From positions 36,855 to 100,854 of the forward strand of contig JAKQOG010000189.1 of the NCBI GenBank assembly GCA_029565395.1: 64,000 nucleotides of DNA, given 5' to 3'. The position numbers were made by a program, and so were the translations under genes. The number at the start of each line of letters is the position of its first letter. Positions within the stretch are counted from its first letter, which is position 1. The notes beneath the pieces were generated by a model that made no database searches, was not told the DNA's origin, and saw only the letters and a program-made list of their open reading frames with translations. Below are positions 1 to 64,000 of this stretch, one piece after another. The DNA is from Candidatus Hydrogenedentota bacterium (GTDB lineage: Bacteria > Hydrogenedentota > Hydrogenedentia > Hydrogenedentales > CAILVY01).

Positions 1-1
1 A

Positions 2-982
2 TTGAGCAAACGCGTTTGTGTGGTGGATACCGGGTATGAATCCTATGCTGGGGAACACGAAACATTGGCCAGAGAAGGATATTCTTTTGATATATTCGAA
101 GGCGGCCGTCTGGATTTGCCTGCCAAACTTGCGTATGCAAAGGGCGCGGAGGGCGTATTTGTCCGGTGGAGCGAATTCGACGGTCCGGCGTTTGATCAGT
201 TACCGGGATTGCGGTGCCTGGTGCGCTATGGCATCGGATATGACAATATCGACCTGAAGGCGGCGTCGGAACGGGGCGTCAAGGTATGCAATGTGCAGGG
301 GTATGCCAATCATACGGTATCGGATCATGCATTGGCGATGATCCTGTCGTGCGTGCGCAATCTGCCGGAGAGCATGCGGCGCGTGCGCAGTCATTACAGT
401 CTTGCCCCTCGTACGTATGTTCCGGAACTTCACGAGTTGACCATCGGGATACTTGGGCTCGGCCGTATTGGCGGCACGCTCTGCACGAAAGCGCGGCATC
501 TGTTCCGCCGGGTGCTGGCGTGCGATCCCTATATTTCCCGGGAACGTTTTTCGGAGTTGGGCGCGGAGGCCTGTTCTCTTGATGAATTGTTCCGGGAAAG
601 CGATGTGATAAGCCTGCACTGCAATTTAACGGAAGAAACGTTTCACATCATCGGGCGGAAAGAGTTCGAGGCGATGCGTCCGAACGTCATCGTGATAAAC
701 ACGGCGCGCGGGCCGGTGCTGGATGAAGAGGCGCTCACCGAATCGCTGCTCGCCGGCAAGGTATATGGCGCAGGGCTGGATGTTTTCGAGGATGAACCGC
801 CCAAGTCCAACCGCGATGTATTGCTTGCGCACCCCTATGTGATATCATCAGGACACTGCGCCTGGTACAGCACACCCGCAAGCCGGGAATTGCAGCGGCG
901 GGCCGCACGGAACATGGCGGCCATGCTGCGCGGGGAGACGCCGGAGGATTGTTTGAATGCGGAGGCTTTCGGCACAACGTGA
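2..982 (+). CDS. C-terminal-binding-protein-like D-2-hydroxyacid dehydrogenase (possibly 5'-truncated by window edge; TTG start)
   Basis: NAD-binding motif GILGLGRIGGTLC; VINTARGPVLDEEAL; GAGLDVFEDEPP; terminal H region typical of the 2-hydroxyacid DH/CtBP family. Confidence 0.88.
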   Translation: MSKRVCVVDTGYESYAGEHETLAREGYSFDIFEGGRLDLPAKLAYAKGAEGVFVRWSEFDGPAFDQLPGLRCLVRYGIGYDNIDLKAASERGVKVCNVQGYANHTVSDHALAMILSCVRNLPESMRRVRSHYSLAPRTYVPELHELTIGILGLGRIGGTLCTKARHLFRRVLACDPYISRERFSELGAEACSLDELFRESDVISLHCNLTEETFHIIGRKEFEAMRPNVIVINTARGPVLDEEALTESLLAGKVYGAGLDVFEDEPPKSNRDVLLAHPYVISSGHCAWYSTPASRELQRRAARNMAAMLRGETPEDCLNAEAFGTT

Positions 983-1019
983 AGGCGCGGAAACAGAATA
1001 GGAGTCCGTTAAGCACGAG

Positions 1020-2033
1020 ATGGGTTGTACTGTAAACGATATCGCCCGCGCCGCGGGGGTCAGCCGCTCCACGGTATTGCGGGCGCTTTCCGGAAAGCCG
1101 GATATCTCCACCGAAACCCGGGACCGGATCCGGGAACTCGCCGCAACCATGAAGTACCGCCCCAACTATATTGCGCGCAGTCTCACCCAGGGAAAAACTA
1201 ATCTGGTCGGCGTTATCACCAAGCCCAGCCTCTATTACGCCTCGCATCTGGTCATTGAATCGGTGGAACAAGGGCTGCTGGAAGGCGGCTATTCCACTTT
1301 GTTGTTTATCTCCGGGCCTGAACGGGAGGCGGAGGAGCAGGTGGTGGAGCGCCTGCTTAAAAACCGCGTGGACGGCGTGATTGCCGTGCCAGGCGCCATG
1401 ACGGCCCCCGCCACCTATCACGAACTCGTGGAGACCGGGGTGAAACTCGTCATCCTGGACGGAATCATTGATGAGCTACCCGCCCCGCAGATTACAGGTG
1501 ATAACTACAAAGCCGGGCGGATTGCCGCAGAACATCTTATTCGCCTGGGACATCGCAAAATCGCCTATCTTGGTATACCTACTATTTCCACGGTGGGCAG
1601 GGACCGGGCACGGGGAGTGCAGGAGGCGTTTAGTGCCGCGGGCATTCCCTTTGAAGAAAATTTCCTGGAAGTCGCCTTCAATGAATCCGCCGCGGAAAAA
1701 CGAACCGCGGAAATACTAAACGCCGCGAACCGGCCCACCGCCATCCTGGCCAGACACGATATCATTGCGCGTGGCGTGCTAAGGGCCATTTATGCCGCTG
1801 GATTAAAGGTTCCGGACGATATTTCCGTCGTCGGAAGCGGCAATATCCTCGGAAGCGATATGTTCCGCGTCCCCCTGACGACAATTAATTTCCCGGCAAA
1901 AGAAATGGCCGATCAATGTGTCGCCAAGCTGTTGCGCCTCTTGGCGGGAGACTCCCTGCCCTCGGATATTACTATGCTGGATGTTCAGTTAGTCCTTCGT
2001 GCCTCGACCGGGCCTCCCCCAAAAGGGCTGTGA
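1020..2033 (+). CDS. LacI-family transcriptional regulator
   Basis: N-terminal HTH TVNDIARAAGVSRSTVLRALSGKPDIS followed by periplasmic-binding-like domain. Confidence 0.95.
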   Translation: MGCTVNDIARAAGVSRSTVLRALSGKPDISTETRDRIRELAATMKYRPNYIARSLTQGKTNLVGVITKPSLYYASHLVIESVEQGLLEGGYSTLLFISGPEREAEEQVVERLLKNRVDGVIAVPGAMTAPATYHELVETGVKLVILDGIIDELPAPQITGDNYKAGRIAAEHLIRLGHRKIAYLGIPTISTVGRDRARGVQEAFSAAGIPFEENFLEVAFNESAAEKRTAEILNAANRPTAILARHDIIARGVLRAIYAAGLKVPDDISVVGSGNILGSDMFRVPLTTINFPAKEMADQCVAKLLRLLAGDSLPSDITMLDVQLVLRASTGPPPKGL

Positions 2034-2067
2034 CTAAGGACTTTGATGCTGGTTGGAGGCGGTGGAT

Positions 2068-2126
2068 TTGATTTGCAGGCGAATTTGTACTATATTGTTA
2101 TCGGACACGCGTCCGGACACGGGTCC
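2068..2126 (+). promoter_or_regulatory. Putative sigma70 promoter plus LacI-type operator
   Basis: TTGATT (2068-2073), 17-bp spacer, TATATT (2091-2096); then tandem GGACACGCGTCC/GGACACGGGTCC (2103-2126) sharing central palindrome GTCCGGAC (2111-2118). Confidence 0.5.
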
Positions 2127-2187
2127 GACACCGAAGTTATGATAGGCTGTTTTGTATCGCTAAGGAGAATAAGAGGAAGAGCTGTTT

Positions 2188-3030
2188 ATGAGTGGCACAG
2201 GCAGATTATCAGGCAAAAAGGCAATGGTGACAGGTTCCGGCACCGGGATTGGGCGCGAGGTGGCGCTGGAGTTTGCGCGCCAGGGAGCGGATGTAGTGCT
2301 TCATTACGCCCATAGCGACAAGGGAGCCAAAACGGCCGTGTCGGAAATAGAGGCGATGGGCCGGCGCGCTGCGGCGTTCAAAGCGAATTTCGATGTGGTG
2401 GATGAAGTGGTGGCGCTGGGCGAGTCCGCGCTGGAATTTCTTGGGGGTATGGACTGTCTGGTAAATAATGCGGGCATTACCTTCAATAAGCCATTTTTAA
2501 AAGTTACCCGTGAACAATTTGACCAAATGTATCACGTGAATATCCGTGCACAGTTTTTCTTGACACAGCGGATCGTTGCGCACATGGAAGGCCATGGCGG
2601 CGGATCGATATGCAATCTTACGTCCATTCACGGGGTACAGGGTGCGCCGGAACATTCAGTATATGCGGGTACCAAAGGGGCGATCATCGCCTATACCCGA
2701 TCCCTGGCGGTGGAATTGGCGCACAAGAACATCCGGGTAAATGCCATTGCGCCGGGCTGGGTGACGGTGGATAATTACTACAATGTGTTGCCTGGATTTA
2801 ATCTGGAAGATGCGAAGAAAGACGCTTATGAGAAGGTGCCGGTGGGCCGGTATGGGCTGCCCATTGACATCGCGCGTCTGGCGGTGTTCCTTTGCTCGGA
2901 CGATGCGGGATACATTATAGGCCAGACCATCGTGGCGGATGGAGGGACCACGTCCCTGATGTCGCTGATTTCCGATTTTCGCAATGAATCTGCGGCGCAA
3001 TTTGGCAAAAACTACTTACCAGGCATATAA
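2188..3030 (+). CDS. SDR family oxidoreductase
   Basis: TGSGTGIG Rossmann motif, NNAG, YxxxK (YAGTKGA). Confidence 0.93.
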   Translation: MSGTGRLSGKKAMVTGSGTGIGREVALEFARQGADVVLHYAHSDKGAKTAVSEIEAMGRRAAAFKANFDVVDEVVALGESALEFLGGMDCLVNNAGITFNKPFLKVTREQFDQMYHVNIRAQFFLTQRIVAHMEGHGGGSICNLTSIHGVQGAPEHSVYAGTKGAIIAYTRSLAVELAHKNIRVNAIAPGWVTVDNYYNVLPGFNLEDAKKDAYEKVPVGRYGLPIDIARLAVFLCSDDAGYIIGQTIVADGGTTSLMSLISDFRNESAAQFGKNYLPGI

Positions 3031-3053
3031 AAAAGGATGATGGAGAACAACGG

Positions 3054-4439
3054 ATGAGTCAAACAGAGGGAATGCAGGGCACAGGGCAGCCGAAGACTAA
3101 GTTATATGCGTTTGGCGTGGCGTTCGTTGCTTCAGTGGGCGGTTTTTTATTTGGATACGATCTTGCCATCGTCTGTGGGGCGAATTTATACCTGAAGGAC
3201 GTATTTCATCTGTCCGACGCGGCGTTTGGATTTGCCACGGGCAGTGCGGCCCTGGGATGCATCATAGGGCCGTTTATAGGCGGATGGCTGTGCGATTTCA
3301 TGGGCCGGAACCGGACCATGATATTCGCCTGCATCCTGTTGGGGATCGGTTCCGTGCTGACCGCAATTCCCAATGACATCGTCACCTTCAACATTTTCCG
3401 CATCGTGGGCGGAATTGGCGTGGGGCTGTGTTCCATAGCTTCCCCCATGTACATCTCCGAAATTGCCCCGCCGCGAATGCGTGGCGGCTTGGGGGTCATG
3501 TATCAGCTTGCCATCGTGGTGGGCAGCATAGCCGCACCGGGCATATCCTACCTGCTCGTGCGGTTTACACCGGAAGCCGTCTGCTGGCGCTGGATGTTTG
3601 CATCGGAATTGTTGCCCGTTATTGTGTTCGTTATTTTGCTTGCAATGCTTCCGCAAAGCCCGCGCTGGCTCGCGCAACGCGGACGGTATGAAGAAGCCCT
3701 GGCCGTCTTAACGAAAGTGGATAGTCCGGAATTCGCAAAGGAAGAGATGATCCAAATCAAAAGCTCCCTGAAGGAAGAAAAGGGCAGCTTTGCGGAGTTG
3801 TTTTCCCCCGGAATACGGTATGCTTTTGGAATTGGCATATTATTGGCCTTTTTTAACAACTGGACCGGCTGGAGTGCGATGGGGGGGTATATTCCGATGC
3901 TTTTCCAACAATCCGGGCTGGATGACCGCGCGATTGCCTTTCTTAAGTTCACGCTCACCTATGCGACGATGGGGGTTATAACGCTCATCGCGTGCTGGAC
4001 GGTGGATCTCGTAGGGCGGCGTCCGTTATGGCTGTTCGGCTCCGCGCTCATGGCGGTGGTAACGGCATTAACGGGCCTCGTGTTCCATTTTCACATGAGC
4101 GGATGGCCAGTATTGGTGGTGCTCATGCTCTGCGCCATCCCGCATGGTCTGGCCCTGGGGCCCTTGCCGTGGCTCATGATGTCCGAAATTTTCCCCACGC
4201 ATTTGCGTGCGCGCGCCGTCTCCCTGACAACGGCATTTCTCTGGGTAACCATTTTCAGCGGGGCGCAATTATTCCCCATAATCACAGGCTTTACCGAAAG
4301 GCATTTTGGTTCCGTGGGCGGCGCATTCTGGCTGTTCACGATTATTTGTATAGCCGCCTTTCTATTCGGATGGCGGATGCTTCCGGAAACCAAAGGCCGG
4401 ACCCTGGAAGAAATTTCCGCTTCGTGGAAGAAGACATGA
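3054..4439 (+). CDS. MFS sugar transporter (sugar porter family)
   Basis: GFLFGYDLAIVCGA, GRNRTMI, PQSPRWLAQRGR, PETKGRTLEEI sugar-porter signatures; ~12 hydrophobic segments. Confidence 0.93.
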   Translation: MSQTEGMQGTGQPKTKLYAFGVAFVASVGGFLFGYDLAIVCGANLYLKDVFHLSDAAFGFATGSAALGCIIGPFIGGWLCDFMGRNRTMIFACILLGIGSVLTAIPNDIVTFNIFRIVGGIGVGLCSIASPMYISEIAPPRMRGGLGVMYQLAIVVGSIAAPGISYLLVRFTPEAVCWRWMFASELLPVIVFVILLAMLPQSPRWLAQRGRYEEALAVLTKVDSPEFAKEEMIQIKSSLKEEKGSFAELFSPGIRYAFGIGILLAFFNNWTGWSAMGGYIPMLFQQSGLDDRAIAFLKFTLTYATMGVITLIACWTVDLVGRRPLWLFGSALMAVVTALTGLVFHFHMSGWPVLVVLMLCAIPHGLALGPLPWLMMSEIFPTHLRARAVSLTTAFLWVTIFSGAQLFPIITGFTERHFGSVGGAFWLFTIICIAAFLFGWRMLPETKGRTLEEISASWKKT

Positions 4440-4471
4440 TCGCGTGAAGGCAACGAAGGAGGCCACTTCCC

Positions 4472-5641
4472 ATGCACAGCAGGAGAGAATTCTTAAATAT
4501 CACCCTCATGGGTGCGGCAGGCGCTGCATATGCCAGCGGAATGCTGCACACGGCTGCGGCGGCCGCGCAACAAGACAGTACCCCTCCCCCGCTCCGCAGT
4601 AAGTTGTTGGAAGTGCTGAAGTCGGTGGATAAACCTGCACAGACAGTAAAAAATCTTGATGGAACCACCGTGGTCCTTCTTCCCTATGGCGGACGCGTAC
4701 TGGGACTTTACGCCCCGAACACCGAGGAAAACTTTTACTGGACGCATCCCGCGCTGAATTCTACGGAAACGGCGCGGACCTTTTATGCGAGCAAAGATTG
4801 GCACAACTCCGGCGGGGATCGCACCTGGCTGGCCCCGGAGGTGGATATCTTCCTTCCGGACTATCCAAAGACCGAAACCTATTTTCAACCACGCGAACTG
4901 GATCCCGGCAACTATACGGTGGTCACTGAGGGCGACCGCGTTCGGATGGTCAACGAATTAACCGTGAAACTCTCGCGTTCAGGCCAATCCGTCATGTTGC
5001 GCATCAGTAAATCAGTGGGTGCGGCCATTAATCCATTGCGGTTTGAAACAAACCTTGATCAGCAGGATGTGGTCTATGCGGGATATACCCAGTATACGTC
5101 GCTGGAGATGCTGGAGGACAAGCCGAAAGAATCGCCCCTGGTGGGTTTGTGGAATTTGGTTCAGATGCCGCATGGCGGTGATTTGCTTATTCCCACCTAT
5201 AGCCGCACGGAACCAAAGTTGTGGTTCGGCAAGATTTCTCCAGATGACTTGATTGTAGGCGACAGGTTGATTCGGTATAAGATGCGCGCCTCCGGGGAGC
5301 ACAAGCTGGGGGTGCGGGCCATCGCTACGACAGGCCGGGTGGGCTATCTGTACAGTGGCGCCGGAAAAAGTTCCCTGATTGTTCGGAATTTCCGCGTAAA
5401 TCCATCGGGCGAATATGTGGATGCGCCCTGGAAAGATCCCGGCGATTTGGGATATTCCACACAGGCCTGCAACGTGAACAGCGCCCTGGGCGCCTTCAGT
5501 GAATTGGAATATCACATACCCGCCATAGGCGGGAAAAGCGGCATGGGCCGTTGTGATGATGAAGCGCAGGTCTGGGCGTTTCGCGGTCCCACAGAACAAA
5601 TTGTGGCGGTGGCGCGCTGCCTGTTGTCGCCGGAGGTCTGA
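4472..5641 (+). CDS. Tat-exported protein, aldose-epimerase/DUF4380-like
   Basis: SRREFLN twin-arginine signal with hydrophobic stretch; beta-rich body resembling mutarotase-like families. Confidence 0.5.
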   Translation: MHSRREFLNITLMGAAGAAYASGMLHTAAAAAQQDSTPPPLRSKLLEVLKSVDKPAQTVKNLDGTTVVLLPYGGRVLGLYAPNTEENFYWTHPALNSTETARTFYASKDWHNSGGDRTWLAPEVDIFLPDYPKTETYFQPRELDPGNYTVVTEGDRVRMVNELTVKLSRSGQSVMLRISKSVGAAINPLRFETNLDQQDVVYAGYTQYTSLEMLEDKPKESPLVGLWNLVQMPHGGDLLIPTYSRTEPKLWFGKISPDDLIVGDRLIRYKMRASGEHKLGVRAIATTGRVGYLYSGAGKSSLIVRNFRVNPSGEYVDAPWKDPGDLGYSTQACNVNSALGAFSELEYHIPAIGGKSGMGRCDDEAQVWAFRGPTEQIVAVARCLLSPEV

Positions 5642-5731
5642 CATGGTTGCTGCGCTTATAAGATTATTTTGTTGTGCGGCGAGGAAAGTGGCGCGTATGC
5701 GGGCATGGTTGGCATGGTTCCGAGATTGGGG

Positions 5732-5770
5732 TATTTTGTTTTACGGCTCGGCAGGAGCCTCGCCCTCCCG
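5732..5770 (+). repeat. Intergenic repeat family 2, copy 1 (TATTTTGTTnnACGGCTCrGCrGGAGCyTCGCCCTCCCG)
   Basis: 34/39 identical to 15991-16029 by eye. Confidence 0.7.
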
Positions 5771-5833
5771 GCCTTTGCGTTTTAGGCGCAATGACAAATT
5801 GGAAACGTATGGAAAGAATTGGACAAATCGGGC

Positions 5834-6853
5834 ATGAGCATGCTTCCACATAAGGTCGTGACGTTCGGCGAGTTGATGCTCCGCCTGGACCCACTGGGCC
5901 ATGATCGCTTTGTACAGGCAGAAACCTTCGAGGCGCGTTATACCGGTGCGGAGGCGAATGTAGCCGTGGCGCTCTCAGGTTGGGGCGTGGAAACCTTCGC
6001 TGTTTCCAAAGTCCCCGCCCATGAGATCGGCCAGGCGTGTGTCAACTACCTGCGCCGGTATGGCGTGAATACGGACTACATCGTTCGTGGTGGAGACCGA
6101 TTGGGCATTTTGTATGTCGAGACGGGTGCATCTCAGCGGCCCTCCAATGTGATCTATGACCGGAATCATAGCAGCATCCGCGAGATTCGGTCCGAGGAAT
6201 TGGACTGGGATCGCATATTCGAGGGGAAGCACTGGTTTCACGTGGCCGGGACCGCCCCCGCCCTGGGCGCAAATGTACGATCGGTAGTGGAAGAGGCCTT
6301 GGCGTCCGCGCGCAGACTGGGTTTGAAAACCAGCTTCGACTGTAATTACCGCAGTAAATTGTGGGGTTTGGAAGAAGCCCGGAACGTGTTAACCCGTCTG
6401 ATGGAGTACGTAGATGTATTTATCGGAGGCGCCGAAGATGCGGAGAAAATCTTCGGCATCGCCCTCCATGAAAAAGGCGATGACCGGTTCCGCACGGAGT
6501 ATGCGGCGAAGCAATTATGTGCACGATTTGGATTTGAGTGGGTGGGCATGAGCCTGCGCGGTGGCGATTCCGCTTCCAAGAATCGCTATGCCGCAATGGT
6601 CTGTTATGGGGATGAATGCTTTTTCAGCAGGGAGTATGAAATTCAGATAGTAGATCGCGTGGGCAGTGGCGACGCATTCACGGCTGGGCTCATTCATCAG
6701 ATTCTCCGCGGCGCCGGCCCCGCAGAAGCGGTTGAATTCGCCGTGGCCGCGGGCTGCTTAAAACATACCATTCCCGGTGATTTCAATTTGGTGTCTGTAG
6801 AGGAAGTTGAGCGCGTTATCGGAGGCGAGCACTCCGGACGGGTGCAACGTTGA
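5834..6853 (+). CDS. kdgK: PfkB-family sugar kinase, 2-keto-3-deoxygluconate kinase-like
   Basis: VVTFGELMLRLDP N-term; GAEANVAVALSGWG; DRVGSGDAFTAGLIH PfkB signature; adjacent to KDPG-type aldolase. Confidence 0.82.
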   Translation: MSMLPHKVVTFGELMLRLDPLGHDRFVQAETFEARYTGAEANVAVALSGWGVETFAVSKVPAHEIGQACVNYLRRYGVNTDYIVRGGDRLGILYVETGASQRPSNVIYDRNHSSIREIRSEELDWDRIFEGKHWFHVAGTAPALGANVRSVVEEALASARRLGLKTSFDCNYRSKLWGLEEARNVLTRLMEYVDVFIGGAEDAEKIFGIALHEKGDDRFRTEYAAKQLCARFGFEWVGMSLRGGDSASKNRYAAMVCYGDECFFSREYEIQIVDRVGSGDAFTAGLIHQILRGAGPAEAVEFAVAAGCLKHTIPGDFNLVSVEEVERVIGGEHSGRVQR

Positions 6854-6868
6854 AGATATTGAGGATTC

Positions 6869-7534
6869 ATGAACAAAGAAGACTTGTTAAAACGCATCCA
6901 TGAAGATTGGCTGGTGATGATCCTGCGGGGCGATACGGCGCAACAGACCGAAGACACCTTCAATGCATTGATTGAAGGCGGGGCAACGCTGGTTGAAGTG
7001 CCCTTTACCACCCCGGGTGCATGCGATGTGATCCAACGGCTGCGGGCGCGTCATGGCGGCCGGATTGTGGTGTCCGCGGGTACGGTCACCACCCCTGAAC
7101 AAGCCCGGGCGGCAATTGCCAGCGGCGCTCAGGGAATCGTCTCACCGAACCTATACCTGCCAGTCCTGGAAGTGGCGGTGGAAGCGGGAGTGACCTCAGC
7201 GCCCGGGTGTTTCACACCGTCGGAAATCGCTGATGCATTGCGTAATGGCGCGGACATAATAAAGCTCTTCCCCTGCGACATGGTGGGCCCGCGATATGTG
7301 TGGTTCATGCTTGGACCGTTCCCGGGCACGCGCATAATGCCCGCAGGCAGCATTACCCTGGAAAACATGCAAACATATTATGACGCAGGCGCCTTCGCGG
7401 GCGTAGTGGGGGTCACCACCGAGATGCGATTGCTGGATGAAGTGAAAACGGGCCGGTTCAGAGAAATCACGGAATGCGCTCGGCATTGGATTGCCCAGGT
7501 CCGGCGCATGACTTCCCAAGGAGCACCAGCATGA
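6869..7534 (+). CDS. eda: 2-dehydro-3-deoxy-6-phosphogluconate/4-hydroxy-2-oxoglutarate aldolase family
   Basis: VEVPFTTPGA, VSAGTVTTPEQA, APGCFTPSEI, IKLFPCD motifs of the KDPG aldolase family. Confidence 0.87.
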   Translation: MNKEDLLKRIHEDWLVMILRGDTAQQTEDTFNALIEGGATLVEVPFTTPGACDVIQRLRARHGGRIVVSAGTVTTPEQARAAIASGAQGIVSPNLYLPVLEVAVEAGVTSAPGCFTPSEIADALRNGADIIKLFPCDMVGPRYVWFMLGPFPGTRIMPAGSITLENMQTYYDAGAFAGVVGVTTEMRLLDEVKTGRFREITECARHWIAQVRRMTSQGAPA

Positions 7535-8703
7535 ACCCAATCGCCGGAAACACGGAGTTTCGTTCACTGCCAGTGGCGGAGATGGAAGCTCAATTGAAGC
7601 GTTTTGAAGATCGTGTCAATGAGGCGCAACGGGCCAATCCCACTACCAAACACTGGGTCAAGGAGGCCATTCACCGCCGTGGCACAGGCCGATGCCCGGT
7701 GCGTATAAAGCGGCTTTCCCTGGATGTCATATTGAGATATGGCGACGCCTTGGCGGAGTTGTTCTGCTCCTATCCGGACGATGTGGTGGCGGTCATCCCC
7801 TATGACATCACCATTGGGTATCAGCCCCCGCAAAAGAGTCCGCGCATCAATCCGGTCGAGGTACTCATGCAAGATGCGGAGTGGCTGGATGAATGGGGCA
7901 CGCGCTGGGGACATGCCTTTGCCGGAGTGGGCGCCACGCCGGTGGATCACCCCATCAAGGAGTGGTCCATGCTGCCGGATTACCTGCGGCACATGGTCCC
8001 CGACCCAAATCTTCCGGGCCGCATGGACTCGGCCATGGAAGCGCTGATTATGCATGGGGAATCGAAATATTGCTATGGCATCATTCATCTTGCCCTGTTT
8101 GAACGCCTCCATTCGCTGCGCGGCATGGAGAACGTCTTTACGGATTTCTGCACCAATGAATCCGAGATTCGGAAACTGCTGGACGTGTTGCAAGGCTATT
8201 TGATCGCAATGGTGCGGCGCTGGGCCTCGCTGGGCGCGGATGCCGTGTTTATGACGGACGATTGGGGTTCACAGACCGGTCTGATGATCTCTCCCGCGCT
8301 TTGGAGAAGCCTTTTTCAGCCCTATTACAAAAAAGTCTTCAAGGAAATCCACCAACTCGGCATGGATGTGATTTTTCACAGTTGCGGAAATGTCACCTCA
8401 ATTGTCGGAGACTTGATTGACATCGGACTGGACGTGCTGGACCCGGTGCAACCGGGTGCCATGGATATGGACTATCTTGCCCGGGAATTCGGCGGCAAAC
8501 TCGCCTTCAGCGGCGCGGTGGATATTCAGGATCTGTTGTGTTTGGGAACGCCACAGCGAGTTAAGGACGAAGTCCGGCGGATTATCGAGACGTTAGGCAA
8601 ACCTTTTGGCGGTTCCTTGATCCTGGGACCGGCCAACGTCATCACCCCGGATACGCCCTTCGAAAACCTGGTGGCGCTCTTCGAAGCCGCCCATGAAGCA
8701 TAA
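7531..8703 (+). CDS. Uroporphyrinogen decarboxylase (URO-D) family protein, methyltransferase-like
   Basis: TDDWGSQTGLMISPALWR, FHSCGNV, LDPVQPGAMDM, GPANVITPDTPFENL; start at ATG 7531 preceded by AAGGAG. Confidence 0.82.
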   Translation: MNPIAGNTEFRSLPVAEMEAQLKRFEDRVNEAQRANPTTKHWVKEAIHRRGTGRCPVRIKRLSLDVILRYGDALAELFCSYPDDVVAVIPYDITIGYQPPQKSPRINPVEVLMQDAEWLDEWGTRWGHAFAGVGATPVDHPIKEWSMLPDYLRHMVPDPNLPGRMDSAMEALIMHGESKYCYGIIHLALFERLHSLRGMENVFTDFCTNESEIRKLLDVLQGYLIAMVRRWASLGADAVFMTDDWGSQTGLMISPALWRSLFQPYYKKVFKEIHQLGMDVIFHSCGNVTSIVGDLIDIGLDVLDPVQPGAMDMDYLAREFGGKLAFSGAVDIQDLLCLGTPQRVKDEVRRIIETLGKPFGGSLILGPANVITPDTPFENLVALFEAAHEA

Positions 8704-8708
8704 GAAGG

Positions 8709-9752
8709 ATGAATACTATCGTGAAGACTGTTTCCTCGGACGAACTAAGAGCATTGACTGCGCGAATTTTCCACGCGCGCGGCGTGAGTGAACGCGACAG
8801 CGGCATTATCGCGGATTCCCTGGTGCATGCCAATCTTCGCGGCGTCGATTCCCATGGGGTGATGCGCGTCGCCCATTATGTCCGCCGGCTGGAACTGGGT
8901 TCCATCAACCCCAAGCCGGATACGGGTATTACACGAACCGGACCCGCCACCGCCATGGTGGATGGCGATAATGGCTTCGGCCATGTGACGAATTGGGACG
9001 CAATGGAGCTTGCCATCAACATGGCACGGGAAACCGGGGTGGGCCTAGTCGGCGTGCAACACAGCAATCATTGCGGGGCCTTGTCCTTTTTCGCGTATCG
9101 GGCTATTGAAGCGAACATGGCCGGGCTTGTTCTGACGCAGACTGATAAGGGGGTGGTGCCCGTGGGAGGACGAAAACCGTTCTGTGGCTCGAATCCGTTG
9201 TGTTTGGCGGCGCCTTCGGCCTCAGGCATGCCGATTGTCCTCGATATGGCGACAAGCACCGTGGCGGGCGGACATGTATATAAAGCGCGCGCGGAAAACA
9301 GGTCCATTCCTTCCACGTGGGCCGTGGACGAAGAAGGACAACCCGCCACCGACCCACACAAGGCCGTATATTGGACGCCCGCGGCGGGCGCGAAAGGATA
9401 TGGGCTGGGCGTGATGATCGATGTATTGACCGGCATTCTGTGTGGCGGCGATTTCGGCCCGCATATATTGCCCATGTACGATCAAATCGAGAAGACCCGC
9501 AATCTGTGCCATCTGGTGGGAGCATTGGATATTGGACGATTTGCCGGCGCTTCCACATTCCTGCCGCAGGCCGCAGCCATGATCAATGAACTTCATCAGG
9601 CGCCCACGATGTCCGGGGTGGAACAAGTATTGGTTCCGGGTGAACCCGAACATCTTAAAACGATTGAACGAACACGCACGGGTATTCCCTTGACGGATCA
9701 AGTCTGGGAGGAATTACAGTCCCTGGCTGCTCCGGGAAAATCCGGCGATTAA
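8709..9752 (+). CDS. Ldh family (malate/L-lactate/ureidoglycolate-type) oxidoreductase
   Basis: RGVDSHGVMR, NHCGALSFFAYRA, GGRKPFCGSNPLCLA. Confidence 0.9.
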   Translation: MNTIVKTVSSDELRALTARIFHARGVSERDSGIIADSLVHANLRGVDSHGVMRVAHYVRRLELGSINPKPDTGITRTGPATAMVDGDNGFGHVTNWDAMELAINMARETGVGLVGVQHSNHCGALSFFAYRAIEANMAGLVLTQTDKGVVPVGGRKPFCGSNPLCLAAPSASGMPIVLDMATSTVAGGHVYKARAENRSIPSTWAVDEEGQPATDPHKAVYWTPAAGAKGYGLGVMIDVLTGILCGGDFGPHILPMYDQIEKTRNLCHLVGALDIGRFAGASTFLPQAAAMINELHQAPTMSGVEQVLVPGEPEHLKTIERTRTGIPLTDQVWEELQSLAAPGKSGD

Positions 9753-9773
9753 CGATGTAACAGGAGAAAATAC

Positions 9774-10730
9774 ATGCCCAAAGTCATTATCACCGATCAC
9801 GGTTTTCCAAACATAGAACCGGAACGCGCGGCTATTGAAACTGCCGGATTTGAGATCGAAGCCATTCAACCCATCTGCAAGACCGAAGACGATGTAATTC
9901 GGACCTGCGGCGAGGCGGACGTATTGCTGGTACAATGGGCGCCGATCACCCGCCGTGTGCTGGAAGCGCTGCCGAAAGTGCGGTGTATCGTGCGCTATGG
10001 GGTCGGCGTAAATAACTTCGATTTGCCCGCCGCGAAAGACCTGGGCGTTTGCGCCGCGAACGTCCCGGACTATTGCGTCGAGGAAGTGTCCGATCATGCC
10101 ATGGCGTTGTTGCTCGCACTGTGCCGGCGCATCCCGCAGGACCATCAGCAGATTGTTCAGGGAAAATGGGGCGTTAATCCGTTCCGCCCAATTCTGGCCT
10201 GCTCCGATATGACGCTGGGGCTGGTCAGTTTTGGACGCATTGCGCGGCGCGTGGCGAAAAAGGCGCAGGCATTTGGCTTCTCGGTCATTGCATATGATCC
10301 GCTGGCCGCTTCTTCCCTGTTCACGGAGCACCAGGTGGAATCCGTTGATTTGGACACCCTGTTCCGGCGCTCGGATGTCATATCCCTGCACTGTCCGCTG
10401 GTGCCTGAAACAACGCAATTGATCAACAAGACAACCATCGAAAAAATGAAGCCCGGTGTTATCGTGATCAACACCTCGCGGGGGCCGGTGGTCAATGAAA
10501 AGGACCTGATAGACGCCTTGAAGTCCGGAAAAATCAACGGTGCGGGTCTGGATGTGTTTGAAGAAGAACCGCTTCCGGCCGGAAGTCCGTTGCGTTCTTT
10601 CCCGAATGTGCTGATGACGAGTCATGCTGCTTCCGTTTCGGAGAAAGCCGTGGAAGCGTTGCAGCGGAAGGCCGGTGAAGCCGCGCGGGATTTCCTGTTG
10701 GGCAAGGATCCGGCTTCTCGTTTGGTGTAA
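9774..10730 (+). CDS. C-terminal-binding-protein-like D-2-hydroxyacid dehydrogenase
   Basis: LGLVSFGRIARRVAKKA; VIVINTSRGPVVNEKDLIDAL; GAGLDVFEEEPLP. Confidence 0.9.
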   Translation: MPKVIITDHGFPNIEPERAAIETAGFEIEAIQPICKTEDDVIRTCGEADVLLVQWAPITRRVLEALPKVRCIVRYGVGVNNFDLPAAKDLGVCAANVPDYCVEEVSDHAMALLLALCRRIPQDHQQIVQGKWGVNPFRPILACSDMTLGLVSFGRIARRVAKKAQAFGFSVIAYDPLAASSLFTEHQVESVDLDTLFRRSDVISLHCPLVPETTQLINKTTIEKMKPGVIVINTSRGPVVNEKDLIDALKSGKINGAGLDVFEEEPLPAGSPLRSFPNVLMTSHAASVSEKAVEALQRKAGEAARDFLLGKDPASRLV

Positions 10731-10763
10731 ACCTGAATTTTCAAAAAAAGAGGAGAACAACTC

Positions 10764-11558
10764 ATGAAATTAGTGCGATTTATCAGTGCAGGTCACCCCG
10801 AAGGCGTGTGCGGGATGGTGGAAGATTCCGGGGCCATTCGCGTCATCAAGGGCACTGTCTTGGAGCCGGGAGACGCCACCGGCGAGGTGTTGAAGGAAAC
10901 CGATATTCAGCGGTACCTCCCGCCCGTGGATCCGCCGAATATTCTCGCGCTCGGCCGCAATTACCGCGAACATGCCGCGGAAACGGATGACACCTTGCCG
11001 ACGGCCCCGCTGATGTTCATTAAAGCCACTTCCGCCCTGATAGCCCACGGCGATGACATCATCATTCCCGCCGCCGCGCCGGATCAGGTGGATTATGAGG
11101 CGGAACTGGTGGCCATCATCGGTAAAAAAGCCAAGAATGTACCATTGGATAAAGCGTTGGACTATGTGGCGGGGTACACGTGCGGGCATGATGTCTCGGC
11201 GCGGGATTGTCAGCAAAAAGACGGTCAATGGGCGCGCGCCAAGAGTTTTGACACGTTTGCGCCCATGGGACCCTATGTCGTGACGGATCTCGATCCCAGT
11301 GATGTCCGGATTCGCATGCGCGTGAATGGTGAAACCGTCCAAAATCAATCCACCAAGGACTTGGTCTTTGATGTCCCGTATCTCATCCATTATCTTAGCC
11401 GCTCACTGACCCTCCTGCCGGGCACCGCCATCTATACGGGCACCCCCAGCGGCGTCGGGATTGCGCGCAAACCGCCTCTGCTGCTCAAACCCGGCGATGT
11501 GTGCGAAGTGGATATAGAAGGCATCGGCGTCCTGCGCAACCGCGTGGTGGCCGAATAA
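10764..11558 (+). CDS. Fumarylacetoacetate hydrolase family protein
   Basis: ALGRNYREHAAE; DYEAELVAIIGKKAKNV; YTCGHDVSARD; TGTPSGVGIAR. Confidence 0.92.
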   Translation: MKLVRFISAGHPEGVCGMVEDSGAIRVIKGTVLEPGDATGEVLKETDIQRYLPPVDPPNILALGRNYREHAAETDDTLPTAPLMFIKATSALIAHGDDIIIPAAAPDQVDYEAELVAIIGKKAKNVPLDKALDYVAGYTCGHDVSARDCQQKDGQWARAKSFDTFAPMGPYVVTDLDPSDVRIRMRVNGETVQNQSTKDLVFDVPYLIHYLSRSLTLLPGTAIYTGTPSGVGIARKPPLLLKPGDVCEVDIEGIGVLRNRVVAE

Positions 11559-11576
11559 CGTTTCCAGGATTGCACC

Positions 11577-12371
11577 ATGCACTCATTGGCTTCCGACATT
11601 CAGCGTATCCGCGTTCCGAAAGGCGCTGTGGCCCTGTGGTGGCTCGCACAGGCCGGTTTTGTCTTTAAAACCGTGCGATCCACTGTCCTCTATTTGGACC
11701 CCTACTTATCCGATGTGGTGGAGAAAGCCTTCGGATTCAAACGGCTGGCGCTTGCGCCCATCGATGCGGAGGCGGTCCAGGCGGACTGGCTGATAAGTTC
11801 TCATGAGCACCTTGATCATTTGGATACGGACGCGTTGCCGGTCATCGCGCGGAACAATCCCGGCTGCCGTTTTGCCGGGTCGGAATCCTGCATGCCCGAA
11901 TATGACAAAATAGGCATTCCCGCGGATAAACAACTTCTGCTGAAGCCGGAAGAAACCTATGAACTCAGCGATGTGCGGATTATGACGGCGCGTGCGGACC
12001 ATGGAACATTGTCTCCCTCGGCGTTGTCTTTGTTGTTGGACTTTGGCGAGGTGCGCGTTATGTTCACGGGCGATACGGCGCTGAACATACCCTGGATGCA
12101 GCCGTTGATCGATCAAAAACCGGATATTTTAGTGCCGTGTATCAATGGGCGTTTCGGAAATCTGAATCCTGAAGAGGCCGCGGAACTCACGGCGTTGGTA
12201 AAGCCCCGCGCGGTGACGCCCTGTCACTTTTGGATGTTTAAGGAACACAATGGCGATCCCGAGGCGTTTGTGCAGGCCTGCGTAAGCAGGTGTCCGGAAG
12301 TGCCGGTCTGGTTGTTGCGGCCGGGCGAAGGATTTATCTGCACAAAACGCTCGATTGAAGTACTTTTGTGA
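11577..12371 (+). CDS. MBL-fold hydrolase, UlaG-like (lactonase-like)
   Basis: SSHEHLDHLD (HxHxDH) metal motif; FTGDTALN; ADHGTL. Confidence 0.83.
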   Translation: MHSLASDIQRIRVPKGAVALWWLAQAGFVFKTVRSTVLYLDPYLSDVVEKAFGFKRLALAPIDAEAVQADWLISSHEHLDHLDTDALPVIARNNPGCRFAGSESCMPEYDKIGIPADKQLLLKPEETYELSDVRIMTARADHGTLSPSALSLLLDFGEVRVMFTGDTALNIPWMQPLIDQKPDILVPCINGRFGNLNPEEAAELTALVKPRAVTPCHFWMFKEHNGDPEAFVQACVSRCPEVPVWLLRPGEGFICTKRSIEVLL

Positions 12372-12393
12372 AGTTTGGATGAAGGAAAAAAGT

Positions 12394-13374
12394 ATGGCGA
12401 GAAGAATTCGTTTTGTGGAAGCCCTGCGCGAAGGCATGCGGCAGGAGATGGAGCGCGACCCCTCCGTCTTTGTCATGGGCGAAGGCGTGGGGCCGCATGG
12501 AAGCTGTTTCAAGCAGACGGAGAACTTTACCAACTTGTTCGGCATTGACCGATCCCGCGATACGCCCATTTCCGAGTTGGCGATTGCAGGCGCGGCCGCA
12601 GGCGCCGCCATGATGGGCATGCGCCCCATCGCGGACCTGATGTGGATCGATTTCTCCATGCTGGCCATGGACCAGATCTGCAATCAGGCGGCGAAACTGC
12701 CGTATATCTCGAACGGGCAGGTCAAAACGCCGGTGGTGTACCGCATGACCACCGGAAAATCCAAGTCGAATGCAGCCCATCACTCCGGCTCGTTTTATTC
12801 TTGGTTCATCAATACCCCCGGACTGAAAGTAGTGGTGCCCAGCACGCCCTACGACGCAAAAGGGCTGATTATCTCCGCCATCCGGGATGATGGCCCAGTA
12901 ATTTACCTGGAGCATAAATTATTGCTGAATAATCGGGGAGAAGTGCCGGAAGAGCCGTATGAAATCCCTCTGGGCGTCGCGGATATCAAGCGCGAAGGAA
13001 CCGACCTCACCGTCGTGGCCACGGGCGCCATGACGGTATTCACAATGACCGCCGCGCAAAAACTGGAAAAGGAAGGCGTCTCCATCGAGATTATTGATCC
13101 GCGGACGCTGATGCCCTACGACAAGGACACCATCCTGGCGTCGGTCCGCAAGACCGGACGGCTCCTCGCCGTGGATGAGGGCTATCGATATTGCGGGTTC
13201 GGCTCGGAGATGGTGGCGATGACGGCGGAGAATGCATGGGACGCGTTGAAACAGCCGCCGCGTCAATTGACCACCATGCACACCACCATCCCTTTCAGTC
13301 CACCAATGGAAGATTATGTATTTCCCAACCCGGATCGCATCGCGGACGCCGTCCGCTCGATGATGCAGTCATAA
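12394..13374 (+). CDS. 2-oxoacid/acetoin dehydrogenase E1 component, beta subunit
   Basis: FVEALREGMRQEMERDPSVFVMGEGVG; PVVYRM; VDEGYRYCGFGSEM. Confidence 0.92.
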   Translation: MARRIRFVEALREGMRQEMERDPSVFVMGEGVGPHGSCFKQTENFTNLFGIDRSRDTPISELAIAGAAAGAAMMGMRPIADLMWIDFSMLAMDQICNQAAKLPYISNGQVKTPVVYRMTTGKSKSNAAHHSGSFYSWFINTPGLKVVVPSTPYDAKGLIISAIRDDGPVIYLEHKLLLNNRGEVPEEPYEIPLGVADIKREGTDLTVVATGAMTVFTMTAAQKLEKEGVSIEIIDPRTLMPYDKDTILASVRKTGRLLAVDEGYRYCGFGSEMVAMTAENAWDALKQPPRQLTTMHTTIPFSPPMEDYVFPNPDRIADAVRSMMQS

Positions 13375-13393
13375 CACACAGGAGTTTGATGAA

Positions 13394-14353
13394 ATGGATA
13401 CGATTACTCAAATACGCCTCCTGGAAACCATGCTGCGCGTTCGCAAGGCGGAATTGCAGCTTGCGATCATGTATAAAAACGGCAAGGTCCCATGTGCGGC
13501 CCATCTATACGAAGGCCAGGAAGCCATTGCGGCAGGAATATGTGATCATCTGCGTCATGATGACTGCATCACCAGCACCCACCGCGGCCATGGCCATTGC
13601 ATCGCCAAAGGCATGCCCATCAAGAAAATGATTGCCGAGGTGAGCGCCAAAAAAACTGGTTGCTGCGGAGGAAAAGGCGGTACCATGCACCTGTTCATGC
13701 CGGAAGTCGGCGTTATGGGCACCGTGGGCATCGTCGGCGGCGGTATTCCGATTGCCACCGGAATCGGCCTCGCGATGAAAATGCAGAATACAGACCGGGT
13801 CGCCGTCAGTTTCTTCGGCGACGGGGCCGCCAACAACGGCTCGTTCCACGAAAGCTTGAATTTGGCCGCCTTGTGGAAACTGCCGGTCATCTACATTTGC
13901 GAAAATAACCTTTATGCAACGTCCGTGGCGGTATGGCGCAGCACCCCGATTCCCGACATTGGCATACGCGGCAGTGCTTATGGCATGCCCGGCGTGACCG
14001 TAGACGGCAATCACGTGGATGAAGTGTACGCGGCCATGGAAACCGCCGTGGCCCGCGGGCGCGCCGGAGAAGGCCCCACGCTCATCGAATGTAAAACCTA
14101 CCGGATTCGCGGGCATTTTGAGGGCGACGACGCATTCTACCGCACCAAGGAAGAAGTGGCGGAAGCGCGCAAACGCGATCCGATCGATTATTGGAAAGCA
14201 CATCTGATCGCCAACGGTGCGATCACGGAAGAAACGTTTGAGGCAATGTCCGCAAAAGCGGATGAAGAAGTGGCGGAAGCTGCCGCCTTCGCGGACGCCA
14301 GCCCGTATCCGGAACCGGAATCGGCGCTGCTACTTTCAGGTAACCCCGCGTGA
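13394..14353 (+). CDS. 2-oxoacid/acetoin dehydrogenase E1 component, alpha subunit (TPP-dependent)
   Basis: STHRGHGHCIAKG; GGKGGTMHLF; GDGAANNGSFHESLNLAALWKLPVIYICENN TPP motif. Confidence 0.94.
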   Translation: MDTITQIRLLETMLRVRKAELQLAIMYKNGKVPCAAHLYEGQEAIAAGICDHLRHDDCITSTHRGHGHCIAKGMPIKKMIAEVSAKKTGCCGGKGGTMHLFMPEVGVMGTVGIVGGGIPIATGIGLAMKMQNTDRVAVSFFGDGAANNGSFHESLNLAALWKLPVIYICENNLYATSVAVWRSTPIPDIGIRGSAYGMPGVTVDGNHVDEVYAAMETAVARGRAGEGPTLIECKTYRIRGHFEGDDAFYRTKEEVAEARKRDPIDYWKAHLIANGAITEETFEAMSAKADEEVAEAAAFADASPYPEPESALLLSGNPA

Positions 14354-14387
14354 GCCATCACGATTAACCAAACAGGAGAACAATATC

Positions 14388-14684
14388 ATGGCGCAGGTAG
14401 TTGTAATGCCCCGCATGGGACAAACGATGGAAGAGGGAACCATTGTTGAGTGGAAAAAGAATGAAGGTGACACGGTCACCCAAGGCGAGGTCCTGCTGAC
14501 CATCCAATCCGATAAATCGGAGTTGGAAGTGGAATCGGACGTCTCGGGCGTGCTGGTGAAGATACTCGCCACGCCCGATAGCGGTGAAATCCCCTGCCTG
14601 GACCCCATCGCGGTCATCGGCGATCCCGGTGAAGAGGTGGATGTGGATCAGGTGGTCAGTGATTTTCTGGCAAAACGAGGATAA
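14388..14684 (+). CDS. Stand-alone lipoyl/biotinyl-attachment domain protein
   Basis: MAQVVVMPRMGQTMEEGTIVEWKKNEGDTV; lipoylation motif SDKSELEVESDVSG; ~98 aa with no peripheral-subunit-binding or catalytic domain. Confidence 0.88.
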   Translation: MAQVVVMPRMGQTMEEGTIVEWKKNEGDTVTQGEVLLTIQSDKSELEVESDVSGVLVKILATPDSGEIPCLDPIAVIGDPGEEVDVDQVVSDFLAKRG

Positions 14685-14690
14685 CATTTC

Positions 14691-15467
14691 ATGCAGGTCG
14701 ATTTAACGAACCGGATCGCGATTGTGACCGGGGCGGCACAGGGCATTGGCCGTTCCATCGCGCAGGCATTGACGCAAAACGGCGCCACGGTCATGCTCTC
14801 GGACATACAAGAGGAAAAGGGGCGCGCCACCGCCGAAGAACTCGGTCCAAACGCCGATTTCTTTACGTGCGATGTATCGGATGCCGAACAGGTGCGCGAA
14901 CTTTTTGATACCGTTATCGAACGGCATGGCCGATTGGATATTGCGGTGAACAACGCCGGAATCAATACGGGACCGGAAAACCGGGTCACGATTGATCAAT
15001 ATCCCGATGAAATCTGGCACCGCATTATCAATGTGGATTTGAACGGCACTTTTTACTGCTGTAAAGCCGCCGCCGCCCAAATGATAAAACAACATTCCGG
15101 TTCAATCATAAATATCGCCTCCATCGCGGGTGTGGTGCCATTGCGCCTGCAAATTGGGTTTGTAGCCGCCAAAGCAGGCGTGATTAAGCTCACCGAGGCC
15201 ATGGCCGCCGAATTGGGACCCATGGGCATCCGCGTGAATACCGTGTCGCCAGGATCAACCCTCGTGGAAGGCACCAAACAGCTTTTTTACAACAACAAGG
15301 AACTCGCGGAAAAACTGGCCTCGTTCATCCCCATGCGGCGTCCCGGAGAAACCAACGAAATCGCGGAAGCTGTGCTCTTTCTCGCCTCCGATGCCGCCTC
15401 CTACGTCAACGGCCACAACCTGGTTGTCGATGGCGGATGGGTCTGCGGGTTCTCCAGGGATTTTTAA
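14691..15467 (+). CDS. SDR family oxidoreductase
   Basis: TGAAQGIG, NNAG, catalytic Ser/Lys region, VNTVSPG. Confidence 0.92.
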   Translation: MQVDLTNRIAIVTGAAQGIGRSIAQALTQNGATVMLSDIQEEKGRATAEELGPNADFFTCDVSDAEQVRELFDTVIERHGRLDIAVNNAGINTGPENRVTIDQYPDEIWHRIINVDLNGTFYCCKAAAAQMIKQHSGSIINIASIAGVVPLRLQIGFVAAKAGVIKLTEAMAAELGPMGIRVNTVSPGSTLVEGTKQLFYNNKELAEKLASFIPMRRPGETNEIAEAVLFLASDAASYVNGHNLVVDGGWVCGFSRDF

Positions 15468-15495
15468 GCGTGGAATAACTTCACAAGCCACCAAT

Positions 15496-15526
15496 CCGGA
15501 TATCTCACCATTTGTCGTGTACGTTT
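15496..15526 (+). repeat. Short repeat family 3, copy 1 (CCGRATATCTCACCAnnTGTYGTGTRCGTTT)
   Basis: ~25/31 match to the sequence just after the GH-A gene stop at ~28346-28376. Confidence 0.5.
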
Positions 15527-15710
15527 TCCATTGCGCACAATTGACCGCTGCTGGCGGCGATTCGCAGAAGAAAGAAAAATACAAAGCTGGGAGGGCGAAA
15601 CTCCCGAGGCTGTCTGAGAATTGTAAAATCCCGTTTCAGGGAACGTGGAAATGATCCAACACTGGGTGTTAGTAAAAAGTATTCATCCCCACAGGGGATG
15701 GATAACTCAG

Positions 15711-15738
15711 CCCAGGATAAGCGAAGCGCCATCCTGGG
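15711..15738 (+). repeat. REP-like palindrome CCCAGGAT-AAGCGAAGCGCC-ATCCTGGG
   Basis: Perfect 8-bp arms; belongs to the family CCCAGGGTnGCGnnnCGCnnACCCTGGG. Confidence 0.75.
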
Positions 15739-15835
15739 TGTGTAGGATTTCCCCATGGAGGATACTCTGAAAGAGTTATACAAAATATTTTATGAAACTC
15801 TTACAGAGTAACATCAATTGGGGTGGTCTTGCCTA

Positions 15836-15863
15836 CCCAGGGTGGCGCTTCGCTTACCCTGGG
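15836..15863 (+). repeat. REP-like palindrome CCCAGGGTGGCGCTTCGCTTACCCTGGG
   Basis: Inverted arms with GCGCTTCGC core. Confidence 0.78.
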
Positions 15864-15932
15864 CTGGGTTGTTGAATCCCATCGAGATATCGTTGCCTTT
15901 TCACGTAGTATTAAATAATTTTCAGACAGCCT

Positions 15933-16029
15933 CTCCCGCTGAGCCGTGAAACAAGATCGGGAGAAGTAAGGGCATATTCTGGATACGGTATATTTTGTTC
16001 GACGGCTCAGCGGGAGCTTCGCCCTCCCG
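15933..16029 (+). repeat. Repeat family 2, copy 2, with an additional inverted arm
   Basis: CTCCCGCTGAGCCGT (15933-15947) is the exact reverse complement of ACGGCTCAGCGGGAG (16002-16016); right part matches 5732-5770. Confidence 0.7.
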
Positions 16030-16103
16030 AACACGGTTACTATCTTTTCAGGAGAATAGCGACGAGGCAATGACAATTAAAAGATAATAAATCCCGGCTA
16101 AAG

Positions 16104-16325
16104 TCACCTGTTCCGTGATCGCGATTCCCGTATCGCATTAAGCATATCTTTTGTGCGCGCTTTCGTCTTGACGGAGGGAACATCAAAAGGAGATTTTGAA
16201 GTGGTTGCATAGGTCAGACGATAGGTTCCACCGCCTCGCCGCTTAATCAATACTTCCTCTCTTTGCGCAATGTTAAACACTTCGGCAACATGCTGAATGG
16301 CCTCTTTATAGGTAAATATCCTCAT
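16104..16325 (-). CDS. Phd/YefM-like antitoxin (orphan)
   Basis: FTYKEAIQHVAEVFNIAQREEVLIKRRGGGTYRL resembles the Phd/YefM N-terminus; SPFDVPSVK..DMLNAIRESR tail; no adjacent toxin ORF. Confidence 0.5.
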   Translation of the reverse strand: MRIFTYKEAIQHVAEVFNIAQREEVLIKRRGGGTYRLTYATTSKSPFDVPSVKTKARTKDMLNAIRESRSRNR

Positions 16326-16444
16326 GGCTCCAATTGTATCATTTCCTCTTTATTGTTCAAGTCTTCAATACGATATTCTCAATTTTTTGTCATAGCGACT
16401 TTTATGTAACCCTTAACAGGGTAGTTTGTGGCGGTGGTTCTATA

Positions 16445-16499
16445 CCCAGGGTAGCGAAGCGCAACCCTGGGCTGGAATTATTTAATCCCCTTTGGGGAT
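16445..16499 (+). repeat. REP-like unit: CCCAGGGTAGCGAAGCGCAACCCTGGG followed by ATCCCCTTTGGGGAT hairpin
   Basis: Two consecutive inverted repeats at 16445-16471 and 16485-16499. Confidence 0.78.
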
Positions 16500-16642
16500 A
16501 ATAGATAGCATTTTACCAATAACGGACTTTACACGATTTCAAAATATGACTTTATACGCTAGGTTGGAATTATAAAACCCCCTTCGGGGATAATAAATCC
16601 TATATCGTAATCACAGGGTGTTGCGCGATCTCAAGACAAAAC

Positions 16643-17518
16643 ATGACAGGTCGGAATATGAATGAATCCCTAAATAAAAAACACGTATTAATTACCGGGG
16701 CTTCGACGGGAATTGGCGAGGCGTGCGCTCTGTCCCTTGCGGCGCGGGGGTGGCAGGTTTTCGCGGGGGTGCGGAAATCGGAGGATGGTGAGGCTCTGGT
16801 GAAGAAAGCAGGAGCGTCGTTGACGCCCATCCTGCTGGATGTGACTAAACCGGAACAGATAGCGGGCGCGGTTGATTTTGTACGGGAGCGCGTGGGTTCA
16901 ACTGGGCTTCAGGGATTGGTGAATAATGCGGGGATTGTGGTGGCAGGGCCTCTGGAATTCATCCCCATCTCGGAAGTGGAGTGGCAATTGCAGGTGAATG
17001 TGGTCGGCGTGGTGGCCGTGACGCAGGCCTTCCTGCCGATGATCCGCACATCGCACGGGCGCATCGTGATAACAGGATCTAATTCCGGGTTCTGGTGCGA
17101 ACCGTTTGCCGCGCCCTATGGCGCGAGCAAGCATGCGCTGGAAGCCATCGCGGACTCGTTGCGGGTGGAATTGTATCCTTGGGGAATTGAGGTGGCGCTG
17201 GTGCAGCCGGGGATGATCCGCACGCCCATCTGGGAAAAATCGCGCGCCGCCGCAGAAGATCTGCATGCAAAGGTCCCGCCGGAAGGCAGGGAGCTCTATG
17301 CACCGCAGATTGCCGCCTTGCGATCAGCCTTGGATAAAGCGCCCAAGCTGGCGATTCCGCCGGAACGCGTGGCCCGCGCCATCACACATGCGCTCGAAGC
17401 GCGGCGGCCTAAAACAAGGTATCGTGTGGGGCTCGACTCGCGGCTACAAGGCGTGTTGAGGCATGTGCTCCCGGACCGTTTGCGCGACCGCATCAATCGC
17501 CTGGTCATGGGACTGTAA
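16643..17518 (+). CDS. SDR family oxidoreductase
   Basis: VLITGASTGIGEACA; NNAGIVVAGP; YGASKHALEA. Confidence 0.92.
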   Translation: MTGRNMNESLNKKHVLITGASTGIGEACALSLAARGWQVFAGVRKSEDGEALVKKAGASLTPILLDVTKPEQIAGAVDFVRERVGSTGLQGLVNNAGIVVAGPLEFIPISEVEWQLQVNVVGVVAVTQAFLPMIRTSHGRIVITGSNSGFWCEPFAAPYGASKHALEAIADSLRVELYPWGIEVALVQPGMIRTPIWEKSRAAAEDLHAKVPPEGRELYAPQIAALRSALDKAPKLAIPPERVARAITHALEARRPKTRYRVGLDSRLQGVLRHVLPDRLRDRINRLVMGL

Positions 17519-17581
17519 AACTCCCGGCCACGGATGGTGTATCATGCAAGCGAATTAACAGTTAACCATAGGATTGACGGC

Positions 17582-19219
17582 ATGACGCCTTGGTGGCATA
17601 CAACAACGGTCTATCAGATTTATCCCCGTTCCTTCTATGATTCAAACGGCGACGGCATCGGCGATCTGCGCGGAATCATCCAAAAACTGGACTATGTCCG
17701 CGACCTGGGTGTTGAAACCATCTGGATTTCGCCGTTCTATCCAAGCCCGCTCGCGGATCACGGCTATGACATCACCGACTATTTCGGCGTTGCCCCGGAA
17801 TACGGGACGATGGATGATCTGGAGGAATTGCTGGAGCAGGCCCACTGGCGCAATCTCAAAATAGTGCTGGACATGGTACTGAGTCACACCTCGGATCAAC
17901 ACCCCTGGTTTATCGAGTCGCGCGCCTCGCGAAACAATCCGAAATCCGATTGGTATATCTGGCGGGAGGGCCGCGGAAACAAGCCGCCGAACAATTGGAT
18001 TGCCATGCCCGGCGGAGGCGGCTGGCACTATGTGAAGGAGCGCGATCAATGGTACATGGCGTCCTTCTTGCCCTTTCAGCCGGATCTCAACTGGCGCAAC
18101 CCGGAAGTTAAAAAGACCATGTTTGACATGGTCCGGTATTGGCTCGGAAAAGGCGTCGATGGGTTCCGCCTGGACCTTTTCACCGCGCTCATGAAGGATG
18201 CTCAATTCCGCAATAATCCGCTTCGGCCTGGATTGTACAGCGGTGGAAGGCCCTGTTTATATCAGCCCTGCATGCAGCATAATCATCCCGATATTTATCC
18301 ATTCGCGAAAGAACTGCGCGGCGTGGTGGATGAATTCAAAGATCCTGAGCGCATCCTTCTCGGAGAAACCATCGGGAGCAAACCGGAACTCCGTCAACTG
18401 CTCGGCGGCGAAAGAAATGACGGCCTCAATCTGGTGTTCATTTTCGATATGGTGTTTATGCACCGCTGGCAGCGTTCCGCAAAATGGTTCCGTCATCTCC
18501 TGAGCGAATACGAACACCATTTCCCTGCGCCATTCCAGCCCACCTATGTCTACGGCAATCACGATATGCGGCGGCTCATGAGCAAGATCGGCGATGACAT
18601 GGAACTCGCCCGCGTGCTCGCCCTCTTTCAACTCACCGCGCGCGGCGTGCCTACGGTGTACATGGGCGAGGAAATCGGGATGACGGACGTGTTCATCCCG
18701 AAAGCCGAAGCCCAGGACCCTATTTCCAAACAATGGGATTGGGTGCCGGATTTTCTGCGCGCGTGGCTGCCGGTGAATGTCAATCGTGACATGAACCGCA
18801 CGCCCATGCACTGGACCGGAGGAGACAATGCGGGATTCTGTCCTCCAGGGAGCAGACCGTGGCTTCCTGTAAATATCACTAATAAGTCGAAACGTAATGT
18901 AGAAAGCCAACTCGCCGACAACGACTCTCTCCTGCATCTCTACAAATCACTTCTTACACTGCGACGCGATCTGCCCGCACTTCATGCAGGCTCGCTCACG
19001 CTAATGGAGGGACTTCCCAATACTATATTGGGGTATGTGCGGGAAGTACCGGAGCAACGCATTGCCATTTTGCTGAACTTCGGATGCTCAGAAAGCGCCA
19101 TTTCAGCAGAGGAAAACGGAACATGCCTGTTTGCCACGGCGAAAGATGTGAAATTGGAAAAGGATCGTGTGCATCTCCCTGGGAAATCGGGTATTGTTAT
19201 CGACCTTGGCCAACGGTGA
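17582..19219 (+). CDS. GH13 alpha-glucosidase/alpha-amylase family
   Basis: VYQIYPRSFYDSNGDGIGDLRGI; VLDMVLSHTSDQHPWF; GVDGFRLDLF; YGNHDMRRL. Confidence 0.95.
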   Translation: MTPWWHTTTVYQIYPRSFYDSNGDGIGDLRGIIQKLDYVRDLGVETIWISPFYPSPLADHGYDITDYFGVAPEYGTMDDLEELLEQAHWRNLKIVLDMVLSHTSDQHPWFIESRASRNNPKSDWYIWREGRGNKPPNNWIAMPGGGGWHYVKERDQWYMASFLPFQPDLNWRNPEVKKTMFDMVRYWLGKGVDGFRLDLFTALMKDAQFRNNPLRPGLYSGGRPCLYQPCMQHNHPDIYPFAKELRGVVDEFKDPERILLGETIGSKPELRQLLGGERNDGLNLVFIFDMVFMHRWQRSAKWFRHLLSEYEHHFPAPFQPTYVYGNHDMRRLMSKIGDDMELARVLALFQLTARGVPTVYMGEEIGMTDVFIPKAEAQDPISKQWDWVPDFLRAWLPVNVNRDMNRTPMHWTGGDNAGFCPPGSRPWLPVNITNKSKRNVESQLADNDSLLHLYKSLLTLRRDLPALHAGSLTLMEGLPNTILGYVREVPEQRIAILLNFGCSESAISAEENGTCLFATAKDVKLEKDRVHLPGKSGIVIDLGQR

Positions 19220-19227
19220 TTCAAACC

Positions 19228-20301
19228 ATGTTGTACCTGAGATTCTTGGTCTTTTTAATGCTTCTGCCTTCCATGGGCATGAGGGCAGCGTGCGCGGAAA
19301 ATCAGGCAACCCCGCTTACTGTCGGCGCCATTCGCTGGGATGGCTGGTTCAAGGACAACCCATGGCAGAAAAATCTTGCTGCGGATCAATGGCATTACCG
19401 GCTCCCTTTCTATGCTTCTACGGATGCAACGGGCAATGTCGAAATATGCGGGGATTCGCAGGAGGTGATGGATCGGGAGATCGCCTTTGCCAAGGCCGGG
19501 GGAATCACGTATTGGGCGTTCTGCTACTATCATCCGAAATCGTGGAAACAGGCCGATGCCTACAACTACGGTTGGCGGCGGTATTTGGCTGCCACCGATA
19601 AGAAGGGCCTCCACTTTTGTTTTATTCTCCAGGGAGGTCAACACCTTGGTCCCGCTAATGAATGGGATACGACCTCTGCTCAATTTGCCAATCTTTTTAA
19701 AGATCCTGCATATCAACGAGTCTGTGGAAATCGTCCGTTACTGTTTGTGTTTACCGGTGAGAAGCTAATTTCCCATTTCGGTTCCGCGGAAGCCGCCGCC
19801 AGTGCATTTCAAGGTCTCCGTGAAGCCAGTAAAAAAAACTGCGGGGAAGACCCCTATATTGTGGCGCAGATTTGGCCGCATCAGATTCAGGCGGATTTTC
19901 TGAAAGCCATACGGTTTGATGCGCTCAGCGCTTACAGTGCTCCGGGCGACAAAGGCGGGAGTGAACCGTTTTCCAAACTCCTGGAGATGAACCGCTGGTA
20001 TTGGGAACAATTCAAATCTACCGGGCGGGAGGTTGTGCCGTTGGTAAATGCAGGATGGGACGGGCGTCCCCGCAACTATTCCGGTGTATGGTACCAGCAT
20101 GCCACGCCCGTGGAGGTTGCCAATGCCGTTAAAGGCGGTTTGGACTGGGTCATGGAAAATTCCGTAATCACCCCCGCCAGGACCGTCTTGGTCTATGCCT
20201 GGAATGAACACGATGAAGGCGGGTGGTTATGCCCTGCCATCGACGAAAACTCAGCACGTCTGGAAGCAATAAAGAAAATGATGGATGCGTATTCCAGGTA
20301 A
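19228..20301 (+). CDS. Secreted glycoside hydrolase family 99-like protein
   Basis: Signal peptide; YWAFCYYHPKSWKQ; VPLVNAGWDGRPRN; YAWNEHDEGGWLCP typical of GH99-like/WbsX-type proteins. Confidence 0.6.
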   Translation: MLYLRFLVFLMLLPSMGMRAACAENQATPLTVGAIRWDGWFKDNPWQKNLAADQWHYRLPFYASTDATGNVEICGDSQEVMDREIAFAKAGGITYWAFCYYHPKSWKQADAYNYGWRRYLAATDKKGLHFCFILQGGQHLGPANEWDTTSAQFANLFKDPAYQRVCGNRPLLFVFTGEKLISHFGSAEAAASAFQGLREASKKNCGEDPYIVAQIWPHQIQADFLKAIRFDALSAYSAPGDKGGSEPFSKLLEMNRWYWEQFKSTGREVVPLVNAGWDGRPRNYSGVWYQHATPVEVANAVKGGLDWVMENSVITPARTVLVYAWNEHDEGGWLCPAIDENSARLEAIKKMMDAYSR

Positions 20302-20379
20302 CTTTTTTTATTTTTGTGGAAAACCAAGGTTTAAGCAAGGCATGGTATTCATAATTATCATAGACATTAGAGGTTGCTT

Positions 20380-21666
20380 ATGAATAAGAAGACGGTATGC
20401 TCTATCGCGTATGGTAAGGGCCGCATACCGCTCACGCTAGATCACGCTCTTGCGGAATGGCACATCATTCAGCCGAAAGACGAACCCCCTCTTCCTGATC
20501 CCCGAAGCGCCTTTATGGATGCCTGCCGGAATCCGATAGCCTCCCCCCCGCTCCATAAAATTATAAAACCGGAGGATCGTGTCGTGATTGTGACTTCTGA
20601 CGGCACTCGCCCCGTGCCCAATTATCTCTTGATCCCCTGGATACTGGAAGAACTCCCTGCTCCGCCGGAAAATATCACCATTTTAATCGGCACCGGATCA
20701 CACCGTCCGAACACTGAAGATGAAATTAGGGCCATGTTCCGTGCGACTCTGCCTTCCGGTGTCACAATACTAAATCATGACGCATTCGACCCGGCGCAAA
20801 ATGTCCACATTGGCGTAACCGCCGCCGGTGCGCCGGTTGTGCTTGATAAAGCCTATGTAAACGCCGGCAAGCGCATTGTTGCCGGATTTATCGAACCTCA
20901 TTTCATGGCGGGTTATTCGGGCGGTCCCAAAGGCGTGATTCCGGGCGTGGCGGGCATCGAGAGCATTTTTCATGTCCACAAGTACGATTTGATCGCTCAC
21001 CCAAACAGCACCTGGGGGATTCAGCAGGGCAATCCGTTGTATCAGACCATTGTGGACATGGTTGATTTGTGTCCCCCCGATTTCCTGGTGAACGTAACCC
21101 TGAATAATGATAAACAAATCACGGGCTTTTTTATGGGCGAATGCCATGCCGCCCACCAGGCAGGCTGCCGCCATGTCCGTGAACAGGCTATGGTTTCCGT
21201 GCCGCACGAGTTCCCTGTCGTCATCACCTCCAACAGCGGATATCCCTTGGATCAAAACCTGTACCAATCCGTGAAAGGCTTGTCCGCCTCTGCCAGAATT
21301 ATTCAGCCGGGCGGTACAATCTTCATGGCCAGCGAATGTTCCGACGGTGTGCCCGCTCATGGCAATTTTGGCGCCGCGCTTCAACAACACGAAACCGTGG
21401 AAGATATTGACACCTGGCTGCATGAATTGACTTCCCCCTTGCTGGATCAATGGCAGGTCCAACTCCTTGTGCAGATCCTTAAGCGCTGCACGGTAAAGTT
21501 GTATTCGCGTCTCGCCCCGGAGACCGCAAACGCCTGTAAACTCAGCCCAATCACTGATTTCCAGGAAGCCATTCACGCCTGCATCACATCCGTCGGCCGG
21601 GGAGCGCCCGTGGCGATCTTGCCCGAAGGTCCCATTACCATCCCCGTGATTGATTCCACGCCGTGA
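20380..21666 (+). CDS. LarA-like (lactate racemase / DUF2088) family protein
   Basis: IGTGSHRPNTEDEI; ILNHDAFDP; GFIEPHFMAGYSGGPKGVIPGVAGIESI. Confidence 0.85.
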   Translation: MNKKTVCSIAYGKGRIPLTLDHALAEWHIIQPKDEPPLPDPRSAFMDACRNPIASPPLHKIIKPEDRVVIVTSDGTRPVPNYLLIPWILEELPAPPENITILIGTGSHRPNTEDEIRAMFRATLPSGVTILNHDAFDPAQNVHIGVTAAGAPVVLDKAYVNAGKRIVAGFIEPHFMAGYSGGPKGVIPGVAGIESIFHVHKYDLIAHPNSTWGIQQGNPLYQTIVDMVDLCPPDFLVNVTLNNDKQITGFFMGECHAAHQAGCRHVREQAMVSVPHEFPVVITSNSGYPLDQNLYQSVKGLSASARIIQPGGTIFMASECSDGVPAHGNFGAALQQHETVEDIDTWLHELTSPLLDQWQVQLLVQILKRCTVKLYSRLAPETANACKLSPITDFQEAIHACITSVGRGAPVAILPEGPITIPVIDSTP

Positions 21667-21795
21667 TATTTTTCCGAGAGTGCGTCACAATCTGTTTTGT
21701 TTTTCTCAACTAGGTCTGCTATCCTAATTCTATGGTGTGATGGCGCTTGAATACCGTCCTGTGTGTGTGGCAAAGGGCGGCAAGGGGCCTCAAAG

Positions 21796-24510
21796 ATGAG
21801 GGAATGCAGTATGATTCAGCGAATGGCCGTAACGGCAGTACTATGTCTGGCCGCTTTCTCCGCGATGGGAAACGTGCTCTATGTGGATTCCGCGCATTGT
21901 CCTTCGGGCAATGGGCAAAGCTGGGACACTGCCTATTGCACAATCCAGGAGGCGGTATTCGCCGCACAGGCGGATGATCACCTTTGGGTGCGTAAAGGGG
22001 CGTATTACGGCGTCACTAATTTGAAGTCCAGCCTGAGCATCTATGGCGGCTTCAACGGCGATGAAAATTCCCCCCTGGATCGCGATCTGACTGCCGGATA
22101 CTCCGTTTTGGATGGCGCAAACACCCCATCAGGCCCCCCCATGCATCTGATGGTATGCAATGCGGTGGACCACCTTTGGCTGGACGGATTCCAGATTAGC
22201 GGGGGCATGGCTATGGAAAACAATCCGTCGGGCGGCGGCATTATGATGATGAATTCCGGTCCGAATATTGTGATCAGCAATTGCGAATTCATGAGTAATA
22301 CTGCCCAGGAAGGCGGCGGGATGCATGCCGCCGCTTCTCAATTCACCTTGCAAGACTGCCGCTTTGAGGAGAACGTGGGAACAAACAATTGCGGCGGGCT
22401 TACCGTAATCGGCGATTCCATCGCCACCTTGTTCCGGGTTGAGTTTCTGAATAATCAGGGAGGATGGGATGCAGGCGGAATGTACGTGCGGGATGCCGCT
22501 GTGACTGCATATGATTGCACCTTTACCGGCAATGAGGCCGGGGAAGGCGGCGGAGTGATGGGATTTAACGGAACCGGCAGTTTTATGCGCTGCACATTCA
22601 CGCAAAACACCAGCCGGCATTTAGGCGGAGGCATTGGCTGGTACAGCGGTCCTTTGACATTAGACAAGTGTTGTTTTTTCGGGAACCAAACGGATGGCGG
22701 CGGAGGCGCTTTTGAAAGCCATGAATTCAATCAGTGTGACGTAACAAACTGTGTTGTAGCGGGCAATCAGGCAAACTATGGCGCGGGAATGCTGTTTAGC
22801 GATCAAATCGCCCATGTCACACAATGCACCGTTAGTGGTAATCAGGCAGTCAATACCGGCGGCGGAATCCATGTGCGCAGTGCACAATTATCCCTGACAA
22901 ACTCCATCTTTTCCGGAAACGCGCAGGCGGCAATTTATGAAGAAACCGATATCACGCCCCTGTTTGAAAATTGTCTCTTCTTCAACAATCCCAATGGCGA
23001 CTATCAGGACTATTTTTTGGGCATGGTTTCAGGAGCATTAATGCTCAATGTCACTATTCCTGAAGCACGAAATATCGTTGAAGGCGATCCACTATTTCAG
23101 AATCCTGCAGAAAATAACTATCGAATTGGGTGTCGTTCAGCAGCACGGCGAAAGGCAAGCATTTCTTACAGTACGTTACTAGATGCCGATGGAAATATGC
23201 GGCCCGGCCCCGATGGAAAAGTGGATATTGGCGCATACGAATACGATTCCCTCCATGACGCGCCGGCGATGCTGCTCAATTCCATCTCACTCCAACTTGT
23301 CTCCATCCATGAACCCACGGAAATCACACTCTATGGAAACTTTAATATCCCATACGACACAGACTCGCTCAAGGTATGCTTTAGTACAAATAAATACGAT
23401 ATCGCACCGTCCACTGATACGGAAGCGGCTATACTAGAGGTTCAACCGTTTACACTACGTATACTCCCCCCCATTCAAACCTGTGTGTATGAGGGCCTTG
23501 TCTATGTGACCGCATTGCACAATGGAGCTCAAATAACATCCAATGTACTGCCCATAACATTCATGGAGATTCGTGACGGATGGTATCAGAACCCCGTTAA
23601 TGGGCACTTTTACACGTTTACAACAGCCATGCGATGGGAAGATGCTCAATCGTTTGCGGAAAATGAGGGCGGGTATCTAACTACCATCAATGACGCCAAA
23701 GAAAATGCATGGATTCTATCGCTGCTTCAAGAAGTGCATGCCACTGGAAACTACTGGATAGGTCTTAACGATCCCGAAGAGGATCATATTTTTACATGGA
23801 TCAACGGTGAAACTGCCGAGTACCGGAACTGGAATTCCGGCGAACCTAACTATTTTTCAGGTTCCAAGTACGTGGAGTTATATGGACCCGATCAACAATA
23901 TCCCGGCACATGGAATGACGGATGGGAGACTTCAAATAATCGTGGCATAATTGAACGTGATGAACCTGTTAACGAAGGGGAAAGTGAAGGTTCTTCGGTA
24001 TGCCCCGAGGAAGGCGAATATACCATTGAAGGGGAAGATGACTGCCCAACGGAAGGAGAGGGCGAACTGCTTGAGGGCGAAGGCAGCGAAGGAGAAGGCG
24101 AACCCATGGAAGGCGAGGGCATGCCCTCCGAAGGCTCGCCGGAGGAGGGTGAAGGCGCTGAAGCCGAAGGTCAGGCTGAAGGCGTGATTGAAGGTGAGAT
24201 AATCGAAGGAGAAGGCATAGAGGACGAAGGGGAGTTTCCAGAAGGAGAAGGGGCTGAAGGCGAAGGGGAATTATCGGAGGGTGAAGGGGATATTGGAGAA
24301 GGCGAAGTGCTGGAGGGCGAAGTAACCGAAGGTGAAGGTTCAGAAGGTGAGGCCGAAGGCGAGGGTGAAGGCGAACCAGAGCCGTTCGGATGCAGTTGTT
24401 CAGACAGTGGCAATGCCATAAAGAGCATGAAAGACATTTTGGGCGACTGGCTGCTGCTTGGATTGAGCGTTTTGGTTCTGGGCGCCTGGTCCCGCACCCG
24501 GAAATGGTGA
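21796..24510 (+). CDS. Secreted right-handed beta-helix + C-type lectin-like protein with EGE-rich stalk and C-terminal TM/basic tail
   Basis: Signal peptide; repeated GGG(I/M)..N..CxFxxN helix turns; CTLD ([26 protein letters not shown]...YWIGLND...WNDGW); ~130-aa EGEGE repeats; GCSCSD...[21 protein letters not shown]. Confidence 0.85.
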
Positions 24511-24517
24511 TTATCCC

Positions 24518-24645
24518 AGGCATTTGCGAAATGGCCCATTTTCTCAAAAGATCGACGGATACAAAGCAAATTGCGGGTATTTCACAGCCGAATCATTGCT
24601 TTTTCATTTGCCCAGATGAGAAAAAGGCCTATTTCGCAAATGCCT
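24518..24645 (+). repeat. Long imperfect inverted repeat (29-nt arms, ~70-nt loop): terminator or MITE-like element
   Basis: AGGCATTTGCGAAATGGCCCATTTTCTCA (24518-24546) versus TGAGAAAAAGGCCTATTTCGCAAATGCCT (24617-24645). Confidence 0.65.
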
Positions 24646-24731
24646 CTATCCGATAGAAGATTAAAAACAACACAACCTGTGATATGATGCAGCGGCAAAT
24701 CAAGCCGATTTGCAGAGTAGAGGTTATCGCA

Positions 24732-25430
24732 ATGAAAAGGCGGTATGCGGCAATAATCACGGCAGCCTTGCCTTGTTTGGCCTTTTTGGCCGTGCTCTGC
24801 ACGATAGGGGATGGCATATTCGCAAATACACGAGTTCCCGCAGGAAAGGAACTTCGGGCCGCTCTGGCGATTCGTGACAATGTAACGCCGTTTCAGAAAT
24901 GGGGCACCGAGGTGTTTACCAAGCGCTACCTGACCCGCTACTACGCCGGCGCCTGGTATTTCACGCAATCCAAGAAAGGGGATCTCGAAAAGGAATTCGT
25001 TTCCTGTCTGGATAGCGCGCTCCGGCATTATGCCCAGGTGGATCTATTTCTCCTGGCGCACACAAATTCATACATTAAATGGGTGGAGCAGATCCCCGAA
25101 GAACGCCGCCAACGCCTCCGCCTGGTCTACAATACCGGGTGTCACAACCTTCCCCAAGGGGAAGCATGGCTCAAGCTGGGCGCTAAAACCTACATCGGAC
25201 ATCCCGGCGTTAGTTCCTCGTCCGTGTTTTATTATTTCTTTCTGCGCACATGGACCCGGGGACATGACGCGCAACATGCCACGGATTCCTCCAATCGTTA
25301 CATGGAAAAAGCCTTCCGCCTGTCGGAAAAGTTTCTCCCCAAATTCGGCGCGGCGGAAACATTAATGAAAGAATCCACGGCTTCCATTACCGGCGATACG
25401 GCACTGCGATTGGAGGCCCGGCAGCCATGA
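24732..25430 (+). CDS. Secreted/membrane-anchored protein, putative caspase/CHAT-like fold
   Basis: N-terminal hydrophobic segment; VDLFLLAHTNSY...RLRLVYNTGCHN...WLKLGAKTYIGHPG resembles the His/Cys dyad arrangement of clan CD peptidases. Confidence 0.4.
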   Translation: MKRRYAAIITAALPCLAFLAVLCTIGDGIFANTRVPAGKELRAALAIRDNVTPFQKWGTEVFTKRYLTRYYAGAWYFTQSKKGDLEKEFVSCLDSALRHYAQVDLFLLAHTNSYIKWVEQIPEERRQRLRLVYNTGCHNLPQGEAWLKLGAKTYIGHPGVSSSSVFYYFFLRTWTRGHDAQHATDSSNRYMEKAFRLSEKFLPKFGAAETLMKESTASITGDTALRLEARQP

Positions 25431-25750
25431 AAGGCAAATGGCATTTCTTATACCCCATCTTTGCGCTGTTTCTGCAGCCCTTGCCCATCCTGTTTATTCA
25501 GAATATGGGATCATGGACCTTTGAACAGCCGCAATGGCTGCCTGAATCCTGGGTGTGGCCCGTTTCGATACTGGGCCTGTTTGTATCCACCGTCATGAGC
25601 TTTGGGTTGGCCTGCCTTGGCACGTATACCCTCCTGACGCGTTCCCGTTTGATCATCGCCATTATTATGATCGTTTTATTCTGCATACCGGCATTCCTCG
25701 CCGGAGCCGTTTACTTATACGCCCTCTTGGTATTTCTTACCTGGGTGTAG
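25427..25750 (+). CDS. Small integral membrane protein, unknown function
   Basis: Three hydrophobic segments; ATG overlaps the previous gene's stop (ATGA). Confidence 0.6.
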   Translation: MKGKWHFLYPIFALFLQPLPILFIQNMGSWTFEQPQWLPESWVWPVSILGLFVSTVMSFGLACLGTYTLLTRSRLIIAIIMIVLFCIPAFLAGAVYLYALLVFLTWV

Positions 25751-25825
25751 AAAATCCTGTGAAGCCTTCTTCGCAAGTTGCATACCTATCGCTTGACACG
25801 TCACAATCCCCCCGGAGGAATTCAC

Positions 25826-28342
25826 ATGCATCATCATGCTTTTGTATTCACACTCATTCTTATGACAGTGGCTGTTTCTGTAATGGCTCAACCGTCCCAG
25901 GAAACCTCCCAACCCATTCAGGGAACCTGGAATTTTTCGGACGGCGCGGAATTTCCGGGGGCAAAAGGCGCCATGACCACCGAGGCCAAGGGGATCGTGC
26001 ATCTGACTTACGACTTTCGGGGCGGGGGAAACTATGTCGGCGCATATTGCGAGCTCTCCACACCCGCCTCGATAAAAACGCTGACCTTCGATGTGAAATG
26101 TCCAGGGGACGCACGCTTTACCGTGCGTGTGACCGATGCATCGGGTCAATGTTTTCAGAAAAGCGTTAACGCCCCCGGCGGATGGCAAACCGCCGCATGC
26201 GATATGAACGGCTGGACCGGCCATTGGGGTGGGCCGAATGACGGAATTCTCCATCAACCCATCCATACCGTCGGAGTTCTCCTGGAGAATAGTGAGTTTG
26301 CCAAAGCGCAAGGAGAAGTGTTGATCAGAAATGCGAAGATCGAAATATTCGATAAAACACCGGAACCGGGACTTCCCGATACACTATCGGGCGAATACGT
26401 GGTAACCGCGTTTGAAAATAACGCGGGTTTTGGTGTTTCAGGCCCCAGCACCCTGAAGGATGGTGTTTGGACTATCGACTTCAGCGCAGGGGCCGAGGCC
26501 CAACTTCATCATTCCCTTTCCATGTTCGGAAAACCGGATGAAATTTCCCTCCGCGTCAGCGGCGGTCAACCAGGAAACCGGCTTAAAATACGCATCGATT
26601 CTCATTTTCAAACCTTTGAACGCGAATTCGGTCAACTAAATGGAACTGAGCAAGTATTCGCCGCTCCGCCACCTCCGGAAGGCTGGCGATTGCTGGGCAT
26701 TGATGAAAAGAATGTCTCGTATCCCTTGCGGATCGCCACGCTGATCGCCGAACGCGGCGAGGGGCCTGCCCAGCCCTCCGCCATCCGTTTACACGAACTC
26801 CGCTGCAAAACCAACATACCCAGCAGTAAAGCCATCACCTTGCTGGCAAGAAATGAGCCCGGAGAAACAGCAGCGGAAAAACGCAGACTGGCTTTTACCT
26901 GTGATGCATGGAATCTGCTGGATCACAACGTCGAAGGAACGCTTTTCATCATCGTCAAGGATTGGGAGGATCAGGTGCTTCATATGGAACAGAAGCCCTG
27001 GACTCTGCCCGCGCGTGGTACAAAGGTTGAATGCCAAACTGGAGCCGCCATTCCCAGTTCATTAAACTATGCTGAAGCGGAATTCCGGTTCGAGGCTGCG
27101 GGCCTGGAAACAGCCTCTGCGCAGACGGCCTATGTCAAACCGCTGGAGACAGCGGGCGATCCGGCATTGAAGCCGGAATCCCCCTGGGGCATGGGGGTAT
27201 ATCTTTACCGCTATGGCGATTCGCCCGACGGCTATGCGCGCATGGATCGCGCGGCGGCCCTTGCACAGGCAGCGGGCGTCAAATGGTCCCGGGAAGAATT
27301 CAGTTGGGCCAGCACCGAACCACAACGCGGAACATTCGACTTTCACTATTACGATCAAGTCGTGGACACCGCGCACCGGCACGGCATCAGCGTGTACGGC
27401 TTGCTTTCGTATTGGAGCACCTGGACCAATGCATACACGGAAGAAGGTGTAAACGATTTTGCGGTGTGGGCCCGGGCGGTCGTACACCACTTCAAAGATC
27501 GTATCAAGCATTGGGAAGTCTACAACGAACCGAATATCTTTTTCTGGTCCGGACCGAAAGAGCTGTATCCGGTGCTGGTGAAAAAATGTTATGAAGCCAT
27601 TAAGGCCGAAGATCCGGAAGCACAGGTATTGGCGATCAGCACGGCGGGCGTGGACAAGAAATTCATCCGGCAATGCCTGAATGCCGGTGCGCCGTTTGAT
27701 ATTCTGACCATTCATCCGTATCGCCAACATCTCGCGGAGGAATCGTTCATCCGGGAAATGCAAAGCACCGCCAAACTCGTGGGCAACCGCCCCGTGTGGA
27801 TTACTGAAATGGGCTGGAGCACGCATGTAGGCAATGTGGATGAGCGAAAACAAGCCTTGTTACTGGCGCGTGCGTATCTTTCTGCAGTGGCCTCCGGCGC
27901 CGTGCAGAACATCAGTTGGTACGACTTCCGCAATGACGGCCACGACCCCTTCTACTTCGAATCGAATTTTGGCGTGGTGCGCGAAGACATGACCCCAAAA
28001 CCCGCGTACCGCGCCCTGGCCACGCTCTGCACTACCTTGGCGCACGGCGCGCCGGTCACGCCGCACAAATCCACGGACGGCATATACGCCCTTGAAATGG
28101 GCGGGAATTGGGCACTCTGGACGTCTAAATCGCCACGGACCATTCTGTGCAAGGTGAAGAAGGTCCCTGTAAAAGTAATCAATATGATGGGTGAAACCTT
28201 ATTTCAAACGGAGGGCAAATCAACTATGAAAATCCCCCTGAGGCCGGGATACCCCGTCTTCATTACAGGTGGGCAGTGCCACATAAAAGCCTTAAAAACG
28301 TCCGGCCCCCAACATCAGGCCGATACTATCATCCGGTTCTAA
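25826..28342 (+). CDS. Secreted clan GH-A glycoside hydrolase (GH39/cellulase-like) with N-terminal CBM-like regions
   Basis: Signal peptide; acid/base WEVYNEPNIFFW and nucleophile PVWITEMGWSTH; GGAGGA RBS. Confidence 0.8.
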   Translation: MHHHAFVFTLILMTVAVSVMAQPSQETSQPIQGTWNFSDGAEFPGAKGAMTTEAKGIVHLTYDFRGGGNYVGAYCELSTPASIKTLTFDVKCPGDARFTVRVTDASGQCFQKSVNAPGGWQTAACDMNGWTGHWGGPNDGILHQPIHTVGVLLENSEFAKAQGEVLIRNAKIEIFDKTPEPGLPDTLSGEYVVTAFENNAGFGVSGPSTLKDGVWTIDFSAGAEAQLHHSLSMFGKPDEISLRVSGGQPGNRLKIRIDSHFQTFEREFGQLNGTEQVFAAPPPPEGWRLLGIDEKNVSYPLRIATLIAERGEGPAQPSAIRLHELRCKTNIPSSKAITLLARNEPGETAAEKRRLAFTCDAWNLLDHNVEGTLFIIVKDWEDQVLHMEQKPWTLPARGTKVECQTGAAIPSSLNYAEAEFRFEAAGLETASAQTAYVKPLETAGDPALKPESPWGMGVYLYRYGDSPDGYARMDRAAALAQAAGVKWSREEFSWASTEPQRGTFDFHYYDQVVDTAHRHGISVYGLLSYWSTWTNAYTEEGVNDFAVWARAVVHHFKDRIKHWEVYNEPNIFFWSGPKELYPVLVKKCYEAIKAEDPEAQVLAISTAGVDKKFIRQCLNAGAPFDILTIHPYRQHLAEESFIREMQSTAKLVGNRPVWITEMGWSTHVGNVDERKQALLLARAYLSAVASGAVQNISWYDFRNDGHDPFYFESNFGVVREDMTPKPAYRALATLCTTLAHGAPVTPHKSTDGIYALEMGGNWALWTSKSPRTILCKVKKVPVKVINMMGETLFQTEGKSTMKIPLRPGYPVFITGGQCHIKALKTSGPQHQADTIIRF

Positions 28343-28345
28343 ACC

Positions 28346-28376
28346 GAATATCTCACCAACTGTTGTGTGCGTTTGT
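28346..28376 (+). repeat. Short repeat family 3, copy 2
   Basis: Matches 15496-15526 at ~25/31; also directly after a CDS stop and ahead of a REP-like cluster. Confidence 0.5.
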
Positions 28377-28563
28377 CAGTGCGAGTTCTCCACCCGTCAG
28401 AGCGCCGAGGTGAATCGGTGAGAGACACCTGAATGCACCCATGCGCTTTTGGTATCACATTTTTCCCCGCAGGGGATGGATAACTCAGCCCAGACATTTT
28501 ATGGGTCACATGCAACATTTTAGAATGGATTATTCCCATGGTTTTCCACAAGACGCAAATAAA

Positions 28564-28590
28564 CAGGGGTAAGCGCTTCACAACCCTGGG
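28564..28590 (+). repeat. Diverged REP-like palindrome (CAGGGGTAAGCGCTTCACAACCCTGGG)
   Basis: Same core as other copies, upstream of the transposase. Confidence 0.55.
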
Positions 28591-28767
28591 TATGTAATAC
28601 CACTCTGCATAATCACCGCTCTCAAAATTCCGAAGGAATTTAACAACTCAGCCCGTGGATACGTGAAGCGCCATCGTTGGGGGAATAATGAAATCCTTTT
28701 CGAGTTTTGATATGTTGGTGCAAACGGTGCGCAGGAGCAATATCCCAACGGGATTAATTATTTTTAG

Positions 28768-28794
28768 CCCAGGATTGCGCTTCGCTACCCTGGG
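28768..28794 (+). repeat. REP-like palindrome CCCAGGATTGCGCTTCGCTACCCTGGG
   Basis: Inverted arms, GCGCTTCGC core, 5' flank of the HUH transposase. Confidence 0.75.
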
Positions 28795-28846
28795 TTAAGG
28801 TTCATTCTCAAACCTACCCTGTAAGGGTTGGATAAAGGAGGCGCGT

Positions 28847-29302
28847 ATGTCACAGTCGTTGTCACGGATCTATATTCATGTCATTTTTTCCACAAAGGAA
28901 CGCAGGCCGTTTTTCCCGGACTGTCATCTGCGGCGGGAGATGCATGCCTATCTTGCTTCGGTGTTCGCTAATCATAGTTCTCCAGCATTTTTAGTGGGTG
29001 GGGTCGAGGATCACGTTCACGTTCTATGTGATTTTTCACGGACATATGCCCTATCGGAAGTTATCAAGGAAGTGAAACGCGTATCGTCGATATGGATAAA
29101 AACGAAGGGACCGGAATTTTCCAAATTTCACTGGCAGGCGGGCTATGGGGCATTTTCGGTAAGTCACTCGAATGTGGGTAGAGTGAGGGCGTATATCATG
29201 AATCAGGAGGAACACCACCGCAAGATTAGTTTTCAGGATGAGTTTCGGAAGTTTTTAAAGAAGCATGCCATCGAATATGATGAACGCTATGTGTGGGACT
29301 GA
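28847..29302 (+). mobile_element. tnpA: IS200/Y1-type HUH transposase (TnpA_REP-like)
   Basis: IYIHVIFSTKERRPFF N-term; HUH motif DHVHVLCDF; catalytic Tyr region RVRAYIMNQEEHH; HWQAGYGAFSVS. Confidence 0.92.
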
Positions 29303-29355
29303 ATGTTCGGGATTTTAGGCAACCCTTTCAGGGTAGGTTCATTAGGGGATCTTGA

Positions 29356-29384
29356 CCCAGGGTAGCGCTTCGCGCAACCCTAGG
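29356..29384 (+). repeat. REP-like palindrome CCCAGGGTAGCGCTTCGCGCAACCCTAGG, 3' flank of the transposase
   Basis: Embedded in CAGGGTAGGTTCATTAGGGGATCTTGACCCAGGGTAGCG, also found at ~42945-42983. Confidence 0.78.
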
Positions 29385-29440
29385 CTGGAATTAATTATCC
29401 CCGTTGGGGAATAGGGTAGTTATTAGGGGCGGTCCAATAC

Positions 29441-31522
29441 CTAGGGTAGCGCTACGCGTAATGCCGTTGCCTTTTCGCGACAGGGCACGCTGGTGTAGGT
29501 GAATCGCTTCACAAGATCTTGGAATCCATCATTGTTGCGGTCTTCGGCAAGCCAGAGACGTTTGAAATCGGTTTGCAGAGTCTCAAATTCCGTGGCAACG
29601 GTATCAAGATCATCCGCCGCCTGCTTCCGGGGCACGGTGGCGTCGTTATAATGTCCCAATGCCAGCAGTTTATGGCCCAAGGCGACATAATACCGCACGC
29701 CAAAGATCCACTGCTCATAATTTTCCTGGTTGCGCCGAACCTTCGCGGATTGCGCATGAAGCGTGGCAAGCGCCGGAGACGCCCGATCAAGAATCTTTTG
29801 GCCCACCGCCGCCGGGTCCGCGATGCGCGTGATCTCCGCATGGGTGAACGGGTCGTGAACAAATTCCCAAATGAACGAAGTGGATACTTCCGTCTCTTTG
29901 CCGTCTTTATCCCGCACCTTAATCAATAAGGCATTCACATCGCTTGCGCGTTCCATCGCGCGCACCGCGGCGTCGTCCGGCAAGCCATATACAATTCGCG
30001 CATAGGCCTTGCGGAAATATTCGCGATCTAAATTTCCGCCGTTCCAGGCACAGGCCCCGTGATACACAAAAGGAAGCCATTCCTCGCCCACAAAGTGAAA
30101 ATGCCCGGCATCGCCCCAGTCCGTCGTTATACTGCCCGACGCTCCATGCTGAACACCCCGCGACACCTCCAAATCCGAAAATTCCGCCGCCTTGTTCACC
30201 CACGGTGTCAACCACACATGACTGTAAATCCACGGCTGGGCAAAGAACTCGAAGCCCTTTTCATGCAACCGCGGGAAATCCTTTTCCCAGGCCGGCTGAT
30301 ACGGCCCCCCAGCGCAATAATAACTGCCGATAATGATATCCTTGGGCAACAGATCGAGTTTGGGCCCCATGCCTGCAAGATGGCCCTGACTGTCCAGCGG
30401 CCCCTGCGTGATCATCAGCCGCCTATTATGTTTTTTCACCTCATCATTCAGTTGAAGAACATACTTGAACACAAGGTCCGTGACTTGTTCGAGGGTGATT
30501 CCTTCTTTTTGGAGGTCATCGATATCAATTTCCGTGATATCGATGTTGAACAATTCGCCGGGAAAGGTTTCGCACAACTCACCGATCATGGCGCAAACCA
30601 TTTGCACCGCTTCCGGTTTGCGAATATCGAAGGTCATAATCCAGGGCATATTCTCGGAGGGGCCAATCCGCAAATGCTGATACTGCGGCTTGCTCAGGAT
30701 GTGATAAGAATGCCCCAGCCCTTGAAACAGCGGATGCACTTCCACCCCCAGCCGCGCGGCATGCGCCGACCATTCTTTTCCTTCCTCCGGCGTCAACCCT
30801 TCCGGCGGTGAGATATCCGGGAACGCTTTGTATTTGTATACATGCTCCAGATAAAACTCCATCTGGTTCATTTTCGCCCATGCGCACACTTCCGACAATT
30901 TTTTTAATGTTTCAAGCTTTGGAACTTGCCCGCGCGAAATGTCTTGTTGGATTCCCCGGTATTTCAGCGACGGCCAATCATATATAGTCATACCCGGCAG
31001 CAAGGTGCGATCCGTTGCGATCTGCGCCAGCGTCGTTACACCATAACGCAACCCCGCCAAAGACCGCGCCGCCAATGTAATGCCCGCGTGATTAATCACC
31101 AGAGCATAACCTTGTTCTACATGCAGGTCTCCCGGCATATCCCCAGTTTTCGCCAAGATCATGATTTTTTTAGCCTCTTCCCCCAGCACAAGATCAATCA
31201 CAGGGCCTTCAGTGTAATCCGTACCAACAGACAGTTCTACACCCAATGCCACTGCAAGCCGTGCTGCGGCCCATTGTGCGAGTTCGCTTGTCTGTTGGTT
31301 TTCCGGCTTAATCGAAATGCCCTTGGCGGAAGTAATATCGAAAGAAACCCCGGGGAGCGCTTGAACCACTTTGGGTTGAGCCAAAATCCAGGTATCCAGC
31401 GAAGTCAATGTCTTACTTACTTCTTCCGCAGTGTTTTGAACACTTTCCTGCGCAGGTATCGGCGCCGTAAAACAAGCGGAAATCAAAAAAAGGCTTATGA
31501 TTGTGCAATGATTTCTTGTCAT
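29441..31522 (-). CDS. Secreted GH20-like (beta-N-acetylhexosaminidase superfamily) glycoside hydrolase
   Basis: Signal peptide; GH20b-like N-domain (LAARSLAGLRYGVTTLAQI), DWPSLKYRGIQQDISRG; TIM-barrel-like middle. Confidence 0.7.
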   Translation of the reverse strand: MTRNHCTIISLFLISACFTAPIPAQESVQNTAEEVSKTLTSLDTWILAQPKVVQALPGVSFDITSAKGISIKPENQQTSELAQWAAARLAVALGVELSVGTDYTEGPVIDLVLGEEAKKIMILAKTGDMPGDLHVEQGYALVINHAGITLAARSLAGLRYGVTTLAQIATDRTLLPGMTIYDWPSLKYRGIQQDISRGQVPKLETLKKLSEVCAWAKMNQMEFYLEHVYKYKAFPDISPPEGLTPEEGKEWSAHAARLGVEVHPLFQGLGHSYHILSKPQYQHLRIGPSENMPWIMTFDIRKPEAVQMVCAMIGELCETFPGELFNIDITEIDIDDLQKEGITLEQVTDLVFKYVLQLNDEVKKHNRRLMITQGPLDSQGHLAGMGPKLDLLPKDIIIGSYYCAGGPYQPAWEKDFPRLHEKGFEFFAQPWIYSHVWLTPWVNKAAEFSDLEVSRGVQHGASGSITTDWGDAGHFHFVGEEWLPFVYHGACAWNGGNLDREYFRKAYARIVYGLPDDAAVRAMERASDVNALLIKVRDKDGKETEVSTSFIWEFVHDPFTHAEITRIADPAAVGQKILDRASPALATLHAQSAKVRRNQENYEQWIFGVRYYVALGHKLLALGHYNDATVPRKQAADDLDTVATEFETLQTDFKRLWLAEDRNNDGFQDLVKRFTYTSVPCREKATALRVALP

Positions 31523-31675
31523 GGCAATCCGACCTCCCTCTTTTAATGCATAACAACGCATTCTTCGTTTTCAATACCCTATTTAACCACCGGTCACGTT
31601 CATATGAATCACACCAGCCAAGTCAGTATACTGAATCCGCACAAAAAAAGCTTGAAACAAAATGAGGAGACAGCA

Positions 31676-33364
31676 ATGTTTTTCATTCATCGCTTTTTGG
31701 CCACATTTTTTGCCTTGGGAATGACTTCTGTTGCCTTAGCTGGCCCCCTTCCTGCCGTGCATTGGAAGCTCTTGGAAGATGGTCAGGATAGTTCGGGGAA
31801 AGCCTGTCACCTGGAAAACCATGGGGTCGAATTTAATGCGGCCGTTCCAGATGGAAGCCGGGCCGCGCGATTCGATGGCCGTTCCGCGTTTCTGGAGGCG
31901 CCCAATCATAGTTCCCCCCAATTTGGTCCCGGTGATTTTACAGTATCCCTGTGGGTATATACCAAGGATGCACTGGATGACACCCTTGGCGATCTGTTGA
32001 GCACGTATGACCCGGCAACCCGCACAGGACTCAATCTCAGCATTTTAACCTGTACCGGCGTGTCGAATTCGCAACCCAATTATCGAAATCTCCATTTTGG
32101 CATCGACAAGGGAACGGAGGTAGACCAGTGGAGCGATTGTGGACGCCCGGGCAACGCTATATTCATTTTCGGGATGGTCGTTCATGAAGGGGCACTATAC
32201 GCGGCAACCTGCGAATCCGGTGTGGGGGAATCCGGGCATGTCTATCGGTACGAAGGCGGCGCCTCCTGGACCGACTGCGGCAGTCCCGGCTCCAGCAACT
32301 CCATAGGCGCATTGGCTGTATACAACGGTGCACTCTATGCGGGCGCTTCTTGGTATGACACGACGGGTTCAGCCCTGGAGGCGTCCCCCAATACCACCCC
32401 CGGCGGAACCATCTACCGCTACGACGGCGGGAAACAATGGGTTGATTGTGGGAGCCTGGAGAATCCCGAAACCGGCAAGGCGATTACCATCGGCGGCCTG
32501 ACGGTATTCAACGGGAAATTGTATGCCACCACGCTGAAAAAAGATGGCTTTGGACTGTATCGCTACGAGGGTAGCGCCACTTGGGCCTACTGTGGAAATC
32601 CGGGACGCCGAGTGCTGAACCCCAGTGTGTTCAACGGCAGCATGTACATGGTTTCTTACGACGCCCCCGGCGGCCCGTTCCGCTATGATGGCGCCAACTG
32701 GTCATACGTCGGCGGCACCATTAATCCCCCCATAGATCAGGACTATTCTTTCGCCGTGTATGGCGGCCAGTTGCACGTCTCCACCTGGCCTAAAGCGTAT
32801 GTGTACCGTATGAACGAAAATTTCACCTGGACCCCCTGCGGGAAACCCGGCGAAGAAAATGAAAGCATGGGCATGATGACCTACAACGGCAAATTGTATG
32901 TTGGGACTTTACCCTCTGCGCGGGTTTACCGTTATGACGATGCAGATAAATGGACGCCCATAGGCCAACAACTCGACACCTCTGAGGGAAAATACCGGCG
33001 GGCGTGGTCCATGGCGATCTTTCAGGGAAAACTGTTCTGCGGAACCCTTCCCTCCGGAAAAATCTTTTGCATGGAAGCAGGAAAAAATGTCACATGCGAC
33101 GTTGCCCTGAAACCCGGCTGGCGGCATATTGCCGCGGTACGCGAATCCGACCGCCTGCGGTTGTTCATTGATGGGCAACCCGTAGCCGAAAGCACAAAGA
33201 GCGACTCAACGAAATATGACCTTGCCACGGACCAGCCGTTACGGATAGGCTCCGGCGCGGGCGATTATTTTTATGGGTGGATGAAGGATCTTCGCATATA
33301 CGAAACAGCCTTGCGGGAACAAGAAATAACCGCTCTCTGCAACGAACAACGCCCTTCCCCATAA
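31676..33364 (+). CDS. Secreted LamG/concanavalin-like protein with seven propeller-like repeats inserted
   Basis: Signal peptide; LamG halves (SAFLEAPNHSSPQFGPGDFTVSLWVYT ... GWRHIAAVRESDRLRLFIDGQPVAES..LRIG..FYGWMKDLRIYETALREQEI) separated by seven xxVYNGxLYxGT...VYRYxG...W repeats. Confidence 0.82.
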   Translation: MFFIHRFLATFFALGMTSVALAGPLPAVHWKLLEDGQDSSGKACHLENHGVEFNAAVPDGSRAARFDGRSAFLEAPNHSSPQFGPGDFTVSLWVYTKDALDDTLGDLLSTYDPATRTGLNLSILTCTGVSNSQPNYRNLHFGIDKGTEVDQWSDCGRPGNAIFIFGMVVHEGALYAATCESGVGESGHVYRYEGGASWTDCGSPGSSNSIGALAVYNGALYAGASWYDTTGSALEASPNTTPGGTIYRYDGGKQWVDCGSLENPETGKAITIGGLTVFNGKLYATTLKKDGFGLYRYEGSATWAYCGNPGRRVLNPSVFNGSMYMVSYDAPGGPFRYDGANWSYVGGTINPPIDQDYSFAVYGGQLHVSTWPKAYVYRMNENFTWTPCGKPGEENESMGMMTYNGKLYVGTLPSARVYRYDDADKWTPIGQQLDTSEGKYRRAWSMAIFQGKLFCGTLPSGKIFCMEAGKNVTCDVALKPGWRHIAAVRESDRLRLFIDGQPVAESTKSDSTKYDLATDQPLRIGSGAGDYFYGWMKDLRIYETALREQEITALCNEQRPSP

Positions 33365-33406
33365 CAGGGCTTTATCCGGAAAATTATCCTCAACGGCCGA
33401 TGATGT

Positions 33407-35032
33407 TTATTTATCCAAGGCCCGGTAATGAACTCCCAACGCGTCCAGACGCATCACATGTGCTTTCAACCGCGCCAGGAAGTCTTCGTAATTACGCTGG
33501 GCCTGCGGAGTCCACGCCGCTTCCGCCAAGGCACACGCGCGCGGGAACGCCATGTATTCCGCATAGTCCGGCGTGGCGATATATTCGCCCCACACTTGGC
33601 CCTGAGTTCCCAATACGTGCTTCAGCGCTTCGGGCTCAAGATCGATGGACATCGGGTCAAATCCATACACCTTTTCCAGCGGGAGATTGCCACCAATTGC
33701 CAAAGGCTCCTTTTCCTTTTTACCCTGGTAATAATCGAAATAGGTGTACGTGGTAGGCGCCATCACCACATCGTTGCCGGCCTTGGCCGCCTCAACCGCC
33801 TTTTCGATTCCGCGCCATGCCATAACCGTGGCGTCCTTCCCCAGGCCGCCCTCCAGAATCTCATCCCAGCCAATCAGCTTGCGGCCCTTGCTCTTTAGAA
33901 ATTCATTCATCCGCGCAATGAAATAGCTCTGCATCTTCGCTTCGTCCGGAATGCCCAACTCTTTCATCCGCTTCTGAACCGCCTCGCTGGCTTTCCATTG
34001 ATCTTTCACCGCCTCATCACCGCCAATATGAATATACGTGCCCGGAAAAATATCCACCACCTCGGCCAGCACATCCTGCAAGAACAAAATGGTGTGTTCT
34101 TCGACGTTGAAAATATTCTTGTTCACGCCCCATGAAGTATGTACGGGGAGTTGTTCGCTCAGATTGCCAAGTTCAGGATAGGATGCAATGGCGGCTTGCG
34201 CATGCCCCGGCATCTCAATCTCGGGCAGGATCGTAATATGCCGTTCCGCGGCATAGACCACCAGTTCGCGAAGGTCGTCCTGGGTATAGAAGCCGCCATG
34301 GCGTTTACCATCAAACGTCTGGTTGTTTTTGCCGGAATGCCCAACCAACGTTTCCTTGCGCCACGCCCCCACTTCCGTCAGTTTTGGGTATTTCTTGATC
34401 TCGATGCGCCACCCCTGGTCATCCGTCAAGTGTAAATGCAACCGGTTCATCTTATGAACAGCCAGCGTATCGATGAATTTCTTGATGAATTCCTTCGGCA
34501 AGAAGTGACGGGCCGTGTCAAGCATCATCCCCCGCCACGCAAAACGCGGGTAATCTTCAATCGCCATCGAGGGTATTTTCCACGATTGCTTTTCCACCTT
34601 ACTGGAATTGAATATCGCTGGTGGAAGCAACTGCCGGAGCGTCTGCACGCCGTTGAACAACCCCGCGGAAGTGGCCGCGGAAAGCGCCACGCCTTCTTTC
34701 CCAACCGTCAACCGGTAACCTTCTTCACCTAATTTTACATCTTCGATCTGCAAGTAAATGGCGTTGGCGGGTGCATCAGATACTGCATTCACGGGCAAGG
34801 CATAGCCGGTGGCTGGGCGCAATACGGAGGCCAGATAGGCAGCCGTTTTCTCCCCTTCCGAATTTCCGGTCTGAAACACGATCTGAGTCTGCTCATTGAG
34901 TTCGAAATACCCCTTGCTTTGTTCCATCTTCACCGGGGCGGGAAGTATGGTGATATCCGCTTTATTGGCCGCCATCAGACTTTCCCCGGCAGCCACGCAT
35001 AGAAAAACACTCATTAAAAACATTCTGTCCAC
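33407..35032 (-). CDS. Beta-N-acetylhexosaminidase (GH20)
   Basis: LHLHLTDDQGWRIEIKKYPKLTEVGAWR; YIHIGGDEAVKDQW (catalytic DE); signal peptide. Confidence 0.95.
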   Translation of the reverse strand: MDRMFLMSVFLCVAAGESLMAANKADITILPAPVKMEQSKGYFELNEQTQIVFQTGNSEGEKTAAYLASVLRPATGYALPVNAVSDAPANAIYLQIEDVKLGEEGYRLTVGKEGVALSAATSAGLFNGVQTLRQLLPPAIFNSSKVEKQSWKIPSMAIEDYPRFAWRGMMLDTARHFLPKEFIKKFIDTLAVHKMNRLHLHLTDDQGWRIEIKKYPKLTEVGAWRKETLVGHSGKNNQTFDGKRHGGFYTQDDLRELVVYAAERHITILPEIEMPGHAQAAIASYPELGNLSEQLPVHTSWGVNKNIFNVEEHTILFLQDVLAEVVDIFPGTYIHIGGDEAVKDQWKASEAVQKRMKELGIPDEAKMQSYFIARMNEFLKSKGRKLIGWDEILEGGLGKDATVMAWRGIEKAVEAAKAGNDVVMAPTTYTYFDYYQGKKEKEPLAIGGNLPLEKVYGFDPMSIDLEPEALKHVLGTQGQVWGEYIATPDYAEYMAFPRACALAEAAWTPQAQRNYEDFLARLKAHVMRLDALGVHYRALDK

Positions 35033-35061
35033 CTGTGCCTTTCATCTTCTTGTTGCTGTGC

Positions 35062-35685
35062 TTATCGTTGTGCGAAGGCGAGCCGAAGCCCCAGGGAGGC
35101 GAATATGCCCGCCGTCAACCAAGCAAAATACTTGGAAACGCCCGGCTTCGTCAAGATAATGTTCCCCACACTGCCGGACAGATACCCTATGGCCGAAAAA
35201 ATAATCACCGCCTGCACCATGAAGATCAGCCCCAGCAGAAGCATCTGCACCGGGACCTTGAAACCGTCCGGAGAGATAAACTGCGGGAGGAAAGCCAGAA
35301 AAAACAATCCCACTTTAGGATTCAACACGTTCATGATAAATCCGCGGCGAAAAAGCATATATCCGCTCACCACGCCATTGTCCTGCTGCTGCAAGAATAT
35401 CGTATGTTCCTTTATCGCTTTATAGGCAAGAAAGAGAAGGTAGGCCGCGCCCGCATACTTGAGAATCAGAAACGCATACGCCGAGGAATACAGCAGGGCC
35501 GAAATCCCCAGCGCCGCCGCCGTCGTATGAATACTCACCCCGCTGCACATGCCCACCGCGGTTATGATGGCGGCGCGCCGGCCCCGGGAGAGGCCTTGCG
35601 CCACCACAAACGTATTATCCGGGCCGGGGGCCAGCGTCAACAATACCGAAGCGCCTAAAAAATACAGTAAGGTCAAACCGTTCAT
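35062..35685 (-). CDS. LysE/RhtB family amino-acid translocator
   Basis: LTLAPGPDNTFVVAQGLSRGRRAAI; LNPKVGLFFLAFLPQF. Confidence 0.92.
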   Translation of the reverse strand: MNGLTLLYFLGASVLLTLAPGPDNTFVVAQGLSRGRRAAIITAVGMCSGVSIHTTAAALGISALLYSSAYAFLILKYAGAAYLLFLAYKAIKEHTIFLQQQDNGVVSGYMLFRRGFIMNVLNPKVGLFFLAFLPQFISPDGFKVPVQMLLLGLIFMVQAVIIFSAIGYLSGSVGNIILTKPGVSKYFAWLTAGIFASLGLRLAFAQR

Positions 35686-35698
35686 TTTGATCTCCTAT

Positions 35699-36118
35699 TT
35701 ACCGATACATGTCCACCCAATCAATACTCAACGTGCCCGAAGTCTGTTCAAAAGCGGTGTCAGGCATAATTACTTCGAGATAGCCCAGCCTGGATATTCG
35801 AGGGGGGTCAGCCCATTTGGAGCCGTCAGAACGCGATACCTGGAACCCTTCCAACCGTCTGAAAGGTTCACACGCCGAATACCGCAATCCTATCCGGAAA
35901 GAGTTGGGAACCGCAGGGCCCGTAAAGGTCACGGCCGCCCCTCCGATCCCGGAAGGACAGGTAATAAGAAGCACGGGCAAGTCACTTCCATGAATAAATG
36001 TTCCTTGATCTTCTACTTTTTGAAAAGACATGGTTATGTTTTCAGTCTGTACTGGGCAATACGAACAGCCGATAAACAACAGCATTATCATGATGCCCAG
36101 GGTATATCTTGATATCAT
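35699..36118 (-). CDS. Putative lipoprotein, unknown function
   Basis: MISRYTLGIMIMLLFIGCSYC: hydrophobic signal with lipobox-like LFIGC. Confidence 0.5.
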   Translation of the reverse strand: MISRYTLGIMIMLLFIGCSYCPVQTENITMSFQKVEDQGTFIHGSDLPVLLITCPSGIGGAAVTFTGPAVPNSFRIGLRYSACEPFRRLEGFQVSRSDGSKWADPPRISRLGYLEVIMPDTAFEQTSGTLSIDWVDMYR

Positions 36119-36179
36119 AAAAGGTGTTTCCAAAGGCATTGAATTTTGAGTATAAGTATACCTGAACTACTGCTTTCTA

Positions 36180-38558
36180 TTATTCCACCTTAATAAACCG
36201 TTTTGCGCCTAATAGATTGTTGCCCGAAAGGGTTATACTGTAATAACCCGGCAATGCTTCTGGCGGGATCTGGACGGTGACTTCACCAGGGGCAGAAACC
36301 AACTCCGAGGGCGCAATTAAGCCCGGGGCGGTTAATTGGACCTTCAGGGGCGCCTTTACAGGAGGCGCTGGGGCAATGGGGGAAATTTGAAGGGTCAATG
36401 ATTCACCTGGATGCGCGGCAGCAGGCTGGGCTATGTCCACAAAGTTGGGACCACCGGCTTCTGACAGGACAATTAAAGCCCAATTCGTTGTAAGGTGGAA
36501 CACCAGGGAATCGCCACTGCGTTCCGCTTCCAAAGGACTCCAGGTGAGCGTTTGCACATCGCAGAGTGATATCGTCAACGGTTCTTTTATATCAGCAATC
36601 CAATCCGTAACAGCAAGTGAATATTCATCATGTTTATCCGACAACCCTGTCGCCGCAGGCCATTGAAGCGGCTCCGCACAGGCCGAACGCAATACAACAA
36701 CCGCCCAGTAGTCTTCCCTCTTGAATTGCCGCGCCACCACCTGGGGGTCCGAAGCTTTTGGATCGTTGTCCGCGACATCTCCTTCCGCCAAGGCCTTATG
36801 CACAGGATGCCGGGCACACAGCCAGTTCCCTTCCAGCGTTTCCAGGTTTTGCTCGGAGGCGATTCGGCCCCCAGCCAATCCCGCCACCGAACCCCATACC
36901 TGCCCAGCTTGCGAATAGGCAAAGGAACGGTACGGCCCCACCGCGAGCCTCATGGAGGGAAGATCGCGCGGATACACTTGTGTCAGCGCGCCATGAAACC
37001 ACTGCCCATACCAGTCCACGGGGGCTTCTGTCGTTAGTAAGGCATTAGGATTCACCGCCAGCGCCGCGGCGCGCACTTTCATCAATAATTGCTTTATCCA
37101 CTCGTTGTATCCAAAGGGCGAGGGATGCTTATGCGCAGGATTGTAACAAGGCAGAAAATAGAACCCCAGCGAATCGAGCCGGATCCCATCCGCCCCGGTA
37201 TCACGCAACAACCGCCCTGCGGTTTCAACAAGATGATCCTGCCATTCCACACACCCGGGACACATATGGAAAAACCCCTGTTTGGTGTAAGGGCCGTTAA
37301 TATTCCCCTCTTTGTTCATGATCGACCACCGCTCGGCCTTTCCCGATTTTGCCAACTCACTCTCCTTATAAACAATATACCCTTCTATGTATAGCGTGAG
37401 GTGTCGGCCCAACTGATGCACTTTCACTATGCCCTCCCGCATCGCCGCCGCCCCGCCCATGTCCTCCCGTACGACATTGTCACCATCCGTATGTACGCCA
37501 TAGAGCATCGAACCTCGGCTGTAAAAGGCGTATTCGGTGTTATCAAAAGGAAGTCTCAGATGCGCACGGGGCAATTCAGAGAAACTTTCCAACGCTGTCT
37601 GTGTACCATTCTCCGGCTGGATGCCAGGACCACCCTTTTTATAATGCCGTCCTTCCCAGGAGTCGCAGTCTTGAAACCATTGTGGCAACCCGGCATGGGG
37701 ATAGGCCTTGTCATACCAAGCCCTGTACGCCCGGGCGGCAGGCCGCCAATCGCCGGTATAGACCAACAGGCGCACGGAGGGCAATTCGAATGACGCGCCC
37801 GGAGCAAGAGTCAACGGCGGAAAATAGGCCACCTCAATCGCAGGTTCGTTTAACCGCAACTGCTTCGCTTTCGCTTCCGGATCCATGACAATAAGACCGA
37901 ACGCACTCTTTGTTGCCGGATCCCACAATGCATGCCACTGCATGCTCCACTGCCCCCCATGTCCGCAAAAACCGCCATGTTGCTCCCACGCAGGACCATA
38001 GGTTCCTGCCTGATTCATTATCGTGGCCAGGTTTCCCGTAGCGGTCTCGCCAAGATGTATTCCGCCCAACCAAGGAAATACCGGGAGAATTGCCTGAGGC
38101 GCGGGGCCTGTGTTACGAATTTTCAAGGACCAATCGGAGTATCCAGAGTCCCTTTCCATCGCTATGCCCAATTCAATCTCAAGATCCTGCCCTGCATACA
38201 GCAACGAAAGGCGGTTTTCCTCCTGGCGCACCGCCTTTACTTTGCAGTTATCGGGATTCAAAACGGTCTGAGCAATTGCGGCAGGATCATCGCCTAATTC
38301 GTATTCCTTGCGAAAGTCCAAGTAAATACGAAATGGGAATTGCCCCTCGGTCAATTCTTTCAGGCATTCATCATGCAAGGAAGCATTGCAGATTCCCTTT
38401 AATACACCGCTGTCGCGATCAAAGTTAATCTGGCAAAAGGAATTTTTCAGACTGACGGCATTATCATGCTCTTCCGCGGCCAGTGCGGATATTGGCGCAG
38501 CCAGTATTCCCACATTTAGCCAAAACAAAATGAAACCGCATATCTTCGGATGTCTCAT
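36180..38558 (-). CDS. Secreted DUF6259-like/alpha-galactosidase-like (TIM-barrel) protein
   Basis: Signal peptide; GADGIRLDSLGFYFLPCYNPAHKHPSPFGYNEW; beta-sandwich N-terminal half. Confidence 0.6.
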   Translation of the reverse strand: MRHPKICGFILFWLNVGILAAPISALAAEEHDNAVSLKNSFCQINFDRDSGVLKGICNASLHDECLKELTEGQFPFRIYLDFRKEYELGDDPAAIAQTVLNPDNCKVKAVRQEENRLSLLYAGQDLEIELGIAMERDSGYSDWSLKIRNTGPAPQAILPVFPWLGGIHLGETATGNLATIMNQAGTYGPAWEQHGGFCGHGGQWSMQWHALWDPATKSAFGLIVMDPEAKAKQLRLNEPAIEVAYFPPLTLAPGASFELPSVRLLVYTGDWRPAARAYRAWYDKAYPHAGLPQWFQDCDSWEGRHYKKGGPGIQPENGTQTALESFSELPRAHLRLPFDNTEYAFYSRGSMLYGVHTDGDNVVREDMGGAAAMREGIVKVHQLGRHLTLYIEGYIVYKESELAKSGKAERWSIMNKEGNINGPYTKQGFFHMCPGCVEWQDHLVETAGRLLRDTGADGIRLDSLGFYFLPCYNPAHKHPSPFGYNEWIKQLLMKVRAAALAVNPNALLTTEAPVDWYGQWFHGALTQVYPRDLPSMRLAVGPYRSFAYSQAGQVWGSVAGLAGGRIASEQNLETLEGNWLCARHPVHKALAEGDVADNDPKASDPQVVARQFKREDYWAVVVLRSACAEPLQWPAATGLSDKHDEYSLAVTDWIADIKEPLTISLCDVQTLTWSPLEAERSGDSLVFHLTTNWALIVLSEAGGPNFVDIAQPAAAHPGESLTLQISPIAPAPPVKAPLKVQLTAPGLIAPSELVSAPGEVTVQIPPEALPGYYSITLSGNNLLGAKRFIKVE

Positions 38559-38706
38559 GCGAAGTATCCTTTACGTTTGGTTCGATTTCGGGAACTACCC
38601 TGAGCGTAGTGGGTGTATTCCATGGAAATCAATGTGAACACAGGGCTGACACAGCAACCATGAACAAATTATTGCTTTTTTACAGTAGTTTCACAACCAT
38701 CACTCC

Positions 38707-38775
38707 CGCGCAGGCGGGAATCGAGAAGGAATGAAATAAATCAATGTTAGCGGGCCTGGATTCCCGCCTGCGGGG
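38707..38775 (+). repeat. Inverted repeat of CCGCaGGCGGGAATC type
   Basis: CCCGCGCAGGCGGGAATC (~38705-38722) versus GATTCCCGCCTGCGGGG (~38759-38775). Confidence 0.6.
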
Positions 38776-38934
38776 CCTTCCGAAAATATCCGGTTACATT
38801 TGTTTCGCCCTTTCAGGGCTTTTTATTGTTGGATGCATTTACCCAGGGCGTCGCTTCGCTTGCCCTGGGTTCAGGAATTCCTATCTGGTGAAGCCCTGAA
38901 AGGGCGGAACACACTCAACCTGGTTTTCGGAAGG
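38776..38934 (+). repeat. Nested composite inverted repeat with central REP-like palindrome
   Basis: Outer CCTTCCGAAAA/TTTTCGGAAGG (38776-38786/38924-38934), middle CGCCCTTTCAGGGCT/AGCCCTGAAAGGGCG (38806-38820/38892-38906), centre CCCAGGGCGTCGCTTCGCTTGCCCTGGG (38842-38869). Confidence 0.8.
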
Positions 38935-39000
38935 TCCATTTCGCGGGAATGACGGTGAAAAATAATCCGAGCGTTTATTTGACGATCACCGCAAACTTGA

Positions 39001-39070
39001 TTGTACGTATCTTCTCTTGTGTACGTATCTTCTCTTGTGTACGCATCTTCTCTTGTGTATGTATCTTCTC
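39001..39070 (+). repeat. Tandem direct repeat, 18-bp unit TTGTGTACGTATCTTCTC, ~4 copies
   Basis: Units at 39001-39016 (partial), 39017-39034, 39035-39052, 39053-39070, with one or two substitutions. Confidence 0.95.
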
Positions 39071-39174
39071 TTGGTGAAAATGATGCTCACTTTAACGTAC
39101 ACTAGACACGCATCGAAAAATGGCATCGTCGTTTTTATCAAAGAATCGTAAAATAAAACTCCGGGAGTTTCGAC

Positions 39175-39504
39175 ATGGGACAAGGTCTGCCAAGTCAATT
39201 TGACAATGTAAGCGTGGTGTGCAAAGCCAATGTTTATTTTGAAGGGAAAGTAATAAGCCACACCGTGCTATTCCCAGACAATACGAAAAAAACCATCGGG
39301 CTTATTTATCCTGGCTCGTATAACTTTGGCACCGGCGCCCCGGAACGCATGGAACTGATCGCCGGTTCATGCAAGATCAAAATCGCCGGACAAGACGCCT
39401 GGACCGCCTACAATGCGGGAACCTATTTTGATGTTCCCGGCAATTCCAGCTTCGACATCATCGTCGAAACCGGCATTATGGAATATATCTGCTCATACGG
39501 GTGA
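39175..39504 (+). CDS. ppnP: Pyrimidine/purine nucleoside phosphorylase (PpnP/DUF1255)
   Basis: [42 protein letters not shown]...[23 protein letters not shown]. Confidence 0.87.
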
Positions 39505-39519
39505 AACATCTCTGAAAAT

Positions 39520-40761
39520 TCATTTCAAAGGTCCATTCGTGGCAAATTTTAGTATTCGTGCGGCATGCCCTTGGCTCTTGAGGTTCTTATCTTGTGCCAT
39601 GCGCAACGTTGCCACATGTTTTCCGGGCGCAAGGTCTTCGGCGAGGATGCGGCATACCGGCCGGTGGAACATTTCGCAATAATGATCATAGAAATCCAAA
39701 GAAACCGGCGCTTTCCCATCCACGGAACATTCCATAATGCCCGCATCCATGCCTGCGATCTCGGAAACGCCAATAAGCGTTCCCTCAAACGCCAATTCAA
39801 GTGTGGCGCCGGGTGCTTCCGCCGCCAATACATCCACCGCGCCGCCATAATTGCACTTTTTCTCCGTATCCCATTGCTTGTTACGATTCCACCCGTTAAG
39901 AACCTTTGCCTGATCGAGATCAATAAACCGTCCATATTCATAATTCAGACGGTCTAACGGTTCGGGGATTACATGATCCTTTGGCGATGCGCCCTGAGCT
40001 AAAGGGTTAGCCCATGCTGCATCCAAAAACTTTCCAATGCATTCGGCATACCGCTCATGTCCAAACGGGGACGGGTGGCACGTGTCGCCCGAAAACTGCT
40101 GCCAGGTAAACTCCCCCGCATCGATCCGCCGGGTCATTTCCGTGGCCATGTTGATGATCGGGATGCCATAATGCTCCGCCACCCTGTCGTGCCGCAGAAT
40201 AACGTCCGGCATTTTCCCTTTGCGTATCTCCTCTGCTTTGTCCGTATCCACAAAATACTGCACGAGAATGTCGATGGCCGGATTCAGCCTGAGCGCGTGC
40301 CGGATGATGCCCTCCATCGCCCGCGCGCTCCGGTTATCAGGACTCTCATTGCCCGAATCATTCACGGCAAATTCCAGGAAGAGCAAATCCACCCGCCCTT
40401 TGCCGAATACGTCCTGCTCAAACCGCAATGCCCCCAATGTCGAGTTAGTTCCACCGATTCCTGCGTTGATGAACTCGAATTTCGTATCCGGAAACCGTTT
40501 TTTCAGCATCTCACATGTCAAATCACGCCAGCCTGGCATCGTGGTAATCGAGCCGCCCAAAAACGCCACGCGGCCGGTTTTTCCCGTTATAAACCGGCTC
40601 CGGCAGTTTTCCAACCCGCCCCGCACGATAAAGAATTCTTTTGATATGGACAATCCTGTGTTTTCACTTTGCGCGGATATGTTTTGCGTTACGCCCAAAC
40701 ATCCCATCATAAAAACCGTCACTACAAACATGTATTCCCGCCGCGTGTGCTTTTTACTCAT
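39520..40761 (-). CDS. Secreted SGNH/GDSL-type hydrolase
   Basis: VAFLGGSITTMPGWRDL (GDS-like), INAGIGGTNS, FLEFAVND, DTCHPSPFGH. Confidence 0.82.
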   Translation of the reverse strand: MSKKHTRREYMFVVTVFMMGCLGVTQNISAQSENTGLSISKEFFIVRGGLENCRSRFITGKTGRVAFLGGSITTMPGWRDLTCEMLKKRFPDTKFEFINAGIGGTNSTLGALRFEQDVFGKGRVDLLFLEFAVNDSGNESPDNRSARAMEGIIRHALRLNPAIDILVQYFVDTDKAEEIRKGKMPDVILRHDRVAEHYGIPIINMATEMTRRIDAGEFTWQQFSGDTCHPSPFGHERYAECIGKFLDAAWANPLAQGASPKDHVIPEPLDRLNYEYGRFIDLDQAKVLNGWNRNKQWDTEKKCNYGGAVDVLAAEAPGATLELAFEGTLIGVSEIAGMDAGIMECSVDGKAPVSLDFYDHYCEMFHRPVCRILAEDLAPGKHVATLRMAQDKNLKSQGHAARILKFATNGPLK

Positions 40762-40942
40762 GGTTTTCGTTCCTCTTGTTTAGCGTAGTGTAAGAATTGC
40801 AGAGGCAACAAAGCAACGATCCACTAGATCCGCGTCTTTTGGGATATGGTATACTGCACTGGTATGCACGCAAGGAATCTTCTGCATACGTTAATGCCGT
40901 CGATAAAAAACATTTTAATCGCTATTAAGAAAGGCATTTCGC

Positions 40943-42223
40943 ATGAAACACGCTTCACAAATTTCCCGCAGGACCATGTTGGCGGCAGGTGCCGCGATGT
41001 TGACCGCACCCGCAATTATGACTGGCGCGGAGCCCACCAAGGACCCCGTGCGCATCGGGCATATCGGTACGGGAACCCGCGGCTGGGATCTGGTGAAATA
41101 TACCGGTGAATGCAAAGAAGCTAAGGTCGTTGCGGTGTGCGATGTGTACAAACCGCATCTGGAACGGGGCATCGAGGCCGGACGAAACGAAAAAGCCAAA
41201 CGCTATAAAGACTACCGTGATCTGTTAGCAGATCCCAAGGTCGAAGCGGTGGTCATTGCCGCGCCCGACCATTGGCACGAGAAAATGGTGCTCGACGCCA
41301 TCGATGCCGGTAAAGCCATTTACTGTGAGAAGGGCTGGACGATGTCCGTGGAGGCGGCCAAACGCATGCGGGAGGCTATCAAGAAGAACAAGACGGTGTT
41401 CCAACTTGGACATCAGGGCCGGCAGTATCCATCCACCGCGGAAGCCGGGAAACGCATCCGTGAAGACGCCATCGGCCCGCTCACCATGATTCACGTGGGA
41501 CGCTATTTTAACGGAACCAAAGAACGCGCCCCTTGGCGCTGGTACGGGTACTACAGTTGCTATGACCGGCCCGATCCCAAGGAAGTGATCAACAACCTCG
41601 ATTGGGCCGCATGGCTGGGCCCCGCCCCAAGCATCGACTTCAATGAACAGCATTTCTGGCACTGGCGTTGTTATTGGCCCTATGGATCGGGACAGGCAGG
41701 CGACTTGCTGTCGCACGAAATGGACCACGTGCAAACCGTTCTCGGTTGGGGCATCCCCGACACCTGCATGTGTTCAGGATGGAACGCCTACTTCCAGGAT
41801 GGCCGTGAAACCCCCGATACCTGGCTCGCTGCCTACACCTTTGAAAAGCAGAATTGCTCGTTAACGTTTGAGGGGTGCATGAACTCTGACCGGCAGCAAC
41901 CTCCAGAATACATCGGCAAGAACGGGCGCTTGATCTTCAATGCTATCGGACAGGACGCCAACACCTTCCTCATCTATCCCGACGGACCGGCCTTTGCGCA
42001 TATGGATAAAAAGATCAAGCCCACCTACACCTACGACGCCACGAAAGCGCCCGCATGGCCCACCCACATGCAGGATTTCCTCCGTTGCGTGCGCACCAAA
42101 GAACGCCCCAAATGCCATGAAGACGAGGCCTTCATCGAGGTCGTCACCTACCTCATGAGCGTCGCGTCCTACCATGCAAAACGTCAAGTCCGTTGGGATC
42201 CCGAAAAAGAAGAGATTGTGTAA
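40943..42223 (+). CDS. Gfo/Idh/MocA family oxidoreductase with Tat signal
   Basis: SRRTMLAAGAAMLTAPAI; RIGHIGTGTRGWDLVKY; DAGKAIYCEKGWTMS. Confidence 0.92.
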   Translation: MKHASQISRRTMLAAGAAMLTAPAIMTGAEPTKDPVRIGHIGTGTRGWDLVKYTGECKEAKVVAVCDVYKPHLERGIEAGRNEKAKRYKDYRDLLADPKVEAVVIAAPDHWHEKMVLDAIDAGKAIYCEKGWTMSVEAAKRMREAIKKNKTVFQLGHQGRQYPSTAEAGKRIREDAIGPLTMIHVGRYFNGTKERAPWRWYGYYSCYDRPDPKEVINNLDWAAWLGPAPSIDFNEQHFWHWRCYWPYGSGQAGDLLSHEMDHVQTVLGWGIPDTCMCSGWNAYFQDGRETPDTWLAAYTFEKQNCSLTFEGCMNSDRQQPPEYIGKNGRLIFNAIGQDANTFLIYPDGPAFAHMDKKIKPTYTYDATKAPAWPTHMQDFLRCVRTKERPKCHEDEAFIEVVTYLMSVASYHAKRQVRWDPEKEEIV

Positions 42224-42307
42224 TAAATAGGGACAGTAACCGTTTATTTTTATCCTTAACATGACGAAACTTTAGCCAGTCTAAAAATAAACGGGTCCCT
42301 ATTTATT
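42222..42307 (+). repeat. Imperfect inverted repeat AATAAATAGGGACAGTAACCGTTTATTTTTA...TAAAAATAAACGGGTCCCTATTTATT
   Basis: Arms pair apart from a 5-nt insertion; overlaps the 3' end of the oxidoreductase gene. Confidence 0.75.
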
Positions 42308-42645
42308 CAAGAGTCAAGTCCCTCACACATTTCTGGTTCCTGACACCTCTTAATAAAGACGTGCTTTCCAGTCCTTTTCAGAATAAAAACTTGTCTATAG
42401 CTGGTACCGTCTTTGTGTTCAACCTTATCTGCTTCATCTATTGTATACTCTTCGGCAGCGAGCGGCACCGGCTCTATTCCTTTATCTTCTGTTTCCTTAG
42501 GAGGAGTCAGGGCGGGTGCGGGTGCAGGAATAGGAGTAGAGGCTACAGGCGTGGGAGCGGGAGGCTGAGTGTCATCTGCGACACTTGCCTGGAGGAACAA
42601 CAACGTCAGACCGGATATCAGGGAGCAAATTAATCGAACTCGCAT
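42307..42645 (-). CDS. Small secreted Pro/Ala-rich protein, unknown
   Basis: Signal peptide; TPVASTPIPAPAPALTPP linker; FILKRTGKHVFIKRC. Confidence 0.5.
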   Translation of the reverse strand: MRVRLICSLISGLTLLFLQASVADDTQPPAPTPVASTPIPAPAPALTPPKETEDKGIEPVPLAAEEYTIDEADKVEHKDGTSYRQVFILKRTGKHVFIKRCQEPEMCEGLDS

Positions 42646-42773
42646 ATCACGCCACCTTTCGTTAAAAACTTCGATTCACCACACCGTTATAATCACACGA
42701 AGATTCTATTGGTTCCAAAGAATGATATCAATCTACCAAATTGTCTAATTCAATGCGCACTCGAAAAGGCTTT

Positions 42774-43021
42774 TCCCTGAAGGGGATGGTTTAATTCCAG
42801 CCCTGGGTTTATCCGCCGCAGGAGGGGTTACGCGAAGCACTACCCTGGGTCTTGGGCATCCCTAAAGTAACGCCTATCTACCCTGAAGGAGTTGGTGTAT
42901 TGTTAATCACAAAATTAAGTTTCAAATGCATTATAAAACCCCTTCAGGGTAGGTTCATTAGGGGATCTTGACCCAGGGTAGCGAAGCGCAACCCTAGGCT
43001 GGAATTATTGAATCCCTGCGG
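42774..43021 (+). repeat. Cluster of REP-like palindromes (two units) and short CCCTGAAGGGG-type hairpins
   Basis: CCAGCCCTGGG...GGGTTACGCGAAGCACTACCCTGGG and CCCAGGGTAGCGAAGCGCAACCCTAGG (42972-42998). Confidence 0.75.
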
Positions 43022-43263
43022 GATACTCTGATCTTTGCCAAACCGTATCAAATTACGCTTGAAGAGAATTCTCAGACATTCAAATGGCTCCCCTTCGGGG
43101 ATCACTTTTATGCGGAAAACTGTACATTATGTCTATACTGCACCATACCCCTTTCGTGAAAAATGCGGGTTATCTTCATTCTATTCTTTGGTTCGGGTTA
43201 TGTCACGCCGGTCTCCAGTTATCTAATCCTTTCGGGATATCTCAACTACGAACTACCACCCCG

Positions 43264-44190
43264 CTAAAATCCACCTTTGCTTTGGTATTTTACGTTTCCC
43301 TTAGTTGGACGTGTTGGTGGAGCATTCGAACCTTCTTGTGGTTTGGGAGCAACCTCCCTCCTGGGGGCGGGACGAGTCTCTATGCGTTGCATGGGCGGTG
43401 GCGGGATCGCTGCTCGCGAAACCTCACCATACACCATATAGAGGGAAAACGCCGCCATTAATAGAATGAACCCTGTGACTATCGCCCACCAGATCCTCCT
43501 CCCCAACTGGGTTTTAAGTCCCTCCTGGGGTGCTTCCGGTTTGGGCAGCACCGCGGCCGACGCAGGGCTATCCCACGCCACCGGCATAAACAGGATCAGC
43601 GCCATCACGCGCTTGCGCATGCGTTCGTCATCCCGTTCAGCGGGTTCGAACAAACTGACCATCATCTGTTCATTCAGGTCGGTCCGCGCGCGTTGCAGCC
43701 GTTTCTTGACCGTCTCGCGCGGTTCTCCGATCATCCCGGCGATTTCTTCGGTCGTCATCCCCGCATAATAATGGAGCGTGAGCACCTCGCGATGGTCCGG
43801 AGTGAGAGTAACAATGTGCGACCACAGAGCGCGTTGCATGTCCGCTTCTTCAATGGTATCGCGAACGTCATACATATCGAGTTCCTTGGACGTATCCTGG
43901 GCCTGTTGACGCCAGCGCTTTTTGGCCGTATTGATGCTGACATTGCGCACGATGGCGGAAAACCAGGAACGAAACTTTTCAGGCTGGCGCAGGCAATGCA
44001 GTGTCTGAAAGGCCTGAACCCATGCTTCCTGCACCGCATCTTGCACATCCTCGTGATTGCCCAATCGTGCGTAGGCGACCGCATAGGCCAGGCGGGCATA
44101 CCGTTTGAGCAGCACTTCAAATGCATACCGGTTTCCGGAAAGAGTAAGGCGGATGATATCTGCGTCTGTATTCATACTTCCGTGAGACAT
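43264..44190 (-). CDS. RNA polymerase sigma factor (ECF-type) with C-terminal transmembrane segment and Pro-rich tail
   Basis: Sigma2 YARLGNHEDVQDAVQEAWVQAFQTL; sigma4 LTLHYYAGMTTEEIAGMIGEPRETVKKRLQRARTDL; TM RIWWAIVTGFILLMAAFSLYMVYG. Confidence 0.9.
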   Translation of the reverse strand: MSHGSMNTDADIIRLTLSGNRYAFEVLLKRYARLAYAVAYARLGNHEDVQDAVQEAWVQAFQTLHCLRQPEKFRSWFSAIVRNVSINTAKKRWRQQAQDTSKELDMYDVRDTIEEADMQRALWSHIVTLTPDHREVLTLHYYAGMTTEEIAGMIGEPRETVKKRLQRARTDLNEQMMVSLFEPAERDDERMRKRVMALILFMPVAWDSPASAAVLPKPEAPQEGLKTQLGRRIWWAIVTGFILLMAAFSLYMVYGEVSRAAIPPPPMQRIETRPAPRREVAPKPQEGSNAPPTRPTKGNVKYQSKGGF

Positions 44191-44540
44191 TACCCCTCCT
44201 CTCCCTTATCGTTCAAATCAGGCAAAACCGTTAGTGTTTCTCGTTTTCATATCCTGTCTCCTTCTTCGCCGCAGTTCGCCGGAACAGCCCATCCATCCCG
44301 GCGCGCCACGGCAATGGCTTTTGTTTTCTTCACCCTACTAGTCAATTGAAGGCGGACGTTGGGGACATTGATATGAAAAAAATCGTCAATCCATTTAATC
44401 CGCCGTAAGTCTTTGCGTGAAAATACTTTGCCGAGGACACACGGAACTAACGGCATAAAAAAAGTATGAACCCAGTATGGCGGTATCCGTGGTCTATCCG
44501 TTATATAATGAGCGGACTTCAATTCATGGAAGGAATCGGA

Positions 44541-45821
44541 ATGTTGAAACGCCTGCTGAAATTCATCAAACGCGCCCTATGGGTGATGCTTATTCTCGTG
44601 ATGGTGCTGGTGGCCTTCGCATATTGGTTTTCCCATCCCGGGCGCGGTCCGCAAACGTCCGTGAACCCGGAAGAAAAAGGGTATCTCGAATTGGTGGACG
44701 GCACGTGGGTTCTGCACCTGAAAGGGTCGCCCTATGAGATGGGATATCAACATGGGGCGCTTGCGCGCGAGCAAGTACGCCGGGCCATGGCACGGGTGGA
44801 TAATCTGTTGCAGGAAGCCCAGGACGAGGTCGGTCTCCCCCGTTTCTTCTCCGAATTCCTTCTCGGAAGCGAGTACCGTTTATGCCTGCCCTACATCCCC
44901 GAACGGTATCAGCGGGAGATGGAAGGACTGGCGGACGGCGCGGGCGTAGACCTTCAAAAACTCCGCTGGATGCTCGTAGTGTCAGAGTTGACGGAACGCT
45001 ATTGCAGCGCGTTCGCGGTATTCGGCAAGGCCACCGGCAATGGCAAACTCTATCATGGCCGGAATTTCGATTGGATGATGGAAGCCGGTCTGCAAGAGGA
45101 TGCGGGACTGATCCTTTACGAGCCGGATGGATACATCCCCTTTGCCTCCGCCGGGTATTTCGGCACGGTTGGCGTGTTGTCGGGAATGAATATGGAAGGC
45201 ATCTCCATCAGTCAAATCGGGGCCATCAACAAGGATGGCTCCTTCCGGGGCGTCCCGTTAATGGTCATGCTCCGGCGCATTCTGGAAGAGGCCAAGGACC
45301 TTGACAAGGTGACGGATATCATTGCGAATTCCAAACGCACGGTCGGTTACAACTATGTGGTGGCGGACGGCAAGGCCATGGCCGCGCGCGCCTACGAAAC
45401 CTGCGCTCATCACTGCGCCATTTTCACCGATAACGACCCGAAGGAAACCGTGGAATACGCCATTCCCATCGAAAATGCCGTATTCCGCGCCGACGAAGCC
45501 ATGGACCAGACGGTTCGCAGCACGCAAACCTGCTCGAAGGGCTATCCCAATATGCCCTATGGTTCGGAATCGTATGATCACCGGTACAAAGGCATGGCCA
45601 AGGATATCAAGGAAAAGTACGGCAAAATTGATGAAAAAGGGGCGCTGGAAATTCTTAAAAACGCGGCCATGCGCAACACCAACCTGCACAGCGTGCTTTG
45701 CAGTTCCACTGACCGTGAAATGTGGGTGGCCCATGCCAAGGGCGAGGAAGACGCTTATAAACAACCCTATGTCCACTATGATTTGAAAAAACTTTTCCTG
45801 CGTCCGGAACAACGAAAATAG
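44541..45821 (+). CDS. Membrane-anchored C45 (acyl-CoA:6-APA acyltransferase-like) Ntn hydrolase
   Basis: N-terminal TM; GSPYEMGYQHGALAREQVRR; ERYCSAFAVFGKATGNGKLYHGRNFDW with candidate nucleophile Cys. Confidence 0.8.
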   Translation: MLKRLLKFIKRALWVMLILVMVLVAFAYWFSHPGRGPQTSVNPEEKGYLELVDGTWVLHLKGSPYEMGYQHGALAREQVRRAMARVDNLLQEAQDEVGLPRFFSEFLLGSEYRLCLPYIPERYQREMEGLADGAGVDLQKLRWMLVVSELTERYCSAFAVFGKATGNGKLYHGRNFDWMMEAGLQEDAGLILYEPDGYIPFASAGYFGTVGVLSGMNMEGISISQIGAINKDGSFRGVPLMVMLRRILEEAKDLDKVTDIIANSKRTVGYNYVVADGKAMAARAYETCAHHCAIFTDNDPKETVEYAIPIENAVFRADEAMDQTVRSTQTCSKGYPNMPYGSESYDHRYKGMAKDIKEKYGKIDEKGALEILKNAAMRNTNLHSVLCSSTDREMWVAHAKGEEDAYKQPYVHYDLKKLFLRPEQRK

Positions 45822-45830
45822 CCAGTTGAT

Positions 45831-46283
45831 TCAATCCAGAGTCTTTGGTTCATGGTCTTCTTGAACTACATGAAATAAATCAGCAATCTCCTTCGGGATG
45901 GCGCGCAGCTTCATGCTTTGTGCGTCGAGATAGACCCAATCGGTTTCTCCCCGCGCCAAGAGCACCCGATCCCCCACCCTGAACACCCGGTATTTTCGCA
46001 GGGAGCGGACTTTCCGGAAATTCGACACCCACGTGAGCACAGCAATCGTTTCTCCCGCAAACGCGGGCCGAAGATATTCAATCTTATGCGAACGCACCAC
46101 CCAGGCCGCGCCCGCCCCACGGGTTGCCGCTGTACAGCCCACGGCATCCGAATGGGCAAATGCCGCATTCAACATCCACCGGAGATATTCCAGATTATTC
46201 ACATGGTCAAGTTCATCAATGGCTTCTTGCGACACGATAAATTCATGCCGGTAAATGGAGTTTGCCGCACTCTGAGTATGCAT
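45831..46283 (-). CDS. Acyl-CoA thioesterase, 4-hydroxybenzoyl-CoA thioesterase-like hotdog fold
   Basis: DELDHVNNLEYLRWMLNAAFAHS; VVRSHKIEYLRPAFAGETI. Confidence 0.85.
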   Translation of the reverse strand: MHTQSAANSIYRHEFIVSQEAIDELDHVNNLEYLRWMLNAAFAHSDAVGCTAATRGAGAAWVVRSHKIEYLRPAFAGETIAVLTWVSNFRKVRSLRKYRVFRVGDRVLLARGETDWVYLDAQSMKLRAIPKEIADLFHVVQEDHEPKTLD

Positions 46284-46336
46284 TTCTTATTTCCATATCT
46301 TCTGTGGTCTACCGTAGTTTGACCATTAGTTGACCA

Positions 46337-47992
46337 TTAGTTGGACGTCATCGGATGTTCCGGAAAATACCGCTTGACCAAAAACTCCGCAATTTTTTCC
46401 GCAATACGGCGGTTGCCTTCTTCATTTGTATGGCCGTTACCATGGAAATACCATGGCCGCGGCTTGCAGCAATTCTTCAATGTATCCGCCACCGGAATCG
46501 AAACTATCTTTTTTTGATCGAGGAATTCCTGCGTCAAGTTAAAGCTTTTCCCCCGTTCATACAACTCGGCATGGGGCGCCGCCCGCCACGTTGCATCACA
46601 CACATCCTCCCCTTTCGGCATGCAATAGGCTATAAAGCCTATTTTTTTCTCCTGGCACACCCGATCAATTTCAAGAATATCTTTTTTGAAAATTTCCATT
46701 CCTTCCCACAGTTCAGGATACCACTCCCGCAGATCGGACTCCAGCGTAAACAGGCGATCTTCACTCCCGGGCAGTTTTTCCAAAGGAACCGGCGTATATA
46801 AACGGCATTGGTTGAAAGCATCTACAATCAGGCCTTTTCGCCCAAGCGTATAGGTGATTGCATGATATAAGTAACAATGCTCATTCATCCAAAGCTCTAT
46901 CCGGTAAGGAAGCATCTGGGATTGCCGCAGAATTCGCAGAAAATTATGCACCATGGGGGCATAGGAACGTAATACCTTGTTTTCGATGACCAATGCGTTC
47001 TCCAGATCGTTCGTGGGGAATAACTGCAAAATGACCAGATCGGGCTGAAGCTTCAGGCCATACGTTTCGAGCATTCCAAGCTCCTGCAAAGGCCCCGCCA
47101 TAACCAAACCCGCATTGATCACCGTGATCTTCTTCGGCAGCGCCACGTGGCGGAGCGTTTCTTCCAATTGCCCCGATATCGTGTTCTCCGGCGTCACGGT
47201 CTGGCCCTGCGTAAAAGAATCCCCCAGCATGAGAATCCGGTACTCGTCAGGCTTCTTGGGGCCGAATTCCCGGTCGCGCAACCCTTGACTGGAAAAAATA
47301 TGTTTTATCGGGCGGTATTCATTGCCGGAAATCCTGACACTAAACACCACTTCGGAGTCAGGCTTGGATATATAAATATAGCGTGGGTCCCATTGAAACA
47401 TACTCGTGCTGGGGGGCGGTGCAGGACCGATAATCCGGCACGCAATCTCTCCCACCGCCACAACGATCAGAAGCGATACCGCCATCACCCCCCCATTCAC
47501 CATGCCGTTTTTCAACCGCTTTGACAATGGAGTTTCCGAATACGGCGCATAGGCCCAAAACAGGCAAAAGGATAAAACGCCGAACATCATCGCTTTCGCT
47601 GCCGGAAAAGTGCGTATAAACAGAAACAAAAAACTTATAAGCCCAATTAGCAAAAACAACGAATGAATTTGTTTGAAATAGGAGGTGTGTGCATCCACTA
47701 TCAGGCGTTTTTTCCATGTCAACAAAAGAACCATCACTGTCACACCCGCCGGATAGAAGACGTGCGCGGGCGGCGCCATCGGCCATAACAAAAATATAAG
47801 AAGATAAACGACAGCAAGTGAAGCAGACGCGGCAACCAGGAGCCATGATCCACAAAAAAGGAGAAAGCCAAACAGTATGGCGACGGCTATGGAAAAGGCA
47901 AGAGCCTCATGGACTGCCACGCAAAGAAAAACAATAAGGGCCGCTTTAAGCAGGGTAGATCGCATCTTTCTAAATTGCACTGCCTGATTCAT
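46337..47992 (-). CDS. Polytopic membrane protein with SGNH/GDSL-like hydrolase domain
   Basis: Multiple TM segments; RILMLGDSFTQGQTVTPENT (GDS block); GNGHTNEEGNRRIAEKIAEFL. Confidence 0.78.
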   Translation of the reverse strand: MNQAVQFRKMRSTLLKAALIVFLCVAVHEALAFSIAVAILFGFLLFCGSWLLVAASASLAVVYLLIFLLWPMAPPAHVFYPAGVTVMVLLLTWKKRLIVDAHTSYFKQIHSLFLLIGLISFLFLFIRTFPAAKAMMFGVLSFCLFWAYAPYSETPLSKRLKNGMVNGGVMAVSLLIVVAVGEIACRIIGPAPPPSTSMFQWDPRYIYISKPDSEVVFSVRISGNEYRPIKHIFSSQGLRDREFGPKKPDEYRILMLGDSFTQGQTVTPENTISGQLEETLRHVALPKKITVINAGLVMAGPLQELGMLETYGLKLQPDLVILQLFPTNDLENALVIENKVLRSYAPMVHNFLRILRQSQMLPYRIELWMNEHCYLYHAITYTLGRKGLIVDAFNQCRLYTPVPLEKLPGSEDRLFTLESDLREWYPELWEGMEIFKKDILEIDRVCQEKKIGFIAYCMPKGEDVCDATWRAAPHAELYERGKSFNLTQEFLDQKKIVSIPVADTLKNCCKPRPWYFHGNGHTNEEGNRRIAEKIAEFLVKRYFPEHPMTSN

Positions 47993-48138
47993 GAACCGAT
48001 TAAAGGATACTGCATGTCCAGTATATTACATTGTTGTTCGAAAACTGCATCGACGGCAAGAATACCGTACAGAGGTTACCCAATCAAATTAAAAACCGGT
48101 AAAACGCTTCCCCCATGTTTTTTATCACATTAAGATAT

Positions 48139-49941
48139 TCACGAGAAGCGCTTAAAAATGCCCCAACTCGATGATTGCGCCCATAGAACCATGCGCTCGA
48201 CGAAACCAGGCGACAACCGGTACACCAGCCACCCCAATACCCCCACCGGGGTCATCACGATTTGCCGCTTGCGTTTTTTAATCAGTTTGAGAATTAACCC
48301 GGCGGCATGAGCCTGAGTATGATGCGCGGGACGATCCGGGGGCGTGAGCGATCCGTCCGCCGCCAGAATACGCTTCTCCGGATCATGCTCGGTAAATCCA
48401 AGATACACCACGCCCACATGCACCCCTTTGGGGATGAGTTCAATGCGCAAGGATTCGGCAAGTCCCGTCAGCGCCTTTTTCGTGGCGCAATAGACGGAAG
48501 CGCCGGGCAGGCCAAACAAACCCGCGATGCTGGAAATGAAGACGAGACTCCCTTTGGATGCTATAAGGTGCTTGATCGCCGCACGGGACACATACAAACC
48601 TCCCAGAAGGTTTGTCGCATCTACCTGCCGGCATACTTCAGCGGACAATTCCTCGAAATGCCCCCGCATCGAAACGCCGGCATTGTTTATCAGGATGTCC
48701 AGCCGCCCAAAACGATCTATCGCCGTTTGAACTATCCGTTCCGCATCCTCAGGATTCCCGATATCCCCCGCCACGGCCTCCACCACGCCTCTGAGCCGCT
48801 CAATTGCTTCTTTCGCCTGTTGCAGACGCCCCTCGCCGCGCGCCGTTATCACCACGCATGCACCCCGCAAGGCCAGCGCACGCGCCGTCGCAAATCCCAC
48901 TCCCCGGCTGCCGCCCGTAATTATCGCAACTTTGCCTTTAAAGCACCCTGCATCCAGATCAAGATGACCATATTCCTGCAACGCGCGAATCGACTCTTCA
49001 ATTCCTGTTTCCAGCGGCGTTTGCGGCATCTCCAGTTCACTCACGGCCTTCGCGGAACTATAGTAGGCGCCCACGAGCGAGAAGCGCGCCAAGTCCCGGT
49101 TGAATTTCAACTTTTTCTTCAACAGACGTCCTGCATGGGTGGCGAGCGTTCCCATGAAGAGCAATACCCTTTCCGGCAGCACATACCGCGGCGAAGAAAC
49201 TCCTGCTATTTTCGCCACCTGCGAAAAGAAATCCCGGTACGTCGCATTCTCTCCGCCCAAAAGGTAGGTCTCGCCCGTTTTACCCTTTTCCAGCGCGGTA
49301 ATCATCGCCCGCGCCACATCTGGCGCATAGGCGAAGCTGCGGCCGCCAGGTGCGGTGAACATCAGAGGCCGTTGAATATACTGCCGGACCAATTCACCTC
49401 CGCTTGGCCGGGAGTCATAAGGACCAAGTAAAAACGTTGGCATTACAATAACGGCATCTACATTTCGGTTCCGCACATATTCCCGGACGAGTTCCGCGGC
49501 ACGGTGCTTCGATTCCATGTATGCCACGCCTTGATACACCTTGGGAAAACCGCCCGTCTCATCTCCCGGCGCTGCGGGCGGGCCTGGTTCCACACAGGAC
49601 GCGGAACCCACGAAGACCAGCCGATTGACGGAAGCGTCGAGGCAAGCGTCCAAAATACGCCGCGTGCCTTCGAGGTTGACTTTCCACACCACTGCCTCGT
49701 CCGCCCATAAGTCCGTTATGGCCGCACAGTGAAATACACCCTCACACCCCGACAGGGCATCCGTCAACGAGAAATTTTCATCCAACAAGTCGCCTTCGAC
49801 TTTCTCCAGTTCCAACCCCTCCAGGGTATGCGACGTGCTGCCCGGGAATACTATGCAGCGCACCGAGTATCCCTTGGCTAATAACTCACGCACCAGATTG
49901 CTTCCCAGGAGACCATCCGCACCAGTGACCGCGACTTTCAA
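48139..49941 (-). CDS. Double SDR fusion: extended/3beta-HSD-like SDR + classical SDR
   Basis: N-half VTGADGLLGSNLVRELLAKGY...YMESKHRAAELV; C-half AIITGGSRGVGFATARALALRGA..NNAGVSMRGHF..YCATKKALTGL. Confidence 0.88.
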   Translation of the reverse strand: MKVAVTGADGLLGSNLVRELLAKGYSVRCIVFPGSTSHTLEGLELEKVEGDLLDENFSLTDALSGCEGVFHCAAITDLWADEAVVWKVNLEGTRRILDACLDASVNRLVFVGSASCVEPGPPAAPGDETGGFPKVYQGVAYMESKHRAAELVREYVRNRNVDAVIVMPTFLLGPYDSRPSGGELVRQYIQRPLMFTAPGGRSFAYAPDVARAMITALEKGKTGETYLLGGENATYRDFFSQVAKIAGVSSPRYVLPERVLLFMGTLATHAGRLLKKKLKFNRDLARFSLVGAYYSSAKAVSELEMPQTPLETGIEESIRALQEYGHLDLDAGCFKGKVAIITGGSRGVGFATARALALRGACVVITARGEGRLQQAKEAIERLRGVVEAVAGDIGNPEDAERIVQTAIDRFGRLDILINNAGVSMRGHFEELSAEVCRQVDATNLLGGLYVSRAAIKHLIASKGSLVFISSIAGLFGLPGASVYCATKKALTGLAESLRIELIPKGVHVGVVYLGFTEHDPEKRILAADGSLTPPDRPAHHTQAHAAGLILKLIKKRKRQIVMTPVGVLGWLVYRLSPGFVERMVLWAQSSSWGIFKRFS

Positions 49942-49954
49942 TTTCCTTTACTCC

Positions 49955-52591
49955 TTATGCGTGCTCGGTCCGGGCAATAATTTCATCCTGAATCTCATGG
50001 CCCAGATCAACGAAATACGTGCTGTAGCCGCCTACCTTGACAACCAGGTCGCGATATTCCTCCGGTTTCTCCCGTGCCGCGCGAAGCATCTCCGCGCTGG
50101 CCACGGTGGGCTGCATTTGCGCACCCCCGATCTTAAAATAGGTACGAAGCAGAGAAACCCATTTCTCCCGCGTCTTTGCGCTTTTGCCTATCGCCGTGGG
50201 ATGAAACCGCATATTGACCGCACATCCCATTGTGTGCTCGAAAGGCAAAGCAGCCACCGACCGCAAGGCAGCGGTCACCCCGGCCTTCTCCACATTATAG
50301 GGGTTGCAACTTGCGGCATAGGGCGTGGCGGCCATGCGCCCGTCCAGCGATGCCACCGACAGCCGCCCGTCAATCGTATGCGTGATCATACTAATGACAT
50401 ACACTACAAACGGACCACCCCGGTAATTTTCATAGTGATAGGTTTCCTCGAAAAGCTCTTTCATCACGCGTTGGGCCAGCTCGTCCGTCTCTTGTGCGCC
50501 GTTGCCCCACTTCCCGGAAACTTTCCGGATGGCGTGTAAAATATCCTCATATCCTGAAAAATTCGCGTCCATTGCCTCGACAAGCTGCGAAAGCGTGAAT
50601 TTGCGCTGTTCAAACACCAGCGTGCGAATGACGTGCAGCGAGTCGATGACATTCGCAATCGAGTTGATCGTCGAGATGCCGGAAAGGTTATACCGGCTTC
50701 CACCCTGGGTAATATCTTTTCCCTGCTCGATACACCCTTCCATGAAAGCGGAAATATAGGGGGCCGGCAGACAGTTGGCAAACATCCGGTCGCGAAGATT
50801 GGAAGCCTCCACAATTTTCTTAATCTGGACCTTTCCTTGTGCAATAAAGGCGCGAACGAACGCATCGAACGACTCAAAGTCACCGGGCGCGCCCGTCGGC
50901 AATCCCTCATCCCTGATGCGCCCGGCAAGAGTCATGACATCGCCATTGCGGAGCGTGATGTCAAGCACTTTACACAATTGCAGGGCATTAGCGCTCATGC
51001 TGCCGGTCTTGCCCGGGCAGGTGGCCTCCACGCACCCCATAATCGCATAATCCCGTGCGTCTTCTTCGGAGAATCCGCGGCGTTTCATGGCGTCTATATG
51101 TACTTCATCATTAAAAAAGGAGAAACTCGACGTCCCCTGTTCCAGGAATGCCGCGGCGGTTTCCAGTAAGTGTTGCGGGCTGCCGTTATGAACCCGCAAT
51201 GAGACATTCGTGATCGCTTTCGAGGTATGCGCCGCTTCAAGAAAAAGATACGTTAAGGCATTGGTGCAGTCGGAGCCATCCCGTGAAACCCCGCCCAGCG
51301 TTACCGGCGAAGAACCGAGGAAGCGGTGATAGAAATTTGAAAGCAAATTCGATTCCGGCCGGATATTTTGCGACATGATCTTCAAGAGAAGTTCTTCAAG
51401 CAATTCCCGGGCCTGTGGTTCATTAATCCGGCCTTCCTCGAGATCTCTTTCATAATAGGGACAAAGGATCTGATCCAGACGTCCGAAACAATGCAGATTC
51501 ACCGGGTGGGCCAGCTCAACGGCTGTTTTCACCGTCCATAGGCTCTGCACCGCCTCCCGAAACGTCCGCGCGGGATGGAATGGCACTTGACGGCAGATGG
51601 CAAGCATTTCCTCCAGTTCAGCGCGCCGCGGGGGATCCTCGGTTTCGGAAATGGCTGTTTCCAGCCGTTCAACAAGCCGTTGGGCAAAAACAATAACCCC
51701 GTCAAGCGCTATCACGATGGATTCCAGAAAATCATGTTTTGAATCAGCCAAGGGGGTATCCGCAAGCAGTTTCCCCGTCTCTTCCCGCATAGCAAGCAGA
51801 CCCTTTTCGAGCGTGGGCGAATAATCCAGAATCACATGCCCCTGGAAACTGGCGATGCTCGCCGCGGCGCTCACCATAAGCACTTGCCGCGACGTATTGC
51901 CGGGAATCGCGGCCACGAAATCGTGCATGTCCCTCGCATACAGGCCCGAGTCCATCAGCGCTTTCTCGGTCTGATCCACAATGGCCTTGCCCTTCCAGAA
52001 CGGCAAGAGTTCCCACAATAATATGCTGCGATCCTCCGCCCGGATTTGATACGGATTGATAGCCCGCTCCGACATGGTCTTGAAATCCATGTTTAAGGGC
52101 GGCGTTCCACTCTTTTTCAACACCCTCTGGTTTTTCAAAAAATCCCCTAAAACTCCCTTGCGCACCATGTAGCCCAACCCCTTCGCCAACGATCTGGTCC
52201 GGAATAAAATCATAGACCCTTTCGTCAATTCGGACTCCAGCACCGAATTAAAAACACCGCGCTCGATGTCCACGGGAATCCCCAGAAACTGTTCCGTCCA
52301 GTATCCCGCAATCCGATCATCGGGATCCACATAATGGGTCATGTTCTCGTAGACATGCTTCATCGCCATCGCCACGCGCACCGGCAAGACCAAACCTTTC
52401 CCCTCGGTCGCCCGCCACTTTTCCGTATAATATTTTGCGCGCTCTATCGATATGTATGCAGGCCCGGTCTGATAACGGCGCCGCATCCGGGTGATACGCT
52501 CGCCACACAACAGGTTTTCCCCAACCTTTGGCATGTCCCCCGCCTTTTCAGGATTGCCAAGTTCAGTATTATAATTCAGCACTGCTTTCAT
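49955..52591 (-). CDS. Glycyl radical enzyme (PFL-like), substrate unknown
   Basis: Active-site DYAIMGCVEATCPGKTGSM; glycyl loop VVKVGGYSTYFVDLGHEIQDEIIARTEH; PFL N-domain. Confidence 0.93.
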   Translation of the reverse strand: MKAVLNYNTELGNPEKAGDMPKVGENLLCGERITRMRRRYQTGPAYISIERAKYYTEKWRATEGKGLVLPVRVAMAMKHVYENMTHYVDPDDRIAGYWTEQFLGIPVDIERGVFNSVLESELTKGSMILFRTRSLAKGLGYMVRKGVLGDFLKNQRVLKKSGTPPLNMDFKTMSERAINPYQIRAEDRSILLWELLPFWKGKAIVDQTEKALMDSGLYARDMHDFVAAIPGNTSRQVLMVSAAASIASFQGHVILDYSPTLEKGLLAMREETGKLLADTPLADSKHDFLESIVIALDGVIVFAQRLVERLETAISETEDPPRRAELEEMLAICRQVPFHPARTFREAVQSLWTVKTAVELAHPVNLHCFGRLDQILCPYYERDLEEGRINEPQARELLEELLLKIMSQNIRPESNLLSNFYHRFLGSSPVTLGGVSRDGSDCTNALTYLFLEAAHTSKAITNVSLRVHNGSPQHLLETAAAFLEQGTSSFSFFNDEVHIDAMKRRGFSEEDARDYAIMGCVEATCPGKTGSMSANALQLCKVLDITLRNGDVMTLAGRIRDEGLPTGAPGDFESFDAFVRAFIAQGKVQIKKIVEASNLRDRMFANCLPAPYISAFMEGCIEQGKDITQGGSRYNLSGISTINSIANVIDSLHVIRTLVFEQRKFTLSQLVEAMDANFSGYEDILHAIRKVSGKWGNGAQETDELAQRVMKELFEETYHYENYRGGPFVVYVISMITHTIDGRLSVASLDGRMAATPYAASCNPYNVEKAGVTAALRSVAALPFEHTMGCAVNMRFHPTAIGKSAKTREKWVSLLRTYFKIGGAQMQPTVASAEMLRAAREKPEEYRDLVVKVGGYSTYFVDLGHEIQDEIIARTEHA

Positions 52592-52712
52592 ACCCTGGCC
52601 TCCTCGTACAAGTCCGTTCGCACCTGCGCGAACACAGGCCGAATATTGCCAAAAACAACCAACGCACTCTATTTCTCTCTCACAAGCACTCTATCAGAGC
52701 CGCTTCTTCGAT

Positions 52713-54158
52713 TCAACGCATTCCTGCATGTACATTCACAATCTTATGGGCTAAATCACCTGTACAGCGGATGCAATCATTGCTGGATATGCCGTGATAC
52801 CCGTTTCCCGCAAGGTAAAAACCAGGCAGTTTTTCCAGGCATTGTGTAATGGCCTCCAATCGCGCCTGGTGGCCAAGCGTATATTGCGGGATGCCACAAC
52901 GGTGCCGTATAACACGGGTCATTATCGGATTTGCCTTGAACCCCAATACAGGATCCGCATCCTTGATCGCGGTCTCAACAAGTTTCTGATCGTCTTCATC
53001 CACCGCCCCCGGATCATGCGCCCCGCCAATCATAATCTGAAGTAACTTGTGTCCGCCCGGCGCGCGATTTGGAAAAATCGAGGAACTCCAAAGCACGCCC
53101 AAGGAACGCACATTTTGATTGCGTGGAATGAGATAGCCGAAGCCGTCAAGGGGATGAGCAATGCCGCTTTCCTGGAAACCCAGTGCAAGCACCGCAATGG
53201 TTGAGGACATTATTTCTCTCAGAATCTTCGCAAGGTCCGAATCCAACGAATTCACTAATGCGGCAGCGCTCTGCGGCGGGGACGCAAGCACCAGCACATC
53301 ATGCCGTCGGCACATTGGGCCTTCCGAGTTCTGGCCTGTAAGTTCATATCCATCCTTCGTGCGGCGGATGGCTTCAAGGTGCACCCCCATCTGAAGGTGA
53401 TCTTCAAGATGCACACCCAATTCTTCCACCAACTCGTCCATGCCGTTCTGAAACGAAAGCAGTTTCCCGGACATCGGATTTTTCGACGTGGTGAGAAGTT
53501 CATCCACTTTTTCACGCGCCTCTCCACTACGCTCCTCCGCTTTCCGTTGTTTCACCCGTGCAATCATCCCCTTGACAACGCTGCCATACTCCCGTTCGAG
53601 TTCGGCAAACACCTTTAAGGTGCTATTGATGCTGAGCGTGTTCACATTGCCCGCATACACCCCCGATATCAACGGATCGAACATGCGCTCCACCGCTTTT
53701 TTGCCAAACCGGCGGGCCACGAACTCCGCCACGCTTTCATCGCGCCCGTCCGTTCGCCTGGGCATAAGCGGCTCGAGGGCAAATCGTATTTTTGACTGAA
53801 ACGGCACTATGGGTGTTTTGAGAAACTCTGATGGAGAGAGCGGGATCTGGTGAAGTTTTCGGTTAATATTCAAATAACGTTTCCGTGCAGCATCACTGCT
53901 TGCCACCAACCGGTCGCGCAGGCCCAGTTGGTGGATAAGGTCAAACGTGGCGGGTTCATTATTCAAAAATCCGTTAGGCCCCCATTCAACCAGAAAACCG
54001 CTTATCCGTTCCGAACCGATGCTGCCGCCTAAACGCTTGGTCCTTTCATAGATATCCAAGTCATATTCGATTCCTGCTCCTTTCAACAAGCGCTTCAGAC
54101 GATATGCGATCGTGAGGCCGGAGATCCCCGCGCCGATAATGCCTATACTAATCGCCAT
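52713..54158 (-). CDS. hemY: Protoporphyrinogen oxidase (HemY/HemG type)
   Basis: IGIIGAGISGLTIAYRL FAD motif; KRLGGSIGSERISGFLVEWGPNGFL; YLAGNGYHGISSNDCI. Confidence 0.92.
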   Translation of the reverse strand: MAISIGIIGAGISGLTIAYRLKRLLKGAGIEYDLDIYERTKRLGGSIGSERISGFLVEWGPNGFLNNEPATFDLIHQLGLRDRLVASSDAARKRYLNINRKLHQIPLSPSEFLKTPIVPFQSKIRFALEPLMPRRTDGRDESVAEFVARRFGKKAVERMFDPLISGVYAGNVNTLSINSTLKVFAELEREYGSVVKGMIARVKQRKAEERSGEAREKVDELLTTSKNPMSGKLLSFQNGMDELVEELGVHLEDHLQMGVHLEAIRRTKDGYELTGQNSEGPMCRRHDVLVLASPPQSAAALVNSLDSDLAKILREIMSSTIAVLALGFQESGIAHPLDGFGYLIPRNQNVRSLGVLWSSSIFPNRAPGGHKLLQIMIGGAHDPGAVDEDDQKLVETAIKDADPVLGFKANPIMTRVIRHRCGIPQYTLGHQARLEAITQCLEKLPGFYLAGNGYHGISSNDCIRCTGDLAHKIVNVHAGMR

Positions 54159-55143
54159 GGCTGTTCTCCCCAATGGCCGCGGCGATTAGTTCCGCCAGCC
54201 CGCGCATGACTGCCCCATCCTCGTTCGGACATGCTATCCGCACGAATTGCCGAAATCCCTGCTCTAGGGCAAACGTTTTAAGGTCAATTTCAATATCCCA
54301 CAGCGTCTCACTGTTTTCCGCTACAAACCCCAATGGGACCACGACCAGATGCTCCATTCCCTCCGCACGTATTGCTGATACAAGACTCTTGGAATCCGGC
54401 TCAAGCCATTTCGCTGGTCCAAAGGCGCTTTGCCACCCCAACACCGTCTTTACTTCGCGCGGCAACCGCTCACACACGAGCCGATACGTCTCTTCCATCT
54501 GCTTTTGGTAGGGATCACCGCGTTTGATACGTTTTACCGGCACGCTATGCCCGGAAAACAATACTGCCGTTTTCGGCCAAGCATCTGAACCTATTGACTG
54601 AAGCGATGTAGTAACGTTTTCCCTCATGAATTCCACATAAGCGGGGAGATTCGGCCATTGCACAATCTGAGTAAATGGAACACCGGGCAAATGCCTCTTC
54701 ATTATATATCGGAAGTTTTTAAAGGAAGAACCGCTGGTGGCATTGCTATAGGCCGGATACATGGACAACGCCACCACCAACTCCACTTTTTCCCGGACAA
54801 ATTGTTTGATCGCTTCTTCCGTGAAAGGATGCCAATACCGCATACCAGGCACAACCACAGAGGGAACCTCCATCTTCACCAATGCATCCTGAATAACCTT
54901 TGCCTGCTTTTCTGCAATGGCATTCAGCGGCGTCTTGCCCCCAATTTGCCGGTAGCGTTCCGCGCTGGCGGCGGCACGCTTTTTTACAATGCGCCGGGAA
55001 AGCCAAGGACGCACCAAAAAACCCAGAGGCATGTCTAAAATATCCGGATCATGGAAGATATTCAGCAAATACTTGGGCACATCGTCCAGCGAATCCGGAC
55101 CGCCCATATTGAGCAAAACCACACCTATTTTAGCATCGGCCAT
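54148..55143 (-). CDS. hemH: Ferrochelatase
   Basis: VLLNMGGPDSLDDVPKYLLNIFHDPDIL; LFSGHSVP; GWQSAFGPAKWLEPD. Confidence 0.94.
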   Translation of the reverse strand: MADAKIGVVLLNMGGPDSLDDVPKYLLNIFHDPDILDMPLGFLVRPWLSRRIVKKRAAASAERYRQIGGKTPLNAIAEKQAKVIQDALVKMEVPSVVVPGMRYWHPFTEEAIKQFVREKVELVVALSMYPAYSNATSGSSFKNFRYIMKRHLPGVPFTQIVQWPNLPAYVEFMRENVTTSLQSIGSDAWPKTAVLFSGHSVPVKRIKRGDPYQKQMEETYRLVCERLPREVKTVLGWQSAFGPAKWLEPDSKSLVSAIRAEGMEHLVVVPLGFVAENSETLWDIEIDLKTFALEQGFRQFVRIACPNEDGAVMRGLAELIAAAIGENSHGD

Positions 55144-55146
55144 ACA

Positions 55147-56538
55147 CTATACCGTTCTGGAGAATGTTGTTCCCCGTTGGGGACCTTTTCTTCCATCCAA
55201 ATAATTATCAAACACCAGCGCAAGATTTCTGAGGAAAAAACGACCTAAGATCGTGGCTTCCACGACACTTGGATCATTCCGAACCAGGTCCTTCGCGGCC
55301 AAGGGGGTTAAGCGAGCCAATTCAGGGGAAAAGTAGTCATCAACGTCTATGGAGAACCGTTTGGAAACCTCCTGTTTCACCACCACGCCATTGCAGAGGA
55401 GATCCATAATAACTTTCCGGCGAATCTGATCATCGGCATCAAGACTCATATGCCGTTGCACTGGAAGATCACCATTTTTAATTCGCTCATAATACGGGGC
55501 ATTGTCTTTCTCGTTTTGGCAATAATACCCGGAAACATCGCTAATCGCCGTGGCGCCAAACGCCACTACATCCGTCTCCGCTTTCGTGGTATACCCCATA
55601 AAATTCCGGCGCAGCCGCCGCTCTCGCCAGGCCACCGCCAGTTCATCCTCCGGTTTTGCGTAATGATCCATGCCAATCATTTCATAGCCCGCCTGTTGAA
55701 GGCGCTCAATGGTCAGCAGGTACAAATCGAATTTAAGATCGGTGTCAGGCAGACTTGTCTTATCGATCTTTTTTTGGTTGTCCCTAAGCGTGGGTAAAAA
55801 TGCGAAACTATATACGGCAATGCGGTCGGGGGCCAGATCCACCACTTTTGCCAGGGTGTCCTCCGCCTTTTTCAGTGTCTGCCCCGGCAAGCCATAGACC
55901 AAATCAAAATTTAAACTCCGGACATCATATTCCCTGACAAGACGGCAAAACTCGGCGGTCCGTTCATGGGTCTGGCACCGCCCGATCTTTTGCTGGACCT
56001 CCGGATCAAAATCCTGGACCCCTATGCTGATTCGATTAAATCCATTGTCCAACAAAAAACGGATTTTCTTGTCACTGCAGGTCATCGGATTGGTCTCTAT
56101 TGCGAGTTCAGCCTGATCGTACACATCAAATGACTCACGGACACGGCGCATCACCGATAAAAATTCATCATCCTGTAAAATACTCGGTGTTCCGCCGCCC
56201 CAATGTATCTGTGCAATACGATGCCGTTCCGGCAATAACGAACCTGCCAATTGGATCTCCCGGAGCACTGATTCAACATACTCCGCCGTCTGCTCTTCCC
56301 GCTCAAGCTTGGCAGTATTACAGCCGCAATAGTGACAAATCACCGGACAAAACGGCACATGGAAATACAATGTTAATGGAATGTCAGAAGAGTGCCGTTG
56401 CAGCACATCAGCATAAGCCGCGCCGGATTCCGCGGGATGCCACACTGGAATCGCCGGATAACTTGTATAGCGCGGCGCGGCCACATCCATTTCCCGCACC
56501 AATTCCTTGCTCGGGAGTATCATGGTGGAGGGCTTCAT
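55147..56538 (-). CDS. hemN: Oxygen-independent coproporphyrinogen III dehydrogenase (radical SAM)
   Basis: RYTSYPAIPVWH; VPFCPVICHYCGCN (CxxxCxxC); HWGGGTPS. Confidence 0.95.
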   Translation of the reverse strand: MKPSTMILPSKELVREMDVAAPRYTSYPAIPVWHPAESGAAYADVLQRHSSDIPLTLYFHVPFCPVICHYCGCNTAKLEREEQTAEYVESVLREIQLAGSLLPERHRIAQIHWGGGTPSILQDDEFLSVMRRVRESFDVYDQAELAIETNPMTCSDKKIRFLLDNGFNRISIGVQDFDPEVQQKIGRCQTHERTAEFCRLVREYDVRSLNFDLVYGLPGQTLKKAEDTLAKVVDLAPDRIAVYSFAFLPTLRDNQKKIDKTSLPDTDLKFDLYLLTIERLQQAGYEMIGMDHYAKPEDELAVAWRERRLRRNFMGYTTKAETDVVAFGATAISDVSGYYCQNEKDNAPYYERIKNGDLPVQRHMSLDADDQIRRKVIMDLLCNGVVVKQEVSKRFSIDVDDYFSPELARLTPLAAKDLVRNDPSVVEATILGRFFLRNLALVFDNYLDGRKGPQRGTTFSRTV

Positions 56539-57575
56539 TGCGGCCTCCTGTAGCCATGGACCAACTCCACCAGCACCCGGACGTTTTCCACCGGAGTGGC
56601 CGGAGTGATCCCGTGACCGAGGTTAAAGATATATCCAGGCATTCCCGCATTCTCCGAAAGAATCTTCCCAGCCTTCTTGATCAGAATATCCCGGGTGCCC
56701 AGCAATACCAGCGGATCGAGATTGCCCTGATAGGCCCGGGGCCCGATCCCCAGGTAGCGGTTGCGAATCGAGGCCAAATCCACCCGCCAATCCATGGCCA
56801 GCACATCCATGGGAAGCTGATGATTTTCTTCAACGAACGCGCCGGCATCCTTGCTGAATAATATGCCAGGCTTTCCCATGTCACGCAATGCATTAAACAT
56901 CCTGTGCAAATACGGTAAAGCAAACTCTCGGTAATCCATGGGCGCCAGTGCGTCCGCCCAGGAATCAAAAACCTGAAATGCATCCGCTCCCGCTTCCAGT
57001 TGCATGCGCAACCATCGGATCAACACCGTGGTGAGCTGGTCCAATAATGCATGCAGTGCTGCCGGATCTGAGTTCATCATTTGTTTTACAACGGCGTAGT
57101 CTCTGGAACCCATGCCTTCCACGGCGTAACACGCCATGGTCCATGGCGCTCCTGCAAAACCAATCAGTGCCTTCTCCGCGCCCAGTTCGCTACGAACCAT
57201 CCTCAATGCTTTCCCCAGAAAACAGGAAGAAGCGTCAAAATCCACTTCTATAAGTTTCTCGACATCCTCGCGGGTACGGATTTGAGGAGAAAGGCGCGGA
57301 CCTTTGCCTTCCACAAACTGCACATCAATCCCCATGGGTTCCAAAGGCAGTAAAATATCAGAAAAAATGATCGCGGCATCAAAACCGAACTCGCGTACCG
57401 GCTGGAGTGTCACCTCCGCCGATAATTCCGGTTCATGACACATGGTCAGAAAATCATGCTTCGCGCGGACCGCCTGATACGCAGGCAGATACCGCCCGGC
57501 CTGCCGCATAATCCAGATAGGAACCCGATCCATGGGTTGTCCTTTGCAGGCTTGTATGAAAATCGGTTCGCTCAT
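56535..57575 (-). CDS. hemE: Uroporphyrinogen decarboxylase
   Basis: DRVPIWIMRQAGRYLPAYQAVRAKHDFLTMC; GFAGAPWTMACYAVEG; NLGHGITPATPVENV. Confidence 0.96.
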   Translation of the reverse strand: MSEPIFIQACKGQPMDRVPIWIMRQAGRYLPAYQAVRAKHDFLTMCHEPELSAEVTLQPVREFGFDAAIIFSDILLPLEPMGIDVQFVEGKGPRLSPQIRTREDVEKLIEVDFDASSCFLGKALRMVRSELGAEKALIGFAGAPWTMACYAVEGMGSRDYAVVKQMMNSDPAALHALLDQLTTVLIRWLRMQLEAGADAFQVFDSWADALAPMDYREFALPYLHRMFNALRDMGKPGILFSKDAGAFVEENHQLPMDVLAMDWRVDLASIRNRYLGIGPRAYQGNLDPLVLLGTRDILIKKAGKILSENAGMPGYIFNLGHGITPATPVENVRVLVELVHGYRRPQ

Positions 57576-57588
57576 GGCTCTCCGTTTT

Positions 57589-58881
57589 CTACCCGTAGCA
57601 TTCACGGATGGTTTCAAGAATAGTGGAAACGGCCCAGTCTACCTCATCATCGGACATGGCGATATTCAAGAAGCCCACTTCATATCCCGAAGGAGCAAAA
57701 TAAATCTTTTTCTCCAAAAGACTTTTGTGCACTTTGGCGTACCGGGCAATTCCCGGTTTGCCAATGGCTGCGGAGGTTCGAGGAAGCGCTTCACTGTCGA
57801 AACTGAACCAGAATAGCGCTCCGGTCTGAATGTACTGAACCGGCAATTTCAAATACGCCAACCCTTTCTCGATACCTGACTGGAATCGATCCGCCACCGC
57901 CATCAGCCGATCCCAGCCACCTTGATCAAAAAGCACTTCTAACGTGGCTAAACCGGCCGTCATGGCGATGGGATTGCCCGAAAGCGTACCCGCCTGATAT
58001 ACCGGGCCGTTAGGCGCAAGGTGCTCCATGATCTGCGCGGAAGCCGCCAGCGCCGCCGCGGGGAAACCGCCGCCGATCACCTTTCCGAGCGTGACGATGT
58101 CCGGCGTCACGTCATACTGCTGAAACGCAAAACCTGGATGAACCCGCAAGCCCACTAATACTTCATCCAACAAAAGCAATGCGCCATGTTTCCGGGTGAT
58201 ATCGCGCAAAAACCTCAAAAATTCCGGACGCTGGTACAACAAACCGTTATTCGCCGGAATGGTCTCCAGCGCCACCGCTGCAATCTTATCGCCCTGTTTT
58301 TTGAAAAGCTCCGTCACCGCATTCTCATCATCCAATGGGGCCACAAGCGTCGTTGCCGCAATCTCAGCAGGCACCCCAGCGGAACTGGAGGCGCCAAATG
58401 TAGCCAGACCGCTGCCCGCATTCACGAGCATGGAATCGAGATGGCCGTGATAACAGCCGTCGAATTTAACCACATACGGACGGTTTGTCACGCCGCGCGC
58501 CAGCCGCACCGCCGTCATCACCGCTTCCGTACCCGAATTAACAAAGCGAATTTTCTCCGCAAAACCAACACGCTCAAGCACCTTTCGGGCCAATAAAGTT
58601 TCCGAACGATGCGGCGCGCCGAAGGTCCACCCATCCGCCAATGCCTTTTCGATGCGGTCCCGCACATACGGATGCGCATGGCCTGCTACCAGCGGACCCC
58701 ATGACCCGCAAAAATCCAAATACCGGTTGCCGTCCCAATCTTCCAGCCAGGCGCCTTCGCCCCGCCGAAACGTAATGGGCGTGCCGCCCACCGATTTAAA
58801 CGCGCGCACAGGAGAATTCACCCCGCCCGGCATTACTTCCAACGCTTCTTTGAATAACTGTTCCGACTGTCTGCTTTCCAT
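57589..58881 (-). CDS. hemL: Glutamate-1-semialdehyde 2,1-aminomutase
   Basis: MPGGVNSPVRAFKSVGGTPITF; FVNSGTEAVMTAVRLARG; VTLGKVIGGGFPAAA. Confidence 0.97.
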   Translation of the reverse strand: MESRQSEQLFKEALEVMPGGVNSPVRAFKSVGGTPITFRRGEGAWLEDWDGNRYLDFCGSWGPLVAGHAHPYVRDRIEKALADGWTFGAPHRSETLLARKVLERVGFAEKIRFVNSGTEAVMTAVRLARGVTNRPYVVKFDGCYHGHLDSMLVNAGSGLATFGASSSAGVPAEIAATTLVAPLDDENAVTELFKKQGDKIAAVALETIPANNGLLYQRPEFLRFLRDITRKHGALLLLDEVLVGLRVHPGFAFQQYDVTPDIVTLGKVIGGGFPAAALAASAQIMEHLAPNGPVYQAGTLSGNPIAMTAGLATLEVLFDQGGWDRLMAVADRFQSGIEKGLAYLKLPVQYIQTGALFWFSFDSEALPRTSAAIGKPGIARYAKVHKSLLEKKIYFAPSGYEVGFLNIAMSDDEVDWAVSTILETIRECYG

Positions 58882-58891
58882 GCAAGCTCCC

Positions 58892-59875
58892 TCACATCCA
58901 TTTTTCCGCATGCAATTGACGCGTGAAGTAACTCAGGATAATCTCGGCGCCGGCCCGGGTAATAGCGGTCAAGGATTCTAGTGCCACCGCCCGCAAGTCT
59001 GCAGCGCCTGCGCGGGCGGCAAAGGCCAACGCCGCATATTCGCCGCTCACCTGGTACGCCGCCAGCGGCAACACCATCTGTTTTTTCAGTTCAGCAATCA
59101 CATCCAGATACGGCATCGCAGGCTTGACCATAAGGATATCCGCGCCTTCAGCAGCATCCTGATACGCCTCCAAAACCGCTTCCCGCGCATTGCGAATATC
59201 CATCTGATGACTCTTTCGATCACCCGAAGCCGGGGCGGAATGCGCCGCTTCACGGAATGGACCATAGAACGCGGAAGCATATTTCACGGAGTAACTCATA
59301 ATCGGCGTATTCTTTTTTCCCGCCGCGTCGAGCGCGTTACGGATTGCCAACACCCGGCCATCCATCATATCCGAAGGCGCAATTATATCCGCGCCCGCCT
59401 CCGCATAACTCACCGCTGCCCGCGCCAATACCGCGTTGGTTTCATCATTCAAAATTTCACCGCCCGATGAAAGCAAGCCGCAATGCCCATGGGAAGTATA
59501 CGCGCACAGGCACAGGTCCGGAATAAGGACAACCTCATCCCCAAACTGCTTTTTCAGTGTGCTAAGCGCCCTGAAAATCAGCGATTTTTTCCCGCTCACG
59601 CCGGAGGCCCGTTCATCCTTGGCTTCCGGAAGCCCGAACAGAATGTGGTTCTTTATGCCACTCTTGAGGTCTTTTTCCACTTGTTTAACCAATTCATCCA
59701 CGGAATACCGGTAAATGCCGGGCAGCGTGGAAATCTCCTGCACCTGTTTCGAGCCTTCTACCGCAAAATACGGTTGAATCAGTTTTTCCTTTTTAATGGC
59801 TGTTTCGGCGGCCAGACTGCGCAACGCTGGCGTCATTCGCAACCGGCGCGGACGGACTATCGGAAAACCGCTCAT
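58892..59875 (-). CDS. hemB: Delta-aminolevulinic acid dehydratase (porphobilinogen synthase)
   Basis: RPRRLRMTPALRSL; LCLCAYTSHGHCGLL zinc-Cys motif; MVKPAMPYLDVI. Confidence 0.96.
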   Translation of the reverse strand: MSGFPIVRPRRLRMTPALRSLAAETAIKKEKLIQPYFAVEGSKQVQEISTLPGIYRYSVDELVKQVEKDLKSGIKNHILFGLPEAKDERASGVSGKKSLIFRALSTLKKQFGDEVVLIPDLCLCAYTSHGHCGLLSSGGEILNDETNAVLARAAVSYAEAGADIIAPSDMMDGRVLAIRNALDAAGKKNTPIMSYSVKYASAFYGPFREAAHSAPASGDRKSHQMDIRNAREAVLEAYQDAAEGADILMVKPAMPYLDVIAELKKQMVLPLAAYQVSGEYAALAFAARAGAADLRAVALESLTAITRAGAEIILSYFTRQLHAEKWM

Positions 59876-60630
59876 GCTATGTCTCCTTTGTTTAAAGGAT
59901 CATTATCCAAAAATGCGCATACCGCATCCACCAGACCATTCCGGGAAAATTCCCCGGCGGTCTGAACATTCTTGTAGCCACATTCCGTAACGGCGGCGGC
60001 CGTCGCCGGGCCTATCGCAAGAACCGTGGCTTTTTCAGGAATGGAATAGCGCATGAAAAAATGTCTGACGCCGGATGGACTTAAAAATGCAAAGAGATCT
60101 GATTGGTCAAAATCCATATCGGGCATCGCATCAGGAGAAACCGGTTCAGTACGGTATAAAATAATCTGCGAAACAACGATCCCTGATTGTTCGAGTATCT
60201 CAATAAGATGGCTCCCCATTTTTTCCGGGCGTGGGACCAACACGGAAAGGGGAACTATTCCATGAGTTTCGGCAAATTCCTGGGCAAAAGCATCGCCACG
60301 GTGATCGGCGGCGATAAAATCTACGTTGTAGCCAAGCTTTCCCACGCACGCCGCCGTATCCGGACCGATGCAGGCTATTTTAGGTAAAAACCCGTCCATG
60401 GGGAACTTCATCAAATCAAAAAAGATAGCAGCGGCATTGGCACTGGTCAGCACCACCCATTCAAATTCCTGCATTTTCGCCGAAACGGCATTGAGTACGT
60501 GACTATCCACACAGCGAACAATCCTGCTGACGGGAATGACATGGAGTTCCACGGGAAGCTCTTTCAGCGCAGCGCCTGTTTCCGCCACACCATTCTCAAT
60601 GACCGCTAAAAACAATCGCCTGCGCTTCAT
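59872..60630 (-). CDS. hemD: Uroporphyrinogen-III synthase
   Basis: WVVLTSANAAAIFF; CIGPDTAACVGKLGYNVDF; FLSPSGVRHFF; start MKRRRLFLAV inside the longer ORF. Confidence 0.85.
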   Translation of the reverse strand: MKRRRLFLAVIENGVAETGAALKELPVELHVIPVSRIVRCVDSHVLNAVSAKMQEFEWVVLTSANAAAIFFDLMKFPMDGFLPKIACIGPDTAACVGKLGYNVDFIAADHRGDAFAQEFAETHGIVPLSVLVPRPEKMGSHLIEILEQSGIVVSQIILYRTEPVSPDAMPDMDFDQSDLFAFLSPSGVRHFFMRYSIPEKATVLAIGPATAAAVTECGYKNVQTAGEFSRNGLVDAVCAFLDNDPLNKGDIA

Positions 60631-60637
60631 GGATGTT

Positions 60638-61564
60638 TCAACCTCCCAAGTTGATTCCCAGCGCTTCCACGGTATGCCGTGCCGTTTCGAGCGGTGTATC
60701 GCCGGAAGCCCTCCCCCGCATAAATTTTGGCGCATCCTGCAATTGCCAATCGTCCGGTCCCAGCAACGCCTGCATGGATAATCCCTTCCCATCACACTCC
60801 GCATAAATGCCCAGCGGCATACCGCAACCGCCCCCCAACAGGCCGAGGGCATTGCGCTCTGCTTCCACCGCTTTAGCGGTATTCTCATCATGCAGTCCAG
60901 CCAATAAGCCAAGAAGCGTGCTGTCTTCCGATCGAACCTGCAAAGCCAAAGCGCCCTGCCCAGGAGCCGGCAGCATGGCATCAAAGCCCAGAATTATCAC
61001 CCGATACCCCTGTGCGGACAATCCCAATCTTCGGAACCCCGCCGCCGCGACCAATATCGCGTCATACTGGCCGTTCACCAGTTTGGTCACGCGTGTGGGG
61101 ACATTGCCGCGCAATTCTTTTATCCGCGCACTCGGATGCAGCGCTTTGATTTGCAGCGCGCGCCGCTTGGAACTGGTGCCAATCACTGGATTCACCGGAA
61201 GAAGATACGGATTTGCTTTATCCACAACGTCCTCTCGCACCAACAATAAATCATTGGCCATTTCCCGGGACGGAATGGCGGCAATCGTTAGTCCGGGGGG
61301 ACTTTCTATTGGCAGGTCTTTCAGACTATGCACCGCCAGATCGATGCGCTGGCCCAGGAGCGCCTCTTCAAGTTCCTTGGTAAAGAAACCCTTGCCATCC
61401 ACCATGTGGAGGGGAACATCCTGGATTCGATCACCTTCCGTTTTAATGATCACGATCTTGGTTGGAATACTGGTCAGCCTGGTAATATCCTCTGCCACCA
61501 TTCCTGTTTGCGTGCGCGCAAGCGCACTCCCCCGTGTTCCTATAACAATCTCATTTTTTTTCAT
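60638..61564 (-). CDS. hemC: Hydroxymethylbilane synthase (porphobilinogen deaminase)
   Basis: IGTRGSALARTQTGMV; AVHSLKDLP; GTSSKRRALQIKALHP; LLGGGCGMPLG cofactor Cys. Confidence 0.96.
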   Translation of the reverse strand: MKKNEIVIGTRGSALARTQTGMVAEDITRLTSIPTKIVIIKTEGDRIQDVPLHMVDGKGFFTKELEEALLGQRIDLAVHSLKDLPIESPPGLTIAAIPSREMANDLLLVREDVVDKANPYLLPVNPVIGTSSKRRALQIKALHPSARIKELRGNVPTRVTKLVNGQYDAILVAAAGFRRLGLSAQGYRVIILGFDAMLPAPGQGALALQVRSEDSTLLGLLAGLHDENTAKAVEAERNALGLLGGGCGMPLGIYAECDGKGLSMQALLGPDDWQLQDAPKFMRGRASGDTPLETARHTVEALGINLGG

Positions 61565-62909
61565 TTGCCCTCTCGTTCACACCCACCCCCTCAAGATAGG
61601 TGCTTACCGCCCGCATGCAACACTGCCGGGCCACCTGCTTGATCCCGGATGCGTGCAGCACCGCCCAATGCTTCGCCATTTCCCGCACCCACTCCTCCAG
61701 CACTTCCTTGTCTTTCACCTCCAGATGCGGCAAGTCCTTTTCCAGCAGTTTATGGAGCAAATCAAGGCTTTCACGTTCATAGCGATCCCGGATCGCGCCA
61801 ATGGCCGGATTCACCGTTCGAACCTTCCAGCGGTCCACAATTCCATCAGCGCCCGAAGTCAATATCTGCTTGGCCTCATGAATGGCGTCCGTGCGGCGCT
61901 TCTGATGAACATGGGATTCTTTCCGCAAAAAGTCCATATTCACTAACGTAATGCCGTGAAGTTCTCCCACAACGGGATCCACATCAGGCGGAATCGCCAA
62001 ATCAATCACGAGCCGCTCTCCATGATGGTGAGCAGGATCAAAAAACTCGGTTCCGAACAAATAATGGGGAGCCGAGGTGGAGGATGCCAGGATGTTGAAG
62101 GATATTTTTTCCGCAAGAAAGGATTCCAGCGAAAGCGAAGAACCGCCGAAACGCTCCACCAGTGCATCGCTCTTTTCCTTGGTCCGGTTTACAAATATCA
62201 GTTTTACGTTCTGCTTTTGCGATATAAATGCGCCTACCTGTTCGATCATCTTGCCCACACCTACCAACACCGCCGTCACGTGCCGGTGCCGGGCGCAATA
62301 GTCAGAAAGCTGATTTTCCGCCAGCGATGCCACGGAGAGTTTCCCCGTACTCAACGAAGTGTGCGTATAAACCCGTTTCGCAACGGTCAGAATCTGTTCA
62401 TATAAGAAATTCAGCTTGGGCCCGGATAGATGGAGAGCCTTCGCTCTAAGGAAGGCCTGCTTGAATTGCCCCAGAATTTGCCGTTCTCCAACGACCATTG
62501 AATCCAGCGAACTCGCCACCAGGAGCAGGTGGTCAAGCGCCTGCCGTCCTTGAAGCATAACCCACTGATCTTCCGGAGGCACTTCCAGATGCGTATTCTT
62601 GGCAATCAGCCAGGAACGCAACACCTTTAATAAGATCGCCGGATCGCGTTGAGCAACAATGAAAAAACTCACCCGGTTGCACGTGGAAACATAAACCAAT
62701 TCTTCGGCGGCAAGGATCTCTTTTAATTCATATAATTGGGATTCCTGCTGTGATTCGGGAATCACCAGCGAGGAGAGCTTATCCATGGAGTCCGCACTTC
62801 TGTGGGTAACCCCAAGGATAACCAGTTCGTCCATGCCACTATGGCGTGCGAGACATTCCGCTACCCGTACAGGTTCCGGATGAACCTCGATATTGGCTAG
62901 ATTTCTCAT
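61551..62909 (-). CDS. hemA: Glutamyl-tRNA reductase (true start could be as late as ~62834)
   Basis: LGVTHRSADS; YVSTCNRVSFFIV catalytic Cys; MVVGERQILGQFKQAF. Confidence 0.93.
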   Translation of the reverse strand: MRNLANIEVHPEPVRVAECLARHSGMDELVILGVTHRSADSMDKLSSLVIPESQQESQLYELKEILAAEELVYVSTCNRVSFFIVAQRDPAILLKVLRSWLIAKNTHLEVPPEDQWVMLQGRQALDHLLLVASSLDSMVVGERQILGQFKQAFLRAKALHLSGPKLNFLYEQILTVAKRVYTHTSLSTGKLSVASLAENQLSDYCARHRHVTAVLVGVGKMIEQVGAFISQKQNVKLIFVNRTKEKSDALVERFGGSSLSLESFLAEKISFNILASSTSAPHYLFGTEFFDPAHHHGERLVIDLAIPPDVDPVVGELHGITLVNMDFLRKESHVHQKRRTDAIHEAKQILTSGADGIVDRWKVRTVNPAIGAIRDRYERESLDLLHKLLEKDLPHLEVKDKEVLEEWVREMAKHWAVLHASGIKQVARQCCMRAVSTYLEGVGVNERANEKK

Positions 62910-63014
62910 CCACACTCCTTATAGACAGTCCTCAAGTGCACGAAATCATTGAAAGGATTTTTCACATTTGAGATGTTGCCCGATCTGCGAATCACCAGGC
63001 AAAAGAATGAACGT

Positions 63015-63323
63015 CTATAGGAACTGAGGGGGGCCTCGCAAGGTCCAAACCCGGAGAAACTCCGGCTTGACATAGAATAAGGCGGCCAATTCTGGAAGGC
63101 AGGCGAATTTTCGCCCTAACAAGTTCAAAAAAACGGGTAATGCCAAGAGTAGAAACGTAAACAGAAGTATCCGGAAAGGACCGTCATTGCTGCCATTTTC
63201 TATCTGATGGCGCCAAATGGCCGGGATGGCGCCGTGCAAAACCGCCACAAGAAAATAAACAATCAGCGCCCAGTGCACGAACCGCACTGCGCTGGTTCTT
63301 TTCCTGTTCGCCCTTATACGCAC
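63015..63323 (-). CDS. Small membrane protein, unknown
   Basis: Two hydrophobic segments (FVHWALIVYFLVAVLHGAI; RILLFTFLLLALPVFLNLL). Confidence 0.5.
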   Translation of the reverse strand: MRIRANRKRTSAVRFVHWALIVYFLVAVLHGAIPAIWRHQIENGSNDGPFRILLFTFLLLALPVFLNLLGRKFACLPELAALFYVKPEFLRVWTLRGPPQFL

Positions 63324-63558
63324 GATTGTTTCCTTTTCCGACTACCTCTTCTCAATCATCTTAACATATTAAATGGACGGTTTAATCCGTACTTCTCACG
63401 GAGTTTTCTCCTCTCTCATCTCGATTTTCTGCGGAATATCGGATTTTTTCAACCGACACCACTTTCATGTACGCACGCCTATAAGGCCAAAAGACTTCTG
63501 GCCAACTTTAAGTCCTTTACCTATAATAGGTTATCTTTGTTTTCACCACACCCACACT

Positions 63559-64000
63559 TTATGGTGCAAACCCTGGACAATACCCATCCTCAGAGCCCTC
63601 TTCGGGGCAATAGTGATAACCATTGGAATTGTAAAACTGAATGATGCGGAGCAGTTCCGTCAGGCCGATCTGCCAATCATTCGGATTATAATCGCTATCA
63701 TGAGGCAGACAGCTTTGGTCTCCAGGCCCAGGCGCATACCCATCCTCACTGCCTGCTTCACAATGGAACCCATTCGAATTATACAACTGGATTACACGCA
63801 GCAATTCTGATAAATCAATTTTATGATCCCGGTCCTGATCGGCCGTCATAAATCCGGATTCACCTTCTTCCTGACCCTCTGAGATGCCTTCCGCTTGGCC
63901 TTCCACCACACCTTCCGCCTGACCCTCTGCTATTCCTTCTTCAAAACCCTCCGCTTGACCCTCATCCGACCCTTCTTCAGCACCTTCTAGCTGACCTTCA
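63559..64000 (-). CDS. C-terminus of EGQ/EGE-repeat protein with two dockerin/EF-hand-like modules (5' end beyond window)
   Basis: EGQ..EG repeats; DQDRDHKIDLSELLRVIQLYNSNGFHC and DYNPNDWQIGLTELLRIIQFYNSNGYHYC; frame stays open to position 64000. Confidence 0.8.
   Translation of the reverse strand, partial: EGQLEGAEEGSDEGQAEGFEEGIAEGQAEGVVEGQAEGISEGQEEGESGFMTADQDRDHKIDLSELLRVIQLYNSNGFHCEAGSEDGYAPGPGDQSCLPHDSDYNPNDWQIGLTELLRIIQFYNSNGYHYCPEEGSEDGYCPGFAP

Follow-up and report, generated by a model that had tools for sequence, protein, structure and literature searches.

The transposase gene and its class

An intact open reading frame of 151 aa, tnpA, is located at 28847-29302 (+) of the window, the whole 64-kb stretch of DNA that was analysed, and sits between inverted copies of a ~95-nt repeat made up of a small hairpin, an AG-footed palindrome and a further small hairpin. 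The HUH transposase with an HVH motif and a catalytic-Tyr region that the preliminary description had reported here was recovered by profile search as Y1_Tnp (PF01797) at 80.6 bits. Alignment of its product with 29 relatives displays HVH (as DHVH), WQ and, in the catalytic-Tyr region, YIMNQEEHH, with Tyr116 as the catalytic residue, and the signature Y..Q..HH of subclass 1.2 is present in 80 of 80 relatives. The AlphaFold model of the product reaches a pLDDT of 89, and the best PDB fold matches of this predicted structure are the TnpA proteins of IS608 and ISDra2 (IS608, E = 5e-8). A PDB sequence search returned IS200-type TnpA only, and the curated IS200 profile gave 54.5 bits against a cut-off of 55. 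By its motifs, closest solved structures and fold, the product is a TnpA-Y1 transposase of subclass 1.2, proximal to IS200. In the 2018 survey of Quentin this subclass is characterised by DH[IV]H, WQ, Y---Q--HH and a length of ~148 aa (Table 1, PMC6006769), all of which are matched here at ~150 aa, together with low copy number and divergent paralogues; unlike the present case, it was described mainly from Cyanobacteria and Bacteroidetes and was given as REP-less (PMC6006769). The gene at 28847-29302 is single-copy in the source genome (G000), as had been noted earlier, but it is not the only one of its subclass: two further subclass-1.2 paralogues, divergent on the tree, each have their own palindrome, so that there are three genes in total, with the low copy number and divergence expected for the subclass.

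The RAYT (class 2) identity first proposed for tnpA is rejected, on the evidence of profile, motif, fold and tree. The NCBIfam RAYT profile NF047646, which is matched by 16 of 30 family members at E <= 1e-3, scored 23.2 bits on the product against a cut-off of 80. The RAYT-defining Y---NP motif (NP[LV][RK]xG) is absent from the product, where YIMNQEEHH is found instead. Among the significant fold matches, E. coli TnpAREP (4er8) ranks last (E = 5e-4), and the class-2 genes of the source genome lie far off in the tree, on a long branch.

The three-hairpin composite and its dispersed copies

The left composite (28740-28836, +) reads toward tnpA and is an inverted repeat of the right one (29315-29411, -). 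Both are matched by the covariance model (E = 8e-9 and E = 2.6e-10, respectively), the right copy being the top match of model R1 in the source genome at 108 bits, and the left copy out-folds 200 of 200 shuffles. Each composite consists, in order, of a small hairpin, a YA dinucleotide, the AG-footed palindrome, a second, like small hairpin and YA. On the left, the outer small hairpin ATCCC-AAC-GGGAT (28742-28754, +) and the inner one, ACCCTGTAAGGGT (28816-28828, +), are both indicated by compensatory changes among copies, and they enclose the central palindrome (28768-28794, +) with its AG foot at 28766-28767. On the right, sequence and folding place the inner hairpin (ACCCTGAAAGGGT on the - strand) at 29322-29334 (-) and the outer one at 29398-29410 (-), with the central palindrome, seen in the sequence, at 29356-29384 (-). 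The hairpin ATCCCCTTnGGGGAT, previously regarded as a separate companion, proved to be the outer small hairpin of the composite, ACCCTGAAAGGGT being the inner one. Upstream of tnpA lie two degenerate composites at 28459-28552 and 28622-28713 (both +; R1, E = 0.03 and E = 0.006). Four flanking palindromes had been described, of which those at 28768-28794 and 29356-29384 are full; the other two, both unstranded, are degenerate, with one arm damaged at 28564-28590 and only half a palindrome left at ~29440 (29440-29467), where it holds the stop codon of the neighbour gene (29441-31561, -).

Folding of the composite is reflected in compensatory changes in all three hairpins, with 24 double-change cells against 7.5 in shuffled alignments within the source genome and 85 against 27.9 across phyla. 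Among 150 matches across relatives, the A of the palindrome foot is conserved in 100% and the G in 96%. The foot is NYAG, mostly CCAG or TCAG, and the tetranucleotides at this locus (TTAG, CCAG and TCAG) depart from the GT[AG]G rule of REPs. The tip GCGAAGC was dropped as a strand marker, because copies in the same register show both of its orientations. It can be observed that the layout resembles REP-rayt-REP, with two inverted palindromes and dispersed doublets, and GTAG is the foot in 15 of the 150 matches. A canonical RAYT/REP system, in which the protein would be a RAYT and the palindromes ordinary GTAG-tagged REPs, is nevertheless very improbable, given the protein evidence above, the predominance of CCAG/TCAG and the composite of three hairpins.

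The dispersed palindromes reported at 15711, 15836, 16445, 38842 and 42972 are real and are all matched by R1, and the full copies in the window are all intergenic, in agreement with the earlier view that they lie outside the core of genes. Doublet A comprises composites at 15681-15784 (+, E = 5e-16) and 15789-15893 (-, E = 1.8e-15) with an inner gap of 4 nt, outside which the terminal repeat GAGGCTGTCTGAGAATT is found at 15606-15622 (+) with its partner at 15917-15933 (-). Single composites are located at 16401-16503 (-, E = 1e-14) and, with a second palindrome type, at 38799-38907 (-; R1 E = 3e-5, R2 E = 2e-10). Doublet B comprises composites at 42769-42900 (+, E = 1.4e-5), where the sequence displays a palindrome broken by a 20-nt insertion at ~42800 that had been overlooked earlier, and at 42930-43029 (-, E = 6e-19), with an inner gap of 29 nt. 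Over the source genome, R1 gave at least 103 matches at E <= 0.1 and at least 88 below 1e-3, nearly all full length; these counts are lower bounds, as 150 of 1792 candidates were scored. A simple sequence pattern was rejected as a counter: its 82+81 matches (163) against 30+29 (59) for the reversed-pattern control showed it to be noisy, and covariance models were therefore used instead. The dispersed composite family is far beyond chance. In the source genome, composites flank 3 of 3 subclass-1.2 genes and none of its IS200 gene and three class-2 genes.

The IS200-like fold and a profile score just under the cut-off would also fit a regular IS200-type insertion sequence that ends in hairpins and moves gene and flanks together as an IS, and derivatives in which parts of tnpA persist hint at former mobility of gene-bearing units. 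The likeness to IS200/IS605 elements such as IS608 and ISDra2 further includes the Y---Q motif and subterminal hairpins. However, members of IS200/IS605 have no terminal inverted repeats (PMC2817692), whereas the ends here are inverted; IS copies are near-identical and multi-copy, without a dispersed hairpin family, whereas here the full gene is single-copy, its paralogues are divergent, gene-less composites number in the dozens and the composite also occurs far from any tnpA. This explanation is accordingly considered unlikely.

Gene and repeat among relatives

Inverted repeats flanking the gene exceed all 200 shuffles at 65 of 77 testable loci of relatives. In the PVC-like group they are significant in 47 of 49 testable relatives, compared with 18 of 28 of the other loci, and the arrangement is less frequent in subclass members from Bacteroidota. 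Covariance model R2 places composites on both sides of tnpA at 22 of 26 non-training loci (L009-L050). The loci of relatives include one (L047) in a cultured carrier, Rubritalea marina DSM 17716. Within 200 nt of the gene, 110 R2 matches are oriented as expected (+ upstream, - downstream) and 5 the other way, and composite matches were obtained in 32 of 32 other relatives' genomes tested. REP-like composites are the rule among subclass-1.2 members of the PVC phyla, Hydrogenedentota, Sumerlaeota and Acidobacteriota. The presence of composites on both sides of the gene in most PVC-like members contradicts the REP-less description of the subclass, a trait that describes the subclass but does not define it. 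Among open-licence papers no description of REPs with subclass 1.2 was found, an absence that is not proof. The REP-like arrangement recurs in several bacterial phyla around a subclass listed as REP-less; the finding would correct that statement.

Within 68 Hydrogenedentota genomes, the repeat is present in 43 of 43 that have the gene against 10 of 25 that lack it (p = 7e-9, in a test that ignores shared ancestry and counts the gene's own flanking copies as matches). Median copy numbers are 30 and 0, respectively, and a threshold of at least 10 copies gives p = 1e-8. The expected tie between palindromes and transposase is borne out as an association with exceptions, since the draft gene-negative genomes G007, G021, G048 and G066 hold 13-35 copies each, the repeat being abundant without the gene in a few, such as G021 and G066. 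Of the RAYT/REP-like system first suggested, it is the REP-like part, with palindromes that are dispersed and track the gene, that stands.

Doublets, mobility and interpretation

Neighbouring composites less than 400 bp apart are arranged as '+-' in 18 cases and '-+' in 1, with 10 on the same strand, and doublet gaps fall into discrete classes, forming doublet subfamilies. Deletion derivatives occur: five copies in G036 keep the C-terminal end of tnpA, and in G000 an MSQSL start is kept; doublets with such pieces therefore derive from a gene-bearing unit. At G036:C58, a doublet fills a site that is empty in three congeners (G034, G035 and G037). In the congener G001, the orthologue of the neighbour gene has no tnpA beside it, but as gene order differs there, this does not reveal an empty site for the tnpA unit. 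The doublet units of G036 end at the hairpin and then TA(A) on one side, and the twelve that were aligned have no terminal repeats. In G000, many doublets lie inside units bounded by GAGGCTGTCTGAGAATT terminal repeats, and 21 of 29 copies of this repeat are within 200 bp of composites, so a terminal-repeat transposase may have spread some doublets. No single rule for the exact ends of the mobile unit emerges from the G036 and G000 units.

The GAGGCTGTCTGAGAATT brackets around many G000 doublets are what would be expected if the composites were passengers, either MITE-like inverted-repeat elements with these ends that some unrelated transposase carries along or a hairpin recruited by the host, with tnpA merely inserted nearby. 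It is the composite, not the GAGGCTGTCTGAGAATT repeat, that recurs beside tnpA in several phyla; together with the repeat-free G036 units and the association over 68 genomes, this makes such an explanation improbable.

The locus is probably a REPtron/REPIN-like system built on an IS200-proximal subclass 1.2 transposase and not on a RAYT. The best-known transposases that bacteria apparently retain for the sake of their scattered repeats are those of REP/RAYT systems; to our knowledge, the members studied by experiment belong to class 2. REPtrons (RAYT/TnpAREP with REPs in E. coli, Pseudomonas and Stenotrophomonas) likewise have an HUH/Y1 protein, a gene between inverted palindromes, dispersed extragenic copies, a palindrome specific to each gene, an association with gene presence and a high palindrome number outside genes (often >100 for RAYT, at least 88 at E < 1e-3 here). 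They differ in that the present protein is IS200-like and lacks the NP motif, the foot is NYAG and not GT[AG]G, and the repeat is a ~95 nt three-hairpin composite and not one palindrome of 20-50 nt. As in REPINs, inverted doublets appear to be the spreading unit, with discrete subfamilies and singles that resemble remnants; unlike in REPINs, each half is a composite, some doublets hold tnpA pieces and many in the source genome lie within larger units that have terminal repeats. TIRYT/TIRtrons (Di Nocera 2013) also place a Y1 transposase between long, partly self-complementary terminal inverted repeats, which are multiplied in some genomes too, but those described belong to subclasses 2.1, 2.2 and 2.5 with a GGGGWSAS motif (PMC6006769).

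From this arrangement we infer that TnpA itself may move the repeats. Where the DNA is single-stranded, as on the lagging-strand template, the folded palindrome would be bound by a TnpA dimer, with the AG foot possibly acting as a guide. The HUH motif and Tyr would then make and reseal cuts at short sites next to the hairpins, and could thereby mobilise inverted composite pairs in trans. On this view, doublets that lack an intact gene would be miniature forms, and single composites would be doublets that are decayed or partial; every tnpA paralogue is tied to a palindrome type of its own. More tentatively, and with somewhat less than even confidence, subclass 1.2 TnpA may constitute a separate single-strand transposase lineage in PVC and neighbouring phyla, with a repeat architecture distinct from both RAYT/REP and IS200; such a lineage would have been overlooked owing to the REP-less label of the subclass. 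In this architecture, the AG-footed palindrome would lie between two identical small hairpins with putative YA cut sites; one composite could serve as the smallest IS200-like unit, and a pair of inverted ones as a REPIN. With a conserved counterpart in many phyla that relies on an IS200-like protein, such a lifestyle would be shown to have arisen in at least two branches of the family. The AG foot, three hairpins and YA dinucleotide offer ready substrates, testable with one protein of 151 residues, and with the covariance model the repeat can be counted in draft genomes from phyla with scarce repeat annotation.

Compatible with this REPtron-like reading, though most improbable as a full account, is the proposal that the hairpins serve to terminate transcription or stabilise mRNA and are unconnected with transposition. 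The copies are intergenic and one forms the 3' end of a gene. On the other hand, the consensus of the 150 matches contains no T-tract, Rfam gave no match anywhere within the 64-kb window, the repeat is absent from 15 of 25 gene-negative genomes, and doublets are inverted with discrete spacing, with paralogue-specific sequences around each tnpA. Furthermore, copies that are purely vertical and never polymorphic are contradicted at one locus, the G036:C58 doublet described above.

A subclass 1.2 transposase between inverted composites

The open reading frame at 28847-29302 (+), tnpA, encodes a protein of 151 amino acids with a complete Y1_Tnp domain (PF01797, 80.6 bits), bordered on both sides by glycoside-hydrolase-like genes. 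It is located on contig C126 of the home genome, a 7.55 Mb draft (G000), and a genome of the same phylum and order (G049) holds the gene at C67:243-695 (locus L009). The preliminary description read a RAYT/REP-like system here; that the protein is a RAYT is not borne out by profile, motif, fold and tree. The protein scored 23.2 against a cut-off of 80 with the RAYT profile and 54.5 against a cut-off of 55 with the IS200 profile. It carries DHVH, WQ and YIMNQEEHH, the signature of TnpA-Y1 subclass 1.2 (PMC6006769), and Y..Q..HH was common to all 80 relatives found. Among solved structures, the family profile matched IS200-type TnpA only, with the HUH and Tyr aligned. Furthermore, the predicted fold (pLDDT 89) best matched IS608 and ISDra2 (E 5e-8), E. 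coli TnpAREP (4er8) being last among the significant matches (5e-4). In a tree whose deep forks are poorly supported, the protein's partner is the other Hydrogenedentota sequence, and three class-2 genes of G000 (the RAYT/TnpAREP side of the family) lie a long way off. It can also be observed that the subclass 1.2 proteins at L023, L024, L025, L027 and L029 are near-identical across draft genomes labelled as different Verrucomicrobiota families, reflecting either recent transfer or mislabelled genomes.

The two flanks of tnpA, 28744-28836 on the left and 29314-29408 on the right, are inverted complements of each other. Each consists of a single composite made up of an outer small hairpin (ATCCC-AAC-GGGAT), a central AG-footed palindrome (AG followed by CCCAGGATTGCGCTTCGCTACCCTGGG) and an inner small hairpin adjoining the gene (ACCCTGTAAGGGT). 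Folding of both copies as single-stranded DNA gave exactly these three hairpins, and 0 of 200 shuffles folded equally well. The companion hairpin of the preliminary description is therefore present, but as part of this unit rather than separate from the palindrome. The dispersal of palindromes within the window and around the transposase was confirmed, the same composite forming inverted doublets at 15681-15893 and 42769-43029, with single copies at 16401-16503 and 38799-38907 and degenerate copies at 28459-28713 and 29440. The palindrome of the second doublet is broken by a short repeat, TTTATCCrCCGCAGGAGG (42808-42830), that also lies beside other doublets (flanks of L173 and L180). The final codons and stop (TAG) of a GH20-like gene at 29441-31561 (-) come from half a palindrome (29441-29467).

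Conservation of the composite across subclass 1.2

Inverted-repeat alignment of left against right flanks beat 200/200 shuffles in 65 of 77 testable relatives, and in 47 of 49 within the group with PVC, Hydrogenedentota, Sumerlaeota and Acidobacteriota members. The layout is constant despite sequence divergence (hairpin ~0-14, palindrome ~25-47, hairpin ~67-85). In an alignment of 34 sequences, all three hairpins displayed compensatory changes, with 85 cells altered on both sides compared with 27.9 when shuffled, and pairing held in 86.8% of cells against 28-58% with partners slid. Home-genome copies gave 24 double-change cells against 7.5 shuffled; one inner-hairpin pair, for example, occurs as C-G, U-A and G-C. 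The covariance model R2 matched on both sides of the gene in 22 of the 26 non-training loci among L009-L050. At 200 nt or less from a gene, 110 matches had the expected orientation and 5 did not, one of the five (L036) being taken by eye from the table. In 150 matches, a set that contains training sequences and is itself fitted to the model, the AG foot was near-invariant (A 100%, G 96%) and a YA dinucleotide followed each small hairpin by ~5 nt. On these sequence comparisons, the composite is a property of subclass 1.2.

Co-occurrence, specificity and signs of movement

A second covariance model, R1, put the number of copies in G000 at 88 or more (E below 1e-3); since scoring covered 150 of the 1792 candidates, this is a minimum. 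Neighbouring composites within 400 bp comprised 18 '+-', 1 '-+' and 10 same-strand pairs, and the inner gaps of doublets fell into classes of 4, 28-29, 88-90 and 99-103 nt. Each of the three subclass 1.2 genes in G000 (C126, C135, C283) lies between composites of its own type, that of C283 having a GTAG foot; no R2 composites were found beside the IS200-type gene (C88) or the class-2 genes of this genome. The C283 paralogue (L004, C283:17028-17465, -), beside its GTAG-footed palindrome, carries DHAH where DHVH is usual. Hairpins of the GACTGCGGGAGCTTGCTCCCGC type, which form a repeat family of their own, are arrayed around one class-2 Y1 gene (L008, C278:4565-4816; YVHNNP), and one of them falls inside its reading frame.

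Among 68 Hydrogenedentota genomes, R2 matches were present in 43/43 with the gene (E<1e-20; median 30) and in 10/25 without it (median 0), with Fisher p = 7e-9, or 1e-8 at a 10-copy threshold, uncorrected for shared ancestry. All 32 genomes of relatives reached via loci had matches, up to 92. The preliminary description held that palindromes abundant without a transposase would argue against the link. Such abundance was seen in G021 (30 copies) and G066 (35 copies, e.g. L195), where no subclass 1.2 gene was found, and not overall; gene loss, an assembly gap or another mover are the alternatives for these two.

In another genome, G036, twelve doublets are highly similar to one another over a core whose centre measures 18 nt. 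Five more elements retain the last ~37 codons of tnpA, with both flanking composites at L189 and L193 and one at L190, L191 and L192. In G000, the 88-90-nt-gap class keeps an MSQSL start, resting on short matches of weak blast significance, and an out-of-frame FSTK-like stretch. From their sequences, these remnant elements resemble composite-tnpA-composite units that have undergone internal deletion. Furthermore, the sequences flanking the G036:C58 doublet are adjacent, 60-133 nt apart with no composite between, in G034, G035 and G037, and a second locus shows a similar picture in G037. The pattern is most simply read as an insertion in G036, though it may instead reflect loss in three relatives.

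Comparison with REP systems and neighbouring elements

TnpAREP binds folded single-stranded REP, depends on the four nucleotides at its foot and cleaves at CT or CA (PMC8266576). By analogy, the subclass 1.2 protein would probably recognise, on one strand, the palindrome with its AG foot and cut near it, perhaps at the YA steps that follow the small hairpins on their 3' side, and cutting would move or copy inverted composites; it is from this likeness that we infer recognition, cutting and movement by TnpA. The system works like a RAYT/REP system and is outside the RAYT family. Its layout and behaviour are those already known from a REPtron (RAYT gene plus REPs) with REPINs (inverted REP doublets); what sets it apart, and is new, is the subclass of the protein, the foot and a repeat built of three hairpins. 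Subclass 1.2 was described as mostly cyanobacterial and Bacteroidetes, without REP association (PMC6006769), and no later paper revising that statement was found in the open-licence literature searched.

Terminal inverted repeats of GAGGCTGTCTGAGAATT (window 15606-15622 and 15917-15933; 29 sites in G000) enclose many composite doublets in this genome. With 21 of the 29 no more than 200 bp from a composite, some of the family's spread in G000 may be owed to another transposase, which is the main caution on the mechanism proposed above. A further family of insertions, with TCCCTAATTnTCCAA at the left end, GGTTGCGGCTACGCCGCGATA at the right and what looks like a CC duplication, is found precisely at the palindrome's outer foot. 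The ~1.8 kb long copy (L197:245-2030, G000 C233; ORF L114:1570-3006, -) encodes a 478-aa protein matching no Pfam or NCBIfam family. With short relatives of ~81 bp at L003, L090, L103 and L104, this family is possibly an undescribed palindrome-targeting transposon.
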